A stretch of DNA of 64,000 nucleotides from Tubulanus polymorphus. Lineage: Eukaryota; Nemertea; Palaeonemertea; Tubulaniformes; Tubulanidae. Under the pieces are notes generated by a model, which saw only the letters and a list, made by a program, of their open reading frames with translations, made no database searches and was not told the origin of the DNA. Below are positions 1-64,000 of this stretch, piece by piece. The stretch is from contig NC_134028.1 of assembly GCF_964204645.1 (NCBI RefSeq), positions 5,616,501-5,680,500 of the forward strand, written 5' to 3'. The first letter of the stretch is position 1. Every line of letters begins with the position of its first letter. A program made the translations under genes and the position numbers.

Positions 1-61
1 TAGTTCAGTTCCAACTCGGGAACTATGGAGCTGGGTCCAGTTGTATCACGAACAAACCTAC

Positions 62-1967
62 CTTGCAGGCATTTTTACTGCTATGTCCACCGGCGCATAT
101 TGTTCCACTGTCTATAGATCTAGGTCCGTAAACCGTAGTACAAGTTGATCGGCTAACTATCTTCACGTCAACGTGAAGAAGCCTCGAAGATGACGGAGCA
201 AATTCATCTGTAAATACAAATTATTCCATGGACGACTCTAACACCAAACTTCGTTTTCGAGTCCATGGTTGTGTATATGTATTAAGGAAAATCCTTACTG
301 TACGGGTAAGTTTGCCCGAATCCGCTGACGTAGCACACAGACCCTGAAATCGGATCAGGTGTATTTTCTGGTAAACACGCTGGTATTTTCGTCTGGTCGA
401 AAAATACTTTCTCCGCCAGTTTCATTATGGCTAAATCATTTCCTTCAAAATATTAGAAAAAAAACTATTGATTTTGGAACTTAAACATAAATCAATGAAA
501 CGATATTCAAAACTTAATGGTTTTCACCTCTGAATTTTCTGTATCCCGAATGTTTTTCTATGCTTCGGACGCGATATCTTTTCGCTGAAGTTATTCGTCT
601 AGTTTCACCGATCACAACCCGCCAATTATAGGGCGTCATCCCTCTGAAAGAAAAACAGTTTCATATTCCATGTTAAACGATATGTTCCTACAGATCAGTA
701 ATTCCTGGATATAAGGAGTTTTCAAGGAGAAAATTTCAAGGAGTTTTCACGATCCGGTAATTCGGTAACTGGTAACAGAAAGATCCAGGCCCACGTTTAA
801 GGTTTAACTTCAATTTGATATACGATAAAATGGAAAAATGTTTTACCCGGAGAACGCGACACAATGCGCCGCAGTGACTATAGTGTCCTCATTGACCAAT
901 GTTCCACCACACGTGTGGTCATCCCGGAATATCAAACTCACTTGCCAGGGCCACTGCCCTGTTTTTGACGCACTACCGGAGATGATTCTCCAGTCACCGC
1001 TGTTACTGATTCCGCATGATTGTAGTTTGGTGTCCGTGGTGTCCGGGTTTACGACAGGTCTTGTAACGCTCGGTTTCGCAGTCGTTCTAGGGACAAATGT
1101 GGTCGGGGGTTTCTCTTTCGCTTTGCAAGAAGAAAATATCGTACATTTATGGGATTCGCTCAATATTGACCGAAATTCTAGACATCAAAAGAAGGATGAT
1201 CAGGGGTCAGACTCGAGGTCGACAATTTTGGTTGAATTGCTAAATTGCTGAAAATGTATCGAATATTCGAATATCTAATCGTATGATCATAGGTCGATGA
1301 ATCGAAGATGAGATGAGCCATGGCTTGATAGTTTTCATACAAACCTTTTCCTTTGCAGCAGATCAAAGTGTAGTGGTCGCAATAGCCGTATACATGAGGA
1401 TAATAGTTCGGTTTACCATCTGATCGAGATGGACAATCCGCATACGGAACACATTTCAAACCCAATTTGTTGCAATAATTCAAACCTACATGAATAGGCT
1501 ACATCTTTAATGATTTGTACTACCAAAGTTAGTGACCTAATTGTTGGTGGTAAGCTTTCATAATTGGATAGGCTTTAAAATAAATATCCGATCCTGAAAC
1601 TTAACTACTGAAAGGTTACCGAATAGTCGAAAGTGTACTTACTCATCTCAGAAATTGTATATTCTTTATGGTTATCTGTTTTAAGCATATAGGGCCTACA
1701 GTGGAACCTTTTATAAAGAAAACTCTGATACGTACAACGATTCATCGGATATAACAAATATAGATCTTCGTCCCAAGTAAGAAAATTTAATTATTTTCAT
1801 ACTGGATATAACTATCGGTTATAATAACCGACATATTTAGGTCCTGTAAAGTTCGTTGTAACGAGGTTCCACTGTATCATTTTTGAGTTCATAAAAACAA
1901 AATAATGTTCGATACCTGCAGTTGGACCCACGAATAGGATACAAATCGTGATAAGGCGACCGATCAT
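62..1967 (-). CDS. Clip-domain trypsin-like serine protease (3' end outside window)
   Basis: Six coding exons read in phase on the minus strand: 1916-1967, 1345-1485, 847-1120, 528-643, 299-442 and 62-207, giving 291 visible residues. Residues 1-17 are a hydrophobic signal peptide. Residues 19-64 carry six cysteines (C22, C29, C35, C53, C60, C61) ending in CC, the clip-domain pattern. A Thr/Pro-rich linker follows, then a zymogen activation site DWR-IISG. The S1 peptidase domain shows TAAHC (His150), NDLAIMKL (Asp197) and SGTICAGG. The exon with the catalytic Ser lies before base 1. The last visible residues, SKNACK, place Asn where trypsins have Asp189, so trypsin-like specificity is doubtful. 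Clip proteases are secreted zymogens that act in proteolytic cascades, best known in arthropod immunity; that role here is inference. Start: the first ATG of the signal-peptide exon. Confidence 0.85.
691..755 (-). repeat. Fragment of dispersed 'TTATATCCAGGAATTAC' repeat
   Basis: Within intron 3 of the clip-domain protease. Reverse-complement match to parts of the longer copies at 52915-53290 and 58065-58425, including the motif CTCCTTATATCCAGGAATTA. A shorter, weaker match lies near 9552-9605. Confidence 0.6.
1699..1874. mobile_element. Tc1/mariner-pogo type MITE, 176 bp
   Basis: Inverted ends: CAGTGGAACC at the left and GGTTCCACTG at the right, both directly flanked by TA (1697-1698 and 1875-1876), the target duplication of Tc1/mariner elements. 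No coding capacity. It sits in intron 1 of the clip-domain protease. Related elements lie at 6787-6916, 41004-41159 and about 55083-55268. Confidence 0.75.
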
Positions 1968-2313
1968 TGTCACCGAATGCGGGATGACACGAGAACTGAA
2001 ACCTCAGCGCGTTAAGCGTACAACCAAAAACAGGTGTTTATGAGTTATCTAGCGGTGTATGACAGGAATTTAATGACTTCAATGATAACGACAACTAGAA
2101 TTAAAGCAAATACTGAAATTGTAACACGCCGATCGGTCCTCCCGATAAGGTCACAACTATTGAAAACAGGCGTATATACTCTCACATATACTTCATTTAA
2201 TGGTTCCGTTCAATCAATATGAACTTGGCGTAAATACAATCCTTTTTCTCCTCTTAGTTTTCCTCTTTGTTCTCCTCTTATTCAGACAAAACGACAAACA
2301 AATTGTTAAAATT

Positions 2314-4236
2314 TCATTTTTCAGTTTTTATTTTCTTTCGGCGGGATACAATATTTGCAGACGGACAAATGTTGACATTGAGACATTGCTGGCATTTGGG
2401 ATTGACGGGTAGACAAGTTTGTTGACCAAAACCAACTAACAGATGATTCACCTCTTCCCAGTATTCCCTGAAAAACACGAAAATTGGACGTTTAAAAACT
2501 GGAAATAACATCGGTTGATTGAACATCCAAGGGTGGCTCCAGACTGCTGATTCTTAAGGGAATTTGAATACATCGCGCTATTAAAAAGTTAGCATTAAGA
2601 TCTTCCCGTTGATATCACCTCAGGCTTTCAGAAAATTGTCTACGTAATTCAAGTTCATACGTTTGGAAGAAATAATCACTTATTCTGTCAAAATACTATT
2701 TATCCGTTTATAGTTTTTAAAAGTCATTAACGGATTTTTATCACATTTGATAAGCACAAATATCTGATTATTTTATCACTGCGAAATTCTGTGACAAGCA
2801 ATCATTGAATAACGGGCAGCAGAGAAAATACAATACGCAAAATGATTTGTCGACCATCATTTTATTCATCTAAAATTGGTGGCACTGAGTTCACTGCTCT
2901 ACAACACTTTATTAATAAAATTTATTCATAATAATTACAATTTCTTAAGTTATCAAGAAATGTTAAATAAAGTCCAACGTTACCTCGGTAACCAATCTTC
3001 GAGTGCTTTTTGCGTTTGTTCAGGCTGTTTTGTTTTAACCCAGCCGAGTCGGTTTGAGATTCGATGTACGTGAGTATCAACGCCTATTCCTGTTAATTGA
3101 CCCCAGGCTGACCTCATCACTAAATGTGCCATCTTAGGCCCGACACCTGAAAGTATAAATCTATGAATCACTGGCCAATCTCATCAATGAATAGTCCTGG
3201 TCGACATATCATAAATTGGTCAAAGAATATTTACCAGGAAGTTCACATAAAGTTTTCACAGTATCAGGAATATCACTGTTGTACTTGTCTTGAAGTATTT
3301 GCGTTGTTCGTTTGATGTACTGGACTTTTTTCTGCAAAAATAGGCATTTGTTATGATTATTAAACTAACTTCAGCAGCTGAGAAAAATTTTTCCTTTCAA
3401 ATCACAATCGATTTTGAACATGGTTCCGTTGCAATCAGTTGATTCAAATCAGTACTTCTAAGGATCTTTCTAAAAAATAGTGTACATGTATAACTTATAC
3501 GACAACGAGAAGTTTGACTTTCACGCAATAATTTCTTACATTCCAGAACCCGACAGGGTGGATCAGTCGACCAAGTTTATCATCCTTAGTTTTCAGTATA
3601 TTGGAAACGCTGCACCCGTGTTCGCGTAATCTGTACATCGCGGCTGCTGTCACTTGATCTTTAGTTTGACTCGATAACATCAGAGATAACAGAATCTGAT
3701 ATCTAAATTCCTACAAATAAACACATAACATCAATCGGAGTCTGAGGCGTTTGCCTTTTTGTGAAAATGTACCCAAATATTGGATAAGTCTAATACGGCA
3801 CCTGAGGTGAAGCCTCTCCGTCTCCTAGCTGATCACAACCCATCGAATCAACCGGTGCATCTTTGGCCTTGCGCATTTCTCTAATATTTACAAGCTGTTC
3901 ATGCCAAAATGTCGGCTCCCATTTGAGTTCCTTTTCGAATTGTTCTTCATCTATTTCTTGTTTAATTTCTATTACAGGTAGCTTATTGTCCGTTTCATAT
4001 TGAATGCTTGAATGCACCCTCTTAGTCTTAGATCCACTGTCTTCAGGATTTTCCTTTTTGACAGTAATCTTATTTTCTGGTTTGGCCGTGTCATCTGCCC
4101 GAGTTAAATTTTTCACTTTGCGGCCCAATTTTGAAGCTGGCGTTTCTGAGGAGGCATCAGGCGGTTTTTCAGTTTTGATAGACTGTACTTGAAGAATCTG
4201 AGAGGATCGCGTGACTCTTCTCCCTGATAAATGCAT
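2314..4236 (-). CDS. NTHL1: Endonuclease III homologue NTHL1 (bifunctional DNA glycosylase/AP lyase)
   Basis: Five exons in phase: 3802-4236, 3540-3710, 3235-3331, 2984-3146 and 2314-2467, giving 339 residues (human about 304-312). The enzyme removes oxidised pyrimidines from DNA and nicks the abasic site, in nucleus and mitochondria. Residues 1-110 are a basic, low-complexity N-terminal tail rich in Lys, Glu and Ser. The conserved core runs from [10 protein letters not shown] through [10 protein letters not shown], the helix-hairpin-helix GVGPKM with catalytic Lys239, and GVDTHVHR with Asp258. The 4Fe-4S loop is C307-x6-C314-x2-C317-x5-C323. I start at Met 4236. A Met at 4320 is also in frame, but a good acceptor (TTTTGTTTTGCAG) lies just upstream of 4236, so the first exon is probably partly 5' UTR. 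Divergent from PRPF31 over a 1.1 kb shared spacer. Confidence 0.94.
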
Positions 4237-5329
4237 CGCTGGTCTTAATACTGTTGAAAACCTGCAAAACAAAACCTTGCATGAAGAGAAGTGGATTGCG
4301 TCAGATTCTGGGAATATCATCAGAAGTTTGTGTTCAGTATCAAAATCCAGTTAGGTATCCTTCCATGGCTTATGCCACCTGGATTTATTTTAAAAGAAAT
4401 GATGGCGCCTTTGAGAAAAATGTTGCACGTGCAAGAAATATATGATAGACATAGTGCGATAAGTGGAAGTGAAAGGCTTTTAAACTGAAGGAAACATGGC
4501 CCTATGATTTGAGAAAGTCGTGTAAAGTCGGTGTAGACCTATGCAGGAACAATCTCGATAAATGGCGTTGGTGCATCCAACATTTCACGACAGGGAAACA
4601 TGAGAGGGGGAAGAAATATAACTTAGGGCTGATGAATGGTTGCGTAAATTAGTTAGATTTTCGACAACTGCATAGATAATTCATAGGCTACGACGTGAGT
4701 GCACAGTAAGATGTCAGTTGAGTTAGAGCACAAGCGGTTAGCAAATACGGACACAAACATTACAGTCGTTCAAGTTCAAGCATTCATAGAATTGAAGGAA
4801 AAATGTGTAATTATTTACGATAAATTCGAAACACGATCCAGTATTCCACTCACATGTCCTACAAATAGCGTTATATAACTATACCGGAAGTACCACGGGC
4901 GCCGCCATCTTTGAATTTCGGCATTATTCAATTCAATTCAATTTAATTTGATGCCTTATAAGCTTATAAGAAGATTCACAAAGTAATTTCGCGCGGATAT
5001 AATCTTACTCGTAGGTATTTGAGATCCTCCGGAATATTTAGAATAAAGTAGTGGAGTTTGTCTTAGGCAATGTCTGAAGTGCAAAAGTAGTGTGAAAAAT
5101 AAAGTGTTTTTTGAGACCGTTTTAAAAGTTCAATTTAATCAATTCAAAATAACTTTATTGTTCCTAAATGTTACACATAAAGACATTTGGATTGACAGTT
5201 CATTATAGTAAACAGGTCAAACAAGAAACATGGAGTTATATCCATTGCAGTATAACGGAGCAATTTTGAAAGCATTTTCTTATCGTTTCAGTTTCAACTC
5301 TGTCCGGATTGAGAGAGATTTAAGCAGCC
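4237..5329. promoter_or_regulatory. Shared NTHL1/PRPF31 bidirectional promoter region
   Basis: 1.1 kb between two divergent housekeeping genes. An ETS/GABP-type site ACCGGAAGT lies near 4883-4891. A YY1-type site, AAGATGGCGGC on the minus strand, spans 4901-4911 about 10 bases away. Both are classic core-promoter elements of TATA-less genes. A splice acceptor (TCGTTTCAG) at about 5290 suggests that a 5' UTR intron of PRPF31 occupies the right part. No other gene seen. Confidence 0.6.
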
Positions 5330-8300
5330 ATGTCTCTCGCCGACGAGCTGTTGGCAGATTTGGAAGATGGTGGTGATGACGGAGTTGAAGATGAGATGGA
5401 AGTCGGTTTGGAACCGATTGCCGAAATCGACGAAATCCGATCGATGGATACTCATGACGATCCGAAGAATCTATCGATACGAAGCATAGCTAAACTACGC
5501 GATAGTTCAGAGGTGAGAATTTAGATATGCTGTTAGATGATACGCGGAGATGTGAAAAAAGATTATTTCTTCAAAACTTTCTCTGGTAATTTAGTGAAAT
5601 GCTATTTTTTTTCAGTTAAAACGGGTTCTCAGCGATATCGCTGAATTTCAACAAGTCGCGAGACGGGAAGCAGGTATTTTCCGATCGAAAGATTTTGACA
5701 CTGTGCATTTAAAGAGATCTGGTTGAAATATCAGTTTTCTGTTTTCAGTGGCCGGGCCGACTGAAGCTGATCCCGAATATCAGCTGATCGTTGAAGCTAA
5801 TAACATAACTGTAGAAATTGAAAATGAAATAAGTAAGTAGTGATGACAAGAAATTCACAAAAAATGATTGGTGTACTGTTATTTGCTCTGATCCCAGTTT
5901 CATAAAGAATATGATGTTAAGTTTTTGGTTTAGTTGTGTTATAGGTTACTTCTTCATGTTTTAAATGTTGGCAACGATACAAACTTTCAGCTTAATATTT
6001 CTAGTCAGTATCCTGTCATTAGTTCAGTTTCACGATTGGATATTTTCAAACAAATAACCAAAAGTACATAGTATTTAAGCCCATTCTATTGTAAAGCGAT
6101 GACCACAATCAGCAAACAAACAGCTAACCCCAATGATGAGCTAACTAACTCAACTTAGTTATGAAAGTACCCAAGGAATAAGCGGTAACTGGGCATTGAA
6201 AAGGATGATGACTGTTCATCTCGATTAATGTATTATATTCTAGGTATCATTCACAAGTTTACGAGAGATCAATACTCGAAACGTTTCCCCGAATTAGAAT
6301 CGCTCGTACCGACACCCGTCGAGTACATGAGAACCGTCAAAGAGCTCGGTAATCACATCGACCAATCGAAAAACAATGAAACTCTTCAACAGATCATCAC
6401 ACCGGCTACGATAATGGTCGTCAGCGTTACAGCATCAACGACACAGGGGTATGTGTTTATCGTAAATAGCAGAATCCTTCTACCCATCTTCAGAGTTATG
6501 CAACTGTAACTCATTTTCAAACTCTGAAGATGGGTGGAAGGATTCAGCCTCAGAAATTTTAAAAAAAAACAGTTGTTTGAATTGATACTCTGGGTTACTC
6601 TTAATGTATTTATTGGTTGAGCCCATTTTCCTTTGAACTAAGGACCCCATTTAACAATGAGGTTTAAGTAAAAACTGATAAGTGAAAGTAAATGCGAAAA
6701 CCTGATATTTGCAGAACTAAATTAGATCGTGATGAACTCACGCGGACAATGGAAGCTTGCGATATGGTGAGTATGACTTTGAAATACAGTAGAACTCGCC
6801 CAGTTCGGATTTTTCAATCGACATTTCAAATGAAATATCTTGTCCAATTAACCAGCAACTACCAGGCTGGTGTTTAAATTGTTATTCGTAATTCGGATTT
6901 TACTTAAGTTCTACTGTAGATCTGACTGACTTTGAATCTCTTCAGTTTAGTTCTCTACAACAATTCACATATTACTGCATCTATGTCTTCAGATGATTAT
7001 TATCTCCTCTTTTAAGGCCATCGAATTAACGGACATCAAGATGAAAATATTTGAATATGTCGAATCCCGAATGACATTCATCTCGCCGAATTTAACGATC
7101 ATCGTTGGCGCGACAACCGCTGCTAAACTAATGGGTATGCATTGTATTCCTCCAATTCGTCCCTCGGTAGCCAGTTGGTTTAATATTTACTTTCCCAATC
7201 ATACCACATAAGGTGGAGTCTACTGTAATGAAAATGCTTTTAGCACCTTATCAAATGTTTCTACGTTGGATTTAAAAATGTGGAGCTATTTTAGAGTTAA
7301 GCCTAATTTTATTAACAGGTTTGGCCGGAGGAATGACAAACTTATCAAAGATGCCTGCCTGTAATATAATGATACTCGGATCACAGCGTAGAACGTTATC
7401 CGGATTCTCCAGTTCACAGAATATGCCGCATATGGGTTTTATTTACTACAGCGAATTCGTACAAGAACTTCCCCCGGTAAGAACCACAATCAATCGGAAG
7501 CGCATGCAGTACGAGGTGTATGATCGATACTGGATTAAGAATGATGAAATCCTTATAACTGGTTCGAAATTTAACCAACCCTGGTAGAATTTAATTTTAG
7601 TCATGGATTAATTTTTCTGTAGGATTTAAGGAAAAAAGCGTCTCGTTTGTTAGCAGCTAAATGTGCGCTGGCCGCGAGGGTCGACTGTTGTCACGAGAGC
7701 GTCGATGGAAAAGTCGGCGATGATATGAAAGCGGATATCGTTGCTAAACTCGACAAATTACAAGAACCGCCGCCCGTAAAAACGGTGAAACCGTTACCGA
7801 CTCCGATCGACGTCGCTCGCAAAAAGAGAGGAGGCAGACGGTAGGCTCGATTAGCTTCACAAATTCTCCTGTCTGTGGACCCAATGGTGATGGATCCAGC
7901 GGGCATCCGTGGTGGTCGGGACATGTTGATGTCCCTTAAAAATCCATCCTCAAATATTTCCGACTGAATATTTGCTGAAAAAAAACAAAATTAAGATTGG
8001 ACAAATATAGAAATACCGACATTTTGTAATGGCAATTAGCTGTTTCAGAAGATCTAAAAAATCATTGTGCATGTGAAAAAGGAAATTTCAGCAAAGCTTT
8101 TAGAAAAAAGGCCATAAATTTCTTAAGTTGACACTCCCTTTACTTTTGACCATGGATTTGCCATCACAGTTCCACAGAATGTAGAATGATTTGAAATATT
8201 TTTCTATTTCCAGTGCAAGAAAAATGAAAGAGCGACTCGGTATCACTGATTTCCGTCGACAAGCGAATAGAATGAACTTTGCAGATGTAAGATTATTGTG

Positions 8301-9194
8301 AATTGCGATTCATTTTCTAGTCGTACATGAATCGATTATCTTACGAATATTTCTCTTTCCATGTTTTAAGATCGAGGATGACGCGTACCAAGAAGATCTC
8401 GGTTTTTCATTGGGTAATGTCGGTAAAGGGAACACAGGCGGTATCAGAGGGCCGGTGGTCGATTCGAAAACGAAAGCTCGAATTTCTAAAACACTCCAGG
8501 TAACGTTAATCACCTCTTAGAATCATATGGTCAAACTTATTTAAGTCATCATCAGATAAGACGTCACATTACTTAAGTCATCAATATCTTTGATTCCCAA
8601 TTTGCATTTCCAATTCGATTTACTAAGTGTAAGTCATGATTTGGATAAGTTGCCTATGATGACTTGAGTATGACTGTCGACTTCAGTCATGGCAAAGTTA
8701 TGACATGGTTTGTTTGTTATGTATTGTAGCAAAAGATTACGAAACAGAATCAGACGTGGGGAGGAAGTACGACGGTTCGTAAACAAGTATCTGGAACAGC
8801 TTCTAGTGTAGCCTTTACTCCTCTACAGGTCAGTATTTCAAACAGCGTTTTGGTTTATGTAATTTTGTATAATACGGCACAATGAAGAATTGAATTTGTT
8901 TACTATTCCTGTTGATAATTCCTGCCACTTTTTCAAAATACTGGCTGTACCCCTTTAGTTCCACAGTGGAAACAAATGAGACTATCGCGCCTGATGCCAA
9001 ACTTCAAAGGACCACATATGCCCATTATGTATAAACGGAATGCTTAATACAGTTAGTTTTTCAATCTCTTCTCATGTACTCTCTAATTGCAGGGTCTCGA
9101 AATTGTAAATCCTCAAGCGGCAGAGAAGAAAGTACAGGAAGCTAATCAGAAATATTTCTCTTCGACATCCGGATTTCTCAATCTGAAGAAGTGA
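5330..9194 (+). CDS. PRPF31: U4/U6 small nuclear ribonucleoprotein Prp31
   Basis: Twelve exons in phase: 5330-5512, 5616-5673, 5749-5832, 6244-6448, 6715-6766, 7017-7134, 7319-7476, 7623-7840, 8214-8286, 8371-8499, 8730-8828 and 9093-9194, giving 492 residues (human 499). Prp31 bridges U4 snRNA, the 15.5K protein and U6/U5 components in the tri-snRNP and is required for spliceosome assembly. It starts MSLADELLADLE like the vertebrate protein. The coiled-coil/NOSIC region includes HKFTRDQYSKRFPELESLVP and KELGNHIDQSKNNETLQQI. The Nop domain follows, with SVTASTTQG, GLAGGMTNLSKMPACN and SGFSSSQNMPH. Then come a basic KKRGGRR nuclear signal and the C-terminal GTASSVAFTPLQGLEIVNPQ. An AATAAA signal lies at 9434-9439. 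Convergent with MPC2. Confidence 0.97.
6472..6545 (+). repeat. 74-nt near-perfect hairpin in PRPF31 intron 4
   Basis: Arms of about 26 bases beginning GAATCCTTCTACCCATCTTC and ending GGGTGGAAGGATTC pair with a single G-U wobble around a loop of about 21 nt. It begins 24 nt after the exon 4 donor. A pre-miRNA-like shape, but equally a small foldback transposon; CATCTTCAG also occurs in the hairpin at 59336-59378. Confidence 0.6.
6787..6916. mobile_element. Tc1/mariner-pogo type MITE, 130 bp
   Basis: Inverted ends CAGTAGAACT and AGTTCTACTG with flanking TA on both sides (6785-6786, 6917-6918). It lies in PRPF31 intron 5. The inner arms also pair loosely (TTCGGATTTT against AATTCGGATTTTAC in inverted order). 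Confidence 0.7.
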
Positions 9195-9942
9195 ATGGTG
9201 TTGTCCACATTCACAATCTAATTTCAAGAGTATTGGAATTATATTCTTTTAAGTTCGATGACCTTACAAAACTTGTTGAGGTCTTTAAGTAAATGGCCGA
9301 AGTGTTAGTTCATATTCATCTGCTTAAACTGCAAATTGAAGTGCACAATTTCTTAACCGATGGCATGCATTTATATATTGTTTTATATAATATATATGGG
9401 TGTAAATGTGGAAATGATGATTTGTATGGTGATAATAAAGTGTACATACAATGCAAGATATAGAATACTCGAGTTTGCGATTGTTTTTGCTTGATATCTC
9501 AAAGTATTGGTATTTTACAATGGCCTCTTCCACCGGGTGATTGTCTTTCATGGAAGAGATGCAGACACATCCTTGAAATTTTCACCTTTAACACTGATCT
9601 GAACTGTAAAAACCTGGCCTTCCTCGCAAAGGATTTGGAAACGAATAGAAAATAAATCACTGGTATGATACAAATGCTACATACGGTATTAATTTATTCC
9701 TGTAAAACATGATGACAGGATAACCAAAATTTATACATTAACATGATATAATATCATTTAGATCAATTATTCGAGGGTCTACATTATTCGTGTTAAAAAT
9801 TAACTAGCTTCCAAACCATAGGTCGATTGATCACTTGGTGGTCAAAAAAGCGACCACTACAGGCTAAAAAATGTCTTAAAATAACACTATTGCCCTAAAA
9901 CTTTCCAAATCTGTGGATATCATCGTATCAAATGGATATGAA
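9195..9942. other. Convergent 3' UTRs of PRPF31 and MPC2
   Basis: Tail-to-tail spacer. It holds an AATAAA at 9434-9439 for PRPF31 and the minus-strand AATAAA (TTTATT, 9693-9698) for MPC2. A short fragment of the dispersed 'TTATATCCAGG' repeat family matches near 9552-9605. No further coding sequence seen. Confidence 0.6.
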
Positions 9943-11212
9943 TTATGGTTTCGCCTCTTCAATTGCGCCTGCTGCTTGCTTCTTCTGTTGTTCATGCCTA
10001 GGATTAAAGAAATGTCAATTACTTTCAGAGAAACCTGCATGCAGTTTAATTCTTGATCTCAATTGATTCTATTCGAAAAGATTTTTCTTAGCTCGTCTTC
10101 AAGACAACATAGTATAAGCGGCATGAGCCCTCAATTACCTCTGACTTACACCAAACAAGCAATTCATTTTGTGTGACCTAATTAGGCCTGGACAGGTTTT
10201 ATCCTCAATTGACTACGTACGTGTAAATTCTGTATAACTGATATAATCCAGTAGCACCGACGAAAATATTTACGCTGAACAAATTCCAGTTCTTAGGAAT
10301 AATGACCATCGAATATCTCGACCAAATTATGCCTGCGTAAAGACGAATTACAACATTACAACATGTACCAGTTAATCTAATTCGATAATCTTGTATTGCT
10401 ACTTAGAATTTTCAATGTTTCCATGGTGAAGGAATTAGAAACCTGGGCTGGGATTCATAGATGTGGAAGGAAAATAGTCCCTGGGAATATTTTGAAATTC
10501 GTCAGTTATAACGACTATGGAGGTTGTCACCCAGATTGAAGATTCACTCCTAGGGATAACTTTGATACTCAGTCTATGAAACCGGGCCCTGGAAATTGCA
10601 AAATGTTCCCAGGTAGGGTATTAAGCTGTTTTGATAAATCCAGACGGCATTTGAGCCAAATTAATTTACCAGTTGCTGCTAAAGCGGTCGATTGCGTTAA
10701 ACTCAATTTCTCAGCAGGACGGTTTATATCGGCTAGACCAGCAATCACTAGACCCTAGAAATATAATATCAAAAAAGGATTTATATGATTTAGAAAAAGG
10801 TCTCTAGAACAGGTACAAGTACAAGTGAAGCCCAACACCTCTGCGAGGCAGTTGGAAGCATTGTTTCCTGAAACCATGTTTGCTGGTGCTACTACGAGGA
10901 GGTTACCGACATGGACACTTACCCATTTAAATGTTGGTGCCCAAAAGAATATTGTTTTCGGCCCTATAAGAAATAAACGACGATACGATTGAGATTGGTG
11001 AAGAAATAGGGAGTGATTAGACTTAGACTAGAGTGAGACAGAGAACATGTAATGATTAATGAATGAATTATTGGAGTGGGCCGGGGACGGGGTGTCAACT
11101 TGCTTTCTTCATTGAGTTTTTACAGACCTGCCGGATGATTCCAAAAAGGTAAAAATTTAGCGGGTACTACTTTATCAAGTGCCCGTATACACGATCTAAA
11201 AATTGTCGCCAT
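9943..11212 (-). CDS. MPC2: Mitochondrial pyruvate carrier 2
   Basis: Five exons in phase: 11128-11212, 10923-10963, 10670-10754, 10221-10332 and 9943-9997, giving 125 residues (human 127). MPC2 pairs with MPC1 in the inner mitochondrial membrane and imports pyruvate for the TCA cycle. The short basic N-terminus (MATIFRSCIRALDK) leads into FLPFWNHPAG, the conserved entry motif. Three membrane segments follow, around KTIFFWAPTFKWGLVIAGLAD, ALAATGIIWSRYSMVIIP and NLFSVNIFVGATGLYQLYR. ADINRPAEKLS and RYSMVIIPKNW are family signatures. The C-terminal tail is short and Lys/Ala rich. Every junction keeps frame, including the 41-nt second exon. Poly(A) signal on the minus strand at 9693-9698. Divergent from the neighbouring protease, with 718 bases between starts. 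Confidence 0.96.
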
Positions 11213-11930
11213 GGCTGGAGCTGGCTACTTAAAATTGAAGATTGCAGAAACTAATTCCTGTCCAATTGAATTGACAGGTAGCAACAGTTCATTTCCGGTT
11301 CAAGGAATCCCTATTGCGCGTATATGGACTCAATTTGGCTTGCCAGGGATTGCTCCGACAGCGGATAGATTCGTTACGGTTCTCGACGGAAAGACCAATA
11401 AACGATTATTCTTCATAAATAGATAATTTGATATTCGTCTGACGAGCAGATTGCAACGAGCTGAACTGGTTCTGGTAGATATCCTTCCACTTACAAGGCT
11501 AGACTTGCAAAAGGGGATCGTTTTTTTCATTCATTGGTCATGAACATAGATTCGATAACCAAATGCATCATTTCCCTGATGATTTCCTAAGACAATGCAA
11601 ATTTCACCACAAATTCATAAATTGATCTCGTATATAAGCTTACTTTACAACCGAGTCTCCATCAAGACTCACAGCTGAAAAGCTGTCTGTAACTGCAACT
11701 GTAAATTGATCCTTGTACGGGTGAATAAAATAGCAAAAGAATAGACTACATGATTAAAGGTCGATATTGTCATAGATCCAGATAAAGACTTTTTATGCAC
11801 TGATAAATGATCATTTAAAATGAATCCCCAGATTATCAGATGGCGGTTGTTCGTACTTCGCATAAAAGCAGTCACAGTTTTAAAACGAGCGACACGAGGA
11901 GAGATTCGTGAAACGGCGTGAAAAACTATC
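11213..11930. promoter_or_regulatory. Divergent promoter spacer, MPC2 / serine protease
   Basis: TATATAAG at 11631-11638, on the strand of the protease, is a plausible TATA box about 290 bases before its ATG. No TATA is evident on the MPC2 side. Short ORFs here are on both strands, overlap one another and match nothing I recognise. Confidence 0.4.
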
Positions 11931-13437
11931 ATGGATAAAACACTTATTCTAGTCGTCGCGTTGATGTGTTCCGTTGATCTATCGTCAGGTACGTGTCGTC
12001 CTGCTGCGCTCGTATTTCCATCGTGAGCACTTTTCTGTAGTTAGATACGAGAGCCCTTATACCCGCATCGTATCACAACGACATTGTCTGAACAAGGTAC
12101 AAAAGTCTATCTCTATCATCGAGAGGGTGTTAGGACGCATCCAAAAATATGCACCAAATCAACTACATATTTTCATAATAATTTAGCTCTTTTACGAAGG
12201 ATTACTATTTTGTACATTCAAAAAATCTAGATTTACATTTTTTTATGATTCAAAATATAACAAGTTTTGATTCTACAGGAAACTGGAAGATATTTGGCGG
12301 AATCCAAGTGCTTTCCGACCAAGCGTGGCCGCATCAAGTTAGTTTACAATACAATAACCGCCACGCATGTGGCGGAAGTATCTTAGATAGGAACACCATC
12401 CTTACTGCTGCTCACTGCTTCCAGAATACCGGGTACGATATATTGAAAAGATCCTCAGTCATTTATGAAATGCATTTTGACATAAAGAGAGTTTTTGATA
12501 TGTCTTTTGGTAAAGAGCTGATCCGTATTTATGGAGAGTGGTTGTCGGCACGATAAATCTTAGAGATCCTATGCGCCAGATCTTCGCCGTACAAGATATC
12601 CGTGTGCACGAACTTTATCAAAGCCCACAAAAAGGTAAAACAAACGCGGAAATGTCACTAGCTTGATTCGCAGCAATCGTAACAAACTATCAATGTTCAG
12701 AGTTTTGCTAGTGTATAAAAGCTTCAAGAACAATTTGTATAACAAATCATACTTAATCACAAACAGGTAATGATGTGGCGATTGTGAAGTTGTCGGAATT
12801 TCTACAGTTTTCACCGACGGTCACAGCAACACAACTACCTTCATCGAAATCCGACAACAGTGACGTCGGCACGACTTGCTACGTATCCGGCTGGGGCTAT
12901 ATCAATACACCCGGTCCGTCTGGTGAGAAACCGTTCATAAGAATATTAAAAAATATTAATATTAAGACTTCAAGTTGCAATCGCATTGCTACCATACGAT
13001 TCTATACTTATAGGAATTTTGTCGGACCAACTGACGTACACAGATCTGCAAATTTGCAACACAAATTGGTGCACTCAGTACTTCGCCGACGCGCAACCAC
13101 CGGTGGATGATTCAATTTTGTGTGTCTTTGGCTTGTATGGAAAGAACGCTTGCATCGTAAGTCTATAGCACAAAATAAATCAAATCAAATTATCATATCT
13201 TCCGAATGATAAACGTTAAGTGATAATGACAAGAGGGTAGACAGTTTTAAGTAGATAAAAATCGCTTTTTTTCAGGGAGACTCCGGCGGGGCGCTGATGT
13301 GCCCGAGAGCTGGCTACTACGTGGCGGAGGGGATCGTGTCCTGGGGTAGAATCGAATGCGGTTTGGATGTATCGGCACCTGTTGTTTACACAAGAGTTTC
13401 ACATTTTCTCGATTGGATAGAAGCGAATCGGCATTAA
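11931..13437 (+). CDS. Secreted chymotrypsin-family (S1) serine protease
   Basis: Six exons in phase: 11931-11988, 12279-12432, 12537-12634, 12767-12922, 13014-13156 and 13276-13437, giving 256 residues. A signal peptide (residues 1-19) is followed by almost no propeptide. The activation site WK-IFGG implies cleavage after Lys23. Catalytic triad: His65 in TAAHC, Asp106 in NDVAIVKL and Ser206 in GDSGGA. Two oddities are visible. The normally invariant Pro after GDSGG is Ala. The S1 pocket base (chymotrypsin 189) is Asn200 in GKNACI, with Val where residue 226 is usually Gly (SAPVVY). So neither trypsin nor standard chymotrypsin specificity is expected; an elastase-like pocket is possible. Exon 4 ends at a donor inside an open frame, and skipping 12923-13013 restores the family pattern [12 protein letters not shown]. 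Digestive or extracellular role inferred. Confidence 0.93.
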
Positions 13438-14947
13438 ACCAACATTATGATACGTTAAAAAGTATCTGCACATAATCACCTAAAAAAGAATGACGGTTTT
13501 TGAAAAATACTCTCGTTTTATGTATTTCTGATTATATGATACGCTAATCTATATCAGAAAATGAAACAAAAGCAAATATATGGATGACTTCGAAAAAACA
13601 TTAACTGATGATTCTCATTGTATCAGAGGACCAGATTTATCATCTATAAAAAAAAAACTAAGGAGATTTTTTGTTGGGGCAAACTTCATCATTACGCAGT
13701 TTAATGATGTGATTTACGATTAGTTGGGGTGAAGTTATATTTCTTGAGAATGGAAAATGGACTCTGGCGTTTTAGCACGTTATGTGTGTAGATTTGTTTT
13801 TAGATATCTAAATCGTATGACTGAAGAGATGATTAATCAATGTTATTCAAAGCCAACTTAATTAATTACGCAAGGTCATTTGAAAAACCTGTATTCTAAC
13901 CTAACCTTACCTAAATGTATGCGTTTGTTACGTCTGTGTGTGCGCGCTTAGGGTGACCTCCGACCTTTAATCCCTAGGACGGTCGCCTCTGAGGCGATCG
14001 TCCTAGCGATACGGTTACGCTGACTGGGGAGGGATATTTGCTGTGTTCGACCAAAAGTTTAGCAGGAATCATGGCTATATTCGAATTCCAACTGGCACAT
14101 TCCTGTTTGTTCTTCATATTATAATAGGTCTGTCCATCTATAGCAAGAGATCCCGTTGTGTTTCACAAATGAAATGAATACTTTTTGACTTGAAAATTAA
14201 AACAACTGTTTTGTCGATATGGAAGTTGTCAATTGTCAATGATATGACGAGATTTAAGCACCAGATACCTAAGGAGAACGATTCAAAGAACGTGTTCGAA
14301 TCGCTTATCGGAAAACAAAATTAAAGGTTGGGTCTTATAGAACAAGCCCTCATGATTCGACATGCTTTACGTGATGATGTGGAAGGGGGATTATAGTTCA
14401 ATTAATTAGTTCTCTGTTGAGAGACGTGCATTTCTCTCTGACCCCGGTGTCGTCTGTGATCTACGTCATCATCGCCATCATAGTATCGTCTGCGCGTCGT
14501 CGCATCGTCATCATCTCGTAGCGTTTCTATTCTACACGAGAGATAGAGGAAGAGGATGATGATGTTATAAGCCGATCGGAAGAACTTTTAGATATGGGGA
14601 GTCGTCTTCGTAATGCGGAACCCTGTACGCTTCGGCGATGCGTCGTGTTTATCAAAAGCCTTGCCGAGAGCGTCGGCCTTTTATAAGTCGGAGACCGCGG
14701 CAAACATCTAAGACTGCTTCGGCTCTTGATTGGCTTTTCGTCGTTATAATCTACGACTGGTAAAAGAGCAGCAGAGCGCGCTTTTTCTCTAGTCCACGCG
14801 TTCAGCGACGCAGAATGAGAGCACACCACCGACAGAAAACATGCCTTAATAATGATATCCCGAATAACTCGAGCGGGCAAAATTGAACTCACTATCTTTC
14901 GACGGATAAGAAGCGTCTGAGTAGATGTATTCTGGGCACAGTGTGTG
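13438..14947. other. Spacer upstream of Wnt8
   Basis: 1.5 kb between the protease stop and the Wnt8 ATG. It contains a strong 33-nt hairpin at 13972-14004. The segment from about 14400 is richer in CpG and probably includes the Wnt8 promoter and 5' UTR. No AATAAA seen close to the protease stop and no other gene recognised. Confidence 0.5.
13972..14004. repeat. Strong short hairpin (16-bp stem)
   Basis: Arms CTAGGACGGTCGCCTC and GAGGCGATCGTCCTAG pair fully apart from one G-U position, with a one-base loop, so it would extrude as a near-perfect palindrome. Function unknown. Confidence 0.6.
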
Positions 14948-17900
14948 ATGGCGGTCGTGTTTTGGGTAGTTCTAGGAGTGGCAGTACTAATCTCGACATT
15001 CGGCGGGGTCACCAACTGGTAGGAATAAAAAGCTTTTAAAACGAATGCGTGTATTCGATAACGGATTTATCAGTGTTTCGTGGAATTGAAACGTTCACAC
15101 ACGGCGTGAAACAGTGATAAGCCTGTTATTTATAGGATTATCCAAAAGGAATTTCGAGATGAGCACAAATTTCACAAGTTTATGAGTTTATCTTTTGAAA
15201 CGATTTCCCAAAGATCTTTATCACGACGGCGATTATCTTTTTTTTGCTAATTGAACAAAACAAGAATGAATTCTGGATTCTTCTGATGTATCATTTTTTG
15301 TCTTCCAAGCTTTTTCATCGTTTAACGATACAAATTTTCTCAGTTTGTTTTACCGACTTTGTTGACTTGATTCCTTATTCAACAGATAAAATATCATATT
15401 CAGAGACTTATCATTTCAGGCAATACAACGTGCTTATCACCGGGTCAAAGGTAAGTCTCTCGTATTTACTTAATTTCCTTATTCCAGAATTTCGAAAGTG
15501 TATATAAGTCAAGATGAAAATTGTGTTGTTTGTTAATAGTCAAAAACGTGTTTAAGAACGAAAATGTGTAATATAGAAATTATGAGAAATTTGGTAGGTT
15601 TTAAAAGTCTTTCCCGATGCTTGCATTTTTTCTATTCAAATGTATCAAAAGAACATGCTCGAAAATGTATATGCGCAATATCCTGGACAAGGATTGACCT
15701 TGTCGGGGCAAAATTCTGACAAATCGTATTTCGCGACCAAAGTTCAGTAAGTACGCAGATTCGGGCTGTGATAAGGGGAGGATGTTTCAGACCACGCAGA
15801 CGAACGCAAATCGATTTTGTCGAATCAATTTATTTTTGTTGTCTCTGGGGTTGACAAAGTTGGACGCGTGCGTCATTGATCCGGGATGGAACGGGCCACA
15901 GTTCAAATAACAACAGTCAAGATCCAATATCCAAGATATTAAATGTGTAGTGAACGATATTGACTGATTTCTCGTGTTCTCGAATATTTTAATCTCGGTC
16001 GTCTGACGAGGAGGTGTTCCCCTGTCATTCAAATCCGAACTAACCGATATTTTAATCCCGAAACGCCACGAGAGATTTGCATCGATTTCGATCGACTGAA
16101 AACTGATACTGTTCAATTGCGTCAGACGAACTGCTGACATTTTTATTTCAGAAATCTCTTTATCGATTTTGTGTTGTCCAACTTTTCCAGACAAATTTAA
16201 CTATTCAGTCACGATATGACACCGCGAACCTATTCGAATCATCTCGCTCGATATCGTGGCGGTTTTTCTCATAATTCTATCTATCGGATATTTCTATCTA
16301 AATTTTTGATTGAATATCAGCAGAGACTCGAACACAAGAACGGAACATTTTTCCAAAATCAAATTCAAAGCGAACAAGATGAAAAGAAAAGAATAAAACC
16401 AATTATTGGCCAGATTCGGTAGATTGTCTAATGAATCGGAATGTACCATCCGTATTTTGTAAAGAAATGATAGTTCTTCCGTTAAGTATGCGTGAATGAT
16501 CGGTTAGATCATAGCGATAAGTTTCCTGAAATAATACGTGGATATCAGTTTAGGAGTGGCACTGGTTTAGATAACAATAACTTGAACATTATAACAATCG
16601 AATTAGACTATGAATGTGCGTAACGTGAGTGAACCTTAGCGGAGTAAACAAATAAATAATACTGAATTAATTATTATTTGATATAGTTTGATTTTGAATG
16701 ACAGGTTGAACTTTCCTGGATATTTCTAGGCTTGGTTCGGTCTTTCGACGACAGTTTGACCCGAGGCTATCGCGCGCGCGCGTATTGCAATGTCCACCGC
16801 GCGTATAGGCGCGTTCATATTACGAATGGAAAGTCGGGAGAAAAAAACAAAAACACGAAATTTTCATCCTCGCGCGATGTACGTATATCTTTACAATACA
16901 TATATGCGAGGATTGGCATTTGAACAAAAGTTGATAACGAATTCCTCAAAACTCTTTCGGGGTGCAATAAATTCGTAGAAAACACAGCCGACTATTTTAT
17001 AGTTCTGTTACTATTAGTACATTATCGACGGAAACCGGTAAAAGACAGACGCAATAAACTCGATCTTCTTTCCATTTCCATTGGTAATTCTTTCTCAAAG
17101 TTTTTTCTCACATATAATTGAATTGAATCGTTAGTTCTTTACATTCAATTTACCTTTGTAAATATTTTTCTTAATATGACCGAAGGGTATGAATTTTTTC
17201 TTGTCTTTTTAAGAAGACGCTTGCGTAGGCTTCATTGTTCATTAGTCCAGGCAGAGACCACATAGAAATTGGCCACCAACAAGCGCATTATTAGACGACG
17301 ATATCTCCCCCAAACAACCTCCTTCTGGCAGACGATATTGAACTAATACGGGGATTAAGTTGTTGTGGCCAATGTTGATATAGCCCGAATATAGAGATTT
17401 ACTAAGAATTGACGAAAGAGAATCTATTTAGAAAAGCCCGCGGGAATACAACATCTTTGCCGAATCGGATTAAATCGGCATTGTCAAATTCAGACGCGGA
17501 CTTAACCAGTGAAAGGTGTAATTTTCTGGCATTCTTTTCTGGCGAATGTTTTTACGCTTGATAACATTCATTATTCGCCGATCTGGTACGTCTAGTTCAG
17601 CCACGAGATTTACCCTTTTATGGAAGTAGGATATATGGAAGTTCCTCAGCTTTGCTCTCATAATTTAGGCATATATGCATATCATTTTCAATTCATTTTC
17701 GTTAAACCATCGACTGTAATACGCCCATAGTTATACCTCAAACATACTTCACAAACATGAAGCAAGACTCGTAGAAAATAAAACGGATACTTTATCTACG
17801 TTACATCAAAGTCAGAAGTTGAAAACTTTTACTCATGTAGTTCCTCTATTTGAAGTCCACGTAATTTCTTTAATCTCAATGCCATAAAATTCTTCCCCTG

Positions 17901-20900
17901 TAAATTTCAAATTCTACAAGCAGAATTTCTCAGTGAAACCACCAAAGCTAACATCAGGGTGATGAGTAAGACTTTTGTTGTGCTGCTTGTAAACTTTCGA
18001 GAAACCAGGTTTTGCTTGCGGTGGATTTTCAACGAATATAACAAAAACTATCGTTTTTCAAAGGGATCTGGATTTTTGCTATATTGCGGTATCTGAAGGG
18101 AATAACGATTCTAAGATAAATTGTTTCAAAATTTTTCAAATCTTTCACCATAAAAATAGAGACTCGTTCAGGCCCATTGGAGTGCACATGGACACAAGCT
18201 TCGGCGTTTTGATGGAATCGCGATAGAGGTCGAGAAGATACACAAGATGAATACGTGGGAAATCCCATAATAATTTCAGCAAAAGACGAAAATTCTTGTA
18301 GTAAATGAGTAAATATATTTCGAGCAAGGTTTCGGCTCATAGCTATCATCAGGCATCCTGAGGAGGAAATATCGCGTAGAATTACCACACTATGACGTGG
18401 AGAACAGATAATAAGTTTTACACCCACGTCGCGTATTTAGATTTCAATTCATGATATATAAAATTCGACTTTACTCTTTTAAGTTCGACATGTAGTGGAT
18501 TTTAAACTTATCAAATATCGTGTAATTCTATTCTATATCGGTATGCCTGATGATGGCTAGAATTATTGTGGGATTCCATTAGGTATAGAATCGAAATATT
18601 TTTTTCAAGTTTCTAAGTTATCAAAATGGTGTTTGTGGGCTGCATATATATTCATATCATACATACATATCTACATAATTGTAATGGCCTACAAGGTTAT
18701 TGACTTGGTTCGCACGCAGCGATGCAGAAGGACAGAGTATATCAAAGATACAGTGGGGGGAAATCGAAGAGAAATTGTAACGATGTGGCTCAGATAATAA
18801 CAGTCAGGTATATGGAGATTATCGGTTAAGTAATTAGTGATCCAGAAAGAGAAAGTAGGGATGATAAATATGATTTGTCTGGGTCTCTTTGATGTAGGAA
18901 ATTCGATCAGTGTTTGATCGACGTATGCGATGCACTGTTTATGTAGACGGATCACCTTGATTTGAATATATATGTATACGTATATATGATTAATACATAT
19001 ATCTATCTACATATATCCGGGAGTACGAAACATTGCTGCACCCAAAATGTAGATTCGAGCTCATTACCTCAGTAACAGGTCTTATAACTTTGAATATTAT
19101 AACGGTCTAAAATTCGAACATTTACATGTGATGTGCACTACGTCATCACTTTTGGCGTTTTAAAATAACAATTACAATTGTAAATTTATATATTAGCGTT
19201 TGTTCTATTATCTAATAAGTTTCACGACTTATTTTCTATTCAATGAAGAATTTTCAAAAGATTTTTGATAATGATTTTTGAGTGGATGTGCACTACATCA
19301 TCAATATTGAGGCTAGACTGGTTGCCGGTCAATTAGAATCATTGTCGATATATTCAAATGCAAAATAACTTTATTGGTCCTTAGAAACACATCATATCAT
19401 TAATGACAGTATTTAGCGATGTGTGTTATTATCAAGACGTCCGTAGACTTTCAAGTTAGTTTTCTTGTCGTATTTTTCGAACGATAGAATGAGACTTTTA
19501 ATTAGCACAACATAAAAGCAAGCAACATGTTTATTTTGAGGCAGTGTTATACAGCGTTATTTTCTCTTTCTCGTCTGTGTATATTTGTTTTAGAGCTGCT
19601 CGCAAACTCCGCCGCTTCTTCTCTCAATTCTCTTTGTCCCCAATGTTATTTGTTTTACCGTTCTAGGTGTGTTTGCCGTTTGAAGGCTGTCTGGCATTTT
19701 CTGGCAGTGTTGCCGCCGGTGTACTGACGGGCATAAACGAATGCAAATACCAATTCAAATGGGAGAAATGGAATTGTTCTGTGAGCGCGTTTGATATATT
19801 CAAAGATCAAAATCTTTCTCCGTGTAAGTTTTTGGTTGCAGGTTTGTCGAAATTCTTAAATTGAAAATCTATTCATTCGCAAAACAGAATGTTACAAAAT
19901 ATGCATCACATCGATTAGAAATAAATACAAACTGCTGTCACTTCGTCCTTTCAGTTCACTGTCAATAAGTAAAAAAAGATGTCATTTGCAGTGAATTTAT
20001 CTTAAATCAAAAGATGCTACAAAATGCAGATACATAAAAATGATATAAGATATACAGTCGTATACATTTCATCATATAAAGTTAAATAATCGAATTAATT
20101 ATGAACAGGAATAAACTGACAATAAAAACTGATGAAGTAAAACATAAGTTCTACACAAACAGAAATTCTGTTATTTCGACCGTCAATCACGCAACTATAT
20201 CTGTACTTCGATTTCCGATTTTAAAATCAAGCCCCCTTTTTCGCTCCCGGCAGGTGTGGTGGGTTTGTAAGAGACACACAATCAAAACAAATCAAACGAA
20301 ACCTACCAATTAAATGGATAATAGGGTCAATCCCTATCTAAAGATTCTTGAAAAACCAAAAACAAAGATTGATCCTGATTTCTTTATCAAGTTTTAGGAT
20401 GAATAATATGTATATAGAGATTGTACACAGTTCATGATATATGAAATGTAAAACGTGTGTGTCAATCTGACTTCTGTTATCATATTTTCTTCGATGATGG
20501 AAGAATTGTGTAATTTGTATTTTTTAGCCAGCCGTGAAACAAGTTTTATCTACGCTATAAGTTCGGCGGGAGTCATGTTCACGTTGACGAGAAATTGTAG
20601 TTTAGGAGAGATTGATAAATGCGGTTGTGACGATACTAGAAAAAAAGGCAAGCGAGGTGCGAATTCGTAATCCTCATTCATGTCGGTCTCTTAGAGATCA
20701 TAGTCGTAAGAGTAAAGTTGGTGGTTTTTTATTCATAAAAAGACGTCGAAAATTCGTATTTTTCGGTGTTTTCCACCTATTGAATTTCATTCCTAGGGCA
20801 CAAAGACTGGAAATGGGATGGATGCAGCGATAATGTTCAGTTTGGCGAAAGAATTGCTAAGTTAGTGATCGATTCTACGGAGAATGGTAAAGACACTCGC

Positions 20901-22342
20901 GCTATGGTTAATTTGCATAATAACAACGCCGGTAGACAGGTACGTTCTCGAATATGTAGGATTGATTATGTAGGCAGCACTCAAACTCTAACCGACGAGA
21001 CTAGTGAAAACAGGCTAACATTTAAGATAGCTTAAGACTTACAGCTCAGAAATCGGACTAGTTCTACGTCCGCCATCGGGTCTATAAATGAAATAGGCTC
21101 ATCTTAATACCAGTCATAAGTTGTTAGTTCGTGTGGTTCAAATGAGCTTAGATGAACATCATAGGCGCGGATCCAAGGCCATTCAGTGACTACAGCGTCA
21201 GCACAGTGAAAAAAGGGCACCAACTTTGAAAAGGGCCAGTATTAATGCCCAGCGAGTGAGTTTGAGTGCCATTTATTGGTATAATGCCACTGAATTTGCC
21301 TTCATATTCAATTTGCTTGTGCCTTTTTTAGATTTTTTGCGAAATTTGCCCTTTTTCGATTTAATCTATAGAGCAACAATAATGTCTCTTTTAGAATAGT
21401 GCCCTTTTGAGTAAAGGAAAATGACTTAACTTGTCTTGATTTGGGGCAATTAATTTTCATTCACATTTTGCTTTAGTCCTAGTACAGAAAGGCATTATGG
21501 GGCACAAATTGTGTGCCCTTTTATTTACTCTTTTCCCAAAACAAAAAATTTTCAAGGGTATATGAAAACTGCGACTACCGCATGTGCTGCATGTGCGATA
21601 GTCTGGATCCGCGCCTGCGACAAGGCCTACCAGATTTGGCCTATGAAAAGAGATTAATATTCAATTATAAAATTACATGTATGGAAGCCCCCGGTGCTCG
21701 AACCAATGCGACTATTATTCTTTCCAACTTTAATCCGTGTGGTTATGATTTTAGGCGGTGATTAAGAAGATGAAATTGACGTGTAAATGCCACGGTGTTT
21801 CTGGAAGCTGTACCACGAAGACCTGTATACGACAGCTTTCGGATTTTAGGACCGTCGGGGATTACTTAAAGCGAAAATATCGCCGGGCAAAACGCATCGA
21901 TCTGCAAGGCGGCGAATTGAACCAGGGAAACTTGGCGCGGCACATCGCTCATTCCGGAGTGAAAGATACCGACATGTTGTATTTGGAAGATTCTCCGGAT
22001 TACTGTATGGCGAACAATACCGCCGGCACATACGGTACGTTAGGCCGCGAATGCGTGCGCCCGAGCAAAAAGAAAGGTAAACGCAATCTGACGACCGCCG
22101 AGAAACGGTCGTGTAAAGTACTGTGTCGCGACTGCGGCCTGACCGTGAAAAAGAGCGTCGTGCCCGTCGAGTCGAAATGCAACTGTAAATTTCACTGGTG
22201 TTGCGAGGTCACGTGTAAAACGTGTCGCATGAAAGCTACGAAATACATCTGCACCGTGAAATCGAACGGCAAAACGAAGAAGCCGAAGAAATCGTCGAAA
22301 AGTAAAAAAAAGAACGCGAAAAAGGCTGCCGGTAAAACGTAA
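14948..22342 (+). CDS. Wnt8: Wnt8 family secreted signalling protein
   Basis: Six exons in phase: 14948-15018, 15420-15450, 19667-19823, 20528-20656, 20797-20939 and 21755-22342, giving 372 residues. Wnt ligands are lipid-modified, bind Frizzled/LRP and signal through beta-catenin; Wnt8 often acts in posterior and ectodermal patterning. Signal peptide 1-20. The second exon ([11 protein letters not shown]) and [28 protein letters not shown] and LEDSPDYC are Wnt8 signatures. [10 protein letters not shown] holds the acylated Ser193. The C-terminal cysteine domain contains [13 protein letters not shown], followed by an unusual Lys/Ser-rich tail of about 25 residues. Exon 3 begins with a stretch (residues 35-47) longer than in vertebrate Wnt8 that adds two cysteines, so its acceptor is the least certain junction. 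Intron 2 is 4.2 kb. AATAAA at 22782-22787. Confidence 0.93.
15451..19666 (+). other. Wnt8 intron 2 (4.2 kb)
   Basis: AT-rich, with short ORFs only. It has a small CG-dinucleotide cluster near 16770-16815, two 'CTGATGATGG'-type repeat fragments (near 18340 and 18548) and TATA/ATAT-rich tracts at about 18640-18680 and 18960-19020. No exon needed by the Wnt8 frame is missing. Enhancers may lie here, but nothing in the sequence proves it. Confidence 0.5.
20170..20330 (+). repeat. Interspersed repeat, copy A ('GGCAGGTGTGGTGGG')
   Basis: In Wnt8 intron 3. Shares CGCTCCCGGCAGGTGTGGTG and the preceding ATTTCCGATTT with copy B (25580-25760), and a shorter core with copy C (28895-28960). Confidence 0.7.
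21163..21616. mobile_element. hAT-like MITE in Wnt8 intron 5
   Basis: Inverted ends AGGCGCGGATCCA (left) and TGGATCCGCGCCT (right) enclose about 450 bp without a usable ORF. The termini resemble hAT transposon ends; no clear 8-bp target duplication was found. Confidence 0.55.
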
Positions 22343-24480
22343 TTGTCGTGCGCGCTAATGGACGAACTCAAATGAACCCAAAAAACGTGCGATGAAAAAA
22401 TACTTGTATTTTGCGAATTGGTGAATATTGTGGATCATGGATTTGTGTATAATAATCTAGTGTCTCAAAGTGGACACAACAATAACGATGTTATTATTTA
22501 TTGTATCTCTGCGTATCGGAATATTGTGTCGAATTGTTTCTTTAAGAAAAAAAAACGACTGTCAGACATGATACCGTATTTCTGCGATCACCGTGTATAT
22601 GTATATTCTGGCGATTTGGTACTGTAACTGCTAAAATCGATCCTATATATTTTGTTACTTCAATTCGGCGTTGATTTTGGACTGTTGTCGGAAACGTCAC
22701 GAGGATCGGTTTGACGAGGCACCGCCGCCGCCGCCGCCACCGCTGTCGCGAATGCTGTAGAATCTAAAACTTTTAACCTCGAATAAACTTGAAGAATAAT
22801 CTTGACTCGTGAGTTGTTTTGTATCTTCCAGATCGGGAATTAACATTCCGCAATAAATAATCTATACATAGTAACTCCGCTTTCAGCCTACAAAAACAAA
22901 TTGCCGAATTTTTTTCTCATTCCGCATGTCGGCAAGGGCGTATGTTTAGGTTACCATGGTAACGTATCCGTCGAAAAATGTCTGGCACAAACGTCGAATG
23001 AAAATGTGTAGGTTATCAATTAGAAAATGAAATTGCCAGATACGAAGTCACCGAACGGGATTTTTATTGGTGCTGAGCTGCGTGTTTTTTTTTTTTTCAA
23101 ATGTATCCGAGGAAAAAGGAATTTTCGTAATATCGTAAAATGACGCCAAAAATGACATCCTGCGGCCATATTTAGGTAAAAGATTAAATTTAAGAAAGGT
23201 TCAAGAATTTGCATGTTTACCTTATGAAACTTAACCTAAAATCAATATGGCATCTTGCCATTTAAACAGGCCGACAAAATGGTGATATACATGATCTTGT
23301 CTGAGGATACTATGGGAACTATTATGACGCATACGAAGCAACAAAAGTTTCAATAACGCCCCGATTTTAGCCCCCATTTGCCCAGGTGGGAGTTTCGAAT
23401 TGGAGGTATCTCAGAATCCGAATAAAAGAAAGATGAAAATGAAAAATAAAAACATATTCAATAATGTATTTTCGTATACCATTTATTTCTAGAATTTCAG
23501 TAACATTGAGCCGTTGTTGTCACGTCACTGTCTATATTGATGCCGATAGATTGATGTCTGACCTTTCGCAGAATAACCAATAAGTCATGAGTCAAATTGT
23601 GGTTTTGAATTTTCTTGAATCAGAGGGAATTCCCCAAGGCTTTTTATAGATGACGATAATTGCATGTGTAAAGGTCATGGTTTGATAAATTACCTTAATT
23701 ACGCCGTCAATGCGCATCTTTATTCCAGGTTACATCGTAAACAGACCTTGCTTTATAGCATAGCTGCGAGTACGGCGGGCTAATAATCTTAACGCGGGAA
23801 TGTTATCCAACAAATGAAGCAAAAATTAGCCACTTTTTAACGATTCGGTCGAGACGTTTGAACCTGAATATTTTTACGTGGGAAGGAATTCGATTCGCCC
23901 GAGGTAAACCAGTGCTGGTTGTGACGATTGAATTACAATTATATAGTTGTTTCCATGAATAAATAATGGACTTAATATTGCTCATATATACGTGGATTGT
24001 GATTTATTGACTCAGAGACAAACAACGTTTGAAGATAAATATAAATCAAGATCGACACAGGCGCAGACAGACGACAGTCGGCCTTCATTCAGCGGAAGCG
24101 ACACAACGCTACATAAAACGGCTATTGTCATTTGAGAACCTATATGCATTTCTCGCGTACCGCATCTGTGTCATATTATCTTGAGCAGACGACTTGGATG
24201 TAAAATACATCGTAGATGAGCTAACTGACTGACACACATTTTGGACCGAGAATTTTTACGCGCTTGTGTTTGCGGAAACAGTTTGGTTTACGAACGAGTA
24301 AACGCCTGACAAATATTTATTTCATAACCGTGAATTAAACATTGCGAACGGGTCGCGTTGTGTTTAAAAAGAGTTCGTGCGATAGTAATATTCTACGTGT
24401 ATATAAAAACCGGCTGACTTAGTGTGCGTGTAGTCAGTGGATGACAAGCCCCGGCGACAGTAAGGTCACAGATCTGAAAC
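22343..24480. other. Spacer between Wnt8 and the chorismate mutase-like gene
   Basis: The first 450 bases are Wnt8 3' UTR, with a (GCC)n microsatellite at about 22718-22742 and AATAAA at 22782-22787. The rest is AT-rich, with only short unsupported ORFs, and ends in the promoter of the next gene. Confidence 0.5.
24400..24438 (+). promoter_or_regulatory. TATA box and initiator of the chorismate mutase-like gene
   Basis: TATATAAAAA at 24400-24409 is followed about 34 bases later by TCAGT (24434-24438), an initiator-like motif, 43 bases before the ATG. The order and spacing fit a focused RNA polymerase II promoter. Confidence 0.55.
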
Positions 24481-26559
24481 ATGGTTACATCGGTTCTACT
24501 CGGTTTGATGCTGACTTGTTGTTTGTGGAATTTCGTTGATGCTGGTTGTCGGTAAGTTACTCCCATGGGCCCAGTTCCACAATCGAAACGAAGAAGATAC
24601 CACACTAGATCAAGACTCTTATGAATAATTTGTTGACTTTGTAGCAACGAGGGGCTTAGAATCCAATTCTATTTCTTCATGATAACTTGTTTTGGCGTCA
24701 GAGATTTGTTACATTTTTTCATGAATTCAATCGCTTTTCATATATGGACATCCTGGTTTCTAACCCGCACGCGAAAACCGGTGAAATTTTCGCCTTCCTC
24801 CCTGAAATGGCATTGAAATTTTGTACAATAGACACGAAACTACCCACATTTAAATAGAAATCCAACAGGATGTATAATTGCACAAAGAATCTACTATACC
24901 GGCTATTAAACGACCGAATCTATATATGTATTTGCACCTATATATTAAATATATCGGACTGCGCACATTATTGGATGTTTGTTGTACTGTGCGTCTCATA
25001 ATTTATGCCTTATCAAAACCTAATATTTGTTCATGATTTTATCTGCTACCATTTATATATCCGATAAGACCCAACAACATCCAATCCGTATACGTGTAAC
25101 ACAGTTTTTTCAATATTGCGACAGCAATTGGATCCCGTTTTTTTACAGTTATGAGTTAAGCTTCGAATTGATCAGTTCATTTTATATAATCAGAAACTTC
25201 AAATTTAAATTTCGTGGTCGAGTGAGGGTATGTAACAGTATCGCACACAATTAATGTTTTCAAGCTAGATGTATCTCATATATGTAATTGCATCGTATGG
25301 GGTGGATTGATATCTGATACGAAATTGATTTTATATTTGATGAATACAGATTAAGTAGCAAAACATTGACGATCACGTTATTATATCCAACGGCACGACA
25401 TCTGAATTTCATGGGACGCCACAGTGGTCATTTCACCGTAGACACAAGCGCAACCAAATCCACTGTCACGAGATGCTACACATTAGGTTATATATAATAA
25501 GGCGAACTCGTTACATAGACGTGTCTATCCTGTCGTGATCAAATTTGATAAGACATTCGAAAATCTATCAATCACCAAGTTCACTGTAAATTCGACAGCC
25601 GATCACACAACTATATCTGTAGGCGCTACTTCGATTTCCGATTTCAAAATCAAACCCCCCTGTTTCGCTCCCGGCAGGTGTGGTGGCTATGTAAGGGACA
25701 CCGAATCAAACCAAAACAAATCAAACTAAATCTATCTATCAAATAAGTAACAGGGTAATCCATATTTTAAGATTTCAAAATTAACATCCGACGTTTAAAG
25801 ATGGTTTGGCCATTGATTGACAATTGAGTGTTGCGGTCTCGTCTGTCCAAGGGATGTTGATGATTTATCCATACATTCCTAGAGGGAAACTATGCATATC
25901 TATCTTTCAATACTTTTTCCAGTTCTGACTGCGGTATCGACGACGCGAATCTAGATTGTTGGCGGGATAATATAGACTTCTATTCGAACGCGATTCTGCA
26001 GTCTGTCAACCAGCGAGGAATCGTAGCTAATCACATCGGAGAATGGAAAAGAAAGCGAAATATGGCCATATACGACCCGGTCAGAGCGGCGGCGGTTATT
26101 GAAAAAATAGCGGATAAAAACCCTGGACCTATGCCCGATAGCGCTATAAAAGTCATATTTACTGATATAGTCAACGAGGTACGTATTGCGCTGAAAACAA
26201 ACGTAATTATTTCTATTCAGATAAGCTTTTATTGAGTAGTGCTGACGTCAGCATTCATGACAGCATCGTGCGTAACGGTTCTAATCTTATCGTTTCAGAC
26301 GACAGTTTACGAGCAGAACTACCACGCCAAACCGCCCAAGTTCGTTTGTCCGGATAAAACATCGTGTGAATCGAATACGGCAGCTGCCGCGGTTGGAATG
26401 CAAGAATCTCAAAGACTTTTCAAAGTCGTCATTATTCTACAGAGTATTATTCTAATAGCCCAATTTCTAGCGTTAGGCATCATGGGTTATTATCTGTACA
26501 AAGAACGTCGCAACAGGCAACGAGCACCGGAAGATAGTGAACTGAGGCCGTACAAATAA
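24481..26559 (+). CDS. Membrane-anchored extracellular chorismate mutase-like (AroQ) protein
   Basis: Three exons in phase: 24481-24551, 25923-26178 and 26299-26559, giving 195 residues. Residues 1-21 are a signal peptide. Residues 30-120 match the all-helical AroQ chorismate mutase fold, with helix 1 WRDNIDFYSNAILQSVNQR, then GEWKRKR, YDPVR and NPGPMP. Against E. coli chorismate mutase, Arg11, Arg28, Lys39, Asp48 and Arg51 correspond to Arg38, Arg55, Lys66, Asp75 and Arg78. Ser84/Gln88 become Thr110/Glu114, as in yeast (Thr242/Glu246). Glu52 becomes Ala79. A Cys-containing stalk (C126, C132) precedes a transmembrane helix (about 152-176) and a short basic cytoplasmic tail. Six ectodomain-side cysteines suggest disulfides. 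The enzyme class converts chorismate to prephenate, a pathway animals lack, so substrate and activity are open. TATA box upstream, AATAAA at 26621-26626. Introns and GC match the neighbours, arguing against contamination. Confidence 0.87.
25580..25760 (+). repeat. Interspersed repeat, copy B ('GGCAGGTGTGGTGG')
   Basis: In intron 1 of the chorismate mutase-like gene. The best-matched partner of copy A at 20170-20330, sharing ACAACTATATCTGTA or its equivalent, the CGCTCCCGGCAGG core and a following ATCAAAxxAAAACAAATCAAAC stretch. Confidence 0.7.
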
Positions 26560-27128
26560 TGTCAAGGTCACATTTCGGCCGGCAATAATTGAAAAAGACA
26601 ACAAAACGGGAAACCTTTTGAATAAAATGCTACCTCTTTGTCTGCTAGAAATTTGATATGATATTTTCAACATTATTTTGGTTGTTATATAAATCAACAA
26701 ACGATATTCTAAGATATTTTCAATAATACCGTTAGAAAAAAATCTATAGAAATTTATGACAAAAGAAACGACTGTATGATAAGATTAACGGCAAATTTAT
26801 ATAGCATGTATTTTCACATTTACAAAATGTATGTAATTTCAATCTGTAATATTGAAACACAATGTAAATATTTATAGATATATACACATACAATAAGTGA
26901 TGTAAACATTTATTTGTTATGTAAAGCTTATATTCATATGTTGATGTTTCAATGGAAAACAAGCGATATTTTGTAAAAAATAAAACATTTAGATTCCATA
27001 ATATTCAATAATGAAGTTGACAGTCGATTTTGATTCAGGAAAGATGTGAAAATCATATGGAATGATCTTTGAAATCCCATTTCTCGTCGTTTTTCTGGAT
27101 TTCAACATTCCTCTTGTCTGCTGGCCAT
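26560..27128. other. Convergent 3' UTRs
   Basis: Tail-to-tail spacer with plus-strand AATAAA at 26621-26626 and 26979-26984 and a minus-strand AATAAA (TTTATT) at 26909-26914 for the next gene. AT-rich; nothing else seen. Confidence 0.6.
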
Positions 27129-28490
27129 TCACAGCTCGCCCCGTCGGCTATCCGCCACTTTACTGGTCAAGACAGCGTATTCAATAAATTGTTGCAGTGT
27201 GCGCAAATCAGCTTCCATGTAGCTATTCCGTTGCGCATCTTTTGCAATGATAGTACGAAATATCTCAGCCAGACCTCGAAATCTGACAACGAAGCTTGTG
27301 ACGTCACTCATATGCAGACTAATAACTACGGAATCGTCATTTTCCAGAACAAGGCCTCCGGCAAATAGGAAACCTTGCATCTTTGACTGCGATTTATTTT
27401 TAGAAGCCCTTTCGATGAATTTCGAGTTAACGTTTAATGGCGCGCTTGTATACACGATGTGAAAATAATCGGCTCGCATGATAACTAAATGAGCGGCATG
27501 GAGCACTTTCCCCGAGTTCAAGACGCGGGATCGAGCAACGCTGATGTAATACGGCCATCTGTACAATTCAAACGGTGTCGCTCCGCGCAGCAAGTCGGCG
27601 CTGTTTGAAAACGGATGTCTTTTTCGATCCGCTTGTTGGTGGACGAATTTGCAGACCAGTTCATCGCCGGCGACTTCGACCAGACAGGCGATCACTCGCG
27701 ATGGGTCAAACGTGTAAACAAAGTGTAACGTATCGTTAACTACGAACGGTGCCCAGTTCTTTTCTCGAAAGTTTAATCGTTCGTTTTGAATGATTACTTT
27801 TTGTATGGTGTTTTTTGCTAGATTCCATATGAACATATGCTCGCTGCTTTCGTAGTCTTCGCTCTGCAGCGGAAGGGACATGTATAACGTATCCCGAAGT
27901 ACGAACAGAGTCGGATTGATGGCTCGGCCGTATAGAATGTTCTTATAGCCTTTAACCTCGGGTGGAACTAGAATTCTCCCCTGGGAAACTGGTCGCAGGT
28001 TGGCATCGTATTTCTGCATGTACAGGAAGTTATCGCCGACATCTGCGTCGGGATATTTGCGCAGACGTATTTCATCTTCGGTCGGGTTGTTAACGCGAAT
28101 GCGCAAGACGACGACCAGCTCGCCTCGAAACCAAGTCATCGCCGGGCTGACAGCGCGGAGGCCAGACGTTTGGACTAGACCCCGCTGGAAGTGGGCTACG
28201 AATCCTTGTTGGATGTGCGATTCATCGAGGGCGTGAACGATTCCAATAGAAGCCGCAGCACCGAATATTTCCCCGCCCCTGTCGGAAAAATAACTCCCGA
28301 CGATAGTGAAATTTCTCATAGTTTCGATGTGTTTCTGCGTCAGACTAGCCCTGTTTATAAATTTCTCCATATCATTGTCCGCGTTATAGCTAAGAATTCC
28401 GGCAAGTTTGTAGCCGACGAATAAAACAAACGAAACGAATATGAGCAATTTCCCGATATTCAAAAACTGTCTTCTCTGTCGTTCCCTCAT
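27129..28490 (-). CDS. Type II membrane protein with GH130/GH43-like beta-propeller domain
   Basis: Single coding exon of 453 residues. I start at Met 28490 rather than the upstream Met at 28547, because a strong acceptor (GTTTTTCAG) lies six bases before it, implying a 5' UTR intron. A basic N-terminus (MRERQRRQ) and a hydrophobic segment at about 12-35 form a signal anchor, so the bulk would face the Golgi lumen or outside. The body has repeated beta-blade motifs: VSPAMTWFRGELVVVLRI, INPTLFVLRDTLYMSL, EKNWAPFVVNDTLHFVYTFD and GGLVLENDDSVVISLHMSDV. The KNWxPF...VYxxDP and GLxxxxDxxxISxxxxD patterns recall GH130/GH43-type glycoside-active five-bladed propellers. That assignment rests on remembered motifs; substrate and activity are unknown. 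A minus-strand AATAAA lies at 26909-26914. Confidence 0.7.
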   Translation of the reverse strand: MRERQRRQFLNIGKLLIFVSFVLFVGYKLAGILSYNADNDMEKFINRASLTQKHIETMRNFTIVGSYFSDRGGEIFGAAASIGIVHALDESHIQQGFVAHFQRGLVQTSGLRAVSPAMTWFRGELVVVLRIRVNNPTEDEIRLRKYPDADVGDNFLYMQKYDANLRPVSQGRILVPPEVKGYKNILYGRAINPTLFVLRDTLYMSLPLQSEDYESSEHMFIWNLAKNTIQKVIIQNERLNFREKNWAPFVVNDTLHFVYTFDPSRVIACLVEVAGDELVCKFVHQQADRKRHPFSNSADLLRGATPFELYRWPYYISVARSRVLNSGKVLHAAHLVIMRADYFHIVYTSAPLNVNSKFIERASKNKSQSKMQGFLFAGGLVLENDDSVVISLHMSDVTSFVVRFRGLAEIFRTIIAKDAQRNSYMEADLRTLQQFIEYAVLTSKVADSRRGEL

Positions 28491-29391
28491 AGTGAACTGA
28501 AAAACGCCAAGCACAGGAGAAATAACACACAAACAAATGACATTCATTTAATCTCTATAGAGATCTTCGATACGTATTTCATTTTCAAGGTTTTAACGTG
28601 TATCGAATAAAGGTCAATTCATAACCAAAAATTGAAATCACATAGTTACGTACTTTAAAAATGATCGTTAATTCCAAAGAGTTAAGTTAAGTGTATTCCA
28701 GAGTATTGTGTATTACCTTCTGTATTACGTTCGTTCGTCTGTCGTACAGTCCAGTACATTGAGGGCCAAACATGTCATAGCACCTTGCAGCAAAATCGCC
28801 CGAGCACGAACGTTACACACTACTTCATACAGTTGGTGGTCATACCTGCAATTATGTCTACAGTGATTTAACGACCGTGAAGTTGTCCAAAGGGTAACCG
28901 ATTTCTAAGCCCTCTGTTTCGTTCCCAGCAGGTGTGGTGGGTTTGTAACGGGCACTCCATCGTCATTTTGATGAACAAATTACATCTTCAACGTTATGGA
29001 AAAATTTCCCCTGGAAACTAGAGAATGATGATCTCTATTCGATTATTTTTTAAAGTTTGAACGTAGCGGAATAATGGATTGACATTATAAATTAAACAAA
29101 TGGATATTTGATTTGAGTTGAAATCAAACGGTGAACCAACCATATAGAAGCCTTTGAAACTAAAAAATCATTTTGGGCGATGTGTTAGGTCTGAGATATT
29201 GACCAGGCGGTCGACTGATAAGACGATCTATTACATCGCCATGATATGTGTAATTATTATCTGCATTGGTTGTTCAATGATTAACGCTTCATTATCCGTC
29301 AATATATACCCCTCTCATTGCTTCCACTTCACACAAACTTGTTTGTCTTCAGTTCCCGATTGATCGCAAGTCATCACTAGTCATCAACATC
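28491..29391. other. Divergent spacer with repeat copy C
   Basis: Contains the likely 5' UTR intron of the minus-strand membrane-protein gene, copy C of the interspersed repeat at 28895-28960, and the promoter of the ShKT gene: TATATA at 29303-29308, about 85 bases before its ATG. Confidence 0.5.
28895..28960 (+). repeat. Interspersed repeat, copy C (short)
   Basis: Shares AGCAGGTGTGGTGGGTTTGT and flanking bases with copies A and B; truncated and diverged. Confidence 0.6.
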
Positions 29392-30515
29392 ATGTTTAGA
29401 TTCGCTGTCGTTCTGCTGTGCTTTGTCCTGTTCAGCTCCGCTTACGAGCGTAAGTACTTGGCTAAGTCCAAATCATGGTTATTGCCTTTACTGCAGAACC
29501 GCTAAGTTTACAATTTACTACCTCGATTTATTGCCGTTTTTATACATTGTCGATCACTGTCAGTCACTGCAGTCGACATTCGCGGAAGTCCTAGAATATC
29601 TTGGATCGGTCATTAGCCAGAAACGTATCATATACATATATGTATATATAACTGGATCTAAATTATTCTACGAAAAATCGGCAGTAAAGGTTCATGCATT
29701 AAATACAAATATTTGTTGAATAGAAAAACATTAACAAATCTAGAAAAATATCACTTATTAGTCGAAATCAACATAGAAAGATAACCCTTTATAATTTGCT
29801 GTGGTTATGATTTAAGTAATGAGAGATGACGAAGGTGGTGATGGAAGCGACTCCGGCAGTGGCGGCGGTGGAATTGAAGAGAGTAAGTTTATCTTTCAGT
29901 TATCTATAAGTTTTAAAACACGCCGTAATCGAAGAGAGATTCGATTTGTGTTTTTTTTCTCCTATCGTTTTAGCTTGCGTAGATAAAAGAGACACGTGCG
30001 ATGTTAAATACTGCACCAAATATGGTTACTATTTACAAATGTTGGAATACTGCCCAAAGACCTGTGGATTCTGCGGGTATGGACTCCCCATAGATATTTC
30101 AAATTTAGGCCAATTTATAATCGGAGAAACTAATGGTTGTATGTATTTCTTTTTTTCAGACAAGGTTCGTATGCAAGCATTAAAAAGACCACTCGCAGCT
30201 CTCTCTCTTGAAAAATTCAGTCATTTCGAATGAGATTTGCAATTTTACATATTAAATCTCTGTTTCTTTTATAACAAAATGTTTAGGATGTGTAGATAAC
30301 TTGGCTTATTGCGCTAGCTGGACTCACTTGTGTAACCTGCCAACCCACAAAGCCTCTATGATCAGGGATTGCAGGAAAACATGCGGATTTTGCGCGTAAG
30401 TTCAACACTCATTTATTGCTTATTGCCTTCAAAGGGGTTAACTTCTTAACTGAAGGATAACTCTTTCAATGTAAAAATTGTAAACATTTCAAAACACTTT
30501 CTTTTTAGTTTGTAA
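29392..30515 (+). CDS. Secreted protein with two ShKT domains
   Basis: Exons 29392-29449, 29817-29882, 29974-30076, a proposed 5-nt microexon 30160-30164, 30287-30395 and 30509-30515 give 115 residues. A signal peptide (1-17) is followed by an acidic Gly/Ser-rich linker. Two six-cysteine ShKT domains follow, each starting CVD and ending KTCGFC. The ShK fold is named after sea-anemone potassium-channel blockers, but it is also widespread as an adhesion or protease-associated module, so toxicity must not be assumed. Without the microexon the two ShKT exons are out of frame (phase 2 into phase 1). The five bases, preceded by a pyrimidine tract and CAG and followed by GT, restore it. TATATA at 29303-29308; AATAAA at 30602-30607. 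Confidence 0.83.
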
Positions 30516-32154
30516 ATTTGCGGGATTGCAATTGAAGAAGCCGTGCACCTCGAGAAATACAGAACCGCATTTTTGACTAGCTGTGCTTTAAATGATGAAT
30601 GAATAAAATCTATTTGTTATCAAATGACAGAGTAATTTTTGAAGGTTGCCTTTGGTGTCTATGCTTTTTTGAACGAAAATCTGTGAATCTGTGGCAAATA
30701 TCCCTGTAAATAAACAACTAATTGAGTTGTTGAGTTGTGGTAAACAACGATCAAGATGGTGACGGAGCTGTCCTTATTCTATATGATCTGTGGTACGCAT
30801 TTTAGTGAACACTTGTACGCGTACACGAGTTGCAACCGGTAGATGTCGTTGCGATTGGCACCGTTCACGGTTCATGGGTTTCGGCGAAAATAAAGCAAAT
30901 CAGGACCAATTTTGGTGGGTACAACTTGGTAATATGCTCGATTAACCTCATTGATCTGTTGTTAGAGTAGATGGCTTCGGTTTGCTAGTGATGGTAGAGT
31001 TACTGTCTAGAAGATAACTGCAGAAAAGATTAGTTTACAAGGTGAAATAATTTAAGCCGGTGGCCTGGACCGGGGGTGAGTGTCGAGTGACATTACACAA
31101 CCCATTCATCACACTTCATCATCTCAGACATCTCACGTTATTGGCTGCATTCCAAATTTGGTGCGCCTAGTTATTGCTGACTGATTTCATCAGATTTCGT
31201 AATGTCACTTACTAACGAGTAGTGGGGACTGCTGGAAGAATAAATAAATCAGTCTTTCTTAACGACGTGCAGATGGAAAACAGACAGCATTCTGTTGTGT
31301 TGTTTCGAAGTAGTTGACTGACTGAGTTTTAGATCATGCAGGATGCGCGTATCACTATTGGATGCCTAGCTTGAATTCTTAATTGTTTCTGTGATTAAAG
31401 GGGAACTTAAAAACTATTCAGCTGATTTGTGCATTGTTGTATTTTTTGGGTGAACATCATATAGACTAACTAACCGCAGTCTGGGAAACAAGGATTACAG
31501 GTGAAATAAAAATGCTTAGCTCATTTTTATAGTAGGACTGTGCTTGTATTGTAATTATTAATTTCATTCAGATACATCTAGTGTTCCACAGCTGTTATAA
31601 TACAATGGACTCAAACGTGTTGAGTTTTACAAACAGCTGTTAAAAGAGTAATACGTGCTGTCCCTTCTGGCAGGATTGAATGAATTTATCTTTCAACGTT
31701 GTGGTAGCTGTCACTAAAGAAAGGGTTTTTTTTGCACATTAATTACTGGTTCAAATTATGCAGGGGGCCAAGTTTTATAACTTGCGGCCTAGAGCTCATT
31801 AGTTCATCTTTTATTATTTTATCAAATTTGCTGTTACTTGCATAGGACTGGTATGATTATATGCAAAAGTAATTCAGAATGGTTATTTCCATGATTTTTT
31901 ATTGTACTTTAACTTATTTTTCCGAGTTAGGTTGAGTTAGTCAGTAACTATGGTTAGCATACCTATTCAGGAAGTCTGAACTTGGGTATTAAAATTTTTT
32001 GTTTGAGTAATTACTTATCCTACCACGCTAACAAAACCTTGGAATCTGCATGTAAACCTCTCCAAATGGTTCTTGGAATTCTGTTTGACATGATTTTCAT
32101 TTTTCAACAGATTTGTGATTTGAAGTTCGACTGATTGCTGATAATTCGGACGAA
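30516..32154 (+). other. ShKT 3' UTR and GTPBP1 upstream region
   Basis: AATAAA at 30602-30607 ends the ShKT gene. AAGATGGTG near 30754 is YY1-like and may mark the GTPBP1 start. An acceptor (TTTTCAACAG) at about 32110 suggests a long 5' UTR intron for GTPBP1. No other coding sequence seen. Confidence 0.45.
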
Positions 32155-37100
<4,946 letters not shown>

Positions 37101-39946
37101 ACATCGGTAAAATCAGTGTGCTTTCACTGTGCGCGCGGTTACACAATTGATGATCATAGCAATATTTCCAACAAGTCATATAGCTCACGCCTCTGTTCTA
37201 CAATTTTACTATTCTAACCCTGCTGCTTGTACATGTATGTGTATATTGCTTGTCCATCCATTACCGTTTTAACTTCATTCATGTAAATTGAGCCCGTATT
37301 AGCTAGAAATAATGAATTCTGGTTTAGAAAGGCTGATGTTAACCGGCGTTTAGATTTACATTCATTTGTTATGATATTTTGAACACTGGTTAACATTTCA
37401 CTTACCATGAATTTGTCCCCGGCTATTATATATAATGTTAACGAATTTTAATAGTAATGAATTATGAGAAACTTAGAAATGAAATCATTGTTGGTAAATA
37501 TGTACCATGTTGTAATTTTAAAAAACCTAGTCATTTACTGAATCTGTAATTTTAACGCAAAGTAACTATGAACTTTTTTTTAGAATTCTTAACTGTATAT
37601 GTTGACAGATAAAAAATCAGTAATTAAAAGTAAATTTAATATTTGACGAATCTTGGTACTTAAAATGTAATCAGAAAAAGATTTTTTTTTAACGATAAGA
37701 AATCTTTCAAAATGACTGAAAGTATTTGATAATAAAGTAGTTAATCAATTGTAGAAAAAAAACCGATGGAATGTGAATTAGAATGTTTATATTGAAAGAG
37801 CTATGTAATTTTGAATTCGTATAATGAATCTTATCAAATCCATGATCATGACTACTGGTTTCATATGTTGTAATTTTAACTGTTGCTGTCACAATAGTGA
37901 ATGTTCTGGGTTTTGCTTGCGATGGAGTCAAATCTTAGAAGTCATTAAACATGTACATGTACCATTAGTAATGGTAAAATTCCACAATTTTGTCTAATAT
38001 CAGGTTAAAGGATATGGGGCGTTTTTGTCGTGAATAATGGAAAGTTTTGACCAGACAAGTGATCTACTGACTTAATTTATCAGTATTGACGATGTCTGTA
38101 GATCAGTCGGTAGATACTTAATCAGTATTCTACCGTATATTGCTATTATCTAGATTTTTTTCGATCTATGTGAATTTTATCATATTTCTCGAAAACGTGT
38201 CATGCATAGCATATATTACGATAAAAACTTTGTTTTACTAAAAAACCGGTCATCCAAAAAATATGATAAATTAGATTGATAAACTGTATGTTTTTTAGTT
38301 GGTGTTGAACCAATAAATTAGAAGATTCAAAGATAAATATGCAACAATGTTTAATCTCATTCTCTGCATACAGTAAACATCTGTTACAATGCCACTGTTT
38401 GGGACCAATGAAAAACATGGCGTTATAAAGAATGATTTTGCCATTTAATTTGAGTTAGATTGAGCAAATTTGGTCTTTTGGTGTTTAATGAGCAGTGGCA
38501 TAAAAACATATGGCGTTTTAACGGATGTTGACTTGACTGCAATTTGAGGAACTACACAACTGAGGACGAGTTATTGAAATGATTCATTCTTCCTGAGCCT
38601 GGTATTAACCCTAGCGTTTCCAATGAGTCAAAGGTCCTGGGTCCCAGGGACTTCATTCCTCATTATTAAAGATAATTGAAAAATTCCGTCAGCGTCATAT
38701 GAAGGTTTTATGCTACACAGACGCCACATACTGTTCACACCATTGCATAGGCAAGCAAATCTGTCGTCATAAGTTTATTTAGTTGATTCCTCTTAACCCT
38801 TTCAGTGCCTCTACACCGCAGTGTATACAGTATAAACATTGATGATGGACTTGGCCAGTACGCCGCATCGCAGTGTATCTGTGTTATTGGTAAATAGTTT
38901 TTTCTCTTGAAAGATGGCAGCACCCGTCCTATCAACTACCGATACACTGTAGCAGTTTAGACATACTATAGCTGTATGCCCATTATTCGACACACTGGTG
39001 GGATAGAATCTTTCTTCAGCACTTGCCGGTTTGATTAATCAGAAGCTCATTCCACTCAACAACTGTTAGAAGAAATGATTTGAAAATACCTGGTATGCCT
39101 TTATTACAGTAAATCAATGGAACACTATTTCAGTAGTGTTACCCTTCACAGAATAATATCCATACAAGTACAATATATTTGGTATATCATAGAATAGATT
39201 CATTAAAAGATCAATGTCAAATATATAAATGTAACCACTTTCATTATAACATGACCAATAATGTAGAGGTATGTGCAGTTTATACTCAACTAAACAGGTG
39301 GCAAGTGCATGCATGTTGTATTCCGAAGGGATAAAATCTGAGAAAATCTTTAAAATCATTAGACAAGAAAAAAAGTCATTTTAACCCACTCAAACCGTGG
39401 CATCTAACAAATGCCACACTTAAAAACTAATGTATAAAAATTAGATCGATTGCCAGTAATAAATTGTTCAGTGCTAAGTCCATGGTCCCATTAATGGGGT
39501 AATCTAAGTCAACAGCTAAAGTAACAGATTGTTGAACGGTAATTGAAAGTCATGGATATTAGAATTTCATAGTAAACATTAATACCAATAATAGGTTTAC
39601 AAGTCAATTGGTATTTAGCACCATAATATCATATTTTCTCCGTTTTGCCTAAATATACAATACTTAACCAGCATTGCCGTAATAAACAGGAAAATCAAAT
39701 GGAACACAGCCTAGTTTCAGAAAAAAAAAGGATTCATTTTCTAGTGTTATTTCCATCATGTAAGGAAAATTCTATATGAAAATGAACCCAGAGCTGCACC
39801 GATCATCGTTTCAGATTTTCATTTTGTAAAAAGTATAATTTGGTAAAATTCACGTTAAAATTTGACTACTGGGGGTGTATACACGTAAAGTAAAAATACT
39901 GGTAGTTCAAACTCTTCGACGATAAATCGGACTGGCGACGCGATGT
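37101..39946. other. Convergent spacer GTPBP1 / ABAT
   Basis: 2.8 kb of AT-rich sequence containing both 3' UTRs: AATAAA at 37731-37736 (plus) and a minus-strand candidate (TTTATT) near 39098. All ORFs here are under 85 codons and none resembles a known family. Confidence 0.5.
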
Positions 39947-42900
39947 CTACTTGTTTTCGGATAAGACTTCATCGATCGCTTTCGCGAATAGGTCGACGTG
40001 TTTCTCTTGGAATAAAAGCGACGGTCTGAATCGTATTGAGTAATCGCCGCATCCTCCCAGATGGAAACCTAAATCAAACACGAAATAATCGCAATCAGTG
40101 ACACAGCGAAACCTCATTACAACAACCGGCTCTGTATATAATCACTTATCCGACGTGTTTTGACCCAGATGAGAAATTTGATTAGAGAGAATGTACAATT
40201 GACCTCCATCGAAAAGGCAGAATCTACAAGAACGAACCTTTGTTTCTCAGCTTAGTGATTAACGAATCTCTGTATGCTCCGTCTTTACAGTCAATAGCAC
40301 AGAATGTTCCTTGTCCACGGGCGTTATTGACCTGGTCTGGATACTTAGCCTACAGTATAAATATGCCGCTAAATGTTATCCACTTACCATCGAATATGAT
40401 CGACATATTTAATGCAAGCAATTCGAGAAATTATCGAATACTAAGTATTGCTCCACTCACCGTCAATGTATTCAGCAGAGCTAGCAGTTTAGCACCAGTA
40501 GTTTGAACGAGTTGCAGAAGATTTTTCTCCTTAATCTCTTTCAGTACATTCTCTACGAGTATTAGTTTCTGCGGGTCTCCCATCCATGTGTTGTATATTC
40601 TATTGCCCTATTAACAAAACAAATCAGATCAACAAACCTCAAATCAACAAACGTGGCCATTATAAAAACCTTGATGTTTCTGTTCAGAGTAGTTTTCACA
40701 ACAAGTGGAATCATATCTAATGATGACATTTTTTTTGAATTATGAGATAAATTCTACCTCTTCAGGCATGAATTCTTCTTGGAAATAAAATCCGCCGGTG
40801 ATCATTTTCTTGCTGAACGACACGATACTGGGTGGCTCCGGCAAGTTCCAGTGTTCGTGAGCCCACATTTTACCGGTAGCTCCGCAGCCGGTTTGTACCT
40901 CATCCACGATGAATCCTATATCGAACTAAACGATAAACACATAGAGATATGGGGGGTCGATTAAGAAGCCTTATCCGTTAAAAAAGGACGATCGGAGTGG
41001 ATACAGTGTAGTCTCTTTACAACGAACATCAGGGGATATGAAAATCTGTTCATTTTAACAGATATTTCATTGCATCCAATGTAAAATTAAATCATCTCAT
41101 GTAGGATGAAATCTCCGATAAATCGTTTTATCCAAGTTCGTTATAAAGAGGTCTCACTGTGTTACATTTTTCATGAAACTCGGATAAATATTGTGAATGA
41201 TTCACTTAAAGTCGATCCTTACTTCTTTGCAAATTTGTTGAAGTTGTCGGAAAAATTCCGGCGAAGCGTAACGATCTCCGCCCTCGGCTTGAATCGGCTC
41301 GACTATTATACCGACGACCGGCTGGATATCCTTGTTTCGGTGAATCAATTCGCGAACCTGAAAAATAACGAAGAAAATATCTTACGCAGTGATACAGTGA
41401 GCCAGGGGCACGTGGTGACTGTGTCAGGAAAAGCACAGAGGGCACTTTACACAAAAAGGGCCAATATTTAGGCTGGCTTCAAAGTTGCAAAATCTATTTA
41501 CAATTATTTACTTTTCGAATAATTACAACGAATGTACGATGAGGGTATTACCCGCATCTCATTGTGAATGATCAACTAGCTAAAAACATTTTCGCTAAAG
41601 AAGACAAGGGCACTGACTGACACGCTTGACAAGGCCTAAAACTGTCCTAGAGTGGATAAGCATTTCAGACCAATACACTTCGCTTAACTCACAACTGCGA
41701 AACTCAATCCAGTACTTCAAATTTTTACCTCTTTCAGGGATTTTTCTTCAGCTGCTTTGTTTTCGGCCTCATGTTTTTCCAATGGGAATTTCGACGCGGG
41801 AAATTCAGCATACGGCCATTCGAGATGCGGGCTGTCGAGTTTATGCAACCATTTCGTGTGCGTTACGCTCAAACATCCTGCGATAAATATTCTATGGATT
41901 AAAATGCATGGATTTCTACTAGAAATGATTCGAGCGTAAGACAATTTCAGCCTGGCCGGATATCAGGTGATGATCGCAGTTGATTAAAGAAGTTTATCAA
42001 AGATTTTTTACGCATGATTATGAAAATGCTTTATAAATGCTTGATATCTAAGAGAATATTTCTGTTCAATATACAAAATCTTTAGCCAAAAAGAAAATGC
42101 ACTGTTGACCTCCGATGGACATAACAAATATTTTCGGATTGAAAGAAACTTATCCAGTACATTTATTTGGTCATTGTACAGTAAATGCTCAGGTAACACA
42201 AGACAATACTTTGGCCTCCACATGAACTAATTCATGAGTTCATGATAGGTTATGAAAACCTACATGCATATTATATGTAGGGTACAAGGTTTCCTCATTA
42301 TGCCCTGTGAGTTATACTCACTACTCCAAGACATGAAGTTGAACTGACCAATTGATCTTGTGATGACAAATAGGCTACCGATACATACCTATTGATCGAC
42401 CGTGAAATCCACCGGTGAATGACAGAATTGATAATGGTGGACAGCCTGGTGGCTTATTGGCCATCGCGCTGTCCATTTCTTCTTGAGTCGGGGGTTTACC
42501 ACCACGTTGCTTTCTCTAAAACGTAACATATTCAGAATAAATCTCGCCGGACATTTCGCTCAGAAACTGGACTTACTCCAATGAGTTATTTCAGATTTCA
42601 GAATCAAAATCATCGAAGATAATGCCCTCCAACTGTGGAATTGGGACCTGTTCATGTCATTTGACTAAACCTAAAATATGTAGGCTAATATCTTTTGAAA
42701 ATTGACTACTGTCTTATGTAGCTTAGCTCAATTAACTTTTCACAGGAGCTAACAAGCTCTAGAGAGCGTACTGTATCCATTCGACATAAATCAATTCATT
42801 AGATCTAATTGCTGAGGGAATTGTTAACAGAGCTAATACATTTGATAGCTATTCCATGCAGCTATGCGCGATGCTGTGTAAAAAGGCTGTACAAAGCCAA

Positions 42901-45900
42901 TTTTATTTCAAACATGTTCATTGCCATGTCATCCATGGAAAATGTGTGGCTTCCAAGGGACAATAAATCTTTCAAGTCTTAGATGAGAAATTGAGGAAAT
43001 CAATCAGAGTTTTCAAATCCTTCACTCGCCGCATGTTTTCTTACCATATATCGGAAAAATAACGATTTGAAAGAATGTTCGTTTGAGCAAGTACCGCACA
43101 TCATAGTCTGTACGCGGTTGAAACCAGGAGGCGCTACCTAAAAAATTTCCAAAAAAATAAAAACGAAAAAAAATTCAAGCGCTGATAGAAAAAGATGAAC
43201 TACCGGAAATTATACGACGAACTTACAGTCAGTAATATGTCTCGGAGTTTGTCTGGCCAGTCTGTTGGTGGGAATGCACCCAGGGCAGGACGGTTGACAA
43301 TTGTCGACTAATAAAAAAATTGAATTTAGAATAAGATTATTCACGCACTGCATCAATCTGTTTATTCATTTCTATAATCGGCGATGTAAAATATGCTTAA
43401 AAAATTTCAATACGTTGACACAAAATTCATAGATCACAGAAAGGCCTAAATGACTAGTTCGCTGGCTTTATGGCGAACTGTCAAATATGCAATTTTTATC
43501 GAAAATGAGCCAGACATACCATCAAAATCACCATCTTTTAAAGTTTCATTTCATGCTTATTAGGTATGGATCAGACAACTAATTATTTTACTCAGGCTAA
43601 TTAAATGGTGAATATGGTTTTTCCCCCGTTTTTCCTTTTTGGCGAAGGCGAATACCATATATGGGCATACATATACGTTGAATATGGGGAATTAATTAAA
43701 TCGTTGCACAGTGAACCGTTGTGCATGGTAAATCGATGACATGATTTTTTTGGTTAACCGTCGAATATATTCACTCCATATAAAATATGGCGACTTATTT
43801 CTTTCAGTTCAAAAACATTGGTAACTATTAGTCACTTTCTGTATTTGCTTGTTTATCAATAAGCTGAAAAGGGACCTCAATCAGCTGAGAGTGACAGAAA
43901 AGTTCAAAAAATCTTAAATTGATTATTTGACAGTTTTAACGCGAGCGCATATTCGGTTCACCAGAAAGCCAGAAAATTGACCTTTGATACAACGATAAGA
44001 TAACTTTAGCAGTCAATATAAAATCAATAATATATAATCTCCACTGATTGTTGGTAGTGTGTGCTAACAAATACATTAAAATGTTAAACTTACAGTAAAA
44101 TTTGTGTTACGCATCGCGTCCAATAGCCTTGGATGATTATACCCTAAAATCAATGAAATTCATGAGATGAATCCAGCAGGGCGAAAATCCATCAGGCAAA
44201 AAATCGCTTTTTAAAATGTTGAGCAATTGGTCAGGTTAGTTTGGCCTTTTAGGGAACTAACTAAGGGGGTTTTGAAAATAGAATGAATGCTTTGATTTGG
44301 TATTTGCTTCCCATCAAAGTATAATTTTCCTGATGATAAAATTCCAAAATTCTCAGAGAAAACTTTTATGTTAATGATCATTTTGCCCATGATTCAAGCA
44401 TTTACTCAAGGTAAATGCTGGATATGAAACCATTGAAGTCTTAAGAAAGATTAAATTATCTACGTAAGTCTTTGCTATCATCATAGCGGGGTATCGTGAC
44501 ATTTCTTCACGACGAGAAAAATCAATACTGCATCATCGGAATTTAATTAAGCGATGGTTTCATATGATGCCACTCTATGAAAGTATAACATCACAGCGGG
44601 GTATACTGATTACACTCTGTTCTCAGACTCAAGGTTAACTTCTATATAAGCATCCAACTTTCCCTGCTCCAAACGTTTGAACATGAAGTCGTGATTTTCC
44701 AGTCGCTGAGCTTTGGATCAAACTATCCATAAGTATGCATGCAAATGGTACTACAACTTAAATGCCAGTCAATGCTGGTTAATTTAGACAGTAAAAACTC
44801 TTATATGAAATACAGCGCTGGCTGGTATTGGACAGTCAATGCAATGCCTGAATGGCGCTCAGATAGTGAGGAAGAAGAAAGCGGCATTGAGCAATTATAA
44901 CGAAGATCCCAAACTCTCATGGTGGGATTTTAATTAATCCTTGACTAATGTAGGTAATAGGCCCCTGGTGAAAAATGACAGGAGCCCCGAAAGTATTCTT
45001 CATAGTGTTTCATTCCACAATGGGGACAAGTCTACCAGAACTGGTGTAGGAAGCTGGCGCAATCACTCCTATATCTCTATATCACTACCATATGTAAAAG
45101 CATCTACAGTCAGCCAGCTTGTATCTCCTATCATACTTTCAGTGATTCATAGAAAACAATTGTCTGGACATGTGCGCTGTCTCAAAAAACCAGACTAGAA
45201 AATAAAACAGTTTATCTTACCAAGAGGCAACGAGGATATTTGAGTAAACAAATCCAACAACACATTGCCATCCGCATCCACTACGTAATTGCCTTGACTT
45301 TTATCATAATCCACGAAGAATTGCACAGCTTTTGTATTCTGGAATAAAGAAAACCTAGTTACATGTAAACATCATTGTAAAAATGTTGAATCATCGGCCT
45401 TAATAATTTATGATATTTGTACCTGTATTTTGCTTAAATCGCTCAACAACTCTTTCGTTTTCGGTCCGGGTACAGCAGTTTTCACGCATGGTTCATTTGG
45501 CTCGTTTATTGCGAGGCTGGCAATTTGACGAACTACAACATGGGATCAATATAAACAATATTTTATGAAATATGTTGAAATTCATTGCATCCTAGCAGCT
45601 CCTCTCATTTGAGACAATATCAAATTATTGATATTATTTAAGAGATAGCTGATGATGGCATGAAAAAAAATGCATCATAAAAATAACTTAGGCCTATTGT
45701 TTCTCTGTCAACTAGTAACTTATTCACTATAATTTATATCTATTTCATGAAATACGATATTTTACAATAGGCTGAGTCACAGGCATTGTACAAAGATCAC
45801 TTTTCCAATATCATCTTGGAATATTGGTTATAACTGATTAAATACATTGGCATGGTTCTGAAATATTTCGTGGTTTCCAACCAATGTACTGATACTCTTT

Positions 45901-46432
45901 ATTATCTTGGGACAAATTACTGATTACAGTGATATCTGCGCTATACAAATATGAACATTCATTCATTCATTAACAAATGTTAATTACTCCAAGTAATAAT
46001 GAACCCATAGATAAATATTATAAAATGATTAAAACATAAGCAATATGAAAGTTATTGGATCATAATATGTATTGTAAGTGAATCCCATCCTAAATAGTAA
46101 TTAATGTCGAATTTGGCTATTTACCTAAGGCATTTGTATATCTTAAATTGATATTTATTATTATTGAATTGATAAAGATACATTCAAAAAATATAATACG
46201 CCACTCATGCGGAATTCAGCGGCAGGGGATTAACGTAACAGCCGTTACATACAAATTCAAAACATTAGTAATGTAGAATTTACATTGCATTACACTTTTT
46301 AAACTAAATTGATTATTTAGTTATGTTTTAGATTAAAGGTTTGAAGCAAACTGAGGGACGTTTTAGGTATTTACCTTGCCTTGATGAACCGATAGCAGAC
46401 CTGAATCGAGACAGCATCGCGCGACTATTCAT
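39947..46432 (-). CDS. ABAT: 4-aminobutyrate aminotransferase, mitochondrial
   Basis: Thirteen exons in phase: 46375-46432, 45423-45532, 45221-45338, 44094-44143, 43227-43307, 43045-43137, 42389-42515, 41729-41877, 41223-41357, 40758-40925, 40461-40607, 40238-40349 and 39947-40068, giving 489 residues (human 500). It is a PLP enzyme that transfers the amino group of GABA to 2-oxoglutarate in the mitochondrial matrix. The first exon encodes a Ser/Arg-rich presequence ([19 protein letters not shown]). Visible landmarks are [19 protein letters not shown] with C153 and C156 (the 2Fe-2S ligands of pig ABAT), [22 protein letters not shown] with Asp315, and FSKKM holding the PLP lysine (346/347). 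The end is [17 protein letters not shown]. Introns hold a MITE (41004-41159) and other repeats. Head to head with STOX. Confidence 0.97.
41004..41159. mobile_element. Tc1/mariner-pogo type MITE in ABAT intron
   Basis: Inverted ends of about 24 bases: CAGTGTAGTCTCTTTACAAC on the left and the reverse complement of GTTATAAAGAGGTCTCACTG on the right. Left-hand TA is present; the right-hand duplication is degraded. Confidence 0.65.
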
Positions 46433-47596
46433 GACGGCAGCCATATTCCAACTGATCAACTCCTACGGTCAGATCCAGGGACGATTCAAGGAATTTCAAT
46501 CAACTAGGTCGTCGGCAATTGAACTTCGATTATCGCATAATGACGTGATTACCGCTATACTTCAAGATACGAGTTTACCTCGTTATCTGTTTCTCAAAGC
46601 GTATAGATATAATAGATCATTAAACGGAGATATCATCTTAGTAACGACCCCTGTAAATGGGCATATCCGACTAAATCGCCATCTAACGGAATTGGACGTC
46701 ATTAAAATTACGACTTTCAATACTGTTTCTAAATATTGCATTCTCAGTTACAAAGTAACAGTTTGATTAAACGCAAATCAATTATTTGGAAGGTCTCTCG
46801 CGTTGGAAAGATCCCCGATGACGATGAACTATAACATTGTATAAGTTAAAGTGGAGTAAACACTCAAAATTGTGACTAGATTAGTTATTAGATTTAAAGG
46901 AGAAATAAATTTCATAAATCTAAAAAACCATTAAATCAAGTTTTCAAAATGTTTTTCCTAACCCGAGTAACATGAGAGGCGATCTAGTATCTTTCGAAAC
47001 TGTGTTGAGTATAATGACAAATTTTAGAAGATTAACTCCTGCTGAAATGTATCAAACAAAGTGAGAAACGTTTTCAATATGCGCTGCTGGCCTTCCAAGA
47101 GAAAGGATTTTTCAACCGAACAAGAAGCCCAGGTAGCCGTTCGACTGCTTCTTTTTTTAAAGATCAACTGCTTTTATGGATAAATTAGATAAATTAAAAG
47201 TTAAATTAGATCGATTTATGAGTTAAACCTTTTTGTGAAACTGGGCCTCTGTCCATGGACCCAAAGTTGCTAATTATTTAAGGACGGGCCCAGTTTCATA
47301 AGAAAGTTCAAAAGCCTAAATCGGTTAAGTTTGAATTGTAATCCTCATTGAAAAATTAATCATTGACATAAAAATTGAGTTTAACCCATTTGTGAACCCG
47401 CCGAGCCTGGTCATTATTTGAATGCGGGCCCTGTAGACGTCATCAGTGATGTCATACTTCTACTCGATTTTGTAGTTATCACGGCTGCCACCAGATGGCG
47501 GCCACATCCCGGAAATAAGATTGACGAAGTTTTCGAGAAGTGTAAACAACATGGGATGAACGAGGAGCGAATGCGGCACCAAAGATTACCTTCAAA
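46433..47596. promoter_or_regulatory. Divergent ABAT/STOX promoter spacer
   Basis: 1.2 kb between starts. At 47486-47503, TGCCACCAGATGGCGGCC closely matches the CTCF core and also contains a YY1-like GATGGCGG. Repeat fragments with GGGCCCAGTTTCATA (about 47285) and AACTGGGCCTC (about 47240) lie in the middle. An in-frame stop occurs upstream of the STOX ATG. Confidence 0.5.
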
Positions 47597-48903
47597 ATGC
47601 ACCCCCGACACGCGAAAGATAACAAACACGTTTTACGGGGTAACGTTGCTCTTGTGCCTCGATGTTTGGCGGTGGTTTTGAAGGAAATACCGCGACACCG
47701 CAGTACTTCAGCTGAAGTTCTAGACGTGGAAGCCGCTGGCGGGGGCCAGAAAACTTCGAAAACCGGCCACCAACTACATCATCATGAATCGAGTCAGCAG
47801 GTCCACGACGAGCTGACTGTAAATGATGGAAATAAAACAGCATTGTCATCATCCGTCCATCATCACCATCATCATAACCACCGGAGCAGCGGTCACAAAC
47901 AACATGTTCATCATCGCATTGATTCGAAAATTCCGAAATTGGTTTTCGACGCTTTCGTGCAAGAGAATAAAAACTGCGCGTATTTAGGCGAGAGTATTCG
48001 TAAAATGAAATACAAGGGTTGCATCGAGCACGTTGTCGACGCGTTCGTGTTGCTTCTCGGCAGCGACGAGGTCGATTTGGAAATCATTCGGAATTCTTGG
48101 ACTAAGAGAATGTTGAAGCCGCCAAAAGGATTTTTCATTCATGGAATAGGTAGGTTTATGTGGTTGGGTTTCCGTAAGGTTTTATCAACAGAAATGTTGT
48201 GAGTTCAAAATTTTGGATGAACTTTTGAAACTAGGCTGTAGGATCCAGTTTTGCGGTTGCCAAGTGGGCCAAAGTCAGATGTAGGCCTATAGGCTCAGTC
48301 AAAATAGTGCATACCCTATATATGCACATTAATAGGCCTACATGCACTAATTTCCGACTTTATCTTATTTGTGCCACCAGGTGGTTCAAAACAAATTTAG
48401 ATACTTAAATGCAGTCAAACTGTGGAACTGGGTCTTGGAGCAGCTGTCAAAAAAAAATTCCTTTAGAATAGGCCTAAGCCTTTAGAATTGATTCCTTTTT
48501 GATTCAAGGCTTTTTCAAATTTGTCACTATTTAAGTTGTATTCATTGAAGAAATTGGATCATATTTTCTAGTGACTCAAGAATTGTTCAATTAATACACT
48601 TAATATTGAATTGTTCCTCTAGTTGTTTTTTTGTTAAGAAAACCGATTTACGGATTTATTTTCTCGATCTAGGTGACGTAAACGGGATCGAAATGCAGAC
48701 GATTCCTCAGACTCAGTTTATTTCGTTACCGGAAGCCGTAAGCGACGTCGTCTCCGACTTGAACGCGAACAAGATCCCGGCGACGAAGGACGTTCTGAAA
48801 CAGCGTCTTCTCGAAAACTTTCGCGGCATGCACTTACCGTCGGATAAAATGGTCGAGGAGAGCTTGCAAATTCTGGTCGCCGAACGGAAAGTTTATCAAA
48901 CCG
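47597..48903 (+). CDS. STOX: Storkhead-box (STOX) winged-helix protein, first two coding exons
   Basis: Exons 47597-48149 and 48673-48903, joined in phase 1, encode residues 1-261. The downstream exons were not found and probably lie beyond the window. STOX proteins are nuclear winged-helix factors; fly knockout and worm HAM-1 are relatives with roles in neural differentiation and division asymmetry. GNVALVPRCLAVVL matches the N-terminal SLALVL motif of STOX1. NSWTKRMLKPPKGFFI, NGIEMQTIPQTQFISLPEAV and VAERKVYQTG match the storkhead block. An insert of about 70 residues rich in His (six in a row near 47860) and Ser separates the N-terminal motif from the core. The start is the first ATG after an in-frame upstream stop. 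STOX1 versus STOX2 cannot be told; an invertebrate single ancestor is likely. Confidence 0.86.
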
Positions 48904-48940
48904 GTAAGAAGAAATGTTCAGTTCGATGGAACTGTTTGAC

Positions 48941-49050
48941 AGGGTGGCCACTGACCTGGGAAACCCGGAAAACTCAGGGAATCAGATAATTCTAGAAAAA
49001 AAAACAGCGAACTCAAATTTTACCAAAAACCTGAAAAATTCTGGGAATTT
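48941..49050. repeat. hAT-like repeat fragment
   Basis: Begins CAGGGTGGCCACTGACC, followed by AACTCAGGGAATC-type motifs shared with 54127-54753 and 58930-59205. It lies about 40 bases after STOX exon 2. Confidence 0.5.
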
Positions 49051-50683
49051 GGATAATGCTCATTACCTCGTGTTTCTTTATTGATACGCGATTCAATAAG
49101 AAATGAATTTTGAGTTAAACTTTTTCGTTACTCTGGGTCCTCGGCACAGTTTCATGGACCGGATTTGATAATCTTTAGGGGTTGAATCGTGAATCTTGGG
49201 AATAACTGCCCTAGTGACTATTATTAATCTGATAATGGCCCAGTACGAAAAATAATGAAGTTGTGATTACATTTTGTCTTCAATCGGTATTCAATATGCA
49301 GTCTAAACTGCAGTCCCTAATCTTTCATATCATTTTGACTAGTACTGGGTATATGATGAGGTTAGAAGAGTTCGGAATTTAGTTTTTGTTTGCATTACAA
49401 AAAATTCTTCGGAATTCTACCTGTAGCCATTCTCTCCGTTTTGAAAACTGTGACTGCGTTTAATTGAAAACGACAATCTTTTCGGTATTTTCTTTTAATT
49501 ATAGCCTAGTAGTACGGGGGTGTCGCGAACTGTTGTTCCGTTCAGATATTTCTATACTCGCTCGGTATGACTCTATCGCTATAAAATCGGTAACAAGACA
49601 ATCGGACAAAGGTTATTTCCGTAAATTCGTAGTAAACCGTTGTCGGCATTTGCTCAAGCGCGCGATTAATCCAATTTATATAGACAAGAAAACGTCGCGT
49701 GAAGCCTTTCCATTTATACTTCACTTTACTACAACAAACAGAAAGTTATCGCAAGTTTTCATTGTTTCGCAACATTCCAATTACTTGAAATAGCTTTTGT
49801 TTCGTTTCGAAACCACTCGTTGATCCGATTTTGGATTTTAGTTTTTTCATAGTGGGACTACTTAATACAATAGCGTTTCTTGAACCGGCCTTGAGACCCC
49901 AAATGCAGTGTCGAGATTAAGTTTACAAATTAATTTCAAACTTCTGTTATCGAATGTCATACTTAATGTTTTACTCTGATGAGAATTTATAATTCTGACA
50001 GTTCGCTATTGTGTACTAGGCCTACTGGGTATTAGTAGGAATTGTGCATACAGCCATTCTAAATGTACATACATAATTCACGGACAATTTTCGCTTGATT
50101 GCTCATTATTGCTGTGAGAAATCAATTAGCGTTCAGAGGCGTCATTATATAATACATGAGACATGTAATTATTGTCTGTTTATGGGGACAATAGTATGTA
50201 TTGTAACTATTATCTACTGATTAGTAAGCTTCGATTAACATGTTAACACTCTAGCCTCCATTACTATTGTCCTCTTGTTTATGACATAGTTCCTGTGCTA
50301 TGCCCCCTTTTCTTTAATTAGCAAGTCTCGATCTTGAGATCTCTTGTTCAGAGTGCCAGATTCTAGGATTTAGCAGCAACTTTATGACACCTGAATGTTA
50401 TCAATCCAGAGACACACTTCGACCCCACTAGAGTTTTATCATATTTTCTACTGATAGGTCTATTTAGATTTGTTTTTGAAACGACTTAACTGTTCTCAGT
50501 AATTTGCATGGTCATTCGCTAAAGTAATATTTTTTCATCTAACAGAAACCAAAATACATGTATTGTTTGATAGAAAAAACGTGATGGTTGCGGAACTAGG
50601 ATTAGTGGATGTGAATCCCGCTCTTTCGCTGGGTCTACTTTCCCAGTCGGATTTTAACTACAGTAAATCTTGTCTAATGCCGA

Positions 50684-51031
50684 GATACATGTATCAAACA
50701 TCCATTGTAATCCGGTATATATAGATACACGTATCAAACATCTGATGCAATCCGGTATATATAGATACATGTATCAAACATCTGATGCAATCCGGTATAT
50801 ATAGATACATGTATCAAACATGCGATGTAATCCGGTATATATAGATACATGTATCAAACATGCGATGTAATCCAGTATATATAGATACATGTATCAAACA
50901 TCTGATGCAATCCGGTATACATAGATACATGTATCAAACATGCGATGTAATCCAGTATATATAGATACATGTATCAAACATCTGATGCAATCCGGTATAC
51001 ATAGATACATGTATCAAACATCCGATGCAAT
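50684..51031. repeat. 40-bp minisatellite, about 8.7 units
   Basis: Nine start positions spaced exactly 40 bases apart. Each unit carries the perfect 12-bp palindrome GATACATGTATC (GATACACGTATC in unit 2), then CAAACATCTGATGCAATCCG or a close variant, then GTATATATA. Low divergence suggests recent expansion. Confidence 0.92.
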
Positions 51032-51475
51032 ATTCATTTATCATCGAGTTAATCTAGTTTTGATCCATCGGAGTCCGACCCCGCCGCTGCCGTTCTTTCG
51101 TTCGCCGTGGTCGTCATTTTTCACACTTGTCATTCGACGCTGGAGATGATCAATTCCGCCGGTCGGATAGTGCGTCGGCTTAAATTATAAAAACATCGCA
51201 TAATCAGAACTTGCACGCAGTAATGCAGCGATATTTTAGCCCGATCAGCTTCCTATACTGATAAACCGGTGACTGGCCTCATTCATCAATATGGAAATTG
51301 TTATGGTAAATATTAGAATTGATATTCATGGATCTAAGCAGAGGTGACATGGGGGCAACTGGTTCGCGGTAGAAATGCGATAGCGATAATGCCATAGGTA
51401 GAAAATGCTAGAGGTTTATGATTTATATCTCTAGCATTATTACCCTGATTCTGGACAACTAGATACTGGTTGCAA

Positions 51476-51719
51476 CAGGGGCGCGTCCAGGAGTTTTGCT
51501 TGGGGGTTCACACTCACTCAAATGACCAAAAAATGTTTGAATTTGGCTTTCTGAGATGTATTCTGAGGTGTATTGATTGGGCTGAAGTATCTACGTTTTG
51601 TAGCTATAGGCTTATAATGCGATAAATACATTTTTACCCTCTTATCCTGGAAAGGTTTTTTCTGAAGGCTTTCAGAGGGGTTCTTCTGGCAACAAGTGAA
51701 CTCTCTGGATCCACCCCTG
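51476..51719. mobile_element. hAT-like MITE, 244 bp
   Basis: Inverted ends CAGGGGCGCGTCCAG (left) and CTGGATCCACCCCTG (right), typical of hAT elements. No coding capacity; target duplications not recognisable. Confidence 0.6.
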
Positions 51720-52914
51720 TACAATATGTTGTTTATCAACTGGTTCATCAAGGTTTAAAGATGTTTATTTAGTATTAAGATTTAGCTTCATAAGATATTC
51801 GTTTATACACCTTTCTCTAGATAGGCCTAAATCATAAAACAGTTTTTTGCGCGGATTTTTTTTCGTTGCGCTATCTGTTTGTACTCCAAAAATCGATCAT
51901 AATGCTTCAGTTTTTAGATTGTTTTATACAGTCGACACTATACCTCCCTTGGTTTTCTAGAACAGATTACCGTTTTTGCATAGAATGCTGCTGCTGCTAT
52001 TGAGTTCATTATTAAGTCGTTGCTGCCACTAATCAATTACATGAAATATTCCTTAGAGCTGAGATGTATTTCTGGTGATGAAGTTTGTTAGAGATATGCC
52101 CCTGATGCTAAAGTATAATATGCATATGGAAGAAAATCAATGGCGTATTGGGTTTTATGCCGGTAGCAATGATCTTATGGATTATCTTTCAGCTTCAAAC
52201 TGGTTTTAGGGGTTTTTGCTTCATCTCTCTATTATATATACGTATATCTTTATCCATATATGTATAGATATACATATGTTTATTTAGGTATCATCTGGTA
52301 TACGAACAAACAAGCCTATCATAATATATTTACAAATTTTTCAAATGCGTTCTCTTCATTGCATAGTATGTACACTTTTATTTGAGAAAATGTTTTGGGA
52401 TTTTTTCCTTCCGATGGCCGTGTAATCTGTAAAGGATTTTTTGTTGGAGTTTGGAAAACAGAAAGCTTGTATTACCGGTAATCCATGAAACAGGTTTAAC
52501 ATGATCTACTTTTTTTTAAGTCCAAATTTCCTTTGGGATTATGAATATTGAATCAGTAGGACGTATGAGTTTAAATGCTTATACATCACAAACAGTGTTC
52601 GAATTACATGAGGCCTATAGAATATTACTCGCCAGTTCTCATTACATACCACTCTTAATGTTATCCAGGAGAAACATTTCTTTTAGGAATGGTTCAAGTA
52701 TTTAAATGCTTTTCAGAGTGTTCTTTATTACGGACTCTTAAAGACTCTCAATCAAGGATTCTGTTTACATACAAGATTCCCGACTTCATTTTAAAAGCGC
52801 TTGCAGTTATCATCTGAATAGATCCTTCTTATGAAGCTAAGGGTTTTTGTCCTGATGGTTTACAGGGTTCAGAGAGCTATCAGTCTTTGAATGTTTTCTT
52901 CTGTTTTGGCTTAT

Positions 52915-53290
52915 TTTGAAAAGTGCTTGAAACTCCTTTTATTTGAGCAAAATGCCTGAAACTCCTTGAAAACTCTTCCAATTTTGAGAAATAGGCGATT
53001 AGAAATGTTTGTAGTTGTATTGTAGACTACGCCTACATCGATAAAGGTGGGACTAGGATTTTTTCTTTTTCTACCCAATAAGGCGGCTACCAAATTAGAA
53101 AAACTGAGTTTAGTAGCATAAAGGATAAAGATATATGCTTACAAAACCACTGAATTAATGGTTTACTGAGATTGACAGTACCGGATTAAGGATGAGTGGG
53201 ATATGAAAGCGATGCAGACACTTCCTTGAAATTTCAAAATTTCCTCCTTTAAAACTCCTCGAAAACTCCTTATATCCAGGAATTACCGAT
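52915..53290 (+). repeat. Dispersed repeat family, long copy 1
   Basis: Aligns over about 375 bases with 58065-58425: TTGAGCAAAATG, GAGAAATAGGC, GCTACCAAATTAGAAA, AAAACCACTG, GACAGTACCGG, GATGCAGACA and CTCCTTATATCCAGGAAT occur in the same order. Confidence 0.75.
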
Positions 53291-54126
53291 GTCAGTGGTG
53301 ACCCTGTCCTAGATGTTGAAAATATATATGGAAAAATTTTAGAATTTAGATGGTATGTAAAATGTATATGGATTTTCGATGTTATTGTATAGGCCTGAGT
53401 TGAAATTAGTTACTTCCAATGTATTTCCCTTCAATCAAACTCAACAATTGCTAATGAAAACGCACAATGAAGTTTCGATAACTGCTCATTTATCCATTGC
53501 TAAATCGGGCGAATATTGACGTTATAATTTAATCGTATCAGAAAGACAAAGGTGCGCGCTCTACTCGTTTGCGTTTCGCCGATGCTACCGATATATCGCG
53601 TTTTGAAGCCGATGCAGGCTTTACTCGAACACGGAACTACGGCGTATTAATTATCGTTATTTCAATTTGCGTTCCCGTCATATCGTCTCTCTGCGCGAAA
53701 ATGGTCGTTTTTCAATCTGAATTCAACAGATATACGTAACGATGAATCGTGCCCGTCGTTAAAAAAACAATACCGATTCCGTTTTAGTCTATACGGACAT
53801 AAAAGGTTGTTGTCCGCGTGCCAGTTGAATCCTTTCCAAATCTGACTTGTACGGCGCGCTCGCGAGCACTATCTCGGCTTAATGTAGTGAATAATTAAAT
53901 ACCTTTATAGAGGGGGACTTCAAAGAGTTTGGCGTTGTTCGTCGTCATGACGACGCGGGGCGAAGTTGCCGCCGCGCCAGGAACAAGATTATCATCGGCG
54001 GGGTGCCTTTGTCGAACAACGGATGGCGGTACGATCAGGGATCGTCGGTCGACGATCGCATCGATCCGTTCATTCAAAAACATATCCTAAATACGCGGAA
54101 CTCACGCGCACGCTCGAGTGAAATCT

Positions 54127-54753
54127 AAGGTGGCCACTTACCAGGTTCCACAGTTTTGAGTTTGAGTTAACTCCGAGTTGAAATCAGTTCATTTTCAACG
54201 AGTAAACTGTAAAGTCAAATTTAACTCAGAACTGTGGAACTGGATCCTGGGTCCAGTTTGACAGTTCCGAATGAATTCCGATTTGACTCTGAGTTGAAAC
54301 ATTGATTATGAACTAATTTCAACTCAAGAGTTATCTCCAACTCACAACTGTGGGACTGGATCCGGGGTCCAGTTCGACAGTTCCGAATCAATTCCGATTT
54401 TTTACTCTTGAGTTGAAACATCGATTATGAACTAATTTCAACTCAAAGAGTTAACTCCAACTCACAACTGTGGAACCGAGTCCTGGATATCGGGGAGAAG
54501 TCGGGAATTTTCTTTGCTTTAAAAAAGTCGAGGAATAATCAGGGAATTTTGAAAAAAAAGAGCTTGAAATTAGGGAAAAGTCAGGAAAATTTGTTGAGAT
54601 TGTTAGATCATGTGTATGATCAAACAGTTTCTATGTTTTACGTATTTTACTGTGTTAATTGATAGAATTCTGAGCGGATCAAGTCAGGGAAAACAACGTG
54701 CATGTCAGGCAATAGTGAGGGAAAAAGTGAGTCAAATAGAAGTGGCCACCCTG
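54127..54753. mobile_element. hAT-like element with internal 116-120 bp tandem repeat
   Basis: GGTGGCCACTT at the left and AAGTGGCCACCCTG at the right form inverted ends. Inside, a unit beginning AACTGTGGRACTGGATCC is tandemly repeated at 54230, 54346 and 54466 (partial). No gene inside. Confidence 0.5.
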
Positions 54754-55082
54754 AAAATGCATTTATCAGGATTCTTACGGGTTGGAAATGTTTGGAAAAT
54801 GGGAATTTCTATATGCCTAATGTCCTTACTAAACATTTCATAACAAACTTTATGAAAACACTTTGTCGATGGTATTGATAATTGGCACTTATTCTACATT
54901 GCCTGTTCTAGGTCGGCGATGTGTAGTTTAGTTTTATGGAAAAGGTCATGAAAAATTTAAGGAAAACGAAATTGGGAAACTGTAAATATCTTCTTTGATA
55001 ATACCGAAATACTCAGGGGCATTAATTAGTGGAAAGGTGACGTGAAATGCTAGGCTTTTTTACTGAAAATAGATTTCCGATA

Positions 55083-55268
55083 CCGTGGAGCCTCCTTATA
55101 ACAAACTCACATACAATGACTGATCAGATGTAACAAACTAAGAAATTTGTCCCTAAGTAATAAGGCAAGTTATCTAATTTTATACTGAAAACAACTAAAT
55201 ATTGGGTCGTAGGCCTTCAAAACAGATGTTCTAACCCCTGCCGTTCATTGTAATGAGTTTCCACTGTA
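55083..55268. mobile_element. Degraded Tc1/mariner-pogo type MITE
   Basis: CCGTGGAGCCTCCTTATAAC at the left and a reverse-complement match (ATTGTAATGAGTTTCCACTG) at the right resemble the intact copy at 1699-1874. Confidence 0.5.
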
Positions 55269-55299
55269 GGCCTGTATCGACATTTGTGAAATAATCCAC

Positions 55300-55435
55300 G
55301 ATCACATGGAAACGGATTTAGCCCGGGCCAAATTGGCATGAATCTGGCCCGAGTCAAATTTGGTCCGCTGCATCGGCCTAATCTGGCCTGGGCCAATAAT
55401 GCTTGCGTGATCGCGGCTAACACAAGACCGGTACC
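55300..55435. repeat. 'GGGCCAAATT' repeat, copy 1
   Basis: Repeated GCCCGGGCCAAATTGGCATG-like motifs; a related stretch lies at about 57390-57660. Family unknown. Confidence 0.4.
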
Positions 55436-57271
55436 ATGCGAGGACAATTGTGCCAGAAGCCTGAATTTTCAAAAAACAATTTCTCGATTATAAATTTAGT
55501 TCACTATCGGAAAAGTGAAGACGTAGAAGATAAGAACTTCTTTCTTCGCATTGAACTGAAAGCTGTCATCATCCATTATCAAATCGAATTAGACTCGGGA
55601 CTGAATTTCACGGTCACAATTTGTCCGAATTAGTTACCGAAGAAAAGACAGAATATTTCCAAACTAAGCGTCGAGGGAGGAAGAACCGTCAGACATGCTA
55701 CGCGTTGATCGCGACGCGAGCGCTAATTATTTTTTCCCTGTCGTCGTCGTAAATAACGTCAAGTTGTTTGCATAATAAACGAAGTGGTTGATTAAACCGA
55801 ATTCGATGTTACTCGTTAAGGAAGTATCTTATCGCGCGATACCGTCGTCGTCGTGCGGACGGACGGGTCGTACGGATGCGGTCGCGGCGCGCGAGATGAC
55901 TCAATTCGGTTTATATCCCGCTCGCTAGATCGTTACGAAAACGGCGCTAATTTACGACCTCTTCGAACGCAGCTAATTCCGTCAACGATTCTAATTACTC
56001 GTTCGGCTCGTTTGAAGTTGCGCCCGAGCAAAATTTTCTCGACACATTTTTGAAACATTTTTTTGAATTAGGTTGGCCGCTTCCCGCCTGGTTTACAAAT
56101 CCTCTGTGTTTTCCTTGTGATAATTCCCTCGTGAATCAGGGAAATTTCTAGATTTGAAATGTTACGATTCATTTATTCATTTTTCATTGAATCATGTATT
56201 GATAAAGAACTAAGAAACAATAAGATCATCTGAATTCCCTTCCAGGTTTTGCAGGTTTTTGGTGAGAGTTGGTGAAATATTTTATGAGTTTTACCTGATT
56301 TTTATGAGTTTTCCAGGTCATTGGCCAAACTGATTATTAATTATCTTTGCATCTTGGTATATATTAATATATATAAAAATATGTCTATATATGTGTATAC
56401 TCCGAAAATTCATGAATTTTTATGAAACCTAAGGAAATTTAGCATCTCGTGTCACGGCAGATTTATACGGTTTCTCATTTAGAAAAATCTTCTATTTTGA
56501 GCGTTTGATGAGGGAGAACTTCTCAACGGAAAGTTTACTGAAACTTGTTTTTAGACGACGAAAATCTATATCTCAAACTTTCAGACAATTTGAAGCGTTG
56601 TTTTGATATGGCTTCGGTATAATCATCATTTCTATTCTGACCTATACAATAAGGCGCACGTCTTAGATTCATTATTCGGAAGGAAGCCTCTTAAATTTCT
56701 TGAAAACGCACCACTTTGTGTCGCATCGTGTCAACAGGCACCAATCTGTTGTTTCACACGCCTACTTTACCTATGTCAATTTGACTTGAATTGATATATC
56801 GGCTCTCAATACAATATCTTAACATTAAGTAAAGTTTGTTCTCATACTCTGAAGCTGTCGTTAGTTCGATATGTTGTTGATATGAAATGTTATATCTTGA
56901 ACATTGTCAACGACCCTAGCCTGACTGACTGGCTAATATAACAGATAGTCGTCAAGTTTGAAACTAGCTCCGTAGTCTGAAAATAGCTTCATTCTATTTT
57001 CATGACAATATGCATTGACGGTTAACACTCCCCTTAATATAACTGTGGTTTGTGGTTTAGAAAACTTTATTATCTAGAAATGTTGAGCAAACCATTCAAT
57101 ATTCGGTAAATGTTCGATCCTACAAACAAGCGGTATACACAAAATGGCAGCCTTTTCAGCCGCAGAAATTAGGGTTTAGTGTCAAGAGAGTTAGTATCTC
57201 GAGGGGTCGGGTATATATTATTAGGTTAAGATTCGGATGATAAGTAGTGCAAAAGTTGTGGTTCCGGTAGT

Positions 57272-57350
57272 TGACCTTGTTAGCTCAGGTGGTTAGAGCG
57301 CACTGCGTTGGTAAATCTAACATCTTCCTACTGATTGTTCCGATTTGACT
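57272..57350 (+). repeat. tRNA-derived SINE head or tRNA relic
   Basis: TTAGCTCAGGTGGTTAGAGC matches a tRNA D-arm/A box. The anticodon region and a weak B box (GTTCCGATTTGA) follow, but the acceptor and T stems do not pair properly, so a working tRNA is unlikely. Confidence 0.55.
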
Positions 57351-57389
57351 GAATTTTCGTGCTTATTAGTCGCGATCATACAGATACAA

Positions 57390-57660
57390 TTTGGACTGGG
57401 TCAAAATGGGCCAAAAGACAAATTTGGGCCATGCATATTAGAGGGCGCATTCACAAGCAAACCACTCACTCAATACTAAACAATGCTCAAAAAGTGAAGT
57501 GAGTCACTTCCGGAACCGGTGGCAATGATTTGGCGTGGGCCTCGTACGAAGTATTTAGTAGGGCCAAACAGGCATGGGCCCATGTGAACAGTTGTTCCGG
57601 GCCTGATTTGGCGGATGCCAAATTTTGCCCAGGCCAAAAGTGTTCGTCTGATCTCGGATA
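57390..57660. repeat. 'GGGCCAAA' repeat, copy 2
   Basis: Several GGGCCAAA/GGCCAAAA motifs in a diverged arrangement related to 55300-55435. Confidence 0.4.
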
Positions 57661-58064
57661 TATAATTACATCGTTTAAGACGTGCAGCCTCAACAAATAA
57701 CCTCCCTGTTTTCATTCTGCTATATTTCTATTTGGAACAATTATCGGAAAGAATGAAGAACGACATTTTATTTCATTATCTATCGCTCAGTCGATGCAGC
57801 GCCATAATTGATGATCTCGTGGACTCAGTCGAATGCTTTTTGCGTATCCAATATCTTCCGTCGCCGTCGTCGTCGTCAACGCCGTGGAATATTGCATCAT
57901 TTAGCTTTGATCATTATCCGTAGTCCTCCTCCGTCATCGTCATCATAATACTGCAGGCGAATACCGAGCTCTGTCTCATCGTAGGAATAAAAAAACCATA
58001 CGTACTCGACACTTGCGTACGACTCCTTCATTCCTCCTCAAAACTCATTCTAAATGGAAAATGC

Positions 58065-58425
58065 ATTGAAACTTTGCAAGGTGCTTGAAACTTTCTTAAA
58101 GTTGAGCAAAATGTCCAGAACTCCTTCACGTTTGAGAAATAGGCAATTAGAAATTTTTTTATTAAACTAAAGACCTAAATTGGTAGTGTTGGCATAAGAT
58201 TTTTTTTACGTAAGGCAGTTGCCAAATTAGAAATTTAGTTTACTTAGTGTAAAGGATAAAAGTTTGCTTAGGAAACCACTGCATAAATGGTTAACTGAGA
58301 TAAACAGTACCGGTTTAGAAGGAGTCTATGGTTATTGGAATATGAAAGTGATGCAGACAGACACTTCCTCGAAATTTGAAATTTTCTCCTTGAAAACTCC
58401 TTATATCCAGGAATGACTGATCTGT
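58065..58425 (+). repeat. Dispersed repeat family, long copy 2
   Basis: Diverged partner of 52915-53290, with the same motif order ending in CTCCTTATATCCAGGAAT. Confidence 0.75.
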
Positions 58426-58929
58426 AGTGACTCGGTAACATATTTTGACGGGGATAATTACTCAATATTGTATAACTACGTCAAAAGTGACGTTAGGAGG
58501 GATGCGTACACGAGCCATGCACGCACGAAAGGATATTAAATCTCGTTTCGTCGATTTTGTCATCATCGTCCTCATCATCGCGCGGCTACTAGAGAGAAAA
58601 TCGACGAAATTTCATTATTTATATAACGTTTGCCGGCGCCGCGTCGTGAGAGACTGCTGTGGTTCGGAGGAACGGGGCTGAACAACTGCCCGCAGGTCTC
58701 GCAGCCGTACGTAGCTCAATTTCTATGCAAATCGTCGTCGCGGACAAAGACAACGCCGCCCGACGTTGAGTAAATAGAATTTGCGGTAACGACGAAAATA
58801 GCAGACGCTTCAAAGTTAAAAAGAGCGATATCCGATATTGCTGATGTTACAATCGGATCTGTCGTCTAATTCGATGATCGGTCGGTCGAAATAAACATTT
58901 TCCGAAATTAGTTTGTTCTGGGACTCTTT

Positions 58930-59205
58930 CGAGGCGGCCGTCGACTTGGAAAACCTGGAAAACTCAGGGAATCTAAAGAAATTCAGGGACAACTCGGGGA
59001 ATTTGACAAATTTTTCCAAAAACCTGGGAAAACTGGGGGAATTTAAATAATCTTATTAACCACATGTTTCTTAATTAATACAGGATTCTTTGAAATTAAT
59101 GAATTGTAAGATTCTAAACCAAGAAATTCCTTGGGATCAACTATGAGAATTTTGTGTTCTAACATGGAAAAATCAGGGAAGTTGTAAATTGGTGACCACC
59201 CAGTT
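58930..59205. repeat. hAT-like repeat fragment
   Basis: Contains AACTCAGGGAATC, GGGAATTTGACAAATTTT and a terminal GGTGACCACCCAG, related to the fragments at 48941 and 54127. Confidence 0.45.
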
Positions 59206-59335
59206 ATTATTCTGATGATTTTTTCACTATCCAGTTTAAGCACTTTATTTGGCCATGCAGTTATAGCCCAAAGAAAATTTAGCTCTGGCACCACCGTTAT
59301 AAAACTTTCCTTTAAGCTAAAATTTGACTATAACC

Positions 59336-59378
59336 TAATAGTCATCTTCAGGAACTACTTGTCTGAAGATGACTATTA
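59336..59378. repeat. Perfect 16-bp hairpin
   Basis: TAATAGTCATCTTCAG and its exact reverse complement are separated by an 11-nt loop. Confidence 0.65.
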
Positions 59379-61437
59379 CTAGAAGGTAATTTTGAGTTGA
59401 CCCTTCTATTGAATCCTCAAAGCAGTTACTATAACGAATGATTTTGGACGAATTAATGGTTATTTGATAGAAAATGGAAGTTTTTTAGATTAGGATTCTT
59501 GTTGGTATTTCTAATCCGCGGGCGGGACAGGCGATATTACGGAGCGATGGCCGATGAATAGTCGGAGGACGACGGACGGATCGGTTGTTCAGCGCCGTCG
59601 CCGTCGCTAATAGCGCTCGGCGGCGTGACAGATTCGAGGCGTAATGATTTATAGAGGTAGATCTACCCGGATGATACGACCGGCGCAAAGTGTTTGATTT
59701 ATATAAGTCTGATACGCGTCTAAACATCCGTGCGAGTAATGGAATGTCCTCTCCCTCTCTCTCTGTACAGATGAGTCAGTAACAGATTACGCAGCAATGG
59801 CAGTTAGCGATGCATTCATGGGTGACATTGTTCCACACACACACGTTCGTCTCTATACAAAAACGTGTAATCAATGATCTGACGGAAAAGATGTCTTAAT
59901 CCATCAATATAAACGCCTACGGCGGAATCGGATATCGGCGGCACGCTCGGGTGGACGGGTGGAGGAGATGCGAAATCGATGTCTGATCAGTTTTCGTATC
60001 ATCGTCTCATATATCATATACATCACTCGCTGTCACTTGTTAATTGCGTCGTGTTTTTGAACGGAAAACGGATCGTATTCAACGCGGCGGTTGATCGTAG
60101 GGATCGCGTTTGTTTCACAGAAGATTTACTTTTCGATAGGTGCGGATCTATATTCGGGGAGGGGCGCACCCCGAAATAAGGCATATCGTGTATGAGGGCG
60201 CTCCGAAAGAGTGTTCATTGGGAAAAAATAAACTCATTTTTGGAAACACAGAGATCAAGCTTATGAATTTAAACTTCTTTAGGTATCGGTTTAATACATT
60301 TAATTTCGCCGTAACATTTCTGGGCAACTTGAAATTTTTAGTAGCCCCCTGCACCCTCCCCTTGGATCTGCTGTAAATCTTTATTCTGGTTTCTCAACCA
60401 TTTGTTAATCTTCATTCTGGGTAACCTAACATAAATACTCTGTATGCATTTTTGCTTATACTCATATTCGAATAGATCACCTGATACTAGTGCTTACAGC
60501 TGATTGGTTGACCTTACAGTACCCCTGTACCCCTTGATAAAGAATAACTTCAAGTCATCAACTTGCTTAAGATTCATTTAGTATCTGATCACGAAAGTTC
60601 TTTTCTGACATCTACCTCAGGAATTAAGAAGAAATTAACATGTTTCATTCTGAGGGATGCTTAGCATTTGGAGGATATCGCAGAGAATGTCCCTTGACTG
60701 TAGTTGCTCATTATAGCCATGATAATGAGATTCTGACATAAGCGCACTTAAGAGCTGGCTTTACTGACCTGAAACTTAAACGCCGTACAGCCCTACAAGT
60801 GCACTTATGTCGTATCATCTCTTACTGTCTCTCTGGATGTTATTATCGACAGTGTATATGTCCCCACTAATTGAATGGTAACAGGTGTGGCTAGCTTGTA
60901 TACGTCGTTAGAAATAGGGAGGCAAAAATTACTCTCTTCCACCGTGACTTGACATTTAGACGTCTGAAAAAAAGTCACAAAGGATTTCTCATCTGCGCCG
61001 TATTTATAGAAGTTCCGCATTCGGCCTCATAAGAAACGAGGTTTTCCTACAATGCAACACTAATGCATGATAGCTGTTTCGTGGCTGGGGGACCTGTTTC
61101 AGTCAATTAATGGCATGCGTTTGTTCAATAATCTTGACTCACCCACATTTCAGATAGTTTCACATCAAACGTTCGTACTGCTTTCTATCAATAAACCTTT
61201 CCTATCGTCATTAGCGTTCTCTCTGCTCTTGCGCGTTTTTTTTTTCGCTGCGGCAATCGTGACATTTCCACTTTGACAGCGTCTTGACGTTCGGCTTCGT
61301 GAATATTGGATACGCGGATGAAGGCTGATGTTTCTTTTATGACGACTGTTATTTAGAACGGGAATTGCTCCACAGAGGCGATAAGGATAGTATCACGATT
61401 GCATGTCATTCCTCCAGTATTGAGCTATGGTCTTTAA

Positions 61438-61946
61438 CAGGGTTTCCAGCGGTCCTTCCAAGTCCTTCTTTGTCCTTCTTTCGGAAAAAGTTTGTGGACA
61501 AATATCACCTTCGTTCTTATTTTTGACTCCAAGTCCTTCCTTTTGATAAAAAAAAGTCTGTCAAAATTTGATTTTTATGTATTTTCGCGCTCAATTTTGT
61601 CGCAAATTCGACTGTTGAAGTATTTTATTGCTCAGGCCTGGTAATTCAGTTGTCAGTTAGATTGAATATACATGTAAGTGTTATAGAATTACCCTGAAAT
61701 AGTTCTGTGGTATTTTGTAAGATAAATTACTATGTTCTATGAAAATAAAATCAATCAATCAAATGACTGGTCTACACGGCTATAGCATTCCGGCAAAGGC
61801 ATTGTGAAAATGCTCCCTTATAGGCCCTCATTTTACTGGAAATTACTTCTTTCTGAGTCAAAAAGTCCGTCCTTTTGGGGTTGAAATTGCTGAAAAGGTC
61901 CTTCTTAGTACTTCTTTTTACCCTGGCCTTACCACTGGAAACCCTG
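61438..61946. mobile_element. 509-bp MITE with TTTAA target duplication
   Basis: Inverted ends CAGGGTTTCCAGCGG and the reverse complement of CCACTGGAAACCCTG (one mismatch) are flanked on both sides by TTTAA (61433-61437, 61947-61951). No ORF of note. The sub-terminal regions are both rich in GTCCTTC-type motifs. Confidence 0.75.
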
Positions 61947-62155
61947 TTTAATGTCTTTTATTCAGTTTTAAAGACCAAAATGGTCTATTTTATAGCCAGA
62001 CACACCAAGGTCAGGGCAGAGTTTCTTCACTCAGATATTGAAATAGTATAGTAACCCTGCCCAAATACGTATATGCCAGTTGCAGGAATTTGATTCTAAT
62101 AACAATGCCAAGCGATTTTCAGAAATCATTTCTCAGAAGACACTGCAAAGATACT

Positions 62156-62394
62156 GAACAAAATCCACAGTCGACGATTTTGCGATTTATTTTCCCGACG
62201 GTTTTGAGTTTTGACTAAACTTCATCATCAGAGAAACCGAAATAACATAATAATGGTATACAGTAGTTTGAAAATATAGACGTTGAACTACAGCGTACCA
62301 TTATTATGTTATTCTAGTTTTTCGGGTGATGAGATTTAGTCAAAACTTCAAAACTGTCAGAAAATAAATTGCGAAATCATAGTGGGTTTTGTTC
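62156..62394. repeat. 239-bp foldback (inverted repeat with arms of about 115 bases)
   Basis: Left arm GAACAAAATCCAC... is the imperfect reverse complement of the right arm ...GTGGGTTTTGTTC, and the best-matching inner part is AATAACATAATAATGGTA. Looks like a foldback transposon. Confidence 0.7.
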
Positions 62395-62491
62395 ATTAAC
62401 TCTGAATACAGAGATCAATATCAGTCCACCAGTCATACCACAAATAATAAACTAGTGTATTACATCGTTATAATAGTGCTTTACAATACTG

Positions 62492-62492
<1 letters not shown>

Positions 62493-62545
<53 letters not shown>
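62493..62545. repeat. (TA)n microsatellite, 53 bases
   Basis: Uninterrupted alternating TA. Confidence 0.97.
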
Positions 62546-62547
<2 letters not shown>

Positions 62548-64000
62548 CAGAAAAAATTATTTGAATTTTTATTGGCGATTATAACAGGTAGTTATAGAAA
62601 ATGCGACGCGTTGCGAACATTGCCGACTAAATGATCAACGAAATGATCGCGCGTTTATTTCATGATAAAAACTACTAAAGCAATAAACGTAACTGTGAGA
62701 AACCTCGCGATCAGTCGGTAATAACTGTAATTTCATTATCGTTCATTTCTCAATTCACAGTTCGCAATAATACGCAGCTGTATGTGTATATGAAATTACA
62801 CTAGGCCTTGTAGTCGTTCACTCAGATTTTCATGTATTATATTCAATGATATCAGTCGATGGCTCTCAAACTGTGAATTCAAATTCTCTATCGGTTCTCG
62901 CGGATTTTTTCTCGCTCGTTTGAAAGTACTTAAGTAGCGATATAGAAAATCCTTAACGCATTCCGTAATTGTGTCTTATCGCGGGCACCGCACGAGTAGT
63001 TATCGCATTTTTATGCCTAGATTTATTTCAATGTCGATGTTTTGTGATTTTCTCTTTTTCGAGAGGTTTTACGCCTTCAATTTCTGGAATATTCATTTTC
63101 AAAGATTTTTACACGCATGTATTTAAAGATATTATTAACCCTCTACTTTCCAAGCCCTCAAATATGGTGACAAGTTAGAACTTCGCACTGTGTTGCAAAT
63201 ATGAACTGATAGACAGAATGGACGTATAAACAGTAGTTAATACGTCCATGATGTACCCAAGAAATCAGTGCCTAGTTTCTGGATATATACCCAAACTCTG
63301 TTATCTGGATTAAAATCATTGTAATTCAGCCTCTTGCATCCTCATTACGTCTCAGACCAGATCGAAATTATTGAAACATGACTCAGTGGTCAACAACTGT
63401 ACAGGGATTATGGATATGTATTTATCAAAGTCATCTGTCGAGATCTCAGATAATATGAATACATTGTGCTGCATTCTAGTTATAATTCAGAAATGAAAGA
63501 TTCTCAATTTCCATTCGTTAAACGCATCGCGACCTTTCATCGAAGTTGATTTCAGGCGTATTGACATCGAATTACTTTTCAGAGGGAGATATCGACGACA
63601 TCGGCGGGTTCTGATTTGATTGACCAGTCGTCCAGATCGGTCTTACTAGGTCGAGAGACAGGGGGAGGGGGCGATAATGAGAGGAGACTCGGTGACGATG
63701 TATCTAATATCGCGTATCATCACCTCGTAAACCACGCCTCATCGTCGTGCCTACGTTTATTGTATTATTACGAACGTGATTCAGTTTTTCAGCCCGCGGG
63801 GCGCTCCCCGCTGACGCTAATGTCTTCCGTCTAAACATTCTCTCATCATCCTCGTCGTCGTCGTCGGGGATGAAATCTCGTGGATGATGTAATAACGGAT
63901 CGGTGTCGTCGTGTAAAAATGGCGCGATTGATTTTTCATCTCTCTCTCGCGTGCACGTACACATACGCCGTACCGTCATAAGCTACGTACGTCGTTCATT

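Follow-up and report, generated by a model that had tools for sequence, protein, structure and literature searches.

A ribbon worm gene encoding an AroQ-class domain on a predicted membrane anchor, and its paralog

Results

A three-exon gene and its surroundings

The window analysed here is a 64,000-nucleotide stretch of contig NC_134028.1 (forward strand, 5,616,501 to 5,680,500) from Tubulanus polymorphus, a palaeonemertean ribbon worm. On its + strand, at 24481-26559, lies a three-exon gene with an open frame of 195 codons, placed 5.64 Mb into a 27.4-Mb contig of a genome of 267.8 Mb and 77 contigs. Exon 1 (24481-24551, 71 nt) carries the start codon and a signal-peptide-like segment, and encodes residues 1-23 and two bases of codon 24; it is followed by a phase 2 intron (24552-25922, 1371 nt) that runs from GTAAGT to TCCAG. 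Exon 2 (25923-26178, 256 nt) encodes residues 24-109, with most of the AroQ domain, and is separated by a phase 0 intron (26179-26298, 120 nt; GTACGT to TTCAG) from exon 3 (26299-26559, 261 nt), which supplies the end of helix 3 (Thr110 and Glu114), a stalk with Cys126 and Cys132, a putative membrane helix, a basic tail and the stop codon. The GC content is 0.447 in the coding sequence against 0.368 in intron 1.

In a search of NCBI and UniRef proteins, the product is identical (100%, full length) to LOC141903785 (P0001), which NCBI names 'uncharacterized protein' although PF01817 is already precomputed on the database record. The exon structure proposed by the first-pass annotation, three exons joined through two GT-AG introns, is confirmed by the identity of its product to the NCBI model, and it recurs identically in a paralog described below. 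The TATA box and poly(A) signals that had been listed with it are also present as consensus matches: overlapping TATA-type boxes at 24400-24408 (TATATAA at 24400, TATAAAA at 24402), about 80 bases upstream of the start codon, and two candidate AATAAA signals at 26621-26626 and 26979-26984, all on the + strand. Close behind the TATA-type box, an ATG lying 40 bases upstream of the main start codon opens a reading frame of 32 codons (24441-24539), which runs out of frame into the beginning of the main one; this upstream frame may be bypassed or regulatory.

Ten of 23 listed reading frames, a list that includes the LOC141903785 exon itself, were scanned with Pfam as neighbours. Six exceeded the cut-off, namely three trypsin pieces, wnt, Storkhead and a GTPase of the GTP_EFTU family (26.6 bits against 26.5), while three gave no Pfam match and one (BMT) fell just below the cut-off. 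The neighbours are of animal kind, in agreement with the earlier placement of the gene among ordinary animal genes. The C-terminal exon of the Wnt gene (146.4 bits) lies upstream of LOC141903785 on the same strand at 21755-22339, and trypsin-family exons occur at two sites on opposite strands (843-1181, minus; 12182-13107, plus). Convergent with LOC141903785 is a single-exon frame of 472 residues with an N-terminal hydrophobic segment (27129-28547, minus strand). It shows a weak match to the PF12141 beta-mannosyltransferases (26.8 bits, cut-off 28.3), which we take to be a mainly fungal family; searches with its residues 20-472 against NCBIfam (E 0.01) and PDB sequences (E 0.1) returned no match.

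An AroQ-class domain behind a signal-like segment

The domain of LOC141903785 is almost certainly of the AroQ class (chorismate mutase type II), an assignment on which the sequence evidence (the profile score and the hits among PDB sequences) and the structural evidence (the predicted fold and its PDB matches) concur. PF01817 (CM_2) matches residues 38-114 (25963-26313, + strand, split by intron 2) over profile positions 2-79 of 80, with 54.7 bits (E 1.2e-14) against a curated cut-off of 27 bits. The AF2 model, which leaned on 38 bacterial DAHPS-CM sequences, shows the long-short-long three-helix fold and superposes on bacterial chorismate mutases, in agreement with the PDB fold matches; a model built without an alignment was poor (mean pLDDT 52.8). 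Profile and structure prediction thus uphold the AroQ reading that the first-pass annotation had drawn from the spliced product, and the GEWKRKR, YDPVR and NPGPMP motifs on which it had drawn are all found there.

The layout of LOC141903785 comprises a hydrophobic signal-like segment (residues 1-22, with a hydrophobic core at 5-14), the domain (about residues 33-116), the stalk, one hydrophobic helix and the basic tail KERRNRQR. The best 19 residues of the helix, 152-170 (26425-26481, + strand), have a mean Kyte-Doolittle hydropathy of 2.57, lie inside a model helix spanning 129-183 and directly precede the tail; both the signal peptide and the membrane helix were called from hydropathy only. 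Five cysteines (Cys23, Cys27, Cys36, Cys126 and Cys132) and a sequon at Asn108 are common to the paralog. The simplest topology suggested by this layout, and a probable one, is that of a type I membrane protein with its mutase domain on the non-cytosolic side.

A paralog with the same introns

A PF01817 search of the whole genome located two loci only: LOC141903785 and a second on a 31.9-Mb contig (6,611,118-6,611,339, minus strand, 64.9 bits). The profile was positive in 13 of its 14 controls. The flanks of the second locus hold introns at the same positions and in the same phases, together with a single candidate signal-peptide exon, and joining the exons yields a model that matches NCBI LOC141900212 (P0002) exactly. 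Its product has the layout of LOC141903785, with a signal-like segment, mutase domain, stalk and putative membrane helix, and matches PF01817 at 67.3 bits (profile 1-79 of 80). Identity between the two products is 44% across 136 aligned columns, which cover residues 1-134 of LOC141903785 (signal, domain and stalk), and 53% across the domain. Since the introns are common to both copies, the duplication came after introns and anchor existed. Beside the paralog lies a long frame of 665 residues (L003, 1374-3371, + strand) that matches collagen repeats weakly (21.2 bits against a cut-off of 27.2).

The two copies differ at an active-site glutamate

The charged active-site residues of E. coli chorismate mutase (EcCM) are given as Arg28, Lys39, Asp48, Arg51, Glu52 and Gln88, with Arg11 contributed by the other chain (PMC5526877). 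By alignment, LOC141900212 has Arg40, Arg57, Lys68, Asp77, Arg80, Glu81 and Glu116 at the seven positions, six of them identical and Gln88 replaced by Glu. LOC141903785 has Arg38, Arg55, Lys66, Asp75, Arg78, Ala79 and Glu114 (five of seven identical); it has the same exchange at Gln88 (now Glu114), and Glu52 is replaced by Ala79, encoded by the GCG codon at 26086-26088 (+ strand). As judged by residues only, the catalytic set is thus complete in LOC141900212, with a natural substitute for Gln88, and broken in LOC141903785 by the change of Glu52 to Ala79. The exchange at Gln88 is seen in the alignment in Thermus also, and a Glu there is described as natural in yeast ScCM and a secreted mycobacterial enzyme (PMC7762937). 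Ser84 aligns with Thr in both worm copies.

Position 52 is reported to be Glu in 81% of AroQ sequences, where it touches the 4-hydroxyl of chorismate, and Val in PchB, an isochorismate-pyruvate lyase; when PchB was evolved back to a mutase in the laboratory, Glu appeared in nine of ten second-cycle variants (PMC12329711). Given this contact, the difference between the worm copies falls on a position with a part in the choice among hydroxylated substrates. It is the strongest functional clue in the two sequences, and it speaks against LOC141903785, and for LOC141900212, as a working chorismate mutase. With Glu52 lost, the LOC141903785 product may not be such an enzyme, and we consider it unlikely to catalyse chorismate conversion. 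LOC141900212, in turn, probably catalyses the conversion of chorismate to prephenate; kept residues are no proof of catalysis, because reduced activity or a regulatory role is reported for the B. subtilis and Listeria domains, which are of the nearest type (PMC5526877). The active-site split between the copies, the membrane anchor and the paralog with the same introns are all new beyond the first-pass annotation.

Relatives and origin

LOC141903785 is supported as a resident animal gene with an AroQ-class domain. Its residency is supported by the two introns, by its position within a 27.4-Mb contig and by the paralog, which has matching introns and lies on a contig of 31.9 Mb. Word-based searches of protein databases (139, 3 and 177 candidates scored) returned only the two T. 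polymorphus proteins, LOC141903785 and LOC141900212; such searches require shared five-letter words and missed obvious bacterial relatives too, so that they carry no evidence on other animals. Among the matches to literature searches that were considered, a part of the total taken by title and start of abstract, no chorismate mutase was reported in an animal other than nematodes; searches on nemertea returned nothing on the enzyme, and no paper on the T. polymorphus genome concerned this gene by its title. Chorismate mutases are stated to be rare in animals (PMC4828791).

Among NCBIfam models, TIGR01801 (CM_A) ranks top for LOC141903785 at 58.8 bits and scores 56.0 bits for LOC141900212, behind a full-length fusion model at 56.8; both proteins lie about 50 bits under its equivalog cut-off of 106.35. 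A search of plasmid proteins with the LOC141900212 domain gave 14 records, of which the best was an Acinetobacter PheA (37.6% identity, E 4e-7), with Listeria and Anoxybacillus DAHPS-CM fusions ranking below it. This search points to the PheA type, by sequence similarity, against the lead of CM_A, the DAHPS-fused type. A genome scan with a purely bacterial narrow profile found at least 587 stretches, of which at least 396 were confirmed, and the best 80 loci belonged, by title, to Bacillus and close relatives; having retrieved Bacillus-type loci, such a profile cannot by itself place the worm proteins. Searches of viral contigs found no relatives, one of them giving 375 pattern-matching stretches, none of which was confirmed.

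Two trees were built, each with 15 rows and about 85 residues. The first included six of the best 80 bacterial loci and five of the 14 plasmid records; the second included eight and three, with Nostoc and Limosilactobacillus rows left out and two more Bacillus-type rows added. In both, LOC141903785 and LOC141900212 are sisters on a long stem (support 92/98 and 95/98), and the tree program gave a long-branch warning. The pair falls among DAHPS-type domains in the first tree, with support of 83/80, below the program's mark of 95/80, and stands apart at the midpoint root in the second. As the two trees differ and the branches are long, we make no claim on donor or direction. The worm domains score with prokaryotic models and are not close to the gamma type (17.9 and 40.2 bits). 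Of the two origins offered by the first-pass annotation, we favour with reasonable confidence a single old bacterial acquisition, after which signal, anchor and introns would have been gained and the gene then duplicated; an ancient family, eukaryotic or animal, that most lineages have since lost is a less favoured but plausible history.

Source of the substrate

To our knowledge, the shikimate pathway is absent in animals generally. Exon-by-exon profile searches of the worm genome gave no match to chorismate synthase (PF01264) and none to prephenate dehydratase (PF00800); each profile was positive in 14 of 14 controls, all prokaryotic, and a finely split gene could be missed by such a search; nor does the lack of two families establish that the whole pathway is missing. 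If the pathway is indeed absent, chorismate must be external. Exported bacterial mutase-dehydratase fusions have been proposed to act as sensors or in signalling, the free chorismate indicating that bacteria have lysed (PMC10520331). By analogy, and assuming an outside supply, the purpose of the worm pair may lie in microbial or dietary chorismate, a suggestion that we make tentatively.

Discussion

The explanation that we find best overall, and hold provisionally, is of an anchored pair acting on or sensing outside chorismate, in which LOC141903785 is the altered copy. LOC141903785, a resident nuclear gene, would encode a type I membrane protein with one transmembrane helix, whose AroQ-class domain would face either the cell exterior or a lumen (secretory, lysosomal or gut). 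The two-gene family would have arisen by duplication of one ancestor that already possessed both introns and the anchor. LOC141900212 appears to have the requirements for converting chorismate to prephenate, while LOC141903785, with its binding arginines and lysine kept and Ala in place of Glu52, is most likely a partner of altered specificity or weak activity. Both chains of an AroQ dimer contribute to the active sites, and LOC141903785 could therefore also pair with LOC141900212. With no match in the genome for a chorismate-making enzyme, the substrate would come from microbes, algae or food, and the pair might either dispose of chorismate or read it as a sign of microbes. More speculatively, and on balance improbably, the two may represent a new animal family in which an outer-face AroQ domain, binding or converting chorismate, serves as detector or scavenger of this compound, which only microbes, algae and plants make; its active and altered copies would perhaps form one mixed dimer with active sites common to both chains.

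The leading alternative, although a rather unlikely one, is a catalytically dead receptor or binding protein. An AroQ ectodomain would bind chorismate-like or other aromatic carboxylates and the short tail would signal, so that neither copy need be an enzyme. Such a receptor would fit the replacement of Glu52 by Ala in LOC141903785 while the pocket arginines and lysine stay, the single putative membrane helix with its basic tail, and the signalling role proposed for exported bacterial mutase fusions, with chorismate as the sign of lysed bacteria (PMC10520331). However, LOC141900212 has Glu52 and, at every other key position, the usual residue or a known natural substitute, which retained catalysis explains more easily.

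It is less likely still that LOC141903785 is a decaying duplicate, losing its function while LOC141900212 does the work. Glu52 is gone, the PF01817 score is 54.7 bits against 67.3 in the paralog, and both an unusual letter make-up and a long end branch in the tree would suit decay. Against this, the 195-codon frame and its splice sites are intact, identity to the paralog is 44% over the 136 columns, and the other six of the seven key positions are as in LOC141900212. A changed reaction, in which LOC141903785 would act on isochorismate or another relative of chorismate, is improbable. PchB, with Val in place of Glu52, offers the precedent, but the TIGR01803 score is far under the cut-off of 73.35, positions 48 and 84 are Asp and Thr rather than the Ala and Tyr of PchB, and Ala falls outside the Val, Phe and Tyr of the six lyases annotated in PMC12329711. 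Finally, bacterial contamination of the assembly and a chance resemblance of some helical bundle to AroQ can both be dismissed: we found no evidence for either, the Pfam E value is 1.2e-14, and two spliceosomal introns, animal neighbours and a place deep in a 27.4-Mb contig, with a same-intron paralog on one of 31.9 Mb, make contamination very unlikely.

An anchored pair in a ribbon worm suits neither the role of a plant-parasite effector nor a place in a biosynthetic pathway. If LOC141900212 is active, an animal would have kept an enzyme of the shikimate branch without the pathway, for use on the metabolites of other organisms. Because the two copies diverge at the residue by which the substrate hydroxyl is read, divergence of function after duplication becomes directly testable.

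The closest known relatives, which include the best PDB matches, are the mutase domains fused to DAHP synthase (DAHPS), namely those of B. subtilis AroA(G), Thermus (2d8d) and Geobacillus (5j6f), with 24-32% identity between the worm domains and the four PDB domains compared. They have in common the three-helix fold and the (Y/F)DPxR and NxGP motifs. Unlike the fusions, the worm proteins have no DAHP synthase and carry instead a signal-like segment, a stalk and a putative membrane anchor, and LOC141903785 has lost Glu52 from the active site. Relative to the PheA type (E. coli, 1ecm), both copies have Glu for Gln88 and LOC141903785 has Ala for Glu52, the prephenate dehydratase domain is absent, and the CM_P2 model gives 46.8 bits for LOC141903785 and 49.2 for LOC141900212, below its cut-off of 69.55.

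With PchB, LOC141903785 has in common the AroQ fold and the exchange of Glu52 for a non-acidic residue, but that residue is Ala rather than the Val, Phe or Tyr of PchB-type lyases, positions 48 and 84 differ, and TIGR01803, the model for PchB-type proteins, gives 23.6 bits. A further comparison is with the exported mutases, which are described in bacteria, some fungi and nematodes, the gamma type taking in exported enzymes that include those of nematodes (PMC10520331). The nematode effectors of Hoplolaimina are reported to cluster with Burkholderia chorismate mutases (bootstrap 77; PMC4828791). We dropped an effector of this kind as the default reading, since both proteins come from a ribbon worm and score low with the gamma model TIGR01806, 17.9 bits for LOC141903785 and 40.2 for LOC141900212 against a cut-off of 74.15. 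The worm proteins nevertheless resemble the AroQ-gamma enzymes in combining the AroQ fold with an N-terminal signal, putative in the worm, for export away from the compartment in which the shikimate pathway runs; whereas the gamma enzyme has six helices per chain (PMC10520331), the worm pair would carry the shorter form, of three helices, on a membrane anchor.
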